Translations under genes and position numbers: made by a program
The notes under the pieces: model-generated
The model's database searches: none
Told to the model about the DNA's origin: nothing
What the model saw: only the letters and a program-made list of their open reading frames with translations
Source of the DNA: Streptomyces drozdowiczii
Lineage (GTDB): Bacteria; Actinomycetota; Actinomycetes; Streptomycetales; Streptomycetaceae
DNA: 64,000 bases
NCBI RefSeq assembly: GCF_026167665.1
Contig: NZ_CP098740.1
Location: 6,572,001 to 6,636,000, forward strand
Reading direction: 5' to 3'
In this document: piece by piece, positions 1 to 64,000 of the stretch
Position numbering within the stretch: the first letter of the stretch is position 1
Layout: each line of letters opens with the position of its first letter

Positions 1-2
1 CC

Positions 3-3000
3 GACCTGACCGGCGACCCCACGTTCACCGAAGTGCTCGACCGGGTCCGGGCGTACGACCTGGCCGCCTACGCCCACCAGGACCTCCCGTTCGAACGGCT
101 GGTGGACGCCCTCGCGCCGACCCGGGCGCAGGACCACCACCCGCTCTTCCAGACCATGATCGTCCTCCAGAACCAGGCGGACACCGCGCTCGGCCTCGAC
201 GGTCTCACCGTGACCGAGCAGCCCGTGCGCACCGGGATCAGCAAGTTCGACCTCACCTTCACCTTCACGGAGACCCGCGACGAGGCGGGCCGGCCCACCG
301 GGCTCGACGGGAACCTGGAGTTCTCCACCGACCTCTTCGACCCCGCCACCGCGCACGCCCTGGCCGCGCGCCTGACCCGCCTGCTCGCCTCGCTCGCCGC
401 CGACCCCGAGGGGCGCGTCCGCACCGCCGCGTTCCTGGACGCGGCCGAGCGCGCCGAGCTGGACCGGGCCGCCCCGGGGCCCGTCCGCCCGGTCCACGCG
501 CGGACCGCGCCCGAGGCGTTCCGCGCCCAGGCCGCCCGGACCCCCGGACGGACCGCCGTCCGGACCGGCGCCCAGCGGCTCACCTTCGCCGAACTGGACG
601 CCCGCTCCGACGACCTGGCCCACCACCTCCACGACCGGGGCATCGGCCGCGGCGACCTCGTCGCCCTCGCCGCCGAAGGCAACGCCGACCGCGTCGTCGC
701 GATGCTGGCCGTCGCCAAGGCCGGGGCCGCCTGCCTGCCCGTCGACCTGGACTATCCCGAAGCCCGCGTCACCCACATGCTCGACGACGCCCGCCCGGCC
801 CTCTTCCTCGTCCACGACATGGCGCGCGCCCACCGGTACGCGGCCGTGCCCCGTCTCGCGCTCGGCGACCGGTCCGCCTGGCCGGCCGGACGAGGGGCGC
901 CACCGGCCGCCGCCGCGCCCGGCCCGGACGACGCCGCCTACGTCATCTACACCTCCGGCTCCACCGGCCGCCCCAAGGGCGTCGTCGTCACCCACGCCGC
1001 CCTCACCAACCACATGGCCTGGCTGGCCGGCCACCTCGCCCTCACCGGCGACGACCGCGTCCTCGCCCGCACCTCGCCCAGCTTCGACGCCTCGGTCTGG
1101 GAGACCTGGCTGCCCCTGCTGCACGGCGGCGCCACCTGCCCCGTACCGGCCGCGCTCAACCACGACCCGGCCGGGCTGCTGGCCCGGATGCGCGACGAGG
1201 GCATCACCCTCGCCCAGTTCGTGCCCTCCCACCTCGCGCTCCTGCTCACCGAGACCGGGGCCGAGGCGGCGCCCCCGGCGCTGCGGGCCGTCGCCTGCGG
1301 CGGCGAGCCCCTGACCCGCGCCCTGGCGGCCCGGGCCGCCAGGGCCTGGGGCGCCGAGGTGCACAACCTCTACGGCCCGACCGAGACCACCATCGACGCC
1401 ACCGCCCACCACGTCCGCGCAGAGGACGCGGGGGAGGAGGGCGGCATCCCGCTCGGCCGCCCCGTCGACAACACCCGCGCCTACGTCCTGGACGCCGCGC
1501 TCCAGCCCGTACCGGCAGGAGTCACCGGCGAACTCCACATCGCCGGCGACGGCCTCGCCCGCGGCTACCTCGGCCGCCCCGGGCTCACCGCCACCCGCTT
1601 CGTCGCCGACCCCTTCGGCCCGGCCGGCAGCCGCATGTACCGCACGGGCGACCTGGTCCGGCGCGACGCCGACGGGCTCCTGCACTACGTCGCCCGCGCC
1701 GACGACCAGGTCAAGCTCAACGGCTTCCGCGTCGAACTCGGCGAGATCGAGGCCGCCCTCACCGCCGTCGACGGCATCACCGCCGCCTGCGCCCTCGTCC
1801 GCGAGGACCGGCCCGGCGAACGGCGCCTGGTCGCGTACACCGTGGGCGACCGGCTCACCGACGGCGCACTGCGCACCCGGCTCACCACCGCCCTGCCGCC
1901 GTACATGGTGCCCGCCGCCTTCGTGGCCCTGGACGCGCTGCCGCTCCTGCCCAACGGCAAGACGGACCGCGCGGCCCTCCCCGCACCGGAGCGGCCGGAC
2001 GCCGCGCGGCCGGGCCGGGAGCCGCGCACCGCGCCCGAACGCGTCCTGTGCGAGGCGTTCGCCTCCGTACTCCGCGCCCCCGCCGTCCGGACCGACGACG
2101 ACTTCTTCGCGCTCGGCGGCGACAGCATCCTCTCCATCCAGCTCGTCAGCCGCGTCCGGGAAGCCGGGCTCGCCGTCACCCCCCGGGACGTCTTCGTCCA
2201 CCGCACCCCGGAGGCCATCGCGGCCGTCGCCGCACCGCTGGACGGCGCCACCGGAGAACCGGACGGGCACGGCACCGGCACCATGGAACCGACCCCCATC
2301 GCCGCCTGGTTCCTCGAACGCCCCGGCACCGCCGACGGCTACAACCAGTCCGGGGTGCTGAGCACCCCCGCCGGGGCCCGCGAGGACACCCTCGTCGCCG
2401 CGCTCCAGCTCCTCGCCGACCACCACGACATGCTCCGCCTGCGGGTCACCCGCATCGCCGGGGGCGACCCCGTACTCGAAACGCTGCCGCCCGGCGCCGT
2501 CACGGCCCGGCGCCGCTTCACCCGTATCGACATCGCCGGACTCGACGCCGACGCAGCCCGGGCCGCGCTCACCGAAGCGGGCGAACGGGCCCGCAGGCGC
2601 CTGCGGCCCTCCGCCGGAGCCGTCTTCGAGGCGGTCTGGGGCGACGCCGGACCCGGTGCGCGCGGGCGCCTCCTCCTCGTCGTGCACCACCTCTCCGTCG
2701 ACGCGGTCTCCTGGCGCATCCTCGCCGACGACCTCGCCCACGCCTGGCGGGTGGCCACCGGCACGGCAACCGCGCTGCCCGCCGCCACCACCTCGTACCG
2801 GCGCTGGTCCCAGCTCCTCGCCGAACAGTCCCGCACACCGGCCCGCACCGGCGAACTGCCCCTGTGGGAGGAAGCGCTGCGGACACCGGACCCCCAGCTC
2901 GGCTACCGGCCGCTCGACCCGTTCCTCGACACCGCCGACGGCACCCGCACCCTCACCACCCACCTGCCCGCCACCTGGACCAAGCCCCTCCTCACCACCG

Positions 3001-3745
3001 TCCCCGGCGCCTTCCACGCCGGAGTCGACGACATCCTGCTGACCGCGCTCGCCCTCGCCGTCAACGCCTGGCGGACCCGCCCGGACACCGCCGTACTCCT
3101 CGACGTGGAGAGCCACGGCCGGGAGCAGATCGCCGACCACATCGACCTGTCCCGCACGGTCGGCTGGTTCACCAGCCTCTACCCCGTCCGGGTCGACCCC
3201 GGCCCGCTGGACGTCCGCGACCCGGCACGCTTCGGCGCCTCGCTCGTTGAGCGTGCAGTGAAGCGCGTCAAGGAACAGCTGCGCGCCGTCCCCGACCACG
3301 GCGTCGGCCACGGCATGCTGCGCCACCTCAACCCGGCCACCGGCCCCCGTCTGGCCGCCCCCGCACCGCAGATCGGCTTCAACTACCTGGGTCGGTACGC
3401 GGCCCCGGGCCGGGCGGCGGACGGCGACTGGGACGTCCTGCTCGACGCCGGAGGACCGCGCAGCCAGGACCCCGACATGCCCGTGCACCACGTCCTCGAC
3501 ATCAACGCGCACACCGAGGACCTGCCGGAAGGCCCCCGCCTGGTGGCCCGCTGGACCTGGCCCAGCGACCTGCTGAAGGAGGAGGACGTCGGCGCACTGG
3601 CCGAGGCGTTCAACCGCGCCCTGCGCGCCGTCGCGGAACACGCCGAACAGCCCGGAGCAGGCGGCTGGACGCCGTCCGACCTTCCCCTGGTCTCGCTCAA
3701 CCAGGCCCAGATCGACCGACTGCAGAACAAGTGGGGTGGACGCAA

Positions 3746-3749
<4 letters not shown>
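3..3749 (+). CDS. Nonribosomal peptide synthetase, partial: (C)-A-T-E module
   Basis: The 5' end lies outside the window; 1248 codons are visible. Domains in order: C-terminal third of a condensation domain (about residues 1-150), adenylation domain (about 165-665, with [27 protein letters not shown] and PNGKTDR cores), carrier domain with LGGDS (about 705), and a full epimerization domain (about 760-1215, with [10 protein letters not shown] and NYLGRY). LGGDS before an E domain is the usual form, so this module should deliver a D-residue. Reading the ten-residue A-domain code by hand gives D-A-W-Q-V-C-L-I-D-K, closest to glutamine codes I remember; that assignment is inference. The stop overlaps the next synthetase start by GTGA, so the two are co-translated and act in sequence in the cytoplasm. 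Confidence 0.95.
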
Positions 3750-11260
<7,511 letters not shown>

Positions 11261-11313
11261 ACGATCACCAAATGTCAGGTTCCCGGCGATTCGCATACAA
11301 CCATCCGTGCCCC

Positions 11314-11348
11314 TGGGAGGTCCCAACAAGTGGGAGCAAAACACTCCC
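11314..11348 (+). promoter_or_regulatory. Leader of the SapA-like gene with two inverted repeats
   Basis: The 107-base gap after the NRPS holds TGGGAGGTCCCA at 11314-11325 and GGGAG (11332-11336) paired with CTCCC (11344-11348) around a 7-base AC-rich loop, ending about 20 bases before the start codon. It could be an operator or a 5'-UTR stem-loop. Function is inferred only from position. Confidence 0.3.
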
Positions 11349-11367
11349 GAAGCTACAAGGGGGAAAT

Positions 11368-11817
11368 ATGCGAAACATCCGTACTCTCGCCACCGCCGGG
11401 GCCCTGACCACCCTCGTGGTGGGCGCGACGGCCGCCTTCGGCCCGACCGCGTCGGCCGCGCCCAACACCACCCCGCAGAAGGTCTGCGGCAGCGCGTACA
11501 AGACCGTCAACTCCGCCGCCGTGGGCTCCCTCGGCACGGTCTACCTGACGTACAACGCCTCGAACGGCAAGAACTGTGTGGTGACCATCCGGTCCACGCC
11601 CGGCGCCGCGAAGGACATGTCGGCGTACCTCTACGTCCCCGACACCGACGCGTCGGCGAGCGACTACGGGAGCTACACGTCGTACGCCGGTCCGGCCTAC
11701 GTCTACGGCAAGGGCCACTGCGTCAGCTGGGGCGGCCACATCGCCAACGTGTACGTGTCCGTGGAGAACTCCAACTGCGCCTCGTTCAAGGAGCAGCGGA
11801 GCCTCCAGGTCCGCTGA
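11368..11817 (+). CDS. Secreted SapA-like (spore-associated protein A family) protein
   Basis: 149 aa. The ATG at 11368 is preceded by AAGGGGG at a good distance; an in-frame ATG at 11272 would bury the signal peptide. Residues 1-31 form a Sec signal peptide (RNIR, Ala/Leu-rich core, ASAA cleavage). The mature part has four cysteines (VCGSAY, KNCVV, GHCVSW, SNCAS) and Gly/Tyr-rich beta segments including YVYGKGHC, which I recognise from Streptomyces spore-associated protein A homologues. The family is small, secreted and found with spores or aerial hyphae; no enzymatic role is established. It has its own leader and a following hairpin, so it is probably not part of the NRPS cluster. Confidence 0.72.
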   Translation: MRNIRTLATAGALTTLVVGATAAFGPTASAAPNTTPQKVCGSAYKTVNSAAVGSLGTVYLTYNASNGKNCVVTIRSTPGAAKDMSAYLYVPDTDASASDYGSYTSYAGPAYVYGKGHCVSWGGHIANVYVSVENSNCASFKEQRSLQVR

Positions 11818-11831
11818 TCCGCGCCGCTCAC

Positions 11832-11867
11832 CGGGCCCGCCTCCGCATCCCGGCGGGGGCGGGCCCG
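11832..11867 (+). terminator. Hairpin terminator after the SapA-like gene
   Basis: A perfect 10-bp stem, CGGGCCCGCC (11832-11841) with GGCGGGCCCG (11858-11867), 16-base loop, starting 14 bases after the stop. There is no U-tract, as is common in Streptomyces. Confidence 0.7.
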
Positions 11868-11949
11868 CCCAATTCCCCGCTTCACATGTGGCGGCCCTCC
11901 CGCATTCCGTACGCTGCCCGGGACGGACGGACTGCTGAGGGGGAGCCAC

Positions 11950-13161
11950 ATGTCGTTGCGCAAGGGTGCCAACACACCGGTCGCGAGTCCGGTCGTACGG
12001 GTGGAGCTCGGCTGGCGCACCGGACCCGGCGCACCCGATGTCGACGCGTCGGCGCTGCTGCTCACGGCGGGCGGGAGGGTCCGCTCGGACGACGACTTCG
12101 TCTTCTACAACCAGCCCGTCCACCCGCGCGGCGCCGTGCGCCACGAGGGCCGGCGGCAGGACGGAGCCGGGGTGGTCGAGACGGTCCAGGTGTCCCTCGC
12201 GTCGGTGGAGCAGGACATCGCGACCGTGGTCCTCGCGGCCTCCACGGACGGCACATTCGGCAGGGTGTCCGGCCTCTACATCCGGGTGCTGGACGCGGCG
12301 ACCGGCGCCGAGACGGCCCGGTTCGACCCCGTGGACGCCACCACGGAGACCGCGTTCGTGCTCGGGGAGCTGTACCGGCGCAACGGCGCGTGGAAGTTCC
12401 GCGCCGTCGGCCAGGGTTACGCCTCCGGCCTGGCCGGGCTCGCCACCGACTTCGGCATCACCGTGGACGAGCCGGCGGCCCCCGCACCCCCGGCGCCGGT
12501 CATCGCGCCCGTTCCGCCGCAGGTACGGCTGACGAAGATCACGCTGACCAAGACCGCGCCCTCGGTCTCCCTCACCAAGCAGGGAGCGACCTCCGGCGCC
12601 ATGCGCGTCAATCTCTCCTGGAGCGCCCGCACACCGCCGCGCGGCTGGATGAACAAGGGCCGCGACGCCGTCCGCCTCGAAGACGTCGACCTCGACCTCT
12701 CCTGCCTGTGGGAGCTGCGGAACGGGGCCAGCGGGATCGTCCACCCCATCAACAACCAGTTCGGCTCGTACCACGAGCCGCCCTACGTCCAGCTGGACCA
12801 CGACGACCGGACCGGAGGCAGCGACGAGGGCGAGAACCTCACGATCAACCTCGACCACACCTCCGAGATCAAGCGCCTCCTGGTCTTCGTGGCCGTCTAC
12901 TCCGGCGCGTCCAGCTTCGCCGGGCTGCACGGCGTGGCCACCCTCTACCCGCCCGCCGGACCGCCGATCGAGGTGCAACTGGACGAGTGCACCGTCCCCG
13001 CGCCCGTGGCGGCGATCGCCCTCATCGAGAACATCGACGGCGAACTCATCGTCCGGCGGGAGGCGAAGTACATCATCCTCCCGCCGGGCGTCTTCAAGCA
13101 GCAGGCCGTCGACCTCGCCTACGACTGGGGCCTGTCCTGGCAGTCGGCCAGCAAGGACTGA
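11950..13161 (+). CDS. TerD-family stress protein, two TerD-like halves
   Basis: 403 aa. The ATG at 11950 follows GAGGGGGAG. The N-terminal half (about 1-175) opens with the TerD hallmark SLRKGAN and contains [10 protein letters not shown], with acidic residues of the type that bind Ca2+ in TerD proteins, and [20 protein letters not shown] Pro/Ala linker (about 176-195) leads to a second TerD-like half (about 196-403) with [13 protein letters not shown], an acidic loop ([12 protein letters not shown]) and YDWGLSWQ. TerD proteins are cytosolic or membrane-associated and linked to stress and differentiation; the biochemistry is unclear. Such tandem forms are common in Streptomyces. Its 3' end faces the GH31 gene. 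Confidence 0.88.
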
Positions 13162-13179
13162 CCGACTGCCGGGCCGTTG

Positions 13180-16100
13180 CTACCAGTACGTGACGGTGAC
13201 CGGCGCGTGGACGTTGCGCCGCGGCAGGGTGATGTCCAGGGTCCTGGAGGCCGCGTTCCACTTGTACGCCTGAGCGGGCAGGTGGGCCCCGCTCGCGGTG
13301 ACCTGCCGGGGCGCGTGGTCCGCCTTGACCGACAGGGTCCAGGTGCGGGCCTTCGGCTGGCCCCGGAAGGACCCCTTCGCCGGGGCGATGGACACCGTGT
13401 GGCGTCCGCCGGACTCCTGGTAGGAGATCTTCGTGGTGGCGCTCCGGGCCTTGCCCGCGGCGCCCCCGTCGTCCTCGTACAGGCTGAACGAACCGGAACC
13501 GCCCGGGGCGATCGTGAGCGTGAGGTCGTCCGCGCCGGACGCCCCGTCGTGGGCGACGTCATGCGTGCGGCTCGGGACGACCGCGCCCGCCCTGACGAAC
13601 ACCGGCATGGTGTCCAGCGTCGTCGTGACGTCCTGCGTGGTGCCGCCCTCGTACGTCCTGCCGGTGAAGTAGTCCGTCCACCGCCCCGGCGGGAACCACA
13701 CCGACGTCTTCGCGGAGGCGCCGGGCGTGGTGACCGGGGCGACCAGCATGTCGGAGCCGTAGAAGTACTCGCTGCCGGCCGTCTCGTACGCCTGCCGCTC
13801 CTCCGGGTACTCCAGATACATCGGCCGGACGATCGGCACACCGGTCCGGTTGGCCTCCTCGGCGAGCGTGTAGGTGTAGGGCAGCAGCTTCTCCCGGAGG
13901 TTGAGGAACTTGCTCGCGGACGCCGACGCCTCGGGGCCGTACTGCCAGGGCAGCCGGTCGCTGTGGTTGCTGTGCAGCCGGTCCACGGGCTGGAAGGTGC
14001 CGAACTGCACCCAGCGCGCGTACAGGTCGTCGGGCAGCTTCGTCGTCGTGTGCGTGCCGCCGCCGTCGGTGTACGTCTCCGAGCCCTTCAGGCCCGTCGT
14101 GTCGTTGTGGCCGCCGATGTCGTGCGTGACGTTGGCCATCCCGGTCGCCGCCGACTCGGCCGGGGTGTACCCCACCTCGAACTTCAGCGTGCCCCAGGTG
14201 GACGACGTGTCACCGGTGAAGTGGACCGTGGTGCGCTTGTCGGCCCACGGGCCGGTGGGCACCGACTGCTGGCCGCTGTATCCGGCGGCCTGGAGCGAAC
14301 CGTAGGCGCGCGAGAGGACGAACGGCCGGTCGAGGTGCCGGCCGGTGGTGTCCGCGTACTGCTGGTTGATCCACGCGTCCGGGGTCACACCGGGCAGCGA
14401 CGACTGGGCCGAGTCGCAGCACCAGTCCAGCCACCAGAAGTCGTTGCCCTGCTCGTCCATGGTCCGGTGCAGATCCATGTACGCCTGCAACTGATCGGGG
14501 TCGCCGAAGTCGAAGACGTAGCAGTCGGGCCCTGCGCCACCGCCGCAACTCCCCTTCTCCAGCTTGCCCTTGGCGGTCTTCTGCGCCTGGGCGAACTGCG
14601 GGTCGGCGGCGAGGATGCTGGGGTGCACGTTGAGCGTGTTGTGCAGGCCCTGGGACTCCGACCAGTCGAAGAACCCCTTCGGATCGGGGAACTTGGCGGT
14701 GTCGATCTCCCAGCCGCTCCACGCGTTGACGGCCTTGTAGTCGGTGTCCGTCACCAGCACGTCCAGCGGCACGCCCTCGGAACGGAACTTCGGCAGGATC
14801 GTGTTGCGGTAGTCCGCGTCCGTGCGGTCGATGTACTCCGAGTACCAGACCCCGTACGCCCAGGAGGGCAGCAGCGCGGGCGGCCCGGTGAGGGTCGCCA
14901 GGTCGCCGAGGCCCTGTTTGTAGTCGTGGCCGTAGCCGAAGAGGTAGCCGTCCTGGTACGGGGCGCCGCCGTGCCCGGAGCGCTGGGTGACCTTGCGGGT
15001 GGCGGAGTCGTAGAGCGCGGACGGGGTGTCGTCCAGGAGGTACCAGCCGTCCTGGTTGAGCAGGCCGGGCGTGGTGACGGGGGCCGCGCCGTCGCCGGTG
15101 ACGCCGTCGAGGCCGCGCCGGTAGCCGCCGAGGGCCAGGTGCGGCTGCGGGGCCGGATCGCCGGTCGCGGCGACGGACACGGTGTCCGCGTTCACATGGC
15201 AGCTCCCCGCGTCCGGGCAGGCGAGCGTCACGTCGTTGGCGCCCGCCTCCAGGTGGACGGGCAGGGTGGCCGTGGACCAGGTGTCCCAGTCGTCCGTCGC
15301 GGGGAACGACAGGGTGCCGGTGGCGCCGCCCGCCGACACGGCGGCGGTGCGCGTCTCGTGCCGGCCGTCGCCACCCGGGCCGTTGGCGTAGCGGACGCGC
15401 AGGCTGTACGTGCCGGCCGCGGGGACCTCCACCACATGCGTGGTCAGCGAGGAACCCCGGTTGAGTTCCGCGACGAAGCCGGTCCCGGCGAAGCCCGTGT
15501 GATCGGTGGCGGCGGCCGCCGAACCGATGACGCGCCCGGCCTCCGCCTCACAGCTGACCCCGAACCGGCAGTCGGCGATCGCCGTACTGGACACCGGCGG
15601 GAACGCCTCGCCCCCGCCCAGCAGCGCCACGCTGTCCACGTTCACGCTGCCGGAGTCCGCGGCGCCCCGGGTCAGGCCGACCGAGTGGTGCCCGGCACCC
15701 AGCCGGACATCGGTGTAGACGGTGTCCCAGGTGTCCCAGTCCGCCGTCGGCGGCAGCGTCACCCGCTGCTCGTCCCCGCCGTCCACCGACAGGGTGAGGG
15801 TGCGCGGCTCGCTCTTGCCGTCGCCGCCGCGCGCATTGGCGTACCGCACGGCGAACCGATAGGAGCCCGCCGCCTTGACATCGATGTCAGAGGACAGGGA
15901 AGCGCCGGTGCTCTCGAAGCCGGCGGCGAACCCGGACCCGGTGTAGCCGTCGTGGTCGGACGCCACGGAGACCCCGCCGGCCCGCAGGTTCTCCGCCTCG
16001 CACAGCGCACCGGGCGCGCAGGTGATGCGGTGCCAGGGGCTGGCGGTCACGGGGGAGTCGCCGGCGTTGAGCCGGACCGACAGGTTGCTCGCGTCGAACG

Positions 16101-16458
16101 GCCCGGAACCGACCTTGTACCGCAGCGTCACCGCGCTCGTCCTGAGGGTGAGCCAGCCGTCCGCCGTCTTCGCGGTGTACGCCGCCGGGGCGAACGAGCC
16201 GCGGCCGATGGCGTTGAACGTCGCCTCGTCGGTGAACGCCCCGTCACCCGCGTACTCGGTCCGGATCAGTGTGGGCGACAGGACCTGGAACCGGGCGTCG
16301 CCCGAGGTGACCGTCGGGACGCGGTGGCTGTGCGGACCGCCGGCCGCCGCCGGACCCGCAGTGCCCGTCACCGTCATGGCCGCGGCGGTCCCGAGGACGG
16401 CGGCTCCACCGATCCACCGCCGCAGCCCTCTGCGCCGCCTCGCGGATGGAGGTTTCAT
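13180..16458 (-). CDS. Secreted glycoside hydrolase family 31 enzyme with two inserted CBM35-like modules
   Basis: 1092 aa. The start is the ATG at 16458, which gives a signal peptide with an Arg-rich n-region (RRRRGLRRW) and Ala-rich core, possibly Tat-dependent. An N-terminal beta domain (about 45-150) is followed by two modules each opening CEAE (about 152-276 and 302-430), with repeated DWDTW and Gly-Gly-Asp-Gly motifs of CBM6/CBM35 type. The GH31 barrel follows, with the putative nucleophile Asp in WLDWCCD (about 676) and acid/base Asp in FTGDTSSTW (about 749); C-terminal beta domains complete it. GH31 enzymes are retaining alpha-glycosidases or transglucosidases; specificity cannot be read from sequence. 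It acts outside the cell, probably on a polysaccharide. Confidence 0.92.
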   Translation of the reverse strand: MKPPSARRRRGLRRWIGGAAVLGTAAAMTVTGTAGPAAAGGPHSHRVPTVTSGDARFQVLSPTLIRTEYAGDGAFTDEATFNAIGRGSFAPAAYTAKTADGWLTLRTSAVTLRYKVGSGPFDASNLSVRLNAGDSPVTASPWHRITCAPGALCEAENLRAGGVSVASDHDGYTGSGFAAGFESTGASLSSDIDVKAAGSYRFAVRYANARGGDGKSEPRTLTLSVDGGDEQRVTLPPTADWDTWDTVYTDVRLGAGHHSVGLTRGAADSGSVNVDSVALLGGGEAFPPVSSTAIADCRFGVSCEAEAGRVIGSAAAATDHTGFAGTGFVAELNRGSSLTTHVVEVPAAGTYSLRVRYANGPGGDGRHETRTAAVSAGGATGTLSFPATDDWDTWSTATLPVHLEAGANDVTLACPDAGSCHVNADTVSVAATGDPAPQPHLALGGYRRGLDGVTGDGAAPVTTPGLLNQDGWYLLDDTPSALYDSATRKVTQRSGHGGAPYQDGYLFGYGHDYKQGLGDLATLTGPPALLPSWAYGVWYSEYIDRTDADYRNTILPKFRSEGVPLDVLVTDTDYKAVNAWSGWEIDTAKFPDPKGFFDWSESQGLHNTLNVHPSILAADPQFAQAQKTAKGKLEKGSCGGGAGPDCYVFDFGDPDQLQAYMDLHRTMDEQGNDFWWLDWCCDSAQSSLPGVTPDAWINQQYADTTGRHLDRPFVLSRAYGSLQAAGYSGQQSVPTGPWADKRTTVHFTGDTSSTWGTLKFEVGYTPAESAATGMANVTHDIGGHNDTTGLKGSETYTDGGGTHTTTKLPDDLYARWVQFGTFQPVDRLHSNHSDRLPWQYGPEASASASKFLNLREKLLPYTYTLAEEANRTGVPIVRPMYLEYPEERQAYETAGSEYFYGSDMLVAPVTTPGASAKTSVWFPPGRWTDYFTGRTYEGGTTQDVTTTLDTMPVFVRAGAVVPSRTHDVAHDGASGADDLTLTIAPGGSGSFSLYEDDGGAAGKARSATTKISYQESGGRHTVSIAPAKGSFRGQPKARTWTLSVKADHAPRQVTASGAHLPAQAYKWNAASRTLDITLPRRNVHAPVTVTYW

Positions 16459-16476
16459 GTGCGACTCCGTTCTCAC

Positions 16477-16490
16477 GCCGACCGGTCGGC
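16477..16490. promoter_or_regulatory. Palindrome GCCGACCGGTCGGC upstream of the GH31 gene
   Basis: A perfect 14-bp palindrome 18 bases before the GH31 ATG. It shares the ACCGGT core with the LacI-type operators near 49993 and 50025, so a LacI-family regulator may bind it. High-GC palindromes of this length can occur by chance. Confidence 0.35.
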
Positions 16491-16660
16491 CCGTCCGCAC
16501 CGCACCGCTCGTTGTGCATCGTTGGAAAAGTGCAAGTGGCATGAGAGCACGCCCATGGCGCGGTGTCCATAAGGCGGGCGTCGGAGGTGAGTTGCCGCCG
16601 ATGCGCGGGCCGCCCGGAATTCGGCTGTGGGGCGGGAGCGGTGCGTGCTTACATGGCCGC

Positions 16661-17299
16661 ATGGTGTCCTCTGACCGTGTGCTGGCCTTCGCGGCCATGT
16701 CGTTCCTGCTGATCGTGATCCCCGGCCCCAGCGTGCTGTTCGTGATCGGACGCGCCCTCGCGCAGGGCCGCCGCGCGGCGCTGACCACGGTCGTGGGCAA
16801 CACGCTGGGCGCGTACGTGCTCATCGTGGCCGTCGCGCTCGGTCTCGGGGCGGTCGTGGAGCGCTCCGTCCTCGTCTTCACCGCTCTGAAGCTGGCGGGT
16901 GCCGCCTACCTCGTGTACCTCGGGATCAAGGCGTGGCGTCAACGCGGCTCGTTGCAGGCGGTGTTCGACGCCGACGGGCAGGCGCGGGGGAGCCTGCGCA
17001 CCCTGTGGGAGGGTTTCGCCGTGGGGGTGGCGAATCCGAAGACCATCGTGTTCTTCGCGGCCGTGCTGCCGCAGTTCGTGGACCGCGAGCACGGGCACGT
17101 CATGGTCCAGATGCTGGAACTCGGGCTGGTGTTCAACCTGATCGCGCTGACCTGCGACAGCGTCTGGGGGCTGGCGGCGGCGACGGGGCGCGACTGGTTC
17201 GCCCGCTCGCCCCGGCGGATGTCGCTGGTCGGAGGCGTCGGCGGGCTCACCATGATCGGGCTCGGCGTCACCGTCGCCGCCACGGGGCACAAGGACTGA
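16661..17299 (+). CDS. LysE/RhtB-family amino-acid exporter
   Basis: 212 aa; the ATG at 16661 is the first in-frame ATG near the family's usual N-terminus. No good ribosome-binding site is visible. The protein is a typical LysE-fold exporter of about six membrane segments: helix 1 with FLLIVIPGPSVLFVIGRAL (the conserved PGP), a long helix with KLAGAAYLVYLGI, and the cytoplasmic-loop signature WEGFAVGVANPKTIVFF. The family exports amino acids, homoserine lactones or related small molecules by proton antiport; the substrate is unknown here. It is divergent from the GH31 gene. Confidence 0.9.
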   Translation: MVSSDRVLAFAAMSFLLIVIPGPSVLFVIGRALAQGRRAALTTVVGNTLGAYVLIVAVALGLGAVVERSVLVFTALKLAGAAYLVYLGIKAWRQRGSLQAVFDADGQARGSLRTLWEGFAVGVANPKTIVFFAAVLPQFVDREHGHVMVQMLELGLVFNLIALTCDSVWGLAAATGRDWFARSPRRMSLVGGVGGLTMIGLGVTVAATGHKD

Positions 17300-17315
17300 G
17301 CCTGCCCGCGCCCCT

Positions 17316-18062
17316 CTACGCCGGGGGGTTGAGCTTGCGGAAGTACGTCCAACTGGTCTCGTTCGGCTCGCTCCACCGCTCCGGCGCGTGCGCGAACTCC
17401 GGGTGCCGGTCGGCGATGTAGGCGCGGGTGCGCTCGGGCACCTCCGCGTACGAGCCGAGCTTCCGGCCCCGGCAGTGGAACGCCAGGCCGCCCGGTGCCT
17501 GGCCCCGGGCCATCCACGGCAGCCACGGGGACATCCGTGTCCACGACATGGTGGCGGGCACGCTCGGCGCGTCACCGGCCAGGTCCGCCCGGTCGGCGAA
17601 GAACTGGAAGAGTTCGAGCGCCCGGTACGTGTCGCCGGACGAGTGCACGGGGTACTGCGCGACGGGCAGCGGGGACGGATAGGCCAGCGGGATCTCCAGG
17701 CTGAAGCACACCTGTGCGCCCAGCTCCGTCATGGGCACCGGGAAGGGCCGCCACTTCTGGTTGGCCGGGTCGTTCCAGACGTGCACCACCGGCAGGTCCT
17801 GCCAGGTCTCCAGGATCTCCCGGGTGAGCGGATCGAGGTAGAACGCGGCCTCGCGGGTGAGCAGTTGGAAGGCATCCGGCCCGGCTCCGGCGTCCTGGAC
17901 GAGGCGGGCCACATTGACCCCCTCGAAGCCGAAGAGGCGCTGGTAGGGCTGGTCGGGAGCCCAGGAGTACACATCACCCGACCACCAGTACGTGACCTCC
18001 TCCCCGTCGAGGGAGGCCCGGGTGCGGGCGAGGAGGCGGAGCAGCTCAGCGGGTGTGGTCAT
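17316..18062 (-). CDS. DUF1838 family protein
   Basis: 248 aa from the ATG at 18062; an in-frame upstream start at 18107 adds only Arg-rich residues and is unlikely. No signal peptide or membrane segment. Conserved-looking motifs are EVTYWWSGDVYSW, LFGFEGVNVAR, HVWNDPANQKWRPFPV and NETSWTYFRKL. The overall pattern fits the DUF1838 family, often near steroid or aromatic metabolism genes, but no reaction is established. It ends 16 bases from the LysE gene (convergent). Confidence 0.7.
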   Translation of the reverse strand: MTTPAELLRLLARTRASLDGEEVTYWWSGDVYSWAPDQPYQRLFGFEGVNVARLVQDAGAGPDAFQLLTREAAFYLDPLTREILETWQDLPVVHVWNDPANQKWRPFPVPMTELGAQVCFSLEIPLAYPSPLPVAQYPVHSSGDTYRALELFQFFADRADLAGDAPSVPATMSWTRMSPWLPWMARGQAPGGLAFHCRGRKLGSYAEVPERTRAYIADRHPEFAHAPERWSEPNETSWTYFRKLNPPA

Positions 18063-18280
18063 ACGCAGCACTCTGCGCGAGCGCCGTGCAGCCCGGGGGC
18101 GTAACACCGCTTCGGGGGTCCGAACGGCTGAAAACCGCCGCTCTCCGGGCCCCGGCGGCCACGGAGCACCCGTCGGCGGGTCGCGAAGACCGGTGAATCA
18201 GCCGATGGCGTGGGTACCCCGTGCCCGGCACCTTGTGCGGGCAGGCAACCCCATCCCCGCGTTCCCCTCAGGAGTGCCCC

Positions 18281-19009
18281 ATGCCTCGTCGTTCACCTCG
18301 CCGGCTCCTCGGTGCCCTCGCGGCCGTCACGGTCGTGTTCGCCCTGTTCTCCCCGGCGTCCGCGGCCGGTGCCGCCGAGACGCCCGCCCCGGCCCGGGCG
18401 GCCGCGGTGCGGCCCCTGTCGACCGGCACCCCGGTCGTCTTCGTCCACGGCTACACCGGCAGCGCCTCCAACTGGACCACCGCCATGAGCGTCTTCCGCC
18501 TCAACGGCTGGTCGAGCGCGAACCTGTTCGCGTACGAGTACGACTCCTACGGCGACAACATCACCAACGCCCAGGGCCTGGCCGCCTTCGTCAGCAACGT
18601 GAAGTCCCGGACCGGGGCGAGCAAGGTCGCGATCGTCAACCACTCCATGGGCGGTCTGGTCAGCCAGTACTACCTGAAGGTGCTCGGCGGCAACACCAGC
18701 GTCAGTCACCTCGCGTCCATCGCCGGCGCCAACCACGGCACCACGGCCGCGGGCGCCTGCCTCATCTACACCACCTGCCGGCAGATGTACCCGGGCTCCT
18801 CGTTCATCTCGGAGATCACCTCCGGTGACGAGACCCCCGGCGACACGAAGTACGCCACCTGGTACTCGGCGTGCGACGGCGTCATCCTCCCGTACACCAG
18901 CACCCGCCTGAGCGGGGCGACGAACAACAACGTGCTCTGCCAGACCCATATCGGATACCTGGCCGACACGGTCGTCCTCGGCCAGGTCGCGCGGTTCATC
19001 GCCTCCTGA
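18281..19009 (+). CDS. Secreted lipase/esterase, lipase class 2 (EstA/LipA-like)
   Basis: 242 aa; the ATG at 18281 follows AGGAG. Signal peptide about 1-29 (twin Arg pairs, Ala/Val/Phe core, ASA). An alpha/beta hydrolase: oxyanion-loop VFVHGYTG, nucleophile Ser122 in NHSMGG, likely acid Asp199 (YSACDG) and His223 (CQTHIG). Four cysteines in the C-terminal half could form disulfides. Size and motifs match actinobacterial class 2 lipases that hydrolyse triglycerides or short esters outside the cell. It is monocistronic, followed by a strong hairpin. Confidence 0.92.
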   Translation: MPRRSPRRLLGALAAVTVVFALFSPASAAGAAETPAPARAAAVRPLSTGTPVVFVHGYTGSASNWTTAMSVFRLNGWSSANLFAYEYDSYGDNITNAQGLAAFVSNVKSRTGASKVAIVNHSMGGLVSQYYLKVLGGNTSVSHLASIAGANHGTTAAGACLIYTTCRQMYPGSSFISEITSGDETPGDTKYATWYSACDGVILPYTSTRLSGATNNNVLCQTHIGYLADTVVLGQVARFIAS

Positions 19010-19022
19010 CCCCGCCTGACCC

Positions 19023-19070
19023 GGAAGGGTCCGGTCCCTCGTGCGTTCCCGCCGGGGACCGGGCCCTTCC
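19023..19070. terminator. Bidirectional hairpin terminator between lipase and LAETG gene
   Basis: A 16-bp stem (19023-19038 with 19055-19070, arms beginning GGAAGGG and ending CCCTTCC), one G-U pair, 16-base loop, in the gap between two convergent genes. Confidence 0.8.
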
Positions 19071-19079
19071 GCCGTCCGC

Positions 19080-20273
19080 TCAGGCCCGGCCGCGCCGGCG
19101 GCGCACCGCGGTGAAGCCCAGGGCGCCCGCCCCGGCCGCGACGAGGCCCGCCGCACCCGCCGCCGTCGCCGAGAGGCCACCGCTCCCGGTCTCGGCCAGC
19201 TGCGCGGTCATGCCGGACGAGGTGGAGGTGGTGCCGGTCCCCGTCGCGGCGGGGGAGGACGACGCGCCCGCGGTGGCGGAGGGGGAGGGGGACGGGGTGC
19301 CGGTGGTGGCCGCCGCCTTCTTCACGGTGACCGTGGCCCCCTTGCCGCAGCTCGTCGTGCCCCGGAAGGTGCCCGGCCCCTCGTTGACGATCGCGCACGG
19401 ATTCAGGGTGGTCTTCCCGGCCGGCGTGTCCTTGCGGTAGGTCACACGGACCTGCGTGGATGTGCTGCCGTGTGCGGTGAGGGACACGTCCGGGCCGATG
19501 ACGTTGAAGCCGTACACATCGGGTTCGGCGCTGTCGGTGATCGGCTTCAGCGTGGTCCACTTCCCCGAGCGCAGCACCTGGACGGAGGCGTCGCGGCTCG
19601 TCATGAGCACATCGCTCACGTTCTCGTACGCGGACGGCGTCGGGTTGTCGACCGTGGCGGTGAAGGTGACCCCCGGCCCGCCCGCCACGGCGGTGGCGGG
19701 AACCCCCGACAGGTGGGTGTCCAGCCCGTCGACCGCGACGTCGTCCACATCGGTGTCGGTGGCCGCACCCGAGGCACCGTAGGAGACCATCGTCGTCAGC
19801 TTCAGACGGTCGGTGCCGCCGTTGCTGGCGCCGTTGTGCGGCGTGCCCATGGGAAGCCCGAGCCGCAGCTGCACGGTCCGCGACTCACCGGCGGCCAGCG
19901 CGAACTGCTCGGGCAGCTCACCGCCGTACACGGTGCCTTCGACGATCTCCAGCGGCACGGACTTCCAGGCCGTCCCGTCGAGCCGGTACTCCAGGCTCAG
20001 GGCGTGCTCCGGCAGGCCGTTGCCGCCGTCGACGCGGTAGATGAGGCGCGCCGACGAGGTGTCGGTCGGGCCGGTGTTGGACACCGTGGTGGTGAAGGCG
20101 ACCGGCAGACCGCCGAGGCCGATCTCCGCGGGCGCCTCCGTCCCCACGGAGAGCCCGGGGACGCCGGTGTCGGCCAGGGCGACCGGGGCCAGGGCGGCTC
20201 CGGTGAGGGTCAGCAGCAGGCCGGCGGCCGAGGCGACGGCGGACGAACGCAGGCTGCGCGCAACGGTGTTCAA
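19080..20273 (-). CDS. Cell-wall-anchored surface protein with LAETG sorting signal
   Basis: 397 aa. I chose the TTG at 20273, preceded by GGGGGAA, because it directly precedes a clean signal peptide (VARSLRSS, long Ala/Leu core, ALA before DTG). The mature part has two or three immunoglobulin-like beta domains of the kind seen in DUF11/surface repeats (VAFTTTVSNTGP, VTFTATVDNPTP), then a Thr/Ser/Pro-rich stalk, then QLAETG (about 358), a hydrophobic segment and an RRRRGRA tail. LAxTG followed by helix and basic tail is the substrate pattern of actinobacterial class E sortase. It is probably displayed on hyphae; the ligand is unknown. Confidence 0.85.
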   Translation of the reverse strand: MNTVARSLRSSAVASAAGLLLTLTGAALAPVALADTGVPGLSVGTEAPAEIGLGGLPVAFTTTVSNTGPTDTSSARLIYRVDGGNGLPEHALSLEYRLDGTAWKSVPLEIVEGTVYGGELPEQFALAAGESRTVQLRLGLPMGTPHNGASNGGTDRLKLTTMVSYGASGAATDTDVDDVAVDGLDTHLSGVPATAVAGGPGVTFTATVDNPTPSAYENVSDVLMTSRDASVQVLRSGKWTTLKPITDSAEPDVYGFNVIGPDVSLTAHGSTSTQVRVTYRKDTPAGKTTLNPCAIVNEGPGTFRGTTSCGKGATVTVKKAAATTGTPSPSPSATAGASSSPAATGTGTTSTSSGMTAQLAETGSGGLSATAAGAAGLVAAGAGALGFTAVRRRRGRA

Positions 20274-20429
20274 GGTTCCCCCAGGGCATGTGGGCGGCGC
20301 GGCCGGTTGCCGCGTCCCGCCGACGACAGGTGGATCAGCCCGTCGTCTCACACAGTTGGACAGGCCACCCCGGCCCCGGGTTGTGACCCCGTGTGTCATG
20401 GTTCTGTGACAGCGTCGGCCGCCTCCCGC

Positions 20430-21230
20430 TCACTCGCGCAACCCGTAGAAGCGCATGGCCGAATTCGGGGTGAAGCCGATCCGGGGATACACCGGGGCGC
20501 CCGCCGCCGTCGCGTGCAGGGTGGCCCGGGTCAGCCCGGTGGCGCGGGCCCCCTCGTACAGCGCCTTGCGCGTCACCGCCTCCCCGTACCCCCGGCGCTC
20601 CCACGCCGGATCGGTGGCGACCAGCACGACGAAGAGCCGGCCCGCCGCCTCCACCGTCGCGGCACACGTCACCGGCACCCCCTCCCGCAACCCCAGATAG
20701 GCGTGCACCCCGCTCTTCCACAGCGCGGACCCCGCGAGCCCGTCGCGGCCCGCTTCCAGGGGGAAGCCGTACGCGCGCGAGTTGAGGTCCGCGTACGCCA
20801 ACAGATGCTCGTCCTCGCTCACCCGTACGAACTCCAGCTCAGGGTGGGCCGGTTCGGGCAGCGGGAACAGGTCGCCCGCCATGCCCGTGCCGGGGAAGGC
20901 GTACGCAAGCCCTGCGCGCTCGGCCGCCGTGTCCAGCGAGGCGCGCGCCCCCGCGTCGAGCAGCCCCTCGAAGACCCAGAGGAAGCCGGGCCGGCTCTTC
21001 GCCCGCATGATCTCCGCCGCCTCGCCCAACCGCCGGGCGCTGAGCGCCGCGTCCGCGCCGACGTCGGTCAGGGTGACGCAGTTCCAGAACGCGAAACCGC
21101 AGTCGGCCCAGCGCACGGCGATCCCCGGCAGGTCCCGTACATCCGCGCCGGCGTCCCGGTCGAGCACCATGGTCCGCCAGCCCACGGTGAGTTGTTCCAT
21201 CGATTCGACCGACTCCGCGAGATACGCCAC
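20430..21230 (-). CDS. GNAT-family N-acetyltransferase
   Basis: 266 aa from the GTG at 21230, which lies five bases from AGGAG; a GTG one codon upstream is also possible. The C-terminal half holds the GNAT fold: LVATDPAWERRGYGEAVTRKAL is the acetyl-CoA loop region (R/Q-x-x-G-x-G/A), followed by GLTRATLHATAAGAPVYPRIGF. The N-terminal half resembles the degenerate first GNAT repeat of double-domain forms. The substrate is unknown. It is divergent from the aldo/keto reductase with only 35 bases between the starts. Confidence 0.85.
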   Translation of the reverse strand: MAYLAESVESMEQLTVGWRTMVLDRDAGADVRDLPGIAVRWADCGFAFWNCVTLTDVGADAALSARRLGEAAEIMRAKSRPGFLWVFEGLLDAGARASLDTAAERAGLAYAFPGTGMAGDLFPLPEPAHPELEFVRVSEDEHLLAYADLNSRAYGFPLEAGRDGLAGSALWKSGVHAYLGLREGVPVTCAATVEAAGRLFVVLVATDPAWERRGYGEAVTRKALYEGARATGLTRATLHATAAGAPVYPRIGFTPNSAMRFYGLRE

Positions 21231-21265
21231 CACAACTCCTGAAGGTTTCGAAGAACGGGCTTGCC

Positions 21266-22279
21266 ATGGAGCGCACTTCAACGCCGAGCATGACGGACAT
21301 GAACGCGAACACGAACCGCGCCGACGCGCACGCCACCCACCTCAACGACGCGAACCCCCGGATCGTTCTGGGCACCATGGGCTTCGGCACCCAGGTCGAC
21401 CCCGACACCTCCTTCGCCATCCTGGACGCCTTCGTCGACGGCGGCGGCGACTGGCTCGACACCGCCAACTGCTACTCCTTCTGGGCCGATCCGAGCGGCG
21501 TCGGCGGCGCCAGCGAGCGGGTCATCGGCGCCTGGCTGGCGGCCCGTCCCGGCGCCCGCGACGCCGTACGCATCGCGACGAAGGTCCGGCAGAACCCGCT
21601 CGTCCCGCACTCCTGGCCCGAGAGCGCCGAAGGTCTCTCCGCCCGCGCCGTCCACGCGGGCATGGCGGAGAGCCTGGAACGCCTCGGCGTCGACCACGTC
21701 GACCTGCTCTGGGCCCACGCCGAGGACCGCACCGTCCCCTTGGAGGAGACGGTCGGGGCCTTCGGTGAACTGGTCACCAAGGGCGTGGCGTCGCGCGTCG
21801 GCGCCGCGAACCACACCGCCTGGCGCGTCGAACGCGCCCGGTCCCTCGCCCGCGAGCAGGGCGCGGAGCCGTGGACCGCCCTGCAACTGCGCCACTCCCT
21901 CGTCCAGCCGCGCCCGCTCACCCCGCTCGCGGAGGGCGGCCACCGCCACCTCACCCCCGAGGACCTGGACCTCGCCGAGGCGGAAGGGCTGGAGGTGTGG
22001 GCGTACAGCTCCCTGCTGTGGGGCTCCTACACGCGCCCGGAGAAGCCGTTTCCCGACACGTACGACCACCCCGGCACCGCCAGGGTGCTCGCGGTCCTGG
22101 ACGAGGTCGCCGGTGAGGTCTCCGCGACGAAGAACCAGGTCGTCCTGGCGTGGCTGCTGCGCCAGGGCATCGCCCCGATCGTCGGCGTGAGCCGCGTACA
22201 GCACGTCGAGGAAGCACTCGCCGCCCGGGACGTCCGGCTCACCGGCGACCACCTGGCCCGCTTCGACGCGGCGCGCTAG
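21266..22279 (+). CDS. Aldo/keto reductase
   Basis: 337 aa; ATG at 21266, with in-frame ATGs at 21290 and 21299 as alternatives because the first 20 or so residues look non-conserved. A TIM-barrel AKR with the catalytic tetrad: Asp and Tyr in DTANCYSF, Lys in IATKVRQ and His in WAHAEDR. NADPH-binding end: QVVLAWLLRQGIAPIVGVSRVQHVEEAL. Similar to the YajO/Tas-like branch of larger AKRs that reduce sugar aldehydes or xenobiotics. Its stop overlaps the XRE regulator's stop by four bases, tail to tail. Confidence 0.9.
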   Translation: MERTSTPSMTDMNANTNRADAHATHLNDANPRIVLGTMGFGTQVDPDTSFAILDAFVDGGGDWLDTANCYSFWADPSGVGGASERVIGAWLAARPGARDAVRIATKVRQNPLVPHSWPESAEGLSARAVHAGMAESLERLGVDHVDLLWAHAEDRTVPLEETVGAFGELVTKGVASRVGAANHTAWRVERARSLAREQGAEPWTALQLRHSLVQPRPLTPLAEGGHRHLTPEDLDLAEAEGLEVWAYSSLLWGSYTRPEKPFPDTYDHPGTARVLAVLDEVAGEVSATKNQVVLAWLLRQGIAPIVGVSRVQHVEEALAARDVRLTGDHLARFDAAR

Positions 22280-23130
22280 CGGGGGCGTTCCTCGGGGACG
22301 CGGGGCCGGTCGGGAGCGCCGTCGCCCTCCGCCCCCAGCCCGTCCAGCAGCCGCAGCCCGTCCTCGGCGGGGCTGCCGGGCGCCGCCGACAGTACGATCA
22401 TCTCCCGGCCCGGAGCGTCCGCCAGCGAGAAGTTCTCCTGGTGCAGCTCCAACAGGCCGACGAGCGGGTGCCGGTAGACCTTGCGCCCGTGCGTACGGGC
22501 GCGCACGTCCGCGCGGGCCCACAGCCGGCGGAAACGGTCGCTGCCCATCGACAGCTCCCCGATGAGCGAGGCCAGCCGCGCGTCGTCCGGATACTTGCCG
22601 GCGGCCAGCCGCAGGTGGCCGACCGCGTCCAGGGTGCACTGCTCCCACTCCGCGTAAAGGCCCCGCTCGGTCTCCTCCAGGAAGAGGTGCCGGGCGGTGT
22701 TCATCCCCGGCAGCGGCCGGCCGTACAGCAGCCGGGCCAGGCGGTTGCCCGCGAGGACGTCCATGCGGTGGTCCATGAGCAGCGCGGGCGCGTCGGTGAC
22801 CAGGTCGAGCACGCGCAGCAGCTCCGGCCGCACCCGCCCGCCGGGCGTCTTCGCGCGCCGGCGCGGCTGCCGGGCGAGCCGGTCGAGGTGCTCGCGCTCG
22901 GTCTCGTCCAGGCCGAGGACGCGGGCGAGCGCGTCGAGGACCTGCTCCGACGGCTGGGTCGCCCGGCCCTGTTCGAGGCGCACGTAGTAGTCGACGCTCA
23001 CCCCGGACAGGTGCGCGACCTCTTCGCGGCGCAGCCCGTCGACCCGGCGGCGGCTGTCGGCGGAGATGCCGGCCGAGGCCGGGTCGACCCGGGCGCGCCG
23101 GGTCCGCAGGAATCCCGCGAGATCGTCCAT
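22276..23130 (-). CDS. XRE-family regulator with MmyB-like ligand-binding domain
   Basis: 284 aa; ATG at 23130 with GGGGG just upstream. N-terminal helix-turn-helix: FLRTRRARVDP, then GLRREEVAHLSGVSVDYYVRLEQGR (about 33-57), the standard MmyB-type signature. The C-terminal domain (about 100-270) is PAS-like (LLMDHRMDVLAGNRLARLLYG; HPLVGLLELHQENF), reported in this family to bind fatty-acid-like ligands. Such regulators usually sit divergent to, and control, an oxidoreductase, as here with the flavodoxin-fold gene at 23275. Confidence 0.92.
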   Translation of the reverse strand: MDDLAGFLRTRRARVDPASAGISADSRRRVDGLRREEVAHLSGVSVDYYVRLEQGRATQPSEQVLDALARVLGLDETEREHLDRLARQPRRRAKTPGGRVRPELLRVLDLVTDAPALLMDHRMDVLAGNRLARLLYGRPLPGMNTARHLFLEETERGLYAEWEQCTLDAVGHLRLAAGKYPDDARLASLIGELSMGSDRFRRLWARADVRARTHGRKVYRHPLVGLLELHQENFSLADAPGREMIVLSAAPGSPAEDGLRLLDGLGAEGDGAPDRPRVPEERPR

Positions 23131-23274
23131 GCCCCCAGTATGGCCGCGCCCGGCCCGCGCGAGGGTGGCCCTGCCGGTACCAGGAAGCCCGGTCCGACGG
23201 AAGCGGCGCCCCTGAACAACGGGCGCCCCGGCGTCCAGGATCGAACCCATCCGATCCGAAGGAGTGCGATCCCC

Positions 23275-24054
23275 ATGAAGACGCTCATCGTCCACGCCCA
23301 CCCCGAGCCGAAGTCCCTCAACGGCTCGCTCAAGGACCTCGCCGTCTCGACCCTGGAGGCGGCCGGGCACGAGGTGCGGGTGAGCGACCTGTACACGATG
23401 AACTGGAAGACCACCGTCGACGCGGCGGACTACGGGCCCGACGCCTCGGACCCGCTCAAGCCGGCCCGCGACTCCGGCCGCGCCTTCGACGCCGGCACGC
23501 TCACCCCGGACGTGCGCGCCGAACAGGAGAAGCTGCTGTGGGCGGACACCGTCATCTTCCAGTTCCCCCTGTGGTGGTACACGATGCCGGCCATCCTCAA
23601 GGGCTGGGTGGACCGCGTGTTCACGTACCACTTCGCGTACGGCGTCGGCGAGCACAGTGACACCAAGTACGGCGAGCGCTACGGCGAGGGCACCCTCGCG
23701 GGCCGCCGGGCGATGCTCTCGGTGACCGTCGGCGGCCTGGAGTCCCACTACGCGCCCCGGGGCATCAATGGACCCATCGACGACCTGCTGTTCCCGATCC
23801 AGCACGGCATCCTCCACTACCCCGGGCTGGAGGTGCTTCCGCCGTTCGTCCTGTACGGCACCGACCGGATGACCGACACGGACTACCCGGAAGCGGCCAA
23901 GGCCTGGCAGGAGCGCCTGCTCACCCTGGAAACGACCGCCCCGGTCCCGTACCGCCGCCAGAACTTCGGCGACTACGAGATCCCGTCCCTGCACCTCAAG
24001 GAGGGCCTGGAGCCGGCGGGCCGCACGGGCTTCGGGCTGCACGTGGGGGAGTGA
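23275..24054 (+). CDS. NAD(P)H quinone oxidoreductase-like flavoprotein (flavodoxin-like fold)
   Basis: 259 aa; ATG at 23275 after AAGGAG. It starts with the flavodoxin-like MKTLIVHAHPEPKSLNGSL (phosphate loop for FMN/FAD) and contains FQFPLWWYTMPAILKGWVDRVF, the NQO/KefF-type active-site and dimer motif, and VTVGG. The family performs two-electron reduction of quinones or other electrophiles with NAD(P)H. The divergent arrangement with the MmyB-like regulator suggests induction by that regulator's ligand, probably a stress or redox compound. Confidence 0.9.
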   Translation: MKTLIVHAHPEPKSLNGSLKDLAVSTLEAAGHEVRVSDLYTMNWKTTVDAADYGPDASDPLKPARDSGRAFDAGTLTPDVRAEQEKLLWADTVIFQFPLWWYTMPAILKGWVDRVFTYHFAYGVGEHSDTKYGERYGEGTLAGRRAMLSVTVGGLESHYAPRGINGPIDDLLFPIQHGILHYPGLEVLPPFVLYGTDRMTDTDYPEAAKAWQERLLTLETTAPVPYRRQNFGDYEIPSLHLKEGLEPAGRTGFGLHVGE

Positions 24055-24091
24055 CCGGCGCGGGAAGCCGTCGATTGCATTAATAAGCGTG

Positions 24092-24131
24092 TGCAAGTAT
24101 TGTCGATGCAAGTAAGACGCGCTTGCATGCA
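24092..24131. promoter_or_regulatory. Operator-like cluster: two TGCAAGTA direct repeats, inverted CTTGCA, TGCATGCA
   Basis: In the AT-rich gap before the aldo/keto reductase gene: TGCAAGTA at 24092-24099 and 24107-24114 (15 bases start to start), CTTGCA at 24122-24127 (inverse of TGCAAG), and the 8-bp palindrome TGCATGCA at 24124-24131. The low GC and repetition stand out from the surroundings. It probably binds a regulator of the reductase/SDR pair; the HxlR protein at 25868 is a candidate. Confidence 0.5.
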
Positions 24132-24199
24132 TGTGCGGTGAGCCGGCCCGGCCCGGCTCGCCGCACGGCGTACGACGAACACGCAAAGGACCACCCCCC

Positions 24200-25024
24200 A
24201 TGACTTCCGTGCCCCACATCACGCTCAACAACGGCCTGCGCATGCCCCAGCTCGGCTTCGGCGTCTTCCAGGTCCCCGACGAGGAGACCGCCACCGCGGT
24301 CGGACACGCCCTGGAGGCCGGCTACCGCAGCATCGACACCGCCGCCGTCTACGGCAACGAACGCGGTGTCGGCCGGGCCATCGCCGACTCCGGCCTCCCG
24401 CGCGAGGAACTCTTCGTCACCACCAAGCTGTGGAACGCCGACCAGGGTTACGACCAGGCGCTCGCCGCCTTCGACGCCTCCCTGGACAAGCTCGGCCTGG
24501 ACCAGGTGGACCTCTACCTCATCCACTGGCCCACCCCCGCCCGGGACCTGTACGTGGAGACGTACAAGGCGCTGGAGAAGATCCTCGCCGACGGCCGCGC
24601 CCGCGCGATCGGCGTCTCCAACTTCCAGGTCCCCCACCTGCGGCGGCTCATGGAGCACACGGGCACCGTCCCCGCCGTCAACCAGGTCGAGCTGCACCCC
24701 GGCTTCCAGCAGGCGGAGCTGCGGGCCTTCCACGCCGAGCACGGCATCGCGACCGAGGCGTGGAGCCCGCTGGCGCAGGGCGCGGTGCTGGAGGACGAGG
24801 CGGTCACGCGCATCGCTCAGGCCAACGGCGTAACGCCCGCCCAGGTCGTGCTGCGCTGGCACCTGCGGACGGGCAACATCGTGATCCCCAAGTCCGTCAC
24901 GCCCGCCCGCATCCGGCAGAACCTCGACGTCTTCGGGTTCGACCTGACCGACGCCGACCTGGCCGCCCTCGCCGACCTCGACCGGGGACTGCGCACCGGC
25001 CCGGACCCCGACACCCTCAACTGA
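24200..25024 (+). CDS. Aldo/keto reductase, 2,5-diketo-D-gluconate reductase-like
   Basis: 274 aa; ATG at 24200 with AAAGGA about ten bases upstream. A small AKR of the DkgA/AKR5 type: MPQLGFGVFQV, Asp and Tyr in SIDTAAVYGNERGVG, Lys in VTTKLWN, His in LIHWPTP, and the NADPH clamp IVIPKSVTPARIRQNLDVF. It reduces aldehydes or ketones with NADPH; physiological substrates are usually methylglyoxal or keto-sugars. The SDR gene follows 36 bases later in the same direction and is probably co-transcribed. Confidence 0.93.
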   Translation: MTSVPHITLNNGLRMPQLGFGVFQVPDEETATAVGHALEAGYRSIDTAAVYGNERGVGRAIADSGLPREELFVTTKLWNADQGYDQALAAFDASLDKLGLDQVDLYLIHWPTPARDLYVETYKALEKILADGRARAIGVSNFQVPHLRRLMEHTGTVPAVNQVELHPGFQQAELRAFHAEHGIATEAWSPLAQGAVLEDEAVTRIAQANGVTPAQVVLRWHLRTGNIVIPKSVTPARIRQNLDVFGFDLTDADLAALADLDRGLRTGPDPDTLN

Positions 25025-25060
25025 TCCGCGCGGGCCCTGCCCGGCGCGAGGAGGACCGCC

Positions 25061-25855
25061 ATGCACATCGATCTCTCCGGCCGCACCGCCCTGGTGACCG
25101 GCTCCACCCAGGGCATCGGCGAGGCCATCGCCGTCGGGCTGGCCCGCGCCGGGGCGCACGTCGTCGTGAACGGCCGCGGCCAGGAACGCGTCGCCGAGGC
25201 CGTCCACGCCGTACGGACCGCCTCCGGCAACGACCAGGTCACCGGCGCTGCGGGCGACCTCGCGACCGAGGACGGCGCCGCGGCCGTCCTGGAGGCCGCA
25301 CCGGCGGTCGACATCCTCGTCAACAGCCTCGGCGTCTTCGGCTCCGCCGCCCCGCTGGAGATCGAGGACGCCGAGTGGCGCCGCTACTTCGAGGTCAACG
25401 TCCTCTCCGCCGTCCGGCTCATCCGCGCCTACCTGCCGGGCATGAAGGACAACGGCTGGGGGCGCGTCCTCAACATCGCCAGCGACTCGGCCGTGGTCAT
25501 CCCCGCCGAGATGATCCACTACGGCATGACCAAGACCTCGCTGCTCGCGGTCTCCCGGGGCTTCGCCAAGGACGCCGCCGGCACCGGCGTCACGGTCAAC
25601 TCCGTCATCGCGGGCCCCACCCACACCGGCGGCGTCGAGGACTTCGTCCGCGAACTCGTCGGCGACGACCTCCCCTGGGACGAGGCCCAGCACGAGTTCA
25701 TGGTCAAGCACCGCCCCCAGTCCCTGCTGCAACGCCTCATCGAGCCCGAGGAGATCGCGCACATGGTCGTCTACCTCGCCTCGCCGTACGCCTCCGCCAC
25801 CACGGGCGGCGCCCTCCGCGTCGACGGCGGCTACGTCGACTCGATCCTGCCCTGA
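25061..25855 (+). CDS. Short-chain dehydrogenase/reductase
   Basis: 264 aa; ATG at 25061 with GAGGAGG upstream. Classical SDR: TGSTQGIGEAIA (cofactor loop), NSLGV, Ser in ASDSAV, and the YGMTK pair Tyr/Lys. The FabG-like C-terminus ends in GGALRVDGGYVDSI. Substrate unknown. It probably forms an operon with the aldo/keto reductase; the two could act in succession on a carbonyl compound. It ends 12 bases from the convergent HxlR gene. Confidence 0.92.
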   Translation: MHIDLSGRTALVTGSTQGIGEAIAVGLARAGAHVVVNGRGQERVAEAVHAVRTASGNDQVTGAAGDLATEDGAAAVLEAAPAVDILVNSLGVFGSAAPLEIEDAEWRRYFEVNVLSAVRLIRAYLPGMKDNGWGRVLNIASDSAVVIPAEMIHYGMTKTSLLAVSRGFAKDAAGTGVTVNSVIAGPTHTGGVEDFVRELVGDDLPWDEAQHEFMVKHRPQSLLQRLIEPEEIAHMVVYLASPYASATTGGALRVDGGYVDSILP

Positions 25856-25867
25856 GCGCGCCTGCCG

Positions 25868-26224
25868 CTACCGCTCGTCCACACCGGCGTCCTGCGCCGC
25901 CATCACCTCGTCGCCGTGCTCGAAGGCCCACGCCCCGATGGTGTCGATGGGCCCCAGCAGGGTGCGCCCGAGATCGGTGAGCGCGTACTCCACGCGCGGC
26001 GGGGAACCGGCGTACGCCTGCCGGGACACGAGCCCGTTGAACTGGAGGCGGCGCAGCGTCTCGGTGAGGACCTTGGGGCTGATCGACCCGATGTGCTCAC
26101 GCAGTCCGACCGGGCGGCGGGGGCCGTCGCGCAGGGACCAGAGCACCACGGCGTTCCAGGTGTGGGAGAGCAGGTCGAAAGCGAGGCGGGCGCGGCAGTC
26201 GGCGAGGAAGGCGTCGGTGGTCAC
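25868..26224 (-). CDS. HxlR-family winged-helix regulator
   Basis: 118 aa from the GTG at 26224; longer in-frame versions exist but lack a plausible start. Motifs: LLSHTWNAVVLWSLRDGP, VGLREHIGSISPKVLTETLRRLQFNGLVSR and RVEYALTDLGRTLL (the wing), all typical of HxlR. A cysteine near the N-terminus (ADCRAR) sits where redox-sensing HxlR members carry one. It lies between two reductase units and is divergent from the F420/NADP-type gene, 77 bases apart, so it could control either side. Confidence 0.88.
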   Translation of the reverse strand: MTTDAFLADCRARLAFDLLSHTWNAVVLWSLRDGPRRPVGLREHIGSISPKVLTETLRRLQFNGLVSRQAYAGSPPRVEYALTDLGRTLLGPIDTIGAWAFEHGDEVMAAQDAGVDER

Positions 26225-26301
26225 GTACCAGATGGTGCCCGAGCCGCGTTCTAGCGTCGACGCGAACGGCTGAACGGGCCGTCGGCGAAAGGACACGCGT
26301 G

Positions 26302-26955
26302 ATGAGGATCGGCGTACTGGGCGCGGGGAACATGGCGGACGCGCTCGCCACCCACTGGGTGCGGGCGGGGCACGAGGTCGTCGTCGGCGGACGCGACAAG
26401 GAGCGGGCGCGAGGGCTCGCGGCACGGCTCGGCGGCGGCGCGAAGGGCGACGGGCTGCGCGAGGCCGCCGCCTTCGGTGACGTGGTGCTCGCCGCGCTGC
26501 CCTTCCGCGCCGGTGCCGAGGTGGTGCGGGACCTGGGACCCCAGCTCCGGGGCAAGGCGCTGATCGACTGCTCCAACCCCGTCGGCCCCGGCTTCCGGCT
26601 GCTGACCGGCGGTGGCGCCTCGGCGGCGGAGCAACTGGCCGCAGCGGCGCCCGGGGTCCAGGTGGTCAAGGCGTTCAACCTCTGCCACGAGGACGTGTGG
26701 CGCATGCGTCCGCCCGTCTTCGACGGCCGTCCGCTGGCCGTACCGGTGTGCGGGGACGACGGACCCTCCCTCGACCTCGTACGCCGACTCGTACGGGACA
26801 CGGGCTGCGTACCCGTGCCGGGCGGCGGACTGGAACGCGCGGGGCTCCTGGAAGCGACGGCGGCGCTGTTCATCGGGCTGTGGGTCGGTGAGGGAGCGGA
26901 CGCCCAGGCGATCGCACCGCCGCTGGCGTACGCATCCGGCCCCGCGCGGGGGTGA
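26302..26955 (+). CDS. NADP oxidoreductase, F420-dependent type (FNO-like)
   Basis: 217 aa from the ATG at 26302; a GTG one codon earlier is equally well placed after AAAGGA. N-terminal Rossmann motif IGVLGAGNMADALA, then VVVGGRDKERA (binding the NADP 2'-phosphate), ALIDCSNPVGPG and VVKAFN. This matches the PF03807 F420H2:NADP oxidoreductase group that transfers hydride between NADPH and coenzyme F420, though many homologues have other partners. It is divergent from the HxlR gene. Confidence 0.85.
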   Translation: MRIGVLGAGNMADALATHWVRAGHEVVVGGRDKERARGLAARLGGGAKGDGLREAAAFGDVVLAALPFRAGAEVVRDLGPQLRGKALIDCSNPVGPGFRLLTGGGASAAEQLAAAAPGVQVVKAFNLCHEDVWRMRPPVFDGRPLAVPVCGDDGPSLDLVRRLVRDTGCVPVPGGGLERAGLLEATAALFIGLWVGEGADAQAIAPPLAYASGPARG

Positions 26956-27016
26956 CAGGGCTCCAGCCTCGCCCTGCCCCGCATCGTTGACGTGCCCATG
27001 GCGCTTCGCTAGCTTC

Positions 27017-27030
27017 GGAGAGCGTTCTCC
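27017..27030. promoter_or_regulatory. LacI-type operator candidate before the GH76 gene
   Basis: GGAGAGCGTTCTCC, an inverted repeat with six of seven pairs matched, 51 bases before the GH76 start. The centred CG and GAGAGC half-site resemble LacI-family sugar operators in Streptomyces. It differs from the AAACCGGTTT type near 50000, so another LacI protein is expected. Confidence 0.5.
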
Positions 27031-27081
27031 TGTACTCCGGCGGAGCGCCCTCCGTCACCCCCAGTCGTTCCGGGAGCCCCC

Positions 27082-28527
27082 ATGAAGCCTGCGCGATCCA
27101 GGGCAGCCCTCTTCGGTGCCGCACTGACAACGTTGTCCTCCCTTCTCCTGGGCGCTGTGCCCGCCGTCGCCGCCCCGGAGGCGGCGGTGTGCAACAAGTA
27201 CTGCGACGCGCGGGACCCGGCGCTCAGTCCGCAGGACCGGATCCCCGTCACGGCCGCCGTCGACTCCCGCACGATCGCCCTGCACTTCGACGACACCGAC
27301 GCGATGGGCTGGGGCTCCATCGACAACGGCGCGGCCGGCGACCACGTCTGGCTGGACCGGTCCATGGACGGCGGCCGGACCTGGACGTCCGGCAGCAAGC
27401 TGGGCGACACCGCCGTGCCCTCCGGGGGCCGGGGCTGGCGCACCCAGATGTACAACGTGGACGACTGGAACACCCAGGGCGTCGGAGCCCTGCGCGCCTG
27501 CGGGCAGCCGGCGGGCGGCGGCGCCATCGCCTGCACCCCCTGGGCCCGCACCACCTGGAACGCGGGCAGCAGGAGCACCGCCGCCGCGACCGCCCTGATG
27601 ATGTCGTACGACCGGGGCACCAAACTCTTCGGCGGCAACGGCTGGTGGACGGCGGCCAACGCGCTGACCGCCGTCATCGACAACATCCGGATCACCGGCA
27701 TGGGCAGCTACCGGTACGCCATCGCGGACACGTACGAGAAGAACATCAACGCCCAGGGTGGGCAGTTCCGCAACGAGTACCTGGACGACACCGGCTGGTG
27801 GGGCCTCGCCTGGATCGCCGCCTACGACCTGACGGGGGAGAGCCGCTACCTCGACACCGCACGGGCCGACGCGGACCACATGTTCGCCAACTGGAACGGC
27901 ACCTGCGGCGGCGGGGTCCGGTGGAACACCGGCGGCAACTACAAGAACGCCATCACCAACGAACTCTTCCTCGGCCTCACGGCCGCCCTGCACAACCGCA
28001 TCCCCGGTGACACCGTGTACCTGGACCGGGCGAAGAACGAATGGGACTGGTTCCGGCGCAGCGGCATGATCAACGGCGACCGCATGATCAACGACGGCCT
28101 CGACGGCAACTGCGCCAACAACGGCCAGCCGACCTGGACCTACAACCAGGGCGTCATCCTGGGCGCACTCACCGAACTGCACCGGGCCACCGGCGACCAG
28201 ACCCTCCTGACGACCGCCCGCTTCCTCGCCGACGCGTCCACCGTCCGGCTCCAGACCGACGGCGTCCTGCGCGAACCCGGCGAGGGCGACGGCTGCACCG
28301 GGGACGGCCCCAGCTTCAAGGGCGCCTACGTGCGCGGCCTCGGCACCCTCGACCGCGCGCTCTCCGACCACCCGTACGCCGCACCCCTCACCCGCTGGGC
28401 CGACGCCGCCCACGACCGCGACCGCAACGCCCTCGACCAGTACGGCCCGCACTGGAACGGCGGCGGGGCCACCGACTACGGCTGCCAGCAGAGCGCGCTC
28501 GACCTCCTCAACGCCGCCACCGGCTGA
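27082..28527 (+). CDS. Secreted glycoside hydrolase family 76 (alpha-1,6-mannanase)
   Basis: 481 aa; ATG at 27082 after CGGGAG. Signal peptide about 1-31 (ALFGAALTTLSSLLLGAVPAVAA). An N-terminal segment (about 35-160) precedes the (alpha/alpha)6 catalytic domain. The paired Asp in YLDDTGWWGLAW is the catalytic DD motif of GH76, and GVRWNT, NAITNELFL and TYNQGVILGAL are further family motifs. GH76 enzymes cut alpha-1,6-mannan backbones of yeast and fungal mannoproteins by retention. Likely controlled by the palindrome at 27017. Fits with the GH130 mannoside operon further along. Confidence 0.93.
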   Translation: MKPARSRAALFGAALTTLSSLLLGAVPAVAAPEAAVCNKYCDARDPALSPQDRIPVTAAVDSRTIALHFDDTDAMGWGSIDNGAAGDHVWLDRSMDGGRTWTSGSKLGDTAVPSGGRGWRTQMYNVDDWNTQGVGALRACGQPAGGGAIACTPWARTTWNAGSRSTAAATALMMSYDRGTKLFGGNGWWTAANALTAVIDNIRITGMGSYRYAIADTYEKNINAQGGQFRNEYLDDTGWWGLAWIAAYDLTGESRYLDTARADADHMFANWNGTCGGGVRWNTGGNYKNAITNELFLGLTAALHNRIPGDTVYLDRAKNEWDWFRRSGMINGDRMINDGLDGNCANNGQPTWTYNQGVILGALTELHRATGDQTLLTTARFLADASTVRLQTDGVLREPGEGDGCTGDGPSFKGAYVRGLGTLDRALSDHPYAAPLTRWADAAHDRDRNALDQYGPHWNGGGATDYGCQQSALDLLNAATG

Positions 28528-28535
28528 CCCTCCGG

Positions 28536-28564
28536 GGCGCCCGGCACGCGAAATGCCGGGCGCC
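28536..28564 (+). terminator. Hairpin terminator after the GH76 gene
   Basis: A perfect 11-bp stem, GGCGCCCGGCA (28536-28546) and TGCCGGGCGCC (28554-28564), with a 7-base loop, nine bases after the stop codon. Confidence 0.8.
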
Positions 28565-28604
28565 GTCACCCACGAGGGAACACCCGGCTGAGTACGATCC
28601 CCTG

Positions 28605-30937
28605 ATGAGCGATGCGCATGCGGCCGGGATGATCCGCGTGGTCGGCGCGGCGACGAACAACCTCAGGGACGTCACCGTCGACGTCCCCAAGAAGGCGCTC
28701 ACCGTCGTCACGGGGGTGTCCGGCTCGGGCAAGTCGTCGCTGGTGCTGGACACGATCGCGGCCGAGGCCCAGCGGCTGGTCAACGACGCCTACCCGACCT
28801 TCGTACGCAACCGGCTGCCGCAGCTGCCCGCCCCGAGGTCCAGTCGATGGACGGGCTCACCTTCACGGCGCTGATCGACCAGCGCCGCTTCACCGGCAAC
28901 GCCCGCTCGGTCGTGGCGACCGCCTGCGACGTCGCACCGCTGATGCGGCTGGTGTTCTCCCGGATCGGCGAACCGTCCGCCGGCTACACACCCGCGTACT
29001 CCTTCAACGACCCGACGGGAATGTGCCCGGAGTGCGAGGGCATCGGCACCGTGGTCGACATCGACCCCGCCGAACTCATCGACCCGGAGAAGTCCATCAA
29101 CGACGGGCCCGTCCGGTTCAGCCTGTTCCGGCGGGGCGGATACCGGTGGAAGCGGTTCGCGTACAGCGGTCTGTTCGACCGGGACAAGCCGCTGAAGGAC
29201 TACACGGACGAGGAGATGGACCTCTTCCTCCACGCCGAGCAGCTGAAACTCCCGAACCCGGACCCGGAGTTCCCCAAGACCGCCCGCTTCGACGGCGTCA
29301 TCACCCGCATGCGCGACACCTTCGTCAAGAACCACCCGACGAAGATCTCCGCGCAGGTCCGCGAGGAACTGGACCGCATCACCACCCGCCACACCTGCCC
29401 GGAGTGCCGCGGCACCCGGCTCAACGAGGCGGCCAGGGCCAGCCTGATCGACGGCCGTTCCCTCGCGGACTGGTCGGCCATGTCGGTCACCCGGCTACGG
29501 GAACTGCTGGCGGACACCCACGACCCGCGTGTCGAGCCCGCGCTCGACGGCATCCGCGCCACCCTCGACGCCCTCCGCTCCGTGGGCCTGGGCTACCTCT
29601 CCCTGGACCGGACCTCGTCCACCCTCTCCGGCGGCGAGGCCCAGCGCGTGAAGATCGTCCGCCACCTGGGCAGCGCCCTCACCGACGTCACCTATGTGTT
29701 CGACGAGCCCTCGGTCGGCCTGCACCCCGTGGACGTCCACCTCCTCACCCATCTGCTGCTCCGGCTGCGGGACTCGGGCAACACCGTGCTGGTGGTCGAG
29801 CACCACCGGCAGATGATCGACATCGCGGACCACGTCATCGACGTCGGCCCGGGCGCCGGGGCCGACGGCGGGCGGATCGAGTTCGAGGGCACGCCGGACG
29901 CGCTGCGGACGAGCGGAACCGTGACCGGGCGGCTGCTCGGCACTCCCCTGGAGGTCGCGACCACCGCCCGCCCCCGGCAGGGCTCCGCCGTCGTCCGGAA
30001 GGCCCGGGCCAACAACCTGACCGGCTTCGACGCCGAGATCCCGCTCGGCGTCCTCACCGCCGTCACCGGAGTCGCCGGCTCCGGCAAGAGCTCCCTCGCC
30101 ACCCGGGAACTCCCCTCCCAGCACCCCGAGTTCACCGTCGTGGGCCAGGACCCGCTGCGCGGCGGGCAGCGGTCCACCTCGCTCTCCGTCCTCGGCGTCG
30201 CCGACCACGTCCGGGGCGCGTTCGCCGGGGCATCGGACCTGGACCCGTCCTGGTTCAGCTTCAACTCCAAGGGCGCCTGCCCCGCCTGCCGGGGCAAGGG
30301 CCACCTCACCACCGAGCTGGCCTTCCTGGACGACGTCTCCACGCCGTGCGACGTCTGCGGCGGCCTGCGCTTCAACGACACCGCCCTCGCCGTCACGGTA
30401 CGCGGCAGCACCATCGCCGACGTGCTCTCCATGGCCGCACACGAACTCGCGGACCAGTTCCCCGACGACCCCGGGATCGTCGCGGCGATGTCCTGGCAGC
30501 AACGCGTCGGCCTCGGCTACATCGCCGTCGGCCAGTCCCTCGACACCCTCTCCGGCGGCGAGAAGCAGCGCCTCCTCCTGGCGCGCCACCTCAACGGCGT
30601 GGACGACATGGCCGGCGAACGGATCGTCCTGGACGAGCCGACCACCGGACTGCACCCCAGCGACGTGGACCGGATCAACGTGCTCTTCGACGACCTCCTG
30701 GAGGCCGGTGCCACGCTCGTCGTGGTCGAGCACAACCTCCGCGTCGTCGCCCGCGCCGACCACGTCATCGACATCGGGCCCGGTGCCGGCACCGACGGCG
30801 GCCGGATCGTCTTCACCGGCACCCCCGCCGCCCTCCTCCGCGACGACACCTCGCTGACCGGCCGCGCCCTCCGGCTCGCCTCCGCCCCGGAGACCCGGAC
30901 GCGCCGTAAGAAGACCCGTGGCCGTACGGCAGAGTAG
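28605..30937 (+). pseudogene. UvrA-like ABC ATPase (excinuclease-type resistance protein) with a frameshift
   Basis: The N-terminus (ATG 28605, Walker A GVSGSGKSS) reads in one frame to about 28835; the rest (701 codons) is in another. At 28833-28837 the reading would continue as Ala-Pro-Glu-Val-Gln-Ser-Met if one G were added, so a single base is missing. The remainder is intact: zinc-finger CxxC pairs (CPECEG, CPECRG, CPACRG, CDVCGG), second Walker A GVAGSGKSS, signatures LSGGEAQR and LSGGEKQR, Walker B YVFDEPS and IVLDEPT. Total about 777 aa, the length of short UvrA-like proteins linked to DNA-binding drug resistance. It may be a sequencing error, a true pseudogene, or a product restarted at ATG 28847 without its first Walker A. 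Confidence 0.85.
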
Positions 30938-30941
30938 GGGC

Positions 30942-31445
30942 ATGCCGACCTACGCGACCATGCCGTACCACCTGGAGACCGAGCGACTGATCCTTCGCCC
31001 CTGGGCCGAATCCGACGCCCCCGACTTCAGCCGACTCCTCTCCGAACGCGGCGAGGAGAACCACACCGTGGAGCGCGCCCGCAAGGCCATCGCCGGTCTC
31101 CTCGCCGGCACGGAGAACACCGGCATCGCGCTGCTCCCCATCCAGCGCCGGGACGAGGGCGACTTCATCGGATACTGCGGACTGATCATCGGCCGCTCCA
31201 CCCTGGAGGAGCCCGAGATCGCCTACGAACTCTTCCGGCGAGCGCACAACAAGGGCTACGCCACCGAGGCCGCCCGCGCCGTGGTCGGCGCCGCCGCCGC
31301 GACCGGGCGGCGACGGCTCTGGTCGACCGTCGGCACCTGGAACGCGCCCTCGCTCCGCGTCCTGGAGAAGCTCGACTTCGTACGGGACCACCTCTCCATG
31401 GAGGAGAACGGCGAAGTCGTCTGGCTCACCCGCGAGTTGCCGTAG
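30942..31445 (+). CDS. GNAT-family acetyltransferase, RimJ/RimL-like
   Basis: 167 aa; ATG at 30942 with GTAGGGG directly upstream, four bases after the UvrA-like stop, so it is probably co-transcribed. Motifs: LETERLILRPWAESDAPDF (the standard opening), EPEIAYELFRRAHNKGYATEAARAVV (acetyl-CoA site) and GTWNAPSLRVLEKLDFV. The family acetylates protein N-termini or small amines; here the target is unknown. Confidence 0.9.
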   Translation: MPTYATMPYHLETERLILRPWAESDAPDFSRLLSERGEENHTVERARKAIAGLLAGTENTGIALLPIQRRDEGDFIGYCGLIIGRSTLEEPEIAYELFRRAHNKGYATEAARAVVGAAAATGRRRLWSTVGTWNAPSLRVLEKLDFVRDHLSMEENGEVVWLTRELP

Positions 31446-31448
31446 CCA

Positions 31449-32363
31449 TCACGTCCGACGCCGGTACGCGAACACCCACCGGTTCCCCTCCAACGCGTCG
31501 TTCGGCTCCGGCAGCGGACCGCGCCCGTGGCGGCGGGTGAACTCGAAGGGCGTGTGCGTCGACGCGGACCAGCCCCTCGCGGCGAGCCGGCCCGCCGAGT
31601 CGGGGCGCGGGCCCGGGTCGAAGAGGCCCAGCAGGTCGATGCCGATCTGTTCACGCGTCGCCGTGTAGATCGCGCTGTCCCGGTACGCCATGAGGTCCGC
31701 CTCCAGCTTCGCCTCGAAGGCCAGGGCGCTCCCCTCGGTGGCCAGCAGGTCCACGGTGTCCACGAGATACGTCTCGGCCGGGCCCGGCAGGTAGAACAAC
31801 AGCCCCTCCGCCAGCCAGATGCTCGGCGCCGCCGGGTCGAAGCCCGAAGCGGTCAGCGCGGTGACCCAGTCGTCGCGCAGGTCGACCGGGATCGGCACCC
31901 GCTTCACCTTCGGCGCGGCCGACAGGCCCGCGAGGACCTGGTGCTTGAAGGCCAGCACGCCCGCCCGGTCGACCTCGAAGAACACACAGTCCGACGGCCA
32001 GTCCAGCCGGAACGCCCGGGTGTCCAGCCCGGCCCCCAGCAGCACCACCTGGCGGGCGCCCGTCAGCACCGACCGTACGACGAAGTCGTCCAGGACCCGC
32101 GTCCGCAGCCCGAAGTAGCGGGCGAACCGGCCCCACAACGCGTTCTCGTCCCCGTCGGGCACCTCCTCGATCCGCACCGGCCACCCGTCGCAGGCCGGCG
32201 CGGCCCGCACGAAGTGCTCGGCGTAGACGTCGCGGGCCAGGCTGTCGCCGCGACGGGTCTCGATCGCCCGGGCGGCGGCGACCAGGAGGGCGGTCAGCCC
32301 CACACCCCCGCCCACGCCCCCCGCAGCCAGCTCCTCGGACGTCGTACCGCATACCTCGTTCAT
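31449..32363 (-). CDS. SAM-dependent methyltransferase, LCM/TIGR00027 type
   Basis: 304 aa; ATG at 32363, preceded by GGAGGGAAG and overlapping the alcohol dehydrogenase stop as ATGA. SAM-binding motif VVLLGAGLDTRAFRLDWP (about 105-122), then FFEVDRAGVLAFK, VPIPVDLRDDW and SIWLAEGLLFYLP, all hallmarks of the leucine-carboxyl-methyltransferase-like (PPM) family. Members O-methylate carboxylates or hydroxyls of small molecules. As the last gene of the furan-synthase operon it is a candidate tailoring O-methyltransferase for the furan product. Confidence 0.9.
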   Translation of the reverse strand: MNEVCGTTSEELAAGGVGGGVGLTALLVAAARAIETRRGDSLARDVYAEHFVRAAPACDGWPVRIEEVPDGDENALWGRFARYFGLRTRVLDDFVVRSVLTGARQVVLLGAGLDTRAFRLDWPSDCVFFEVDRAGVLAFKHQVLAGLSAAPKVKRVPIPVDLRDDWVTALTASGFDPAAPSIWLAEGLLFYLPGPAETYLVDTVDLLATEGSALAFEAKLEADLMAYRDSAIYTATREQIGIDLLGLFDPGPRPDSAGRLAARGWSASTHTPFEFTRRHGRGPLPEPNDALEGNRWVFAYRRRT

Positions 32364-33472
32364 CGGCTTCTTCCCTCCGGAATCAGGACGGGTTTGACCA
32401 CCCGGCCCGCTTCGCAGTCGCGTTCGGCCTCGTTGATCTCGGCCAGGGGATAGGTACGGATCAGCTGGTCGAAGGGGAACCGCCCGGCCCGCCACAGCTG
32501 CGTGAGTACGGGGATCAGCAGCGCCGGCACCGCGTCCCCCTCGCAGATGTGGCGGACGCTCCGGCCCCGGTCCAGCGTCCCCGGCTCCAGCGCCAGGGCG
32601 GTGTGCAGCCGCGCCACCAGCCCCAGCGTCCCGGTCGGGCGCAGCGCCAGGAGCGCGTCGTTGATCAGCGCCGGCGACGCCGTCGTGTCCAGCGCGTACC
32701 GCGCGCCGCCGTCCGTCAGCCCGCGGACGCGCTCCGGCAGCCCGGCCGCGTCGGCGGACAGCGGGACGGCGCCGAACCGCTCGGCGAGCTCCAGCCGCTG
32801 CGGCAGCCGGTCCACCGCCACGACCGGCACACCGGCCGCCCGCGCCGCCATGACCGCGGCGAGCCCTACCGCCCCGGCACCGAGGACCACCAGCGGGTCG
32901 CCGGGACCGGCGCGGAAGGTGTTCAGCACCGCCCCGGCCCCGGTGAGGAAGCCGCAGCCGAGCGGCCCGAGCAGTTCGACGGGCAGCGCGGGATCGACGC
33001 GGACGGCGTTGCGGGCGGACACGAGCGCGTAATCGGCGAACGAGGACTGGCCGAACCACCGGGGTGCCAGCGCCTTCCCGTCCGCGTCGCCGAGCCGGGA
33101 CGGCTCCCGCGCACGTCCGCCGAAGAGGTTGAGGGCGGCGAAGGAGTCGCAGTACGCGGGGGCCGCGCCCCGGCAGTTCCGGCAGTGCCCGCAGGAGTCG
33201 AAGCTCAGCACCACAGGGTCGCCGACGCGGATCTCCGTACCGGGCCCGCCGCCCGACCCCACGACGACCCCGGCCCCCTCGTGACCGAGGACCGCCGGCA
33301 GCGGGCTGCGCCCGGCCGACCGGCGCACCGCGAGGTCGGTCCGGCACATCCCGGCGCCCGCGATCTCCACCAGCAGCTCACCGGCGGCGGGCTCGGTGTG
33401 CAGGACGACGTCCTCGACCGCGAACGGCTCCTCGTACGCGCGCAGCACCGCCGCCCGGAATCTCCTGGTCAC
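32360..33472 (-). CDS. Zinc-dependent alcohol dehydrogenase (aryl-alcohol type)
   Basis: 370 aa from the GTG at 33472, preceded by GGAGGCGCC; the start overlaps the aldehyde dehydrogenase stop as GTGA. Catalytic zinc ligands Cys in GAGMCRTD and His in LGHEGAGVV; structural zinc cysteines in CGHCRNCRGAAPAYC; Rossmann motif VVLGAGAVGLAAV. Overall similar to benzyl/aryl-alcohol dehydrogenases. In this operon it could oxidise or reduce the hydroxymethyl/aldehyde group of a furan made by the MfnB-like enzyme; that role is inference from context. Confidence 0.92.
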   Translation of the reverse strand: MTRRFRAAVLRAYEEPFAVEDVVLHTEPAAGELLVEIAGAGMCRTDLAVRRSAGRSPLPAVLGHEGAGVVVGSGGGPGTEIRVGDPVVLSFDSCGHCRNCRGAAPAYCDSFAALNLFGGRAREPSRLGDADGKALAPRWFGQSSFADYALVSARNAVRVDPALPVELLGPLGCGFLTGAGAVLNTFRAGPGDPLVVLGAGAVGLAAVMAARAAGVPVVAVDRLPQRLELAERFGAVPLSADAAGLPERVRGLTDGGARYALDTTASPALINDALLALRPTGTLGLVARLHTALALEPGTLDRGRSVRHICEGDAVPALLIPVLTQLWRAGRFPFDQLIRTYPLAEINEAERDCEAGRVVKPVLIPEGRSR

Positions 33473-34854
33473 GGCGCCTCCGGGCAGTGGACGACGAACG
33501 GCCGCAGATTTCCGTACAGCCCCCACGGCCCGCCCGCGACGCCGACCCCGCTGTCCTTGATCCCGGCGAACGGCTGGGCGAGCGACAGTTCGGCGTGATG
33601 GTTGATCCAGGCCGTGCCGCACTCCAGCCGGTCCGCCACCGCCTCCGCCCGGTCGAGATCAGTGCCCCAGACGGAGCCGCCGAGGCCGAAGCCCGTGCCG
33701 TTGGCCGCGGCGACCGCCTCGTCGACGCTCCCGTACGGCAGCACCGGCAGGACCGGCCCGAACTGCTCCTCGGTCACCACCGCGCTGTCCGGCGGCACAT
33801 CGGTGAGGACCGTCGGCGCGAAGAAGTGGCCGGGCCTGTCCAGCCGGTGGCCGCCGGCCGCGGCCCGGGCGCCGTCGGCCAGGGCCCGTGCGGTCAGCTC
33901 CGCCACCCGGGCCAGCTGCGGGGCGTTGTTGACCGGACCGATGCGGGTGTCCGGGTCCAGACCGCTGCCCACCGCGACGGACTTCGCCCGCAGGGCCAGC
34001 GCCTCGACCACCTCCGCGTGCAGCCGGGCGGGGGCGTACACCCGCTTGACCGCCATGCAGACCTGCCCGCAGTTGCGGAACGCGGCCCAGAACAGCCGGT
34101 CCGCGACCCCCTCCACATCGACGTCGTCCAGCAGGACGGCCGCGTCGTTCCCGCCCAGTTCCAGGGTGACCCGGGCGAGGGAGGCCGCCGCCCCCTCGGC
34201 GACCGCCCGCCCGGTGGGCACCGAACCGGTGAAGGTGACGTGCCGGATGCCCGGATGCGAGGCGAGGCGCGCCCCGAGGGGTTCGCGCCCGGTGACCACG
34301 GTCAGCACGTCCTCGGGCAGGACGGCCGCCAGCACGGACCCCAGCAGCCGGGTGGCCAGGGGGGTGTACGGGGACGGTTTGAGGACCACGGTGTTGCCCG
34401 CCGCGAGCGCGGGCGCGAACTTCGCCGCCGCCAGTTGCAGCGGGAAGTTCCACGGCACGATCGCGGCCACCGGCCCGACGGGACGCCAGCGGACCTCGCT
34501 GCGCACGGGCCGCCCGTCGCCGATCCGCCGCGTCCTCGGGGCCAGGTCCGCGAAGTACCGCAGCCGGGCCGCCGTGCGGGCGACCTCGGCGTACGACTCG
34601 GCCAGCGGCTTGCCCTGCTCCCGGGTGAGCAGCCGCGCCAGCCCGTCACCGGCCGCCTCCACGGCGTCGGCCGCGCCGCTCAGCGCGTGCGTCCGGGCGG
34701 CGGCGTCGGCCCGCCACCCGGCCCAGGCCCGGTGCGCCCGGCCGACCACCGCGTCCAGCTCGTCCGGCCGCATGTCGGGGGCCTCGCCGCAGGTCTCCCC
34801 GGTGGCCGGGTCGGTCACGGAGATCCCGCGCCCCGCCTCGTCGGAGGTCCGCAT
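33469..34854 (-). CDS. Aldehyde dehydrogenase (NAD(P)+-dependent)
   Basis: 461 aa from the ATG at 34854; this starts seven bases after the MfnB-like stop. ALDH motifs in order: PWNFPLQLAAAKFAPALAAG, KPSPYTPL, FTGSVPTGR, catalytic Glu in LELGGND, catalytic Cys in NCGQVCMAVKR, and EEQFGPVLPV. Both catalytic residues are present. Most like succinate-semialdehyde/aromatic-aldehyde dehydrogenases. In context it could oxidise the furan aldehyde to a carboxylate, giving a substrate for the methyltransferase two genes on. Confidence 0.93.
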   Translation of the reverse strand: MRTSDEAGRGISVTDPATGETCGEAPDMRPDELDAVVGRAHRAWAGWRADAAARTHALSGAADAVEAAGDGLARLLTREQGKPLAESYAEVARTAARLRYFADLAPRTRRIGDGRPVRSEVRWRPVGPVAAIVPWNFPLQLAAAKFAPALAAGNTVVLKPSPYTPLATRLLGSVLAAVLPEDVLTVVTGREPLGARLASHPGIRHVTFTGSVPTGRAVAEGAAASLARVTLELGGNDAAVLLDDVDVEGVADRLFWAAFRNCGQVCMAVKRVYAPARLHAEVVEALALRAKSVAVGSGLDPDTRIGPVNNAPQLARVAELTARALADGARAAAGGHRLDRPGHFFAPTVLTDVPPDSAVVTEEQFGPVLPVLPYGSVDEAVAAANGTGFGLGGSVWGTDLDRAEAVADRLECGTAWINHHAELSLAQPFAGIKDSGVGVAGGPWGLYGNLRPFVVHCPEAP

Positions 34855-34861
34855 CCGGCGG

Positions 34862-35617
34862 TCAGCCCGCGAGGGTGACGCCGGCCGCGAACTCCCGGGC
34901 GTGCCGGTCCATCTCCGCCCGGAACGCCGCCACCAGATGCGGCTGAATCCTTCCGGCATTGCGGTCACCGCCCTCGCAGACCGCCCCGCGCACCCCCACG
35001 ATGTCCGTGCCGATCCGGGTCAGCGTCGCGAGGTCCGCCTGCTTCACGCTGCCCGCGAGGGCCGCGAGCAGCCCGGAGGCGTGGGCGAGACCGACGAACT
35101 CCGCGCAGACGTCCGGCGGTACGTGGTCGAACAGCCGGGAGCCGTCCTTGATCGCCGTGTCGAGCATGGCCGCGTCGGCACCGGACCGGGCCGCGATGTC
35201 GGGGAGGGCGAGCGGATTGACGCATCCGACGCGGTGGGCGTCGGCATACCCGGAGGCGACGACCAGCGCCTCCGGACGGTAGTCCTTCACCGCCCGGACG
35301 ACGGCCCGCATGACGTCGATGCCCTGGTCGGGCGTCGTGCACCCGTAGAGCCCGACCTTGATGTACGTGGCCCCGGAGACGACGGCCCCGAGCGCCGCCT
35401 GCGCCACCGTGCCGGGCTTGTACGGGACGTCGCCCACGGTCGCGGACACCGGCTTGCCGGCCGGGACCGCCTCCCGGATCTCCCTGATCACCCAGGGGAA
35501 GTTGGCGCCGAGCGACCCCTCGTCGGGCTTCTTCACATCGACGATGTCGAGATACTCCGCCGCCTTCGCACAGTCGACGGCTTCCTCGACGCTGTCCGGA
35601 GAGATGAGAAGCAACAC
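34862..35617 (-). CDS. mfnB: MfnB-type (5-formylfuran-3-yl)methyl phosphate synthase
   Basis: 251 aa; GTG at 35617, eight bases from AAGGAG. TIM-barrel enzyme that in methanogens and some methylotrophs joins two glyceraldehyde 3-phosphates into a furan aldehyde phosphate for methanofuran. Family motifs are strong: [67 protein letters not shown] and [15 protein letters not shown]. Lys29, Lys87, Lys157, Asp27 and Asp153 are the counterparts of the archaeal active-site residues (offset by two). It is the first gene of a four-gene operon with two dehydrogenases and a methyltransferase. No other methanofuran genes are in the window, so the furan probably goes to another product. Confidence 0.93.
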
Positions 35618-35790
35618 CTTGGGCTCCTTCCGCCGCAGGGGTGCGGATCACCAGGTTGACCTGCGGTGCGCTCATCATTTCCGCCGCCCAGGGGCCCCGG
35701 TAGAGCGCGCGGGACCCCCTGGGAGCACAGCGCCCGCGCGCAATGCGCCGCACACCCCGGCGCAGGGGAGCACCGTGGGATCATGCGGGG

Positions 35791-36078
35791 ATGAGCAGTG
35801 ACCTGGAAGTGAGCGCCTTGGCCGTCAACATCACGATCCCGGCGGAGCTCCGCTGGACCGACACCCGGCGCGGGACGGAGTTCCAGCTGACCACCCTCAA
35901 CATCAGGCTCCTCCCCGACGGCCACCTCGCCGCGAAGGCGTACGGCAGGCCGGTGGAGGGCGGCCGGGGCGCGTACGTCTCGTTCCCGGTGCCCGACCGG
36001 CCCGAACTGGCGGCCCTGGTCGCCGAAGGGGCGAGCCGCGCCGGCACGTTGTGGGCCGCCCATCGCGGCCTGGGCTGA
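35791..36078 (+). CDS. Small conserved-looking protein of unknown function
   Basis: 95 aa; ATG at 35791 after GCGGGG. No signal peptide or membrane segment. Beta-strand pattern: VNITIPAELRWTDTRRGTEF, LTTLNIRLLPDGHLAAKAYG and AYVSFPVPDRPELAALV. Codon usage fits a Streptomyces gene. It is divergent from the furan operon (173 bases between starts). I do not recognise it. Confidence 0.65.
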   Translation: MSSDLEVSALAVNITIPAELRWTDTRRGTEFQLTTLNIRLLPDGHLAAKAYGRPVEGGRGAYVSFPVPDRPELAALVAEGASRAGTLWAAHRGLG

Positions 36079-36100
36079 GCCCGGCGGCGTACGCACGAGG

Positions 36101-36125
36101 CCCCGCGAGCGGACCGCTCGCGGGG
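36101..36125. terminator. Bidirectional hairpin between the 95-aa gene and GH30
   Basis: CCCCGCGAGCGG (36101-36112) pairs with CCGCTCGCGGGG (36114-36125); realistic loop GGACC. It lies in the 65-base gap between convergent genes. Confidence 0.8.
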
Positions 36126-36143
36126 GCACACGGACGGGGGTGC

Positions 36144-38045
36144 TCAGCTCTCCAGGGAGAAGGTCTGCGCCGCCGATCCGTCGCACGGCTGCTGCGAGAG
36201 GTGCGCCCCGTTGGCCGTGGAACCGCCGTCCACGGCCAGGCACTTGCCGCTGTTGCGGGCGACGAAGCGGTAGCGGCCGGCCGCGCCGGAGGGCTCCGCC
36301 CGCCACTGCTGGTTGGTGCCGCCCACGTACGACCACAGGTGCACCCGGGTGCCGGACGCGGTCGCGCCGGGGCCGCCGTCGACGTCCCACACCTTGCTGT
36401 TGTGCCGGTTGACGACCTGGTAGGTGCCGTCACCTGCGGACCGGAACTGCCAGCTCTGGTTGGCGCCGGTGGTGCAGCTCCACTGCTGGAGCGCGGTCCC
36501 GTCGGCGGTGCCCCAGTCGGCGGCGTCCAGGCAGGTACCGCTGTTGGCGTTCTTCACCCGGTACCAGGCGGAGGAGTCGATGGAGCCCGTGGGCGGCTCC
36601 GTGGTGCCGCCGTCGGTGCCGCTCCACACGAAGGTGGCGACCGCGCCCGCGGGCAGCGTGTAGACCAGCGACCTGCCGTTGTCGGTCAGCGAGAACTTCT
36701 GCGCGCTCGTGGCCGAGTTGACGACGTACGCGGCACGGCTGCCGTCCGGGTTCTGGAAGGCGACGTTCTCCACCCCGCCGCTGCCCTGGCTGGTCGAGCC
36801 GATGCGGGTGGCGCCGGGCTTGACGAACTTGGCGAGCTGCCCCAGCACGTAGTACTCGGCGTTACGGGTCACATTGCCGTTCGCGATCTCCACGACGCCG
36901 TTGCAGCGGTCCGAGCAACCGCCCTGGTGCGGGCCGCCGTTCTGGTCCAGGGCCAGGTTCCAGTCGACGACCGTCTCGCCGCCGTTGCGCATGTTCTGCA
37001 CGACGAGGTTCTCGGCGTGCCACTTGAGGGTGTCGGCGAACGTGGTGGACCGGTCGGCGCTCTCCGTACCGGAGCACTCCGTGAAGAACACCCGCTTCCC
37101 GGCGTTGACGACCTGCTGCTGGGCGGACGGGTTGCCGCCGTAGCAGTGGAACGCGGCGCCGATCACCCGGCTCATGCCCGGGGTCGCGTTGAAGACCTCC
37201 AACGGGTAGTTGGGGTGGTCCCAGTTGTGGTCGAAGGCCAGCAGGTTCGTCGGCAGGTTCGCCGCCGTCAGCGTACGGTCGAGCACCTTGAAGAAGTCCG
37301 CCTGCTGCGACGACGACATGGTCATCGACGGGTAACTCGCGGCGAACTCCGGCTCGTTCTGCACGGTGAGGTCGGTCAGCGTGATGCCCTGCTGCCCGTA
37401 CGCCTTGATCGCCTTGACCAGGTAGTCGGCGTACGCCTGGTAGCTGTCCGTCTTGAGGCTGCCGCCGTTCAGCGCGTTGTTGGTCTTCATCCAGGCGGGC
37501 GGCGACCAGGGTGTGCCCATGAAGCGGATGGCCGGGTTGACCGAGGTGGCCTGCTTCAGGACCGGAATGATCTCGGCCTTGTCCCGGTCGATGGAGAAGG
37601 AGCCGCGGGTGTCCTCGTACGTGTAGAGGCTGCTGTCCGCGTTGAAGTCGCTGCTCCCGAGCGGCTGGCGCAGATAGCTGAGCCCGATGCCGTCGCCGGC
37701 GGACGAGAACAGCGAGGTCATCAGCGCGTTCCGCTTGTCCTGCGGCAGGCCCTGGATGAGGTGGGCCGAGGCCCCGGTGACCGAGGCGCCCGCCCCGGTG
37801 AACTTCTGGCCCTTGCTGTTGGCGTCGACGCGGATGTCGACGCCCTGCGGCGAGCCCGTGAAGGCGACGGAGCCCTCGGCGGACAGCTTCTTCGCGCCGT
37901 CGGGGGTGGTGACCCACACCTGGGCCGTGGGGTCCGCGGCCTGCGCGGCCGTACCGCTGCCGGCCAGGCCGACGGCCGCGACGGCCATCGCCAGGGCCGC
38001 GCCTGCGGCGCGCGCCCGGGGGCGCGGGGGAGTGTCGTGGGACAT
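36144..38045 (-). CDS. Secreted glycoside hydrolase family 30 with C-terminal ricin-type CBM13
   Basis: 633 aa; ATG at 38045, with AAGGAGAG upstream. Signal peptide about 1-36. The GH30 barrel spans about 40-400, with acid/base Glu in TVQNEPEF (about 230) and nucleophile Glu in FFTECSGTE (about 323); FMGTPWSPPAWMK, FDHNWDHPNYP and GAAFHCYGG are further family motifs. A beta domain follows, then a Gly/Thr linker and a ricin-B/CBM13 trefoil (about 495-633) with LQQW, QSW, QQW and QTF repeats. The pattern is closest to GH30 subfamily 3 endo-beta-1,6-glucanases, which attack fungal walls; glucosylceramidase is the alternative. It faces a TetR gene across a 227-base gap. Confidence 0.92.
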   Translation of the reverse strand: MSHDTPPRPRARAAGAALAMAVAAVGLAGSGTAAQAADPTAQVWVTTPDGAKKLSAEGSVAFTGSPQGVDIRVDANSKGQKFTGAGASVTGASAHLIQGLPQDKRNALMTSLFSSAGDGIGLSYLRQPLGSSDFNADSSLYTYEDTRGSFSIDRDKAEIIPVLKQATSVNPAIRFMGTPWSPPAWMKTNNALNGGSLKTDSYQAYADYLVKAIKAYGQQGITLTDLTVQNEPEFAASYPSMTMSSSQQADFFKVLDRTLTAANLPTNLLAFDHNWDHPNYPLEVFNATPGMSRVIGAAFHCYGGNPSAQQQVVNAGKRVFFTECSGTESADRSTTFADTLKWHAENLVVQNMRNGGETVVDWNLALDQNGGPHQGGCSDRCNGVVEIANGNVTRNAEYYVLGQLAKFVKPGATRIGSTSQGSGGVENVAFQNPDGSRAAYVVNSATSAQKFSLTDNGRSLVYTLPAGAVATFVWSGTDGGTTEPPTGSIDSSAWYRVKNANSGTCLDAADWGTADGTALQQWSCTTGANQSWQFRSAGDGTYQVVNRHNSKVWDVDGGPGATASGTRVHLWSYVGGTNQQWRAEPSGAAGRYRFVARNSGKCLAVDGGSTANGAHLSQQPCDGSAAQTFSLES

Positions 38046-38148
38046 GTGCGGCTCTCCTTCGGTCATGCCTGGGGGAGGACATGGCGCGTCCCTCGGACAC
38101 CGTGGCGGGGCGCGGTTCCGTGGACGACGGCGATATGAAAGCACACCC

Positions 38149-38162
38149 ACTAAGTGGTTAGT
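38149..38162. promoter_or_regulatory. Operator candidate ACTAA-GTGG-TTAGT between GH30 and TetR
   Basis: A perfect 5-bp inverted repeat with 4-base spacer (38149-38162), followed by AAGTAGT, in an unusually AT-rich patch of the divergent gap. A TetR dimer from the adjacent gene could bind here and control both genes. Confidence 0.5.
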
Positions 38163-38272
38163 AAGTAGTCGGACGCGCATTGGTGCGGGAGGCCCCCGAG
38201 CCCCCGCCGCCCCCAGGTCAGCGCCCCGGACGCCCCCGTTGACCCCCGTTCCGGCCGGTCTAAGCTGTGCCG

Positions 38273-38926
38273 GTGAGCAACCAGTCAGCAGGCAGGTCCG
38301 GCCGGTCGGCCAAGCCCCGCACGCCCAGGAGCCCGGAAGCCCAGCAGCGGCAGCGGGACATCCTGCACATCGCGATGGACACCTTCGCCGCCCGTGGCTA
38401 CAACAACGCCTCGCTCGCCGAGATCGCCGAGCGGGTCGGCCTCACCCAGGCCGGTGTCCTGCACTACTTCCGGTCCAAGGCGCTCCTGCTCACCAGCGTC
38501 CTCGAACTGCGCGACCAGTCGGACATCCAGCAGCTGGGCCCGGACCGCCCGCAGGGCCTGGCCTTCCTGCGCCACCTGGTCGACACGGCGATCCGCAACG
38601 CCGAACGCGAGGGCATCGTCCGCCTGTACGCCGTCCTGTCGGCGGAGTCCGTCACGGACGACCACCCGGCGCAGGACTACTTCCGGGACCGCTACGACGG
38701 GCTGCGGGGCTTCGTCGCCGACGCCCTCCGCGAGGCGTGCGGCCTCCCCGACGACGGTTCGGAGAAGGTCGGGCACGCGGCCAACGCGGTCATCGCCGTG
38801 ATGGACGGCCTCCAGGTCCAGTGGCTGCTGGCCCCCGGCGCCGTGGACATGGCCGCCTCGACGGACCTGGTGGTCAACGCCCTGCTCAGGACCCTGGCCC
38901 CGGACCGCTTCGGCGCGGACGGCTGA
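38273..38926 (+). CDS. TetR-family regulator
   Basis: 217 aa from the GTG at 38273; a GTG two codons earlier is possible. N-terminal basic region, then HTH: ILHIAMDTFAARGYNNASLAEIAERVGLTQAGVLHYFRSKALLL (about 30-75). The C-terminal ligand domain (about 90-215) is of the TetR_C type, with RLYAVLSAESVTDDHPAQDYFRDRY, often seen next to glycosidase genes. Its position divergent to the GH30 glucanase makes that gene the likely target, with a sugar or glycan-derived inducer. Confidence 0.88.
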   Translation: MSNQSAGRSGRSAKPRTPRSPEAQQRQRDILHIAMDTFAARGYNNASLAEIAERVGLTQAGVLHYFRSKALLLTSVLELRDQSDIQQLGPDRPQGLAFLRHLVDTAIRNAEREGIVRLYAVLSAESVTDDHPAQDYFRDRYDGLRGFVADALREACGLPDDGSEKVGHAANAVIAVMDGLQVQWLLAPGAVDMAASTDLVVNALLRTLAPDRFGADG

Positions 38927-38939
38927 ACGGCCCCACGGG

Positions 38940-39389
38940 TCACCCCTCGCGCGCGAGGTAGCGCCGGAACCCCTGGGCGCGCGGCTCGAAGCCGCACGAC
39001 TCGTAGAACGTGTGCACGTACGCGTCATCCGCGGCAAGCAACTGCACCTTGTAGCAGCCGGCCTCCTCCGCGAGGCCCACCACCGCGTCCAGCAGCCGCC
39101 GCCCGACGCCCCGTCGGCGGCCGGCCCCGGCGACCACGACGTTCTCCACGAAGAGGATGCCCCGGCCGCCCCGGGTCAGGTTCGGCATGACGATGCTGTC
39201 GGCCGTTCCGACGACGGCCCCGTCGGCCTCCGCGACGAGAACGGTGCGCCCCTGCTGTGCCGCGATGCGCGCCCACCCGGCCCGGGCGGCCTCCGGCGAC
39301 AGGGCCGGGTCGTCGGGGTTCACCTCGCGGTAGAGGGCGAGCAGTGCGGGAAGGTCCTGCTCGGCGGCGGTTCGTACGGTGATCTCCAC
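38940..39389 (-). CDS. GNAT-family N-acetyltransferase
   Basis: 149 aa from the GTG at 39389. Typical single-domain GNAT: VRTAAEQDLPALLALYREVN, FVENVVVAGAGRRRGVGRRLLDAVVGLAEEAGCYKVQLLA (acetyl-CoA binding) and HTFYESCGFEPRAQGFRRYL. Substrate unknown. It ends 13 bases from the TetR gene, tail to tail. Confidence 0.88.
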   Translation of the reverse strand: MEITVRTAAEQDLPALLALYREVNPDDPALSPEAARAGWARIAAQQGRTVLVAEADGAVVGTADSIVMPNLTRGGRGILFVENVVVAGAGRRRGVGRRLLDAVVGLAEEAGCYKVQLLAADDAYVHTFYESCGFEPRAQGFRRYLAREG

Positions 39390-39522
39390 ACCCGTGAGCC
39401 TAGGGGCTCCTGCGTTCCGGTGATCTTGCGGTGGAGGGCGATCCGTTCCGCCCCCGGACGACGTTACCCGTGAGGTGCGGCCCCGCACCGCGTACCGGAC
39501 GAGCAAGGGTGTGAGACACGGG

Positions 39523-40038
39523 ATGACCCGCATGGACCGCAGAAGCATGATGCGACTGACCTCGGCGGCGACGATCACCGGCGGACTGGCGGCCGGAGCC
39601 GCCGGAACCGCCCACGCGACACGAAGGGCCGACCGGCAGTTCACCCTGCACGGCAGGCGCACCGGCGCGAACATCCCGGACGTGCTGACCGTCGGCCTCC
39701 CGTACTTCGTGCGTTACGACCTGACGGACGCCGACGGCCGTGCCGTGGGCACCGAGAACGCGCACTGCATGCCCGTCACCGTGGGGCCCGACGGCTCCTT
39801 CGTCATGGCCACCCTGGTCCTGGCCCTCACCGACGGCATGATCACGGCCTCCACCGCCTTCCAGCGCCCGCTCCCCGCCGTGACCGAACTGCCCCTCGAC
39901 TCACGCCGCTGGACCCACGAGTTCGCCGTCACCGGTGGCACCGGCAGCTACAGCGGCGCGGAGGGCTCGGTCACCATCGAACACCTCACCCGCGACGAGG
40001 ACACCCTCACCGTCACCCTGACGGACGGCACCGAGTAG
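39523..40038 (+). CDS. Secreted allene-oxide-cyclase-barrel-like protein
   Basis: 171 aa from the ATG at 39523 (ATG at 39532 is an alternative). A signal peptide, possibly Tat type (MDRRSMMRLTSAATITGG, cleavage near AHA). The mature part is a short eight-stranded barrel pattern: FTLHGRRTG, GLPYFVRYDLTD, ENAHCMPVTVGPDGSFVMATLVLALTDG, TGGTGSYSGAEGSVTIE. The GGTGxYxxAxG motif is the hallmark of allene oxide cyclase/dirigent-like barrels. Bacterial members have no established reaction; several act as cyclases in natural-product pathways, so a catalytic role is possible but unproven. Confidence 0.7.
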   Translation: MTRMDRRSMMRLTSAATITGGLAAGAAGTAHATRRADRQFTLHGRRTGANIPDVLTVGLPYFVRYDLTDADGRAVGTENAHCMPVTVGPDGSFVMATLVLALTDGMITASTAFQRPLPAVTELPLDSRRWTHEFAVTGGTGSYSGAEGSVTIEHLTRDEDTLTVTLTDGTE

Positions 40039-40053
40039 GGGCACCCGCGGTCC

Positions 40054-40449
40054 TCAGGGCTTCAGCGCGTCATAGGCGCCGTCCCGGAACGTGAAGACCG
40101 TCGGACGGGTCTCGTCCTCCTCGCGGAAGAAGCCGCCGGGCCCGGGGCTCGCGACGTGCGGGGCGAGCAGGTCCAGGACCGTGACCAGTTCGCCCATGTC
40201 GTCGTCCAGCCAGTAGTTGCGGCTGTAGAGGCCCCAGCCCTTGTCCTGGAGGCGCAGGGAAGCGAAGTCCCCGCCGGGGAGGCGCGTGTGCGGGTCCGGG
40301 CGGAGCAGCGGATACGCGTACTCCTCCTCGCCGTACCCCGGCGGTGGCTCCTCGGTCAGGCCGAGGTGCCACCGCAGGGCGTCCAGCACCGGGGCCGGGG
40401 TGTCCTCGCGGAGGAAGCAGGTGAAGACGACTTCGTAGTGCAGGCTCAT
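40054..40449 (-). CDS. Conserved hypothetical protein
   Basis: 131 aa from the ATG at 40449 (ATG at 40458 also in frame). Soluble, with many aromatic and acidic residues: LHYEVVFTCFLREDTPAPVLDALRWHLG, YGEEEYAYPLLRPDP, LYSRNYWLDDDMGELVTVLDLLAPHV. No known catalytic motif. It follows the phosphomannomutase by 27 bases on the same strand and may be the last gene of that operon. I do not recognise the family. Confidence 0.7.
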   Translation of the reverse strand: MSLHYEVVFTCFLREDTPAPVLDALRWHLGLTEEPPPGYGEEEYAYPLLRPDPHTRLPGGDFASLRLQDKGWGLYSRNYWLDDDMGELVTVLDLLAPHVASPGPGGFFREEDETRPTVFTFRDGAYDALKP

Positions 40450-40476
40450 GGGCCGCATTGTGCCCGGCGGTGTCCG

Positions 40477-41868
40477 TCAGGCTTCGCGCACCGTCGCCAG
40501 CACCTCGTCCCGGACCTGCCCCATCAACTCCTCCGTGGCCGCCTCCACGTTGAGCCGCAGCAGCGGTTCCGTGTTGGACGGGCGGAGGTTGAACCACCAG
40601 TCGGGGCCGCTGACGGTGAGCCCGTCCAGGGTGTCCGCCGTGACGCCGGGGCGGGACTCCCACTCCGCGCGGACCTCCGCGGTACGGGCGGCCTGGTCGG
40701 TGACCGTGGAGTTGATCTCGCCCGACGCGGCGTACCGCTCGAAGCGGCGGGTCAGCGCCGACAGCGGGCCGTCCTGGCCGCCGAGCGCGGCGAGGACGTG
40801 GAGCGCGGCCAGCATGCCCGTGTCCGCGTTCCAGAAGTCGCGGAAGTAGTAGTGCGCGGAGTGCTCGCCACCGAACACCGCCCCGGTACGGGCCATTTCG
40901 GCCTTGATGAACGAGTGGCCGACCCGGGTACGGACGGGGGTGCCGCCCGCAGCGCGGATCACCTCGGGCACCGCGCGCGAGGTGATGAGGTTGTGGATGA
41001 CGGTCGCACCCGGGTGCCGCGCCAGCTCGCGCGAGGCGACCAGGGCCGTGATCGCCGACGGCGAGACCGGGTCGCCGTTCTCGTCCACGACGAAGCAGCG
41101 GTCCGCGTCCCCGTCGAAGGCGAGCCCGAGGTCGGCGCCCTCGGCGCGCACCCGGGCCTGGAGGTCCACGATGTTCGCCGGCTCCAGCGGGTTGGCCTCG
41201 TGGTTCGGGAACGTGCCGTCCAGCTCGAAGTACATCGGCACCACGGTCAGCGGCAGCCCCGCGAGCACCGTCGGGACCGTGTGGCCGCCCATGCCGTTGC
41301 CCGCGTCCACCACCACCTTCAGCGGGCGGATCGCGGACAGGTCCACCAGGGAGTGCAGATACGCGGCGTACCCGGCCAGGGTGTCCTGCCCGGTCACCGA
41401 ACCCGCGCGGGCGGCCGGGGCCGGGGCGCCCTCGTCCGTCCACCGCTCCACGAGCGCGCGGATGTCGGCGAGACCGGTGTCCTGGCCGACCGGTTCCGCA
41501 CCGGCCCGGCACAGCTTGATGCCGTTGTAGCGGGCCGGGTTGTGCGAGGCGGTGAACATCGCACCGGCGAGCCCCAGCGAGCCCGACGCGTAGTAAAGCT
41601 GGTCGGTCGAGCACAGCCCGATCTCCGTGACGTCGGCCCCCTGCCCGGTGGCGCCGCGCGCGAACGCCCGGGCCAGACCGGGGGAGGAGGGCCGCATGTC
41701 GTGCCCCGTCACGATCGCGCCCGCACCGGTCACCCGGACGAACGCGGCACCGAACAGCTCCGCCGTCGCCTCGTCCCACTGGTCCGGCACCACACCGCGT
41801 ACGTCGTACGCCTTGACGAGCCCCGACAGGTCGGTCCGGGGCGTCGGTTCAGTCACGGGCGTCGTCAC
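40477..41868 (-). CDS. Phosphomannomutase/phosphoglucomutase
   Basis: 463 aa from the GTG at 41868, which has GGAG six bases upstream; an ATG at 41880 is an alternative. Alpha-D-phosphohexomutase: N-terminal VKAYDVRGVVP, phosphoserine loop FTASHNPARYNGIK, metal loop FDGDADRC, sugar loop GGEHSAHYYF and phosphate loop RPSNTEPLLR, all intact. It interconverts mannose (or glucose) 1- and 6-phosphates in the cytosol. As the last enzyme of the GH130 operon it would convert released mannose 1-phosphate to mannose 6-phosphate. The start overlaps the GH13 gene by 20 bases. Confidence 0.95.
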   Translation of the reverse strand: MTTPVTEPTPRTDLSGLVKAYDVRGVVPDQWDEATAELFGAAFVRVTGAGAIVTGHDMRPSSPGLARAFARGATGQGADVTEIGLCSTDQLYYASGSLGLAGAMFTASHNPARYNGIKLCRAGAEPVGQDTGLADIRALVERWTDEGAPAPAARAGSVTGQDTLAGYAAYLHSLVDLSAIRPLKVVVDAGNGMGGHTVPTVLAGLPLTVVPMYFELDGTFPNHEANPLEPANIVDLQARVRAEGADLGLAFDGDADRCFVVDENGDPVSPSAITALVASRELARHPGATVIHNLITSRAVPEVIRAAGGTPVRTRVGHSFIKAEMARTGAVFGGEHSAHYYFRDFWNADTGMLAALHVLAALGGQDGPLSALTRRFERYAASGEINSTVTDQAARTAEVRAEWESRPGVTADTLDGLTVSGPDWWFNLRPSNTEPLLRLNVEAATEELMGQVRDEVLATVREA

Positions 41869-43456
41869 AGGTGTCTCCATGGGCGGTACGGGAAGAGGGC
41901 GGGGCGAGGAACCACACGGCCGTGTCGGGCGGCAGCGCGTCCCCGTCGAGCGGTCCACTGCTGAGCAGCGGGCGGCCGGGCGCGGGTACGGACTCGGCGC
42001 CCAGATTGACGGCGCACCCCAACTCCCCGCGCCGGAACACCAGGATGGGCGCCCCCGGCTCCGAGAGCCAGACGGGCGGCGCCGCCGGGTCCGGGGCCGG
42101 ATGGGCGCGGCGCAGCCGGAGCGCCGCCCGGTACAGGGCGAGCGTCGAGCCGGGGTCCGTCTCCTGCGCGGCGACGGTGAGACCGGCCCAGCCATCGGGC
42201 TGCGGCAGCCAGGTGGCCCCGGCGTCCGCCGTGGTGAAGCCGTACGGCGCCCGCGCGCCGGACCACGGCATCGGCACCCGCGCCCCGTCGCGCCCGCGCT
42301 CCGTGCGGCCGGACCGCTCCCACAGCGGGTCGCGGATGCGGTCGACGGGCACCTCGGCCTGGGGCAGGCCCAGCTCTTCGCCCTGGTAGAGGTACGCGGA
42401 GCCGGGCAGCGCCAGCATCAGCAGCGCGGCGGCGCGGGCCCGCGCGAGCGAGCCGTACCGGGTGACCGGACGCACCGCGTCATGGCTGGAGAGCAGCCAG
42501 GTGACGGCCGCGCCCGGCACCCCGAACGAGTCGTCGATGACGCGCCGCAGCTCCGCCGGGTTCCAAGCCGCCTCCAGGAAGGCGAAGTTGAACGCCTGGT
42601 GCATCTCGTCGGGGCGGATGTAGCGGGCCAGCCGCGCCGGGTCGAAGACGGCCGACTCCGCGACCATCACCCGGTCGTGCGGCGCCACCGCCCCCGGCGG
42701 CGCCGGATGGGTGTCGAGCAGCGCCCGCCACTCGCGGTACAGCGGGTGCAGCTCCTCCTGGTCGTAGTAGGGCATCAGGTGGTTGCGCAGCGGGTCGGCG
42801 TGCTGCCCGGGCCCGGCGTCCGGCAGGCCCTCCGCCTTGAACAGGGCGTGCGCCACGTCCACCCGGAAGCCGTCCACCCCCCGGTCCAGCCAGTAGCGCA
42901 GGACCTCCGTGAACGCGTCGCGCACCTTCGGGTTGCGCCAGTTCAGGTCGGGCTGCTCGGACGCGTGCAGATGGCAGTACCACTCGCCGTCCGCGACCCG
43001 CGTCCAGGCGGGTCCGCCGAACGCCGACTGCCAGTCGTTCGGCGGCAGTTCCCCGGCCTCGCCCCGGCCCGCCCGGAACAGGTACATCTCCCGCTCCGCC
43101 GACCCCGGGCCCGCCGCGAGGGCGTCCAGGAACCACGGGTGGCGGTCCGACGTGTGGTTCGGGACGAGGTCCACGATCAGCTTGAGGCCCAGCTCGTGGG
43201 CGCGGGCCGTCAGCCGTCCGGCGTCCGCGTCCGTCCCCAGGTCCGGGGCGACGCCCGTGTAGTCGGAGATGTCGTAGCCGCCGTCGGTCAGCGGGGACGG
43301 GTAGAACGGGGTGCACCACACGGCGTCCGCGCCCAGGTCCCGGATGTGCTCCAGGCGCGCGGTCAGGCCGGCGAGGTCGCCCGTCCCGTCCCCGTCCGAA
43401 TCGGCGAAGGCCCGGGGGTACACCTCGTAGCAGACCATGTCCTGCCACCAGTTCAT
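41849..43456 (-). CDS. GH13 alpha-glucosidase
   Basis: 535 aa; ATG at 43456 with GGAG eight bases upstream, overlapping the previous stop. GH13 regions: YEVYPRAFADSDGDGTGDLAG, DLVPNHTSD, nucleophile Asp in GFRVDVAHAL, Glu in VMVAES, and the third Asp in LLSSHDAVRP (a Ser-Ser-His-Asp variant of NHD). Oligo-1,6-glucosidase/alpha-glucosidase type, no signal peptide, so it acts on imported oligosaccharides. Its presence in a mannoside operon suggests a mixed glucose/mannose substrate. Confidence 0.94.
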   Translation of the reverse strand: MNWWQDMVCYEVYPRAFADSDGDGTGDLAGLTARLEHIRDLGADAVWCTPFYPSPLTDGGYDISDYTGVAPDLGTDADAGRLTARAHELGLKLIVDLVPNHTSDRHPWFLDALAAGPGSAEREMYLFRAGRGEAGELPPNDWQSAFGGPAWTRVADGEWYCHLHASEQPDLNWRNPKVRDAFTEVLRYWLDRGVDGFRVDVAHALFKAEGLPDAGPGQHADPLRNHLMPYYDQEELHPLYREWRALLDTHPAPPGAVAPHDRVMVAESAVFDPARLARYIRPDEMHQAFNFAFLEAAWNPAELRRVIDDSFGVPGAAVTWLLSSHDAVRPVTRYGSLARARAAALLMLALPGSAYLYQGEELGLPQAEVPVDRIRDPLWERSGRTERGRDGARVPMPWSGARAPYGFTTADAGATWLPQPDGWAGLTVAAQETDPGSTLALYRAALRLRRAHPAPDPAAPPVWLSEPGAPILVFRRGELGCAVNLGAESVPAPGRPLLSSGPLDGDALPPDTAVWFLAPPSSRTAHGDTCDDARD

Positions 43457-44673
43457 GCGGGGACTCCTTCGAAGAGGGCCGGGCCGGGGGCCAGGACGTG
43501 CTGCTCGGCGCCCGTCGCGGCGGCGACCGTGGCCGCCTCGGCGACCGCGACCGCCGCGAAACCGCTGACCGGTCCGGCCACCGGGGGCTCACCCGTACGG
43601 GCCGCCCGCACCAGATCGGCCATCGCGGCGCGCACGCTCTGCGCGTACACGTACGGCTTGCGCGGCTCGCCGCCCAGGTCCAGGACGGCGGTCACGCGGT
43701 GCGGCACCGTGCGCTCCTCGCCCCGGCCCCGGCCCGGCGCGGCGGGCCCGGCGTCCCGCTCCACGCGCACGGTGATCCGCTCGCCGCCGCCGGGCCGGAA
43801 CCCCTCGACGGCCAGCAGGTCGTCCCGCAGCTCCGGCAGCTCCTCCCAGGCACGGGCGCCGTCCTCGTCCACCCACGCCGTGATCTCCGCGTGTACGGGG
43901 ATCCAGCCGCTGATCCGGCTCTCCGCGAACCCGTGGTCCAGGCGCATCAGCTGCCGCTCGGCGCGATGGGCGTGCGTGAAGGAGTGCAGGTGCGAGGCGA
44001 GCACGCCCCCGGGGTGCACCACATCGGCGCTGACCATGTCGACCGGGCCGCCCGGGCGGGCGACCGAGGTGGCCCGCACGCTGACCGGGTCGGAGCCGAG
44101 CAGCGCGCGGGCGGCGTCGAAGAAGTGGACGCCGTGCTCGATGAAGATGCCGCCGCTGTGCGCCGGGTCCCAGAACCAGTGCCCGGGGCCCAGGTCCTCG
44201 TCGGACGCGTCGTTCTCGAACAGGAACCGGCGCGGCGGCGCGAGCAGCCCCCGCGCGGTCAGCCGCTCCACCGCCCGCAGCAGCGGGTTGTAGCGCAGCA
44301 CATGGTCCACGACCAGGGCACGCCCGGCGCGCCGCGCCTCGTGGACGACCGCCGAGGCGTCCTCGGTCGTGGTGGCGAGAGGCTTCTCGCAGAAGACGTG
44401 GCGCCCCGCGCGCAGCGCGGCCGTGGCCATCGCCGCGTGGGTCGCGGGCGGGGTGGCGATCAGCACGGCCGCCACGTCGTCCCGCTCGAGGAGCTCGTCC
44501 AGCGAATCCAGCGCCGGAACGCCGTGCCGCTCACCGAGCAGCCGGGACCGCTCCCGCGAGGGGTCGGCGACCGCCGCGAGCCGCAGACCGGGCAGCCCGG
44601 CGATCGCGTCGAGGACGAACTCCGCGAAGCCGCCGCAGCCGGCCAGGCCGATACCGAGGGCGCCGTCCGTCAT
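43453..44673 (-). CDS. Gfo/Idh/MocA-family oxidoreductase
   Basis: 406 aa; ATG at 44673, overlapping the GH130 stop as ATGA. Rossmann opening GIGLAGCGGFAEFVLDAI, then VLIATPPATHAAMATAALRAGRHVFCEKPLATT, where EKP carries the catalytic lysine of the family, and a C-terminal alpha/beta domain with SGGIFIEHGVHFFDAARALLG (the active-site His). NAD(P)-dependent oxidation or epimerisation of a sugar or inositol is the family role; a substrate within the mannoside pathway is inferred. Confidence 0.92.
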   Translation of the reverse strand: MTDGALGIGLAGCGGFAEFVLDAIAGLPGLRLAAVADPSRERSRLLGERHGVPALDSLDELLERDDVAAVLIATPPATHAAMATAALRAGRHVFCEKPLATTTEDASAVVHEARRAGRALVVDHVLRYNPLLRAVERLTARGLLAPPRRFLFENDASDEDLGPGHWFWDPAHSGGIFIEHGVHFFDAARALLGSDPVSVRATSVARPGGPVDMVSADVVHPGGVLASHLHSFTHAHRAERQLMRLDHGFAESRISGWIPVHAEITAWVDEDGARAWEELPELRDDLLAVEGFRPGGGERITVRVERDAGPAAPGRGRGEERTVPHRVTAVLDLGGEPRKPYVYAQSVRAAMADLVRAARTGEPPVAGPVSGFAAVAVAEAATVAAATGAEQHVLAPGPALFEGVPA

Positions 44674-45749
44674 GCCGTGCGCTCCAGGAGGGCCACGCCG
44701 ATGTGGGCGTCGGCCATGCCGTAGAACACGTACAGCTCGCCGTCGATCTCCTCGATCGCCGTCGGGAAGACGACGTTCGGGACGGTGCCCGAGCGCTCCT
44801 CCTCGGTCTCCGGGGCCATCAGCGGCTGGTCGGAGCGGGCGAGGACACGGGACGGGTCGGCCGGGTCGAGGATCATCGCCCCGGCCGCGTACGCCACGTC
44901 CTGGTTCTGCGCCCACGGGTCCTCGATGGTGCCCGACACGCCGTGGTGGATGAGCAGCCAGCCCTCGGGCACCCGGATCGGGGCGGGGCCGCCGCCGATC
45001 TTCAGGGACTCCCAGGGGTACTCGGAGAGGGCCAGCAGCCTGTGGTCGCGCGGCCGGACCAGGGCGGTGATGTCGGCCTCCACCTCGGCGACCGGCACAT
45101 AGCTGATCCAGATGCCGGGGCGCTCGTCGGTGACACCGGCGGGCAGGTGGACGCCCTCGCCCGGGCGGAACCAGCCCAGGTCCCACATCGGGCGGTGCAG
45201 CATCGCGTACGCCATCTCGCCGTCCGGGCCCGGGACCGGCTCGGGGAAGTGGACGACGTCCTTGTTCGGGAAGAGGTTGAGGTCGGTGTCCAGGTCCGGC
45301 TGGTAGGCGAACTGGATCGGGCCGAGACGGGTCCAGTCGGTGAGGTTCTCGGACACGGCCAGCGCCGGCTTCGGGCCGAGCGGGCCGTAGGCCACGTAGC
45401 TCATGACGTGCTTGCCGAGCGACGGTATCCAGGTGATGCGCGGGTCCTCGACCCCGGCGTTGTTCTTGCCGCGCTCCCAGCCCTCGTCGGGGGAGAGGAC
45501 GGTGCCGCGGCGCTCGACGCCGTTCGGGACGCCCGCCCCGTCGAAGGTCACCTCGGCGAGGCCGACGCGGGAGACGTTGCCCTCGGCGACCAGGCGGGGC
45601 AGCAGGTGCAGGGTGCCGTCCGGGGTGCGGCCGGAGGCGGGGTTCAGGACGCCCTCGACCTCGTTCGCCTCACCGGCCAGCGGGGACATGACGACACCCT
45701 TGCGGACCATGCGGTAGGGGATTGTGGTGGCGGTGGTGGTGTTGCTCAT
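44670..45749 (-). CDS. GH130 beta-mannoside phosphorylase or mannosidase
   Basis: 359 aa; ATG at 45749, five bases after the permease stop. Five-bladed propeller with GH130 motifs: SPLAGEANEVEGVLNPA, NNAGVEDPRIT (the general-acid Asp region), DKDV-type loop PNKDVVHFPEP, IGGGPAPIRVPEGWLLIHHGV and FPTAIEEIDGELYVFYGMAD. Cytoplasmic. GH130 enzymes cut beta-mannosides, most by phosphate to give alpha-mannose 1-phosphate. The phosphomannomutase in the same operon favours a phosphorylase; I cannot tell the linkage (beta-1,4 to Glc, Man or GlcNAc, or beta-1,2). Confidence 0.92.
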   Translation of the reverse strand: MSNTTTATTIPYRMVRKGVVMSPLAGEANEVEGVLNPASGRTPDGTLHLLPRLVAEGNVSRVGLAEVTFDGAGVPNGVERRGTVLSPDEGWERGKNNAGVEDPRITWIPSLGKHVMSYVAYGPLGPKPALAVSENLTDWTRLGPIQFAYQPDLDTDLNLFPNKDVVHFPEPVPGPDGEMAYAMLHRPMWDLGWFRPGEGVHLPAGVTDERPGIWISYVPVAEVEADITALVRPRDHRLLALSEYPWESLKIGGGPAPIRVPEGWLLIHHGVSGTIEDPWAQNQDVAYAAGAMILDPADPSRVLARSDQPLMAPETEEERSGTVPNVVFPTAIEEIDGELYVFYGMADAHIGVALLERTA

Positions 45750-45754
45750 GGCGT

Positions 45755-46612
45755 TTAGCCCTTTACTCCGGAATCGATGTCGGTAGAGGTGAAGTGGCGC
45801 TGGAACAGGAGGAACAGGACCACCGCGGGAAGGGCCAGCACACAGGCGCCGGCCAGCAGGGCACCGGCCGGGTTGGCCACCGTGCCCTGGAGGTTGGAGA
45901 GGAAGCTCGCGAGCGAGACGGCCAGCGGCTGCATGTCCGCGTTCTTGGTGACGAGGAACGGCCACAGGAACTCGTTCCACGGACCGATGAACGTCAGCAG
46001 CAGCGCGGTCAGTACGGCCGGCCGGGCCATCGGCAGCGCGATCTTCCACAGGATGCGCAGCTCGCTCGCACCGTCGATACGGGCCGCCTCGAAGAGGGAC
46101 TGCGGCATCTGCGCGAAGAACTGGCGGAACAGGAACACGGCCGTCGAGTTGATCGCGAACGGAAGGATCATGCCCAGGTAGTTGTCGCCGAGCCCGTAGT
46201 CGCGGACGACCAGGACGTACAGCGGCAGCGTCAGCAGCTGGAACGGGATCATCTGTACGAGCAGGAGGGCCGCGAAGACCGCCCCCTTGCCCCGGAAGCG
46301 CAGCTGCGCCAGCGCGTACCCGGCGAGCACCCCGAACACCAGCGTGCAGATCAGCACCCCGATGGTCATGATCCCCGAGTTGAGCAGGGACCGGCCCAGC
46401 GAGATCGCGCTGTTGACCGCCGCGTAGTTGTCACCGGTCAGCCCGGACGGGACCGCCGCCGACAGGTCACCGACGGTCTGCCCGCGCAGTGAGCCGACGA
46501 TCATGTAGTAGAAGGGGAACAGGAAGGCGACGGCGCCCAGCGACAGCAGCACGTAGCGGACGGCGCTGCCCGTGGCGAAGCGGCGGGCGGGCCTGCGGGT
46601 GGTGGCGCTCAT
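45755..46612 (-). CDS. Sugar ABC transporter permease (MalG-like)
   Basis: 285 aa, about six membrane helices beginning YVLLSLGAVAFLFPFYYMIVGSL. The ATPase-contact EAA loop reads EAARIDGASELRILWKIALPMARP. It ends TSTDIDSGVKG, the usual MalG tail. One base separates it from the first permease. There is no ATPase in the operon, so a shared MsiK-type ATPase elsewhere probably energises it, as usual in Streptomyces. Confidence 0.95.
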   Translation of the reverse strand: MSATTRRPARRFATGSAVRYVLLSLGAVAFLFPFYYMIVGSLRGQTVGDLSAAVPSGLTGDNYAAVNSAISLGRSLLNSGIMTIGVLICTLVFGVLAGYALAQLRFRGKGAVFAALLLVQMIPFQLLTLPLYVLVVRDYGLGDNYLGMILPFAINSTAVFLFRQFFAQMPQSLFEAARIDGASELRILWKIALPMARPAVLTALLLTFIGPWNEFLWPFLVTKNADMQPLAVSLASFLSNLQGTVANPAGALLAGACVLALPAVVLFLLFQRHFTSTDIDSGVKG

Positions 46613-46613
46613 G

Positions 46614-47552
46614 TCAGTCGCCCCTCTCGGTGAGCTTGCGGGCGGCGATCGACACGACCATCACGAAGGCGACGAGCACGACGCCCAGAGCCGCCGCGAA
46701 GTCGGGATGCCCCTGCTCGATGCCCTTCTGGTACATCAGCAGGACGGGCGAGGTCGACGCGTGGTCGGGGCCACCGCCGCCGGTCAGCAGATACGGCTCG
46801 CTGAACAGGTTGGCGCCGGTGATGATCGCGTAGATCACGACGAGCGTCGTGGCCGGCCGTACGCCCGGCACGGTCACCGAGAAGAACTGCCGCACCTTGC
46901 CCGCACCGTCCATGGCGGACGCCTCGTACAGCTCCTTGCCGACGTTCTGGAGCGACGCCAGGTACAGCATCACGAAGAAGCCGAGCTGCTTCCAGGTCAC
47001 GAAGACGGCGATCATCGGCATCGCCAGATGCGAGTTGACCAGCCACGACGGGTCCGGGGCGTGCGACCCCAGCAGGTGGTTGACGAACCCGTCCGAGCCG
47101 AAGAGGAACTGCCATACGGCGACCAGGGCCACGCTCGCCGTCACATACGGCACGTAGAACGCGGCGCGGAAGAACCCGCGCCCCCGGATCTTCGAGTTCA
47201 GCGCCGCCGCCAGCACGAGCGAGAGGCCCACCGTCAGCGGCACGTTGATGACGAGGAAGATCAGGATGTTGAGGAACGCCTGCCCGACGACCGGGTCCGT
47301 GAACACGTCCCGGTAGTTCGACAGACCCACCCACGGCGAGTCGATGTCCGTGCCCGGCGCGGTGAAGTAGAAGCGGTGGAAGGAGATCCACACCGTGTAG
47401 ACCAGCGGGACCGCGAAGACCACCACGATGAACAGCACGTACGGCGACACGAACAGCGCGCCGGCCCGTGACAGGCCACGCCGTGCCCTGCCGCGCGGGG
47501 CGGGTGCACTCGTGCGTACGGCGCCGGGCGCCGCGTCCAGGTTCACGCTCAT
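46614..47552 (-). CDS. Sugar ABC transporter permease (MalF-like)
   Basis: 312 aa, six membrane helices (ALFVSPYVLFIVVVFAVPLVYTVW is the first). EAA loop YEASAMDGAGKVRQFFSVTVPGVRP. ATG at 47552 overlaps the binding-protein stop as ATGA, so it is coupled to it. It forms the channel with the MalG-like partner. Confidence 0.95.
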   Translation of the reverse strand: MSVNLDAAPGAVRTSAPAPRGRARRGLSRAGALFVSPYVLFIVVVFAVPLVYTVWISFHRFYFTAPGTDIDSPWVGLSNYRDVFTDPVVGQAFLNILIFLVINVPLTVGLSLVLAAALNSKIRGRGFFRAAFYVPYVTASVALVAVWQFLFGSDGFVNHLLGSHAPDPSWLVNSHLAMPMIAVFVTWKQLGFFVMLYLASLQNVGKELYEASAMDGAGKVRQFFSVTVPGVRPATTLVVIYAIITGANLFSEPYLLTGGGGPDHASTSPVLLMYQKGIEQGHPDFAAALGVVLVAFVMVVSIAARKLTERGD

Positions 47553-48841
47553 GACGGGTCCCCGTACTCGTTCAGCAGGTCGGTGATCTCGGACGACGCC
47601 TTGCGCAGCCCCGCGTCAGTGGACTCGCGGCCGAACACGACCGACTTCGTCCACTCGTCGCGGAACGCCTGCCAGATGTCGATGGAGCCCGGCACGTTCG
47701 GCACCTCGACGACGCGCTCCGCCTGGTCGGCGAACGCCTTGTACGTCGGGTTCTTCGCGAAGTAGCCGGGATACTTCGCCGTCAGGTCCTCGCGCATCGG
47801 CATCTGGCCGGTGGCCTCCAGGAACTTCCCGTCCTGTGCGGTGGACGAAGCGAACTTCAGCACGTCCCAGGCGGTGCCCCGGTTCTTGCAGGCGCTGAAC
47901 ATCGCCGCGGACTTCTCGTCACTGAAGGAGTGCTTGCCGCTGCCGCCGTCCGCGGTCGGAACGGGGGCCACACCGATGTCCACATTGTCCTTGTACGCGG
48001 CCACGGCCCACGCGCCCACGGTCGCCATGGCGGTCTTGCCGTCGTTCACCGGGTCGCCCGGGTACTGCTCCTGGGGCGCCAGCTTCTCCGCGTACAGGGT
48101 GCGCCAGAACGCCGCGACCTGCCGGCCCGCCGCCGAGTCGAACTGCGGCTTGCCGTCCTCGATCAGCTGCTTTCCGCCGCTCTGCGCGGCGAACGCCGGA
48201 TAGAAGTCGTACCAGGGCTGGAAGAAGTCACTGCTCGGCGAGGGCCATATCGCGGCCTTCGCGGCGCCGCTGTGCACGAGCGTCCGGGAGGTTGCGAGGA
48301 ATTCCTTGTACGTCGCCAGCTTCGGGTGCTCGGGATCGAGACCGGCCTTCGCGAACAGCTTCTTGTTGTAGAGGATCATGACCGGATTGCTCTTCCACGG
48401 CAGCTGGTAGAACTTGCCGTCGGTGGAGCGGTACTGGTCGGTGAGGGAGCCGCCGCGTCCGGTGATGTACTTCTCGCCGTCCGGGAAGTCACTGAGGGGG
48501 ACGAGGCCGTTCTGCTTCTGGAAGGTCGGCACCGCCGCCGGCGAGGTGTTGAAGGCGAGACAGGCCGTCGTCCCCGCGATGATCGAGGCGCTGATGGCCT
48601 CCTCGGAGGTCTTGCCGGCCGGGATCTGCTGCGCGGTGACGTGCTGGTCGGGATGGGCCTTGTTCCACGCGGCGACCATCGCCCTGCCCCACTGCACCTC
48701 CTGCGCGTTGTTGGAAAGCCAGACCGTGATCGGGCCGCGCGCCGTGGCGGCGGTGGCCGGATCGGGAGCCGACCGGCCGCAGGCCGTCGCCGTGCCCGCG
48801 AGGGCGAGCACGAGCAGCGCGTACGCCGTTCTCCTCAGCAT
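47549..48841 (-). CDS. Extracellular sugar-binding lipoprotein of the ABC importer
   Basis: 430 aa; ATG at 48841 with GGAG eight bases upstream. A lipoprotein signal peptide ends at Cys21 (LAGTATAC), so the mature protein is tethered to the outer face of the membrane. Family motifs: ITVWLSNNAQEVQWGRAMVAAWNKAHP, YQLPWKSNPVMILYNKKLFAKAGLDPEHP and DIGVAPVPTADGG. SBP family 1 proteins capture oligosaccharides; the operon's GH130 and GH13 enzymes point to mannosides or mixed gluco-mannosides. It is the first gene after lacI. Confidence 0.95.
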   Translation of the reverse strand: MLRRTAYALLVLALAGTATACGRSAPDPATAATARGPITVWLSNNAQEVQWGRAMVAAWNKAHPDQHVTAQQIPAGKTSEEAISASIIAGTTACLAFNTSPAAVPTFQKQNGLVPLSDFPDGEKYITGRGGSLTDQYRSTDGKFYQLPWKSNPVMILYNKKLFAKAGLDPEHPKLATYKEFLATSRTLVHSGAAKAAIWPSPSSDFFQPWYDFYPAFAAQSGGKQLIEDGKPQFDSAAGRQVAAFWRTLYAEKLAPQEQYPGDPVNDGKTAMATVGAWAVAAYKDNVDIGVAPVPTADGGSGKHSFSDEKSAAMFSACKNRGTAWDVLKFASSTAQDGKFLEATGQMPMREDLTAKYPGYFAKNPTYKAFADQAERVVEVPNVPGSIDIWQAFRDEWTKSVVFGRESTDAGLRKASSEITDLLNEYGDPS

Positions 48842-48906
48842 GATTGATCTCCGAACTGTTCACGCGCGGCCTCGTCGCCGCACGGAATCGCCGGTCGGCG
48901 CGAGCG

Positions 48907-48916
48907 CGACCGGTCG
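48907..48916. promoter_or_regulatory. CGACCGGTCG palindrome before the sugar importer operon
   Basis: A 10-bp perfect palindrome in the 90-base gap between lacI and the binding-protein gene, sharing ACCGGT with the two strong operators near 49993 and 50025. Possibly a weaker site for the same LacI protein. Confidence 0.4.
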
Positions 48917-48931
48917 ATTGCCCCCGTTACG

Positions 48932-49951
48932 TCACCGGCGGGGCGCCGGCCCCATCGACGCCCGGGGCACGAACTGCGCCGGGGGCAGCCGCACATGGTC
49001 GGCGGCGCCCTCGGCGACGACCGCGTCGAGCGCGCGGGCTGCCGCCTCGCCCCAGCCCCGGGCGTCCGCCCGCGCGGAGGCGAGCGGCGGGAAGCTGTAC
49101 CGCGTCAGCGGCGCGTCGTCGTAGCCGACCAGCGACAACTGGTCGGGCACCCGGACACCCAGCTCCTGGGCGACCGAGAGCCCGGCCATCGCGGCCAGGT
49201 CGTTGCCGTAGACGATCGCGGTCGGCGGCTCGGCCGAGGCCAGCAGCTGCCTGGTCGCCTGCGCGCCGCCCTCGGGCGTGAACCCGCCGGGCAGCACGGG
49301 GCCTTCGGGCAGGCCGAGCGCGCGGAGGGTCTGCTCCCACGCGCTCCGGCGCCGGTGGGCGTGCAGCAGTTCCTGCGGCCCCTCGACGTGGGCGATGTGC
49401 CGGTGCCCCAGCTCCGCGAGGTGGCGGACGGCGGCCGTGTACGCCGGTTCGTCGTCCAGGCTCACCGCCGTCAGGCCGTCGCCCCACTCGGGCTGGCCGA
49501 CCACGACGGCCGGCAGCCCCAGCTCCCGCAGCAGCGCGGGGCGCGGATCGTCGCGGCGCAGGTCGGTGAGGAGGACCCCGTCCACCTGCTGTTCCGAGGC
49601 GAGGCGCCGGTAGACGCCCTGCTCGTTGTCCGGGGCGGTGATGTGGATCATCAGCCCGTCACCGCGCTGCCCGATCACCGCCTCGACCCCGGCGATGAAC
49701 GCCGGGAAGAAGGGGTCGGCCCCGACTTGCTCCGCGTCGCGGGCGAGGACGAGCCCGAAGGCGCCGGCCTTGCCGAGGGAGAGGGCCCGGGCCTGACGGC
49801 TGGGGGTCCAGCCGAGCTCCCGGCTCGCCGCGAGGATCCGCAGCTTCGTCTCCTCGGCGACACCCGGCCGGTCGTTCAGAGCGAAAGAGACCGTGGCGCG
49901 TGAAACACCGGCCCGCCGGGCGACATCCGCGATGGTGGGCTTGCGTGCCAT
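48932..49951 (-). CDS. LacI-family sugar-operon repressor
   Basis: 339 aa from the ATG at 49951, with AAGGAAG upstream; an in-frame ATG at 49996 would run through an operator and is unlikely. HTH at about 4-25 (TIADVARRAGVSRATVSFALND), hinge NDRPGVAEETKLRILAASRELGW, then the periplasmic-binding-protein-like effector domain (GAFGLVLARD, PTAIVYGNDLAAMAGL, SLVGYDDAPLTRYSFPPL). It reads into the importer operon and has twin palindromes in its own promoter, so autoregulation and control of the mannoside genes are likely, relieved by a sugar. Confidence 0.94.
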   Translation of the reverse strand: MARKPTIADVARRAGVSRATVSFALNDRPGVAEETKLRILAASRELGWTPSRQARALSLGKAGAFGLVLARDAEQVGADPFFPAFIAGVEAVIGQRGDGLMIHITAPDNEQGVYRRLASEQQVDGVLLTDLRRDDPRPALLRELGLPAVVVGQPEWGDGLTAVSLDDEPAYTAAVRHLAELGHRHIAHVEGPQELLHAHRRRSAWEQTLRALGLPEGPVLPGGFTPEGGAQATRQLLASAEPPTAIVYGNDLAAMAGLSVAQELGVRVPDQLSLVGYDDAPLTRYSFPPLASARADARGWGEAAARALDAVVAEGAADHVRLPPAQFVPRASMGPAPRR

Positions 49952-49992
49952 GGGCCTGGACTTCCTTGCCGGCGGGCCGAAGACGATTGTCT

Positions 49993-50006
49993 TCAAACCG
50001 GTTTGA
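49993..50006. promoter_or_regulatory. LacI operator 1, TCAAACCGGTTTGA
   Basis: A perfect 14-bp palindrome 42 bases upstream of the lacI ATG, with the AAACCGGTTT core typical of LacI-family sites. Confidence 0.8.
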
Positions 50007-50024
50007 CTGCTCGAACGAGGACAA

Positions 50025-50038
50025 CCAAACCGGTTTGG
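50025..50038. promoter_or_regulatory. LacI operator 2, CCAAACCGGTTTGG
   Basis: A perfect 14-bp palindrome sharing the 12-bp CAAACCGGTTTG with operator 1. The centres are 32 bp apart, about three helical turns, so two dimers would bind the same face. Confidence 0.8.
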
Positions 50039-50075
50039 GCGGAGGGCGTCAAGAGGTCGAAGCCTGTGATGCCCG

Positions 50076-50801
50076 TCACCGGGGAGGGGCTGAGGCGGCC
50101 GGCCGCCCGGCGCGCGAAAGGTCCACTTGTGGGAGGGCGTCGTCCGGCCGTCCCGCCTGCGAGGGGACCGCCTGCGCGGGGATCCGGGCGCGGGCCCGGG
50201 CCAGCAGGCCCGCCGGATCGGGCTCCGCCTGGAGCGAGGCGAGGGCCAGCCGCCACCACTCCTCGAGCCGTTCCGTCCAGCCCCACTTGCCCGGCATCTC
50301 GTCGGTCAGGGTGCAGTGCCCGTAGAACCCGCACACCAGCGCCACGGCGGCCGCCGACGGCTCGACCCCGTCCGCGAGTTCGCCCCGCGTCCGGGCCTGG
50401 GTGAGGAGCCGGGCGCAGGCCAGCGCCCAGGAGCCGAACGGTGTCGGCACGGGCGCCCCGATGGTCCGGCGCTCCGCCCACAGCCGCGCGCCCGCCCGCG
50501 CCACGACGTCCTCGCTCAGGGACTGGGCGACGCGGAAGCTGAGCGCGACCAGCTTCTCCAACGGGGGGATGCCGGGGGCGGCGTAGGCGGTGGCGAGCTG
50601 CGGCCAGGTGGCGAACTGTTCGCGCACGACGGCGAGCGCCAGCTTTTCCTTGCTGGAGTAATGGAAGTAGATCGCGCCGGTGGTCTTTCCCGAGTGGTCA
50701 CTTATGTCATTGACACTCGTTCCCGCATATCCCCGTTCTACGAATAGATGTGCCGCCGATTCCAGCAGCACTCTGCGGGTTGCGCGCGCCCTGTCCTGCA
50801 C
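50076..50801 (-). CDS. TetR-family gamma-butyrolactone receptor homologue (ArpA/ScbR-like)
   Basis: 241 aa from the GTG at 50801, placed five bases after AAGGTGG; a GTG at 50810 is in frame but has no spacing for that site. N-terminal HTH: HLFVERGYAGTSVNDISDHSGKTTGAIYFHYSSKEKLALAVVREQ, the ArpA/ScbR signature (IYFHYSSKE). The ligand domain has RAGARLWAER and PFGSWALACARLL, with Trp125 at the position of the conserved ligand-contact tryptophan, which favours a true lactone receptor over a pseudo-receptor. No AfsA-type synthase is in the window. Its targets may include the divergent HAD gene or the NRPS. Confidence 0.87.
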   Translation of the reverse strand: MQDRARATRRVLLESAAHLFVERGYAGTSVNDISDHSGKTTGAIYFHYSSKEKLALAVVREQFATWPQLATAYAAPGIPPLEKLVALSFRVAQSLSEDVVARAGARLWAERRTIGAPVPTPFGSWALACARLLTQARTRGELADGVEPSAAAVALVCGFYGHCTLTDEMPGKWGWTERLEEWWRLALASLQAEPDPAGLLARARARIPAQAVPSQAGRPDDALPQVDLSRAGRPAASAPPR

Positions 50802-51186
50802 TTGTTCCACCTTCGCTCATACGTGCTAGCGCCGCGACATGAAAGGCCGTCACGCTCCTTGCGGGGGCGCAGTCGCATCGCGCGACGATCCTATTATTCA
50901 TCGCCCGGGCCGCGCAGCCTGGCGGTACTTCTTCAGGTATTCGGTGCACTCGAATTGGTGATTGCGGAATTCGGGGCCGCCGAAATAACGTAATGGTCAT
51001 GATGTTTCGGACGGGCTGATCCTCGGGGTCTCGAGTCCGTCGCGGCGCCCAGCGGAATCGACCTGGCCGCCGCGGTCACGGAGCGACGCCCGCGTCCGAT
51101 TCCTCCCCTCCATAGGTGTGCCTCCCGGCACATGTCTGCGCCCTCGTGGTTCACCGGTCGGCGCAGCCTCCGAGAACGGCGGTTAC
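50802..51186. other. 385-base divergent regulatory gap
   Basis: Upstream of both the lactone-receptor homologue and the HAD gene. It includes AT-richer patches (CCTATTATTCAT about 50889; GAAATAACGTAATGG about 50982) and a loose inverted pair CGAAA (50981) / TTTCG (51004). I looked for a gamma-butyrolactone autoregulatory element and saw no clear 20-bp-plus palindrome. No gene is evident. Confidence 0.5.
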
Positions 51187-51867
51187 ATGACAGCTCATCG
51201 CATCTTTTCCTGGTCCCCGTCCGCCCTCGTCTTCGACTGCGACGGCACCCTGATGGATACGGAAAGGCACTGGCAGGAGGCCCGCACCATCACCTTCCGG
51301 CTCTTCGGACTCACCCCGCCCGCAGGGTTCGCCGACCGGGCCAAGGGCGTGCACTACGTCGAGTGCGGGGCCCTGATGGCCCAGGAGACCGGGAAACCGG
51401 ACCTGGCCGACGAACTCGCCGACACCCTCCTGAGCACCTTCACCGGGCTGGTCGAGGAGGACCCGGTCACCATGCCGGGCGCCGCCGCGCTGGTCCGGCT
51501 GGCCGCCCGCCACCGCCCCCTCGCGGTGGCAAGCAACTGCCCCCGGGTCACGGTGGAGTCGTGCCTCGACCGGGCCGGGCTCCTCGGCTGCTTCCAGCAT
51601 GTGGTGGTCGCCGGCGAGGAGGTACGGCCGAAGCCCGAGCCGGACGTGTACCGGGCGGCCGCCCGCCTCTGCGGCGTACCGCCGGAGGAGGCCCTGGCCG
51701 TGGAGGACTCGCTGACCGGCATGGAGTCGGCGCGCCGGGCCGGCCTCCGGGTGATCGGCATCGGGACGCGCCCGCCGGACCCGGACGGCGAGCGGGCCGA
51801 CCTGTGGGTGACGAGCCTGGCCGACCCCGAGCTGCTCAGCTGGGCCCGCAGCCGCCTCGGCCCCTGA
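51187..51867 (+). CDS. HAD-superfamily phosphatase, beta-phosphoglucomutase-like
   Basis: 226 aa from the ATG at 51187. HAD motifs: I LVFDCDGTLMDTE (Asp17 nucleophile, Asp19), II VASNC, III RPKPEPDVY, IV VEDSLTGMESARRAG. A cap domain of alpha-helices (about 30-95) gives subfamily I. It is cytosolic and hydrolyses or moves phosphate on small metabolites. Position divergent from the lactone-receptor homologue suggests a possible phosphatase step in lactone signalling, but this is only context. Confidence 0.9.
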   Translation: MTAHRIFSWSPSALVFDCDGTLMDTERHWQEARTITFRLFGLTPPAGFADRAKGVHYVECGALMAQETGKPDLADELADTLLSTFTGLVEEDPVTMPGAAALVRLAARHRPLAVASNCPRVTVESCLDRAGLLGCFQHVVVAGEEVRPKPEPDVYRAAARLCGVPPEEALAVEDSLTGMESARRAGLRVIGIGTRPPDPDGERADLWVTSLADPELLSWARSRLGP

Positions 51868-51980
51868 CCGGTGGGTCGGTCGCGGTGAGGTGGGGTGCCG
51901 GTGGGTCGGTCACGGCGAGGTGGGGCACGGCGAGATGGAACGTTGGCCGACCGGTGGGTCAGTTACCGGCGAGGTGGGGC
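51868..51980 (+). repeat. Three imperfect 30-base repeats at the HAD-dhaL junction
   Basis: Unit 1 51868-51897, unit 2 51898-51927 (tandem, four differences), and unit 3 51951-51980 after a 23-base gap; all begin CCGGTGGGTC and include GAGGTGGGG. Unit 3 covers the stop and last codons of dhaL. This suggests duplication of the dhaL 3' end into the intergenic space. Confidence 0.85.
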
Positions 51981-52621
51981 GCCAGCTGCCGCACCGTGCC
52001 CGCCGCCGACGCGAAGAACAGCGCCATGCCCACGGCTCCCGGGTCCGGGACGCCGGTGGCCCGTTCGCCCAGATAGCTGGCCCGGCCCATGCGTGCCGCC
52101 TGGGACGCGGTCTCCCGCACCCCTCGCCACGCCTCGGCCGCGGCGGCGGCCAGGGCGTCGGCGGGCGGCGCGTCCCCGGCCGCCCGCAGCGCTTCGGCCG
52201 CCGGGGCCAGCGCGTCGACCAGCGTCTTGTCGCCGGGCGCCGCGTCCCCGACGCGGCGGATCGCGGCCAGGCCCTCGGCGGCGCCCTCGGCGAGCGCGCC
52301 CGTCGTCAGCCCGGGACCGGATCCGGCGGCCCGGCCCATCGCCTGGAACAGCAGGCCGAAGAGCGGTCCGCTGGTCCCGCCGACCTCGTCCAGGAAGGCG
52401 GTGGCCAGGGCGCCGAGGTACGCACCGGGGCCGGCCGACGCCGCCACCTCGTCGAGCAGCGGCCCGGCGGCCCGGACCCCGGCGGCGAGGTTGGCGCCGA
52501 AGTCACCGTCGCCCGCCTGCTGGTCGAGCGCCGTCAGCTCGGCCTCCGTCGCATGGACCGAGTCCGCGAAGTGCCCCGCCCACTCGCGGGTCCGCGTGCC
52601 GTCCAGAGCGTCGCTCGTCAT
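51959..52621 (-). CDS. dhaL: Dihydroxyacetone kinase subunit DhaL
   Basis: 220 aa; ATG at 52621. All-helical nucleotide-binding subunit: LTALDQQAGDGDFGANLAAG carries the Asp residues that hold Mg-ADP; then GGTSGPLFGLLFQAMG, LAEGAAEGLAAIRRVGDAAPGDKTLVDALAPA and GRASYLGERATGVPDPGA. It passes phosphate to the substrate held by DhaK. The last codons lie inside a repeat (51951-51980). No DhaM phosphotransferase gene is adjacent, so the phosphate donor must be encoded elsewhere or be ATP. Confidence 0.95.
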   Translation of the reverse strand: MTSDALDGTRTREWAGHFADSVHATEAELTALDQQAGDGDFGANLAAGVRAAGPLLDEVAASAGPGAYLGALATAFLDEVGGTSGPLFGLLFQAMGRAAGSGPGLTTGALAEGAAEGLAAIRRVGDAAPGDKTLVDALAPAAEALRAAGDAPPADALAAAAAEAWRGVRETASQAARMGRASYLGERATGVPDPGAVGMALFFASAAGTVRQLAPHLAGN

Positions 52622-52661
52622 GGGCCCTCCTCGTACCTTCGTCCCGCAGGGGGCTGACCGG

Positions 52662-53660
52662 TCACCACCGCAGTGCCGGGGTGTGCACGGGCGCGTCGTA
52701 GAAGTCCAAGGCAGTGCTGTCGGCGGCCATGAGCGTGAGGGAGAACCCCCGCATGTCCAGCGCCGTCACGTACTCGCCCACCAGGTGGCGCGCGAGCCGC
52801 ACTCCTCGGGCGTCGAGCACGCGCCCCAACTCTCCGAACACCGCGTACAGTTCGAGGGAGGTGACGGCCCCGAGCCCGTTGACGAGAGCGACGACGGGCT
52901 CGTCGGCCCCGGGCCGCAACGCGTCCAGCAGTGCCCCCGTCATCTCCTCCACCAACGCGCCCACGGTGCCCTGTTCCCGGGTGCGGGCGGCACGCTCTCC
53001 GTGAATCCCCACGCCGTACTCCAGCTCACCGGGCGGCAGTTCGAAGGCCGGCTCGCCGGTGGCCGGCGCGTGGTGCGCGGCCGAGGCGACGGCGAGCGTA
53101 CGGCACCGTCCCGCGAGGCCCGTACCCAGCTCCACCAGCTGGTCGAGCCCCATCCCCGTGTCGGCGGCGGCGCCCAGGACCTTCTCCAGCAGCACCGTGG
53201 CGCCCGTGCCGCGCCGTCCGGCGGCGATGTCCTCCGAGTCGGTGGCCAGGTCGTCGTCCACGAGGACCCGCGCACAGGCGATTCCCGCGTCGGCGAGGCG
53301 CTCGGCCGCGATGCCGAAGTTGATCCGGTCGCCGGTGTAGTTCTTCACGATATGCAGCACGCCCCCGGGCCCCGCCACCGCGCGGGAGGCCCGGAAGATC
53401 TGCCGGTTGTGCGGCGAGGCGAACACCCTCCCCGGGCAGGCGGCATCGAGCATCCCCGCCCCGACGAACCCCGCGTGCAACGGCTCGTGCCCGGACCCGC
53501 CCCCCGACAACAGCCCGACCCGCCGCGTGGGCGCGGTGTGCCGGGCGGTGACGAAACCGTCCGCCGCGTCGTACCGCACCAGATCCGCGTGCGCACGAGC
53601 GAAGCCGGACAACGCGTCGGCCACAAGTTCACCGGCGCCGTTCTCGAAGTACCTGGCCAT
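52662..53660 (-). CDS. dhaK: Dihydroxyacetone kinase subunit DhaK
   Basis: 332 aa from the ATG at 53660. Substrate-binding subunit: LSGGGSGHEPLHAGFVGAGM with His58, NYTGDRINF with Asp111, and covalent-substrate His220 in GVGIHGE, all conserved with E. coli DhaK. It binds dihydroxyacetone (or a related keto-sugar) as a hemiaminal; DhaL, 40 bases downstream, completes the kinase. Short-carbon sugar use or glycerol breakdown is the likely role. Confidence 0.95.
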   Translation of the reverse strand: MARYFENGAGELVADALSGFARAHADLVRYDAADGFVTARHTAPTRRVGLLSGGGSGHEPLHAGFVGAGMLDAACPGRVFASPHNRQIFRASRAVAGPGGVLHIVKNYTGDRINFGIAAERLADAGIACARVLVDDDLATDSEDIAAGRRGTGATVLLEKVLGAAADTGMGLDQLVELGTGLAGRCRTLAVASAAHHAPATGEPAFELPPGELEYGVGIHGERAARTREQGTVGALVEEMTGALLDALRPGADEPVVALVNGLGAVTSLELYAVFGELGRVLDARGVRLARHLVGEYVTALDMRGFSLTLMAADSTALDFYDAPVHTPALRW

Positions 53661-53800
53661 GAGCCGCACCCATCCCGTCCCTGGCGGTGAGGCCGTACGA
53701 GCCGACCCGGACGATAATCCCATGGTGCGGGTAACGATCCGCATGCGGCAACTCGCACAGCGTGGCAACGGGGCGGGCGGTGCGGGCGAGCCCTGGGCGT

Positions 53801-53938
53801 GCCAACGTGGTTCGGTGGTATTCGGAGGACGCGGCGCTCCGGGCGTTCCTGGCCATGGCCCTGTACAACCGGGGCGAGGGTCGCGAGGCGGTGGGGCTGC
53901 TCCTGAAGACGCGCTTTGGTTCGGGAACCACACTCCCG
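53801..53938 (+). pseudogene. Fragment resembling the C-terminal part of a TPR-type protein
   Basis: In one frame the 338-base gap upstream of dhaK encodes YSEDAALRAFLAMALYNRGEGREAVGLLLKT, a helix-loop-helix pattern (A-L-x-N-x-G-x-x-x-E-A-x-x-L-L) like the last repeat of Streptomyces TPR proteins. There is no start and no continuation on either side, so I read it as a remnant. The rest of 53661-53999 shows nothing else I can support. Confidence 0.35.
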
Positions 53939-53999
53939 GTGAGCGCCCGGCGCACCTCCGGGCCGCGGTCGGCGGCCTGGCGGCCGGTGATCGGGCCGG

Positions 54000-55454
54000 T
54001 CACGGGTTCTCCCCGTCGTCCTGTGAGTCGTTCTCGGAGGTCTCGCCGATGCCGCGCAGTGAGCGGTCGGCGACGGTCACCGCCAGGAACAGGACGCTGG
54101 TGGCCAGCATGAACCAGGCCAGGTGGTGCAGCCCGCCGGTGTCGGCGCGCTGCCCGAAGAAGGCGCCGTTGGCGGCCGACGCGGTGATCGCGCCGAGGTA
54201 GCCGAAGGTGCGCAGCAGCCCGGCGGACGAGCCGACGCGGTCGCCGTCGGACTGGTGATAGACCGCGTTCTGGAGGGCGAGGCCGTTCAGCCCCTGCGGC
54301 ACACCGAGGACGACCACGACCGCCAGCAGCATCCACACCGGGCTGTCGCCGTGCAGGAGGAGCAGCAGCGCACACGCCACGATCTGCCCGACCGCGCCCA
54401 CCAGCAGCTTCCCGCGCACGGCCTGGCGCCGTCCGGTGAGGGCGGAGACGGCGATCCCCGTGGCGAACAGGGGCAGCTGGACCAGCCCGGCCTGCGAGGC
54501 GGACAGCCCGCGTCCCTGCTCGGTCCACTGGGTGAATCCGTACAGGAAGGCGTAGGTGACGACGTAACAGAGCAGAGCGCGGCCGTACGTGGCGACCAGC
54601 GGCAGATTCCCGCCGAGGACGCGTACGTCGATGAACGGCTCCCCGGCACGCAGCTCGCGCCAGGTGAATCCGGCACCGGCCGCGAGGGTGAGCACCAGCA
54701 GCCACCAGGCGCCGCTGCCGATGTCCATCAGGAACAGCAGCAGGCACGACAGTGCCACGGCGAACAGCCCCATCCCCGGCAGATCCAGGCTCCGCACCCA
54801 GGGGCGGCCGTCCGTGCGGGCCGTCCCGGGAAGTGCCGGGATGCGGCGCGCCCCGAGGTACAGGCCGAGCAGCGCCAGCGGGATGTTGACGGCCAGGGTG
54901 GCGCGCCAGCCGCCGATGCCGACCAGCAGTCCACCGACGCTCGGTCCGACGACGGCGATGGTCTGGGTGGTGATCGCGAGCGCGGTCAGCACCCCGGCCG
55001 GGCTCTTCTCACCGGTGCGCCGGGCCTCGCTGCGGATCAGGTACATGGCGGCCGGATAGCCGGAGCAGGTGCCGAATCCCAGCAGCACCCGCGCGGCGAC
55101 GAGCATGCCGAGGCTGGGCGCCAGCATGCCGACGACCCCGGCGATCCCGGTCAGCGCGGTCCCGGCGAGGAACAGGCGCCGTGGCCCGAACAGGTCGATG
55201 AGCCGGCCCATCACCGGCTGGCCTATCGCGGTCGCCAGGTAGAGGGCGGAGATCAGCCACGCCGTCCGGGAGGGCGGAGAGCCGAAGGCGGCTCCGATGG
55301 GGACCAGGGAGACCGAGATGATGGAGGAGTTGACCGGGTTGAGGGCGGCCCCCGTCATCATCGGGGCGAGCAGCCGCCGGTCGAAGCCGTGCGCCGAGCC
55401 CTCGTCCCGCCCAGGGCGCCACCGTTCGAGGGCGCGCGTCATTCCCGTACTCAC
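54000..55454 (-). CDS. MFS drug-efflux transporter (DHA2, 14-helix)
   Basis: 484 aa; GTG at 55454 overlaps the MarR stop as GTGA. N-terminal motif A GQPVMGRLIDLFGPRRLFL and motif C AVVGPSVGGLLVG in helix 5; about 14 membrane helices. It exports small hydrophobic compounds or drugs by proton antiport; the substrate is presumably the MarR ligand. The cytoplasmic C-terminus is short and acidic (SENDSQDDGENP). Confidence 0.93.
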   Translation of the reverse strand: MSTGMTRALERWRPGRDEGSAHGFDRRLLAPMMTGAALNPVNSSIISVSLVPIGAAFGSPPSRTAWLISALYLATAIGQPVMGRLIDLFGPRRLFLAGTALTGIAGVVGMLAPSLGMLVAARVLLGFGTCSGYPAAMYLIRSEARRTGEKSPAGVLTALAITTQTIAVVGPSVGGLLVGIGGWRATLAVNIPLALLGLYLGARRIPALPGTARTDGRPWVRSLDLPGMGLFAVALSCLLLFLMDIGSGAWWLLVLTLAAGAGFTWRELRAGEPFIDVRVLGGNLPLVATYGRALLCYVVTYAFLYGFTQWTEQGRGLSASQAGLVQLPLFATGIAVSALTGRRQAVRGKLLVGAVGQIVACALLLLLHGDSPVWMLLAVVVVLGVPQGLNGLALQNAVYHQSDGDRVGSSAGLLRTFGYLGAITASAANGAFFGQRADTGGLHHLAWFMLATSVLFLAVTVADRSLRGIGETSENDSQDDGENP

Positions 55455-55900
55455 GACCGGACGACCCGCTCCAGGACGGTCATCGCCGCCAGAAGATCGC
55501 GCCGCTCCTCCTCGGTGCAGTGCTCCTCCAGGGCCCGGGCGAGCCAGCCCTCCCCGGCGCGACGGCGGTCCTCCAGGAAGGTGTGTCCGCTGCCGGTCAC
55601 GTAGACCAGCTGCCGGCGGCCGTCATCCGGGTCCTGGCGGCGGCTGACCAGGCCACGTTCGACCAGGGCCGCGACGGTGCTCGCCACCGACTGGTGCCGT
55701 ACCCCCTCGGCGGCGGCCAGACCGACCACCGACGCCTCGCCGTCCTTGTCGAGCCGGCTGAGGACGGAGGTCTGGGAGGGCGTGAGCTCCTCGCGGTCGT
55801 AGGTCTCCCGCAGGCGCCGCCGCAGTCGGCTGTACACCACGCGGATCTCGTGCGCCGCGCCGGCGGCCGTCTCGGAGACGGTCTGCTCGGTCTCGTTCAT
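55451..55900 (-). CDS. MarR-family repressor
   Basis: 149 aa; ATG at 55900. Winged helix: LTPSQTSVLSRLDKDGEASVVGLAAAEGVRHQSVASTVAALVERGLVSRRQDPDDGRRQLVYVT (about 40-105), the full MarR DNA-binding signature. First gene of a two-gene unit with the MFS pump. A near-perfect operator lies at 55915-55934, 15 bases before the start, so autorepression is very likely. Confidence 0.94.
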   Translation of the reverse strand: MNETEQTVSETAAGAAHEIRVVYSRLRRRLRETYDREELTPSQTSVLSRLDKDGEASVVGLAAAEGVRHQSVASTVAALVERGLVSRRQDPDDGRRQLVYVTGSGHTFLEDRRRAGEGWLARALEEHCTEEERRDLLAAMTVLERVVRS

Positions 55901-55914
55901 GCGTGCAGGCTAAC

Positions 55915-55934
55915 TGCGCAGCTTGAGCTGCGCA
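55915..55934. promoter_or_regulatory. MarR operator: 9-bp arms TGCGCAGCT/AGCTGCGCA
   Basis: A perfect inverted repeat (55915-55923 and 55926-55934) separated by TG, immediately upstream of the MarR gene. This is the size and position of a MarR dimer site. Confidence 0.8.
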
Positions 55935-55982
55935 ACCAAGCCTGTGCGATGCGGGACGAGAATTCACCCTTGCATGTAACTC

Positions 55983-55992
55983 CGTAATTACG
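55983..55992. promoter_or_regulatory. CGTAATTACG palindrome before the ArsR-like gene
   Basis: A 10-bp perfect palindrome ending 12 bases before the ArsR-like ATG, flanked by GTAAC on each side, in an AT-rich patch. A likely autoregulatory site. Confidence 0.55.
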
Positions 55993-56004
55993 TAACCTCG
56001 TCGC

Positions 56005-56511
56005 ATGGACTTGGAAGAGCGTGTCACCGAGCTGGAACGGCGCCTGGCCGAGCTGGTGGAGGCGGCCCCCGCCGCGCCCGCGGTGCCTCAGGCCGACTTC
56101 TGGGCGCTCGACGCGCTGAAAGCACGGCACCCGGTGACGGACGAGGCGGACGGCGCGGTGCTGTTCACCGGGGCGGTGCGCGTACCGACCGGGCATCGCT
56201 ACGAATGGCAGTACGGCCTGCTGACCGAGACGGTGCTGGACGAGGATTGGCAGGAGGCCGCCACGTCGTTCGCCGCGCTCGGCCATCCCGTACGGCTGAC
56301 GCTGCTGCGCGAGGTCCTGGGCGGCCTGCGCACCGCGGCGGAACTGGCCGCGCTCGACGGTGTCGGGACGACCGGCCAGGTCTACCACCATCTGCGTCAG
56401 CTGACGGGCGCCGGCTGGCTGCACTCCCCGGAGCGCGGCCGGTACGAGATACCGGCGGGGCGAGTCGTGCCACTCCTGGTGGTGCTCACCGCCGCACGCC
56501 CCGTGACCTGA
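56005..56511 (+). CDS. ArsR-like helix-turn-helix regulator
   Basis: 168 aa; ATG at 56005. The N-terminal coiled-coil-like helix MDLEERVTELERRLAELVE is followed by a variable segment and a winged helix (about 90-160): SFAALGHPVRLTLLREVLGGLRTAAELAAL, TTGQVYHHLRQLTGAGWLHSPERGRYEIP. No metal-binding cysteines, so it is not a metal sensor of the classical kind. Probably controls itself and the M23 peptidase gene 50 bases downstream. Confidence 0.88.
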   Translation: MDLEERVTELERRLAELVEAAPAAPAVPQADFWALDALKARHPVTDEADGAVLFTGAVRVPTGHRYEWQYGLLTETVLDEDWQEAATSFAALGHPVRLTLLREVLGGLRTAAELAALDGVGTTGQVYHHLRQLTGAGWLHSPERGRYEIPAGRVVPLLVVLTAARPVT

Positions 56512-56561
56512 CCGATCGCGTACGCCGACCGCGTACGCCGAAGACGCACAAGGGGGAGCAC

Positions 56562-57416
56562 ATGTTCATGGACCGACGGAAGATCGCCGCGAAGGTCCAG
56601 TACGCGCTGTGGGTGGTCTTCTTCGCCCAGATCGTCGTCGGATTCTTCGTGGAACTGCCGTACAACTACTGGCTGAGCTGGCTCCCGGCCCTCGGTGCGA
56701 TGGGAATCGGCCTGGTGACAGCCCGCTCCGTCCGCCACCGGATCGAGACCGGGGCTCCGCCACCTGTCGCGGTGGAGCCCCCGGTGACCGGTCGCTGGTC
56801 CGCGGTCAACAGCCCCGCCGACAAGGTCCCGAGCCACGGAACGCACAGCCTGGCGCAGACCTACGCCATCGACATCGTGGCCGAGCCGGCGGAGGGACCC
56901 GAGCGCCCCGCCCCGGTGTGGTTCTGGCCCGTCGCCCGGCGCAACCGGGACTACCCCGCCTTCGGCGCCCCCTTGTACGCGGTCGCGGGCGCGACCGTCG
57001 TGCACGCGGAGGACGGCCAGCGCGACCACCTGAGCCGCAGCTCGCTCGCCGGGGTCCTGTATTTCTGGCTGGTCGAGGGGGTGGGCAGGACCATAGGTGG
57101 CAGCCGACGCGTCGTGGGCAACCACATAGTCCTGGACCTGGGCGAGGGAACGTACGCCGTGTACGCACACGTCCAGCGCGGCTCCCTGCGTGTCCGGCCG
57201 GGCGACGAGGTCGAGCCCGGCCACCTGCTCGGCCACTGCGGCAACTCGGGCAACTCGACCCAGCCCCATGTGCACTTCCAGCTGATGGACGGCCCGGACC
57301 TGGAGACGGCGCGCGGAATTCCGTTCACCTGGCACGGGGTCGGGGTGCCGGCCGCCGGCGAGACGTTCACGGTGGACGCGGACGCCTCCGCTCCGGCCCG
57401 GCCTCAGGACGCCTGA
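56562..57416 (+). CDS. Membrane-anchored M23-family metallopeptidase
   Basis: 284 aa; ATG at 56562 after AGGGGGAG. Two N-terminal membrane segments (YALWVVFFAQIVVGFFVELP and LSWLPALGAMGIGLV). The M23/LytM domain has His in PSHGTHSLAQTYAIDIV, GNHIVLDLGEGTYAVYAHVQRGS, and HCGNSGNSTQPHVHFQL, which supplies the H-x-H metal ligands. The usual zinc-ligand HGxxxD is present as HGTHSLAQTYAID. The family cuts peptidoglycan cross-links or serves as scaffold. Likely co-regulated with the ArsR-like gene. Confidence 0.9.
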   Translation: MFMDRRKIAAKVQYALWVVFFAQIVVGFFVELPYNYWLSWLPALGAMGIGLVTARSVRHRIETGAPPPVAVEPPVTGRWSAVNSPADKVPSHGTHSLAQTYAIDIVAEPAEGPERPAPVWFWPVARRNRDYPAFGAPLYAVAGATVVHAEDGQRDHLSRSSLAGVLYFWLVEGVGRTIGGSRRVVGNHIVLDLGEGTYAVYAHVQRGSLRVRPGDEVEPGHLLGHCGNSGNSTQPHVHFQLMDGPDLETARGIPFTWHGVGVPAAGETFTVDADASAPARPQDA

Positions 57417-58003
57417 CCCGGACCTCCACCGTTCTCGCCGGGCGGCCCGTCGAGAACGGCGGGGGCGTACTCCAGCAGCTGGAGCCGCCCGTCGAAGACG
57501 CGGCTCTCGATCAGATCGAGGCGGACATCCGGGTAGGCGTCGAAGATCCTCTCCCGCCCGGTGGCGCCGGTGATGACCGGGAAGACGACGACCCGGAAGC
57601 GGTCCACGAGACCGGCCGCGAGCAGCGCCCTGCACAGACTGAGACTGCCGAGCGTACGCAGCGGACGCGTCTCGGTCCGCTTCATCTCCCGCACGACCTC
57701 GACGGCGTCCCCCCTGATCAGCTCGGTGTTCTCCCAGACGAGAGGCGATTCCAGCGTGGACGAGAAGACGACCTTGGGCATGGCGTTCAGCTCGGCGAAC
57801 CCGGGGTCGTCGGGCATCTGCGCGGCGAACCCCGACATGAGCCGGTAGGTCGTGGCCCCCATCAGACCGACGTGCCGCTTCTCGCCCTCACTGTCGATCC
57901 ACGCGAGGTATTCGGGCCCCTCCATACCCCAGAACCCTGGCCAGCCCTCGGCGGACGCGTATCCGTCGAGCGAAATGATGAAGTCCACCATGAGGCTAGT
58001 CAT
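57404..58003 (-). CDS. Dihydrofolate-reductase-like (RibD C-terminal domain) protein
   Basis: 199 aa; ATG at 58003 (or 57991). Motifs: MVDFIISLDGYASAEG, LMGATTYRLM, KVVFSSTLESPLVWENTELI, LGSLSLCRALLAAGLVDRFRVVVFPVITG. This is the yyaP/RibD C-terminal reductase family with an NADPH-binding fold; role unknown. It overlaps the peptidase gene's 3' end by 13 bases (convergent). Confidence 0.88.
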   Translation of the reverse strand: MTSLMVDFIISLDGYASAEGWPGFWGMEGPEYLAWIDSEGEKRHVGLMGATTYRLMSGFAAQMPDDPGFAELNAMPKVVFSSTLESPLVWENTELIRGDAVEVVREMKRTETRPLRTLGSLSLCRALLAAGLVDRFRVVVFPVITGATGRERIFDAYPDVRLDLIESRVFDGRLQLLEYAPAVLDGPPGENGGGPGQAS

Positions 58004-58084
58004 CGGACTGTCCCTTCACGATCGGCGCGTGTCCCAGTAATGACCGCCACCACCCCGCGAACTCATCGCCGGCCGCGCCGGCGG

Positions 58085-58570
58085 CTACCACCGGTGGGGG
58101 CGGCGGGTGGTGGCGAGGAGGGTCGCCACCGCTGCGACCATGGCCAGGGCGATCGCGAAGTGGGCTGCCCAGGCGCCGGCCGGGGTGGGGCCGCCCCAGG
58201 CGCTGGTGGTGTCCTCGCCCGCCGTCGCCAGCGGGTACAGCAGGCCGCGGACGAGTAGAAGGGTCACGGAGGGGGCGGCGAGCGCGAAGGCGAGGGTGTT
58301 GGCCGGGAGGCCGCGGAGGGCACGGCCGACGACGGTCCGGAAGCGGTCCGGCTCGGGCGGAAGAGGCGTGGCCGACGGGGACTCGGCCGGCCCGCCGAGG
58401 GATGTGAGGCGCCGTTGCAGCCGACCGGCGGCCGACGCGTTGCCGGTCAGGGCCAGCGCCAGCGCGAGGACGGTGGCGGGCAGGGCCAGCAGCGCATGGA
58501 CCAGGAGCAGCACCGCCCGCCGAGGCAGCGGACGGCGGCGTGCGGGGAGGGCGTCGGGTGCGAGTGCCAT
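58085..58570 (-). CDS. Small membrane protein of unknown function
   Basis: 161 aa from the ATG at 58570. Three or four membrane segments: VLLLVHALLALPATVLALALAL, NTLAFALAAPSVTLLLVRGLLYPL, AHFAIALAMVAAVATLLA. An Arg-rich N-terminus is on the inside. No motif that I recognise. Codon use is normal. Confidence 0.65.
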   Translation of the reverse strand: MALAPDALPARRRPLPRRAVLLLVHALLALPATVLALALALTGNASAAGRLQRRLTSLGGPAESPSATPLPPEPDRFRTVVGRALRGLPANTLAFALAAPSVTLLLVRGLLYPLATAGEDTTSAWGGPTPAGAWAAHFAIALAMVAAVATLLATTRRPHRW

Positions 58571-58673
58571 GGGGAGCCCCTTCTCGGGTTCGGTGCGATG
58601 ACCGGACGGTAGGGGCAGGGCCGCACCGACGGCGTCATACCGGGGAGCCAACCCGGCCGTGAGACCTCAGTAG

Positions 58674-58916
58674 CACGCCCCTCGGGGCAGCGCCCTCCCT
58701 CCGGCGGCCGGACTCCTGCGCGTCGAGGGCTGGAGGTTCGGCTCGTACGCCCTCACCCGCAAGGGCCGGCGCGCGTACGCGGAGGACCTGGCGGACGCGG
58801 TCGGCGCAGAGGACACCGACCGCGCCGACCGGGTGCTCGGCCGGATCAACGCCCTCCTCGCCACCGCCACGTCCGCCTTCGACCTGACCAGGAATCTGCT
58901 GCCGCCCGGCAACTGA
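58674..58916 (+). pseudogene. Remnant of a winged-helix regulator gene (3' end)
   Basis: A continuous frame of 80 codons ends at TGA 58914 and begins after a stop at 58671. There is no start codon. It encodes LRVEGWRFGSYALTRKGRRAYAEDL, a beta-wing followed by a long helix DRADRVLGRINALLATATSAFDLTRNLL, the C-terminal pattern of a DNA-binding regulator. The 5' part is missing. The rest of the 380-base gap before the MFS gene is empty. Confidence 0.4.
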
Positions 58917-58952
58917 GCCCGGGACCGACGGGCTCCGCTGCCGGGGCGCACA

Positions 58953-60422
58953 TCAGACGGGTTCCTCGACGGGGTGTTCCTCGACGCTGTGCGAGTCGGT
59001 GAGGCTCAGCGCGCCACCGGCTGCGATCAGGCCGACGAGGACGGCGAGCAGCGCGTAGGTGATCCGTTCGCCGTGGAAGAAGGACGCGACGAGGTCGCCG
59101 CTCCACACCCCGGCGGGGAGCGAGGTGGTGACCAGTGCCGCGATCAGCGTGCCGACCACCGCGGTGCCGACGCTGGAGCCGACCTCCTGGGCGGTGTCGT
59201 TGAGGGCGGCGGCGATCGAGGTCCGGTTGCTGGGCATCGCGTCCACGAGGGCCACCGCGCAGATCGTCATCACGGTGCGCAGCCCCACGGTCATGAGCAC
59301 CATGCACACCGCGATGACGGCGTACCCGTGCTCGACGCCCCAGGCGAGACCGGCCAACGACCCCGCCAGACAGGCCGCGCCCACCAGGCAGGCGATGCGG
59401 TGCCCGAACCGGCGGGCGAGCCACTCGGACAGAGGGGTGGCCATGAGCATCGTCACGATGATGGGCAGGTTGGCCAGGCCGGCCCGGACCGGGCTCCACC
59501 CGTACGCGTACTGGAAGTGCAGGATCAGCCCGAACATCACGCTGGCCATCGCGATCGACGTCCCGATCTGCGCGAGGGCGGCCCCCCGCACCGTGCCGTT
59601 CGAGAAGACCCGGAGATCCAGCATCGGCGCCGAGCTGCGCCGCTCGTGCCGGACGAAGGCGTACGCGGCCGCGACCGCGCCCACGATCGACCCCAGGGTG
59701 ATCCCGGAGAGCCAGCCGTTCTCGACCCCGCTGGTCAGCGAGTAGCAGGCGAGCCCGATGGCGGCGACGCTCAGCAGCGCGCCCGGCACGTCGAGCCTGT
59801 CCCTGGTCAGGTCCTCGGGGCGGTCGGCCGGCACGCCGAGCCGGACGCCGATGCACGCGATCAGCGCGATCGGGGCGTTGATGAGCAGCAGCCACTCCCA
59901 CCGGACGTGCGCCAGCGCCGTACCGCCGAGCAGCGGGCCGAGCACGAAGCCGGACATGCCCACGATGATCATCACGGTCATCGCGCGCATCCGCAGGGCC
60001 TTGTCGTCGAACAGGCGGAAGACCAGCGAGTTCGTGATCGGAGCCATCGCGGCGGCGGCCACGCCGAGCGCGGCGCGCAGGGCGATCAGCTCACCCGCGG
60101 TGGAGACGAGGGCGACGCACAGGCTGAGCGCGCCGAACACGGTGAGCCCGATGAGCAGCACCCGGCGGCGGCCGAGCCGGTCCGCCATCGATCCGGCGGT
60201 CAGCAGCAGGCCGCCGAACGTCAGCGAGTACGCACCGGTGACCCACTGCAACGCGGTCGTGCCGCTGCCCAGGTCGCGGCCGATCGTGGGCAGGGCGATC
60301 GACAGCAGCGTGTTGTCGACCATCTCGACGAAGAAGGCCAGGCACAGGGCGGCCAGGGGTATCCACGCCGCACGCAGCGAGGGATAGGAACGGGACCCGT
60401 TTCCGGGTGGGGCGGTAGTCAT
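58953..60422 (-). CDS. MFS efflux pump (EmrB/QacA-type, DHA2)
   Basis: 489 aa from the ATG at 60422, with AAGGA eight bases upstream. About 14 helices: LCLAFFVEMVDNTLLSIALPTIG (helix 1 with conserved D), motif A GSMADRLGRRRVLLIG, motif C MSGFVLGPLLGG. Exports drugs or toxic metabolites. Divergent from the TetR at 60526 with three operator sites between, so repression by it is strongly suggested. Confidence 0.94.
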   Translation of the reverse strand: MTTAPPGNGSRSYPSLRAAWIPLAALCLAFFVEMVDNTLLSIALPTIGRDLGSGTTALQWVTGAYSLTFGGLLLTAGSMADRLGRRRVLLIGLTVFGALSLCVALVSTAGELIALRAALGVAAAAMAPITNSLVFRLFDDKALRMRAMTVMIIVGMSGFVLGPLLGGTALAHVRWEWLLLINAPIALIACIGVRLGVPADRPEDLTRDRLDVPGALLSVAAIGLACYSLTSGVENGWLSGITLGSIVGAVAAAYAFVRHERRSSAPMLDLRVFSNGTVRGAALAQIGTSIAMASVMFGLILHFQYAYGWSPVRAGLANLPIIVTMLMATPLSEWLARRFGHRIACLVGAACLAGSLAGLAWGVEHGYAVIAVCMVLMTVGLRTVMTICAVALVDAMPSNRTSIAAALNDTAQEVGSSVGTAVVGTLIAALVTTSLPAGVWSGDLVASFFHGERITYALLAVLVGLIAAGGALSLTDSHSVEEHPVEEPV

Positions 60423-60437
60423 GGCGCGGTCCTTTCG

Positions 60438-60497
60438 ATCGAACATCGTTCGGCTATCGAACGCCGTACGATGAGCTACGATAGAACAGCGTTCGAT
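60438..60497. promoter_or_regulatory. Three TetR operators of consensus ATCGAAC-N3-GTTCGAT
   Basis: Site 1 60438-60454 (ATCGAAC-ATC-GTTCGGC), site 2 60456-60472 (ATCGAAC-GCC-GTACGAT), site 3 60481-60497 (ATAGAAC-AGC-GTTCGAT). Each is a 17-bp inverted repeat with one or two mismatches. They fill the gap between the pump and its TetR; centres are 18 and 25 bp apart. Confidence 0.8.
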
Positions 60498-60525
60498 ACG
60501 ATGCAAAAAGCGAGAGGAACACGCC

Positions 60526-61227
60526 ATGGCACAGCAGCGGCGCCGGGCCGACGGGGGACGCCGCCGGGCTTCGCACTCGATGGAGTCCGTGCTCACCGAG
60601 GCGGTGGCCCTGCTGGACGAGGCAGGCGCGCCCGCGCTGACCTTCCGCGCGCTCGCGCAGCGCCTGGGCGGCGGCGTTGCCAGCATCTACTGGTATGTCG
60701 AGAGCAAGGACGAACTGCTGGACCGCGCCACGGATCATGTGGTGGGCACGGTGCTCGCCGACATCGAGAAGGCCGCGCCCGGCGACGACCCCATCGACGA
60801 TCTGCGGGCGATGGCCATGACGTTGTTCGACGCGATCGTGGACCGGCCCTGGCTCGGTGCGTACTTCATGCGCAACACCGACCTCCAGAGCAATTCGCTG
60901 CGCCTGTACGAGAAGCTCGGCCGGCAGACGCTGCGCCTGAAGCTCGACGCGCGGCAGCGGTTCCACGCGGTGTCCGCGATCGTCGGAGTCGTCGTCGGCT
61001 CCGCCGTCGACATGGGCCAGGAGCCGCCGCAGGAAATCCTCGACGGGGCCGTGGACCGCGAGGAGTACCTCGGCCGTTTCGCCAGTGCCTGGCGCGAGCT
61101 GGACCCGGCGGAGTACCCCTTCATCCACGAGATCGTCGACGAGTTCGACGGTCATGACGACGTGGACCAGTTCCGCTCCGCGCTGGACCTGACCCTGGCC
61201 GGACTGCGCCTCCAGGCCGGCGCGTAA
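60526..61227 (+). CDS. TetR-family repressor
   Basis: 233 aa; ATG at 60526 after GAGAGG. HTH: VLTEAVALLDEAGAPALTFRALAQRLGGGVASIYWYVESKDELLDRATDHV (about 22-72), with the IYWYVESKDELL signature of TetR/TetR_C (tetracycline-repressor-like) proteins. The C-terminal domain binds a ligand, presumably the substrate of the divergent pump. Confidence 0.93.
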   Translation: MAQQRRRADGGRRRASHSMESVLTEAVALLDEAGAPALTFRALAQRLGGGVASIYWYVESKDELLDRATDHVVGTVLADIEKAAPGDDPIDDLRAMAMTLFDAIVDRPWLGAYFMRNTDLQSNSLRLYEKLGRQTLRLKLDARQRFHAVSAIVGVVVGSAVDMGQEPPQEILDGAVDREEYLGRFASAWRELDPAEYPFIHEIVDEFDGHDDVDQFRSALDLTLAGLRLQAGA

Positions 61228-61268
61228 GCCTCCGCGTCTCAGCGCCAAGGGCCGTGGAGAAGTGGGCC

Positions 61269-61730
61269 TCAGCCCGCCGCCTTTCGGATGAGCGCGGTGA
61301 TCTGCTCCTCGGTGGCCGTGGTCAGTTCGGTCAGGGCGTACGCGGTCGGCCACATCGTGCCGTCGTCCAGCGCGGCCTGGTCGCTGAAGCCGAGCGTCGC
61401 GTACCTCGACTTGAACTTCTCCGCGCTCTGGAAGTGGCAGACGACCTTGCCGTCCCTGGCGTACGCCGGCATGCCGTACCAGAGCTTCGGCGCCAGCTCC
61501 GGAGCGGCCTCTCTGATGATCTTGTGGATGCGCTCGGCGAGGGCGCGGTCGGCGTCCCGCATCTCGGTGATCTTCGCGAGGACGTCCTGCTCCGCCGCAG
61601 CCTCCTTCTCGGCCCGGGACGCGCCGCGCCGGGAGGCCGCCTTCTTCTCCTCGCGCGCGTGCTCCTTCATCGCGGCCCGCTCCTCGGCGGTGAATCCGCT
61701 GTAGTGCTCGGAGGACTTCGACGTCGGCAT
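61269..61730 (-). CDS. DUF1801 (YdhG-like) protein
   Basis: 153 aa; ATG at 61730. A charged, helical N-terminus (AMKEHAREEKKAASRRGASRAEKEAAAEQD) precedes the DUF1801 domain with ELAPKLWYGMPAYARDGKVVCHFQ and ALTELTTATEEQITALIRKA. Function unknown; probably binds a small molecule or iron-like ligand. It may be the last gene of the AraC-VOC unit. Confidence 0.85.
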   Translation of the reverse strand: MPTSKSSEHYSGFTAEERAAMKEHAREEKKAASRRGASRAEKEAAAEQDVLAKITEMRDADRALAERIHKIIREAAPELAPKLWYGMPAYARDGKVVCHFQSAEKFKSRYATLGFSDQAALDDGTMWPTAYALTELTTATEEQITALIRKAAG

Positions 61731-61783
61731 GGCAGGGGTTCCTTTCGTACGGGGGAGGGCAGGGCGGAGAGCGGGCGTGCGGG

Positions 61784-62437
61784 TCAGGCGCGGTCGGCGG
61801 GGGCGGCGGGCTCCCAGGCGAAGCCGTCCGGGTCGGTGAAGGCTCCGGCGGTGCCGCCGAGGACGATCCGGTGGGAGCCGGCCGCGTCGTCCGGGACGCC
61901 GAGGTCCTTGGCGAGGGCGCGCCGCTTGTACAGGGCCAGCTTCACGGCGGAGGAGTCGGCGGGCCGGAACTCGGCGTACTTCCCGCCGAAGCTCTTGCCG
62001 ACGGCCAGCCCCCGGTCCACGTAGAACTGCTTGGTGGCCTTCACGTCCCGCACGCCGAGCAGCAGCACGAACTCGTCGATCTCGCGGGTGGCGGGCCCGG
62101 TGTCCTTCTTGGCCGAGGTCGCGATCTTCCAGATCGTCCCGTCCGGGGCCTGTACGACGCCGCCGTACCCCCACAGCGACTTGGCGGCCGGCTTCAGCAC
62201 GGTGGCCCCGGCGTCGACCGCGTCGGCGACGAAGCCGTCGACGGTGGCGGGGCCGGACACGGTGAGCGCCAGGGTGAAGCCGCGGAAACCGGTGTCCTGG
62301 GCCTCGCGGGCCCGCAGCCGGATGTGCGTGTCCACACCGAAGGCGGCGTAGAAGCGGCGGGCCGCCTCGATGTCGGCCACCTCAAGGGTGACGGAGGAGA
62401 GCGAGGTGGCGGGCTTGGTGTCAGTGGTGGTGTCCAT
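61784..62437 (-). CDS. VOC-superfamily (glyoxalase/bleomycin-resistance-like) protein
   Basis: 217 aa from the ATG at 62437. Two betaalphabetabetabeta repeats: VTLEVADIEAARRFYAAFGV ... GGVVQAPDGTIWKIAT and FVLLLGVRDVKATKQFYVDRG ... AFTDPDGFAWEPA. The metal ligands usual in glyoxalase I are partly present. It could be a dioxygenase-like or resistance protein; substrate unknown. Five bases after the AraC gene, so co-transcribed. Confidence 0.88.
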   Translation of the reverse strand: MDTTTDTKPATSLSSVTLEVADIEAARRFYAAFGVDTHIRLRAREAQDTGFRGFTLALTVSGPATVDGFVADAVDAGATVLKPAAKSLWGYGGVVQAPDGTIWKIATSAKKDTGPATREIDEFVLLLGVRDVKATKQFYVDRGLAVGKSFGGKYAEFRPADSSAVKLALYKRRALAKDLGVPDDAAGSHRIVLGGTAGAFTDPDGFAWEPAAPADRA

Positions 62438-62442
62438 GAACT

Positions 62443-62943
62443 TCACGTTAGGGGCCGGGCCGGTGCCTGGGCTTCTTGATTCCTGACCGCTCTCGCGACC
62501 CGCTGTGCCAGGCACGCCGGCAGCCCCTCGACACCGGGCGCCACCGCCGCGCCCGCGGCCCCGCCCCCGGTGGTGGCCGCCTCGTCCGCCAGGCGGCGGA
62601 AGCGCTCCGGGGGCAGGCCGACCAGCTCGGTGAAGCGGGCGGTGAATATCCCCGGTGTCGCGCAGCCGACCGCCGCGCCCACGGCGTCGACGCCGAGACC
62701 GCCCCGCAGCAGCAGCGTCGCGCGGTCCACGCGACGCGCGGTCAGATAGGCGTACGGGGACTGCCCGTAGACGGTCCGGAATCGCCGACCGAGGCAGCCG
62801 GGTGCCATGCCCGCCCCGCGCGCGAGCGCCACCACGTCCAGCGGCGCGGCGTAGGTCCGGTCGATCAGGTCGCGGACGCGACGCAGCCGCGCCACGTCGG
62901 CCGGGCGGTTCCCCGGGGTGCTGCGTATGGGTGAGATGTCCAT
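62443..62943 (-). CDS. AraC-family regulator
   Basis: 166 aa; ATG at 62943. The two AraC HTHs span about 22-120: IDRTYAAPLDVVALARGAGMAPGCLGRRFRTVYGQSPYAYLTARRVDRATLLLRGGLGVDAVGAAVGCATPGIFTARFTELVGLPPERFR is the conserved stretch (shown here only in part by motif: LARGAGM, GQSPYAYL, VGCATPGIF). It lacks an N-terminal ligand domain, so it is a short form. Probably controls the VOC and DUF1801 genes that follow. Confidence 0.9.
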   Translation of the reverse strand: MDISPIRSTPGNRPADVARLRRVRDLIDRTYAAPLDVVALARGAGMAPGCLGRRFRTVYGQSPYAYLTARRVDRATLLLRGGLGVDAVGAAVGCATPGIFTARFTELVGLPPERFRRLADEAATTGGGAAGAAVAPGVEGLPACLAQRVARAVRNQEAQAPARPLT

Positions 62944-63013
62944 GTCCAGCAGGCTAGGGACGCCCCGGCGCCCCCCGCTTCTCGATTCCTGATGAGCCCG
63001 GCCGGACGCGCCG

Positions 63014-63553
63014 TCAGGCGCCCTGCCGCTTCCGGGTGGCGTAGGTGCGGGACTTGTTGCGGTTGCCGCACACCTTCATCGAGCACCAGCGACGGCTGCG
63101 GTTCTTCGAGACGTCCCAGAACGCCCAGGCGCAGGTGTGCTCCGCGCAGCGCTTGAGCCGGGCCGCGTCGCCCGTGGTGACCAGTTCGTTCCAGGCGATG
63201 GCCAGGGCGGCCAGGGGCCGGCGCTCCGGCGGCAGCCCCGGGGCGGCGGTGAGCGTGCCCCGGGCGGTGACCAGCACCGGGTGCGCGGCGAGGACCCGCT
63301 CGGCGGCGGCGAGCAGTGCGGGGTCGGGGGTGTCGCCCACATGGGCGCCCAACTCCTCCCTGAGGCCCGCGCGCAGGGCGAGGTAGTCGGCGTGCACCTC
63401 CGCCGCGATCTCCGCCGGGGCGTCGAGCAGACCGCGTCCGGTGAGCCAGGCGGACAGCCCGGCGGCGGTCGTGATCTCGTCGCTCGCCTCCTCCACGTCG
63501 ACCGTGTTGGCGAAGGCTTCGACCAGGACGGCCGGGACCGGCTGCTCCAGCAT
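63014..63553 (-). CDS. CGNR zinc-finger (ABATE-type) regulator
   Basis: 179 aa; ATG at 63553 with AAGGAG eight bases upstream. N-terminal ABATE domain: LVEAFANTVDVEE, LSAWLTGRGLL. The C-terminal CGNR finger is intact: LKRCAEHTCAWAFWDVSKNRSRRWCSMKVCGNRNKSR, with four cysteines. The family is thought to bind DNA and often pairs with MFS genes. It is divergent from an MFS gene and a near-palindrome lies between them. Confidence 0.92.
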   Translation of the reverse strand: MLEQPVPAVLVEAFANTVDVEEASDEITTAAGLSAWLTGRGLLDAPAEIAAEVHADYLALRAGLREELGAHVGDTPDPALLAAAERVLAAHPVLVTARGTLTAAPGLPPERRPLAALAIAWNELVTTGDAARLKRCAEHTCAWAFWDVSKNRSRRWCSMKVCGNRNKSRTYATRKRQGA

Positions 63554-63640
63554 GCGCGTCACTCCTTCCACACCCCCGCCATTCTACCGGCTATCCGTTT
63601 TACCGGTTGCGCGGAGGGAGCGGCGTGGGGCACAGTGCTC

Positions 63641-63666
63641 TCACCGGCTAACGCGTTAGACGGTGA
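63641..63666. promoter_or_regulatory. 26-bp near-palindrome upstream of the last MFS gene
   Basis: Outer arms TCACCG / CGGTGA and an inner perfect core CTAACGCGTTAG (63648-63659); 24 of 26 positions match. It ends 39 bases before the MFS start. It is the clear operator candidate for the adjacent CGNR/MFS pair. Confidence 0.75.
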
Positions 63667-63705
63667 GACGGCTCGGTGCCGAGACGACCAGGGGGATGGA
63701 CGGCC

Positions 63706-64000
63706 ATGACCACGACAGCGCCCGAACACACAGGCACCGCGACCGCGCGGCACGACACCCGGACGCGCCTCGGCCGCCGTAACACCGCCGTCCTCGTGGC
63801 CTTCACCGCCGCGACCAACCTCGCCGACGGCGTGATGAAGATGGCGCTCCCCCTGCTCGCCGCCCAGCTCACCGGCTCACCCGCGCAAGTCACCGCCGTC
63901 TCCCTGACCCTGACGCTGCCGTGGCTGCTCATCGCCCTGCACATCGGCGTCCTCGTCGACCGCTTCGACCGCCGTAGGCTGCTCTGGACGGCGAACGGCA
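63706..64000 (+). CDS. MFS transporter, N-terminal part (cut by window end)
   Basis: ATG at 63706 after GGGGGATGGA; 98 codons visible and still open. Helix 1 NTAVLVAFTAATNLADGVMKMALPLLA and helix 2 VTAVSLTLTLPWLLIALHIGVLVDRFDRRRLL, with the motif A region GVLVDRFDRRRL. This is typical of the DHA3-like macrolide/general efflux MFS branch. The divergent CGNR regulator probably controls it. Confidence 0.9.
   Translation, partial: MTTTAPEHTGTATARHDTRTRLGRRNTAVLVAFTAATNLADGVMKMALPLLAAQLTGSPAQVTAVSLTLTLPWLLIALHIGVLVDRFDRRRLLWTANG

Follow-up and report, generated by a model that had tools for sequence, protein, structure and literature searches.

A conserved and mobile mfnB operon of Streptomyces with a putative furan diester as its product

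The window, the whole stretch of 64,000 nucleotides of Streptomyces drozdowiczii DNA that was analysed, carries a four-gene cassette that is a genuine, conserved and mobile operon. It encodes an MfnB homologue, an aldehyde dehydrogenase (ALDH), a zinc alcohol dehydrogenase (ADH) and a methyltransferase (MT). It is probably a self-contained, horizontally mobile operon for a small diffusible furan, the best candidate for which is dimethyl furan-2,4-dicarboxylate.

Results

Organization of the cassette and its MfnB

The features are collected in Table 1. An earlier note on this DNA had placed the four genes at positions 31449 to 35617 with tight junctions, and both points proved exact: seven bases separate the mfnB stop from the ATG of the ALDH gene, the ALDH/ADH junction reads GTGA and the ADH/MT junction reads ATGA.

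Table 1. Features of the cassette and of the region ahead of mfnB (window coordinates)
Feature	Position	Strand	Remark or proposed role	Family
mfnB	34862..35617	-	GTG start	
ALDH, 461 aa	33469..34854	-	proposed: furan aldehyde(s) to carboxylate	PF00171
Zinc alcohol dehydrogenase (ADH), 370 aa	32360..33472	-	proposed: oxidation of the furanyl-methanol arm	PF08240 + PF00107
Methyltransferase (MT), 304 aa	31449..32363	-	proposed carboxyl O-methyltransferase	LCM/TIGR00027
Shine-Dalgarno GGAAGGAG of mfnB	35624..35631	-	read from sequence	
Promoter-like element TACCGG-N14-GGAAATGATGA, upstream of mfnB	35672..35702	-	conserved in alignment; putative function	

Against NCBIfam NF002573, which has a cut-off of 341, the first protein scored 391.5 bits; it reached 268.7 bits against PF04476 (cut-off 22.4; 6e-80) and matched MJ1099 (PDB 4rc1) at 2.3e-81. 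The five active-site residues that had been announced, D27, K29, K87, D153 and K157, were all confirmed in the sequence and were identical in 115 of 115 relatives, a set that includes the best 80 of 203 named loci. Counting along the alignment, we take them to be Asp25, Lys27, Lys85, Asp151 and Lys155 of MJ1099. The identity of MfnB among cassette relatives was 79–99%, and its gene came first in every cassette whose order was readable. The likeness to MJ1099, the 4-(hydroxymethyl)-2-furancarboxaldehyde-phosphate synthase (MfnB) of methanofuran biosynthesis, thus covers sequence and active-site residues, and presumably the reaction too. In the available text of PMC6604932 the known product of MfnB is 4-hydroxymethylfurfural phosphate, formed from two glyceraldehyde 3-phosphates.

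One could imagine that the ALDH and ADH detoxify or catabolise furans, with MfnB as a side passenger, the families of both being generally known as common in furfural and HMF oxidation. This is extremely improbable in our view, as MfnB makes the furan, stands first in the cassette and has kept both its high identity and its active site throughout.

The setting of the window's MfnB is unlike that of MJ1099, since its partners in an accessory mobile operon are two dehydrogenases (ALDH and ADH) and an MT of the carboxyl type, and the FTR (PF01913) and DUF447 (PF04289) families found no match in the window's genome, whereas methanogen control genomes do match. In the two families sought, this agrees with the earlier observation that no methanofuran steps were visible. 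No homologue of MfnA, C, D, E or F was present among the four cassette proteins, and the cassette has no aminotransferase or ligase. A methanofuran- or methylofuran-like C1 cofactor, or a housekeeping role, would fit the pathway to which MfnB belongs, and on an Azospirillum plasmid no more than about 6 kb separates an MfnB homologue from formylmethanofuran genes. We nevertheless give such a role very little credence, for the lack of FTR and DUF447 matches and of an aminotransferase or ligase in the cassette is joined by a patchy presence (95/392 genomes, see below) and by plasmid copies. The Azospirillum neighbourhood, of the methylofuran/H4MPT type, resembles the cassette in having an MfnB homologue, but that homologue is about 34% identical and stands beside DUF447, and within the 14.7 kb examined none of the other cassette genes had a match above 60 bits.

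The four genes are conserved as a unit

The search for MfnB covered 392 genomes of Streptomyces, the genus of the window, and counted the window's own genome among them. A match was obtained in 96, one of which (G274, E 9.9e-4) is due to chance, giving 95/392 and a base rate of 24%. At E <= 1e-90 the cassette ADH was found in 98 genomes, 94 of them with MfnB (one of these, G143, partial). The sole MfnB genome without an ADH match at this threshold was G247, in which the cassette is broken up. The 297 MfnB-free genomes yielded two partial ADH copies (G361 and G376; 73–77%) and two paralogues near 50% (G103 and G262).

We then considered 40 neighbourhoods, none longer than 20 kb, 37 from the genus and three from another family of the order. 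All 40 contained MfnB, ADH, MT and at least part of an ALDH gene; ALDH was broken or shortened in five and MT lay on the opposite strand in two. The flanking genes were mostly unshared, the exceptions being the close trio formed by the window, L042 and L044, and a gene for an EF-hand protein. Together with the best 80 of 203 named loci these made 120 loci, 115 of them distinct by their first 700 bases, and 112 were scored once three cut by contig ends were set aside. A gene was called complete when one reading frame covered 85% of the query at an identity of at least 55%. In this set, which includes the best 80 of 203 named loci, 90 of the 112 cassettes were complete and collinear, 11 had MT inverted (one MT covering 84%), and 11 had an ALDH that was broken, shortened or without detectable frame. 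The recurring gene order exceeds chance, as 90/112 loci keep the same order, and in each of their genes a single frame spans 85% or more of the query. That the four genes form one set, as the earlier note supposed, is borne out by these loci and by the ADH found in 94 of 95 MfnB genomes.

The EF-hand gene accompanied the cassette in 15/40 neighbourhoods and in 44/115 loci (flank lengths differ between the two counts, and the second includes the best 80 of 203 named loci). Being near only 44 of 115 loci, it was rejected as an obligatory fifth member. A survey of 56 genomes, hand-picked rather than sampled at random, showed a homologue elsewhere in the genome in 12 of 24 MfnB genomes without a nearby copy versus 4 of 26 without MfnB; in the control, 6/6 genomes with a nearby copy were matched.

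ALDH is the cassette member most often lost, and two of the ALDH-defective loci (L057 and L144) carry a partial ADH too. A FastTree tree built from 113 rows shows nine changes in the state of ALDH and eight in the orientation of MT; 41 of the 110 inner branches of this tree are weak, and the well-supported ones force only two changes each (group table). Repeated loss is therefore likely, the number of events being uncertain.

Distribution and mobility of the cassette

The cassette is self-contained and mobile; it occurs on plasmids and in differing surroundings. Among plasmids, 37 records matched MfnB, 13 of them at 80–95% identity (11 from Streptomyces and two from Streptantibioticus cattleyicolor), and the full cassette was present on six of the seven plasmids examined from these 13. 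The seventh, pSCAT of S. cattleyicolor, gave no ALDH match; MfnB and ADH are both there, and its MT is inverted. On chromosomes, mfnB lay within 11% of the end in 15 of 18 single-contig MfnB genomes (two lengths rounded). A phage origin of the cassette was rejected, the phage collection giving no match. In NBC_01187, whose plasmid measures 70 kb, Tn3 transposase genes stand about 2.6 kb from the cassette.

In a sample of the order, PF04476 matched in 65 of 293 genomes, G274 again by chance, and in a sample of the phylum it matched in 6 of 396, five above the cut-off, two of these outside the order. The genomes behind the three loci from a different family of the order are large, with one contig of 10,467,782 bases, and the named loci (best 80 of 203) include three titled Kitasatospora and one Actinacidiphila. 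We did not accept a cassette in Actinomycetota beyond the order, where MfnB had two homologues, each about 47% identical: one (L196) has no partner gene within the 4.3 kb downstream present on its contig, and the contig of the other (L195) ends about 840 bases downstream and is uninformative on partners.

The region upstream of mfnB

The Shine-Dalgarno sequence GGAAGGAG was well conserved in a 48-row upstream alignment, made from 48 of the 68 upstream regions that had been kept as distinct. About 55–90 bases upstream of mfnB, the element CCCTACCGG (CTCTACCGG in the window) followed by GGAAATGATGA was conserved across 111 upstream regions, an alignment that omits the three loci of another family. 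The TACCGG-N14-GGAAATGATGA pattern had a single exact match in the window's genome, and a regulon for this element was rejected on that ground. A structured 5' leader RNA was likewise rejected, RNAalifold giving only four pairs on the 48-row alignment. The mean folding z of the leader was -1.10 (110 sequences) versus -1.06 for an in-gene control stretch; the other folding controls gave -0.58, -0.07 and -0.03. Searching Rfam with the leader returned one match, of 17.7 bits, far under the threshold of 45. In some loci a strong hairpin was seen ahead of the mfnB ribosome site. As for expression, the available text of PMC7581861 names S. coelicolor 'mfnB (SCO6440)' among the up-regulated genes picked for RT-qPCR in a study of AbrB1/B2.

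The two dehydrogenases and the methyltransferase

The ALDH matched PF00171 at 3e-137, and its residues Asn136, Glu232 and Cys266 were found in 103, 104 and 106 of 111 rows, respectively, the remainder being mostly not covered. Of its 40 NCBIfam matches, the best 25 all stayed below the cut-off. For the ADH, the first sequence match in the PDB was 5tnx and the second the benzyl alcohol dehydrogenase 1f8f (2.2e-76); the ligands of both the catalytic and the structural zinc were retained in 112 of 113 rows. It exceeded none of the 21 NCBIfam cut-offs among the matches listed. As both enzymes stay under every such cut-off, family membership gives no substrate for either. The cassette ADHs thus resemble benzyl alcohol dehydrogenase in overall sequence and keep the zinc ligands, with a furan as the proposed substrate.

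The MT scored 180.8 bits against PF04072 LCM (cut-off 22.3) and 251.7 bits against TIGR00027 (cut-off 93.55). Its SAM-motif residues G110, G112, D114 and R116 were present in 112/112 rows, position 115 being variable, and D132 was replaced by E in one row of 112. The closest structures to its predicted model were two uncharacterised proteins, followed by LCMT-1, PPM1 and TYW4; no function is stated for Rv0731c and ML2640, which are the nearest solved structures. TYW4 is a carboxyl methyltransferase. The cassette MT is alike to these LCM/TIGR00027 kin in family score and modelled fold, with a putative substrate. Among structures of known function the model thus leans towards carboxyl methyltransferases, a fold match being no proof of function. 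The enzyme had earlier been called carboxyl/hydroxyl-type: the carboxyl half of that description is favoured by the nearest folds of known function, the hydroxyl half less so.

A Streptomyces metabolite with the expected structure

Dimethyl furan-2,4-dicarboxylate has already been described as a metabolite of S. sahachiroi, its structure having been solved from culture and its biosynthesis left open (PMC3778384, which cites the headspace study Citron 2012). A second source, known from the available text of PMC9131080, is S. malaysiensis 8ZJF-21, by a GC-MS library match only. The supposition that the furan of the cassette was not previously described thus needs correction, since its likely product had been reported; the furan-2,4-dicarboxylate derivatives that the earlier note advised looking for have a counterpart in this literature, and nothing in our analysis points to the signal or cofactor-like compound that was also suggested. 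Among the matches listed from the open-access literature we found no link between MfnB and a Streptomyces furan; the subscription literature lies mostly outside that search, and such a link may be in print elsewhere.

Neither of the two producers is named among the genome and protein matches listed, and as a marker of producer relatives we used AlkZ (PDB 5uuj), presumably an S. sahachiroi protein. It was found at 99% identity in one of the 392 genomes, that of Streptomyces sp. NRRL S-340 (G101), with six differences in 358 residues over a longer alignment; the next matches were G100 (85%), G110 (80%) and G394 (79%). MfnB is present in G101 and G394 and absent from G100 and G110. Near AlkZ, NRRL S-340 has an NRPS (1128 aa) whose C-PCP-C order is the one that has been published for aziA2, a gene of 1775 aa that is polyketide synthase-like by its first residues, and an APS kinase. 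A PDB comparison of one protein from this neighbourhood gave 2OG-Fe dioxygenases only, and no azinomycin enzyme was recognisable by name except AlkZ and the NRPS by its domain order. NRRL S-340 also carries the complete cassette (89, 84, 80 and 75% identity). We know of no report that this strain makes dimethyl furan-2,4-dicarboxylate. As a proxy it is one data point against a base rate of 24% for MfnB, supportive and not decisive.

The diester might also arise by another pathway, the product of the cassette being unrelated to it. The S. sahachiroi authors proposed a polyketide route or the dimerisation of pyruvate, to be tested later, and pointed to a candidate cluster with a pyruvate aldolase and a methyltransferase (PMC3778384). 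Those routes were proposals, however, and the aldolase-like furan synthase MfnB yields a product with exactly this pattern of substitution; as the nearest available relative of the producer also has the cassette, we consider a separate origin quite improbable.

Discussion

The enzyme families of the cassette agree with the chemistry first put forward for it, the oxidation of both arms of the furan and methylation. MfnB would condense two glyceraldehyde 3-phosphates into 4-(hydroxymethyl)furan-2-carboxaldehyde phosphate, as in its characterised family. A host phosphatase, the gene being absent from the cassette, would release the 4-hydroxymethyl group, which the ADH would turn into an aldehyde. 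Conversion of both aldehydes to furan-2,4-dicarboxylate would then fall to the ALDH or, in strains with a broken cassette copy, to one of the host, and the LCM-family MT would methylate both carboxylates to give the volatile diester.

We favour dimethyl furan-2,4-dicarboxylate because it has the same 2,4-substitution as the MfnB product, with both arms oxidised and methylated. The family and active site of MfnB, the closeness of the ADH to benzyl alcohol dehydrogenase, the fold predicted for the MT and the conservation of the unit all point the same way, as does the proxy NRRL S-340, with an azinomycin-like cluster and a complete cassette. Against it stand the missing phosphatase, the ALDH that is defective in 11/112 loci and unmatched on pSCAT, the two AlkZ genomes without MfnB (G100 and G110), the need for a single MT to act twice, the rival candidate cluster of S. 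sahachiroi and the fact that S. malaysiensis is a library match only. The state of ALDH implies that either host enzymes substitute for it or the product differs.

In the latter case MfnB would still be the entry, with a different compound at the end. This could be a mono-ester with incomplete oxidation, for example methyl 4-(hydroxymethyl)furan-2-carboxylate or the phosphate of that compound, or else a furan acid handed on to enzymes outside the cassette. The lack of a phosphatase would suit such a product, and it may be that not every locus relies on its own ALDH for complete oxidation, since that gene is defective in some of them. We find it rather unlikely all the same, as no further gene is conserved (the flanks are mostly unshared save for the optional EF-hand gene) and the metabolite reported from Streptomyces is the diester.

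The methylenomycin furans (MmfL/MmfH/MmfP), described in the available text of PMC6604932, resemble the proposed system in being Streptomyces furans made from few genes. They differ in their entry enzyme and in their 4-hydroxymethyl-3-carboxylic acid core with an alkyl group at C2, and no member of the AfsA-type family was found among the four cassette proteins (E <= 0.001).

If dimethyl furan-2,4-dicarboxylate is indeed the product, genes would be assigned to a known Streptomyces volatile, and there would be an explanation for an operon that roughly one in four of the sampled Streptomyces-type genomes carries. It would also show how bacteria can convert triose phosphates into furan-2,4-dicarboxylate, which is isomeric with the polymer monomer FDCA. 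We further advance, tentatively and with somewhat less confidence than the product itself, that MfnB was taken from C1-cofactor biosynthesis into a mobile furan-diester cassette, the volatile perhaps serving widely as a signal carried by air or as an antifungal; the Ca2+-binding EF-hand protein would be a partner that recurs but is optional. Such a capture would mean that about one quarter of Streptomyces species may make a furan diester straight from two triose phosphates.

Genes adjoining the cassette and incomplete copies

In 44 of the 115 loci the mfnB-ALDH-ADH-MT cassette has a nearby gene that encodes a calcium-binding EF-hand protein, and the placement of this gene was mostly one of three: facing the methyltransferase (MT) end, divergent from mfnB, or immediately upstream on the same strand. 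The plasmid-borne cassettes gave the same neighbor in three of the seven plasmids examined. At L192, on a 70 kb circular plasmid (NZ_CP108584.1), the cassette lies about 2.6 kb from Tn3-family transposase genes.

The hairpin in the mfnB leader was strong in certain loci (L143, L140 and L101), and its mean strength across loci was not above that of an in-gene control. Within the window, the UvrA-like ATPase gene appears split into pieces of 81 and 696 amino acids that overlap near position 28850, which could be due to a frameshift or a sequencing error.

Features of the cassette and its surroundings (L, cassette-bearing loci of relatives)
Feature	Location	Remark
EF-hand gene beside cassette	L043-L077, L058-L060, L066, L125, L160, L161, L167, L175, L192-L194 and others	
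Hairpin ahead of the mfnB ribosome site	window 35618-35680	also in leaders of related loci
UvrA-like ATPase	window 28629-30937	assigned by eye; apparently split across two frames
GH30 glycosidase with ricin-type lectin domain	window 36144-38180	immediately upstream of operon
Cassette ALDH broken, shortened or undetected	L048, L057, L066, L068, L071, L107, L108, L139, L144, L150, L170	MfnB and MT still present

Partial copies of the cassette ADH were found in two genomes of the Streptomyces-type sample (G361, contig C302, and G376, contig C28), both without an MfnB match; these copies are possibly remnants of a lost cassette.
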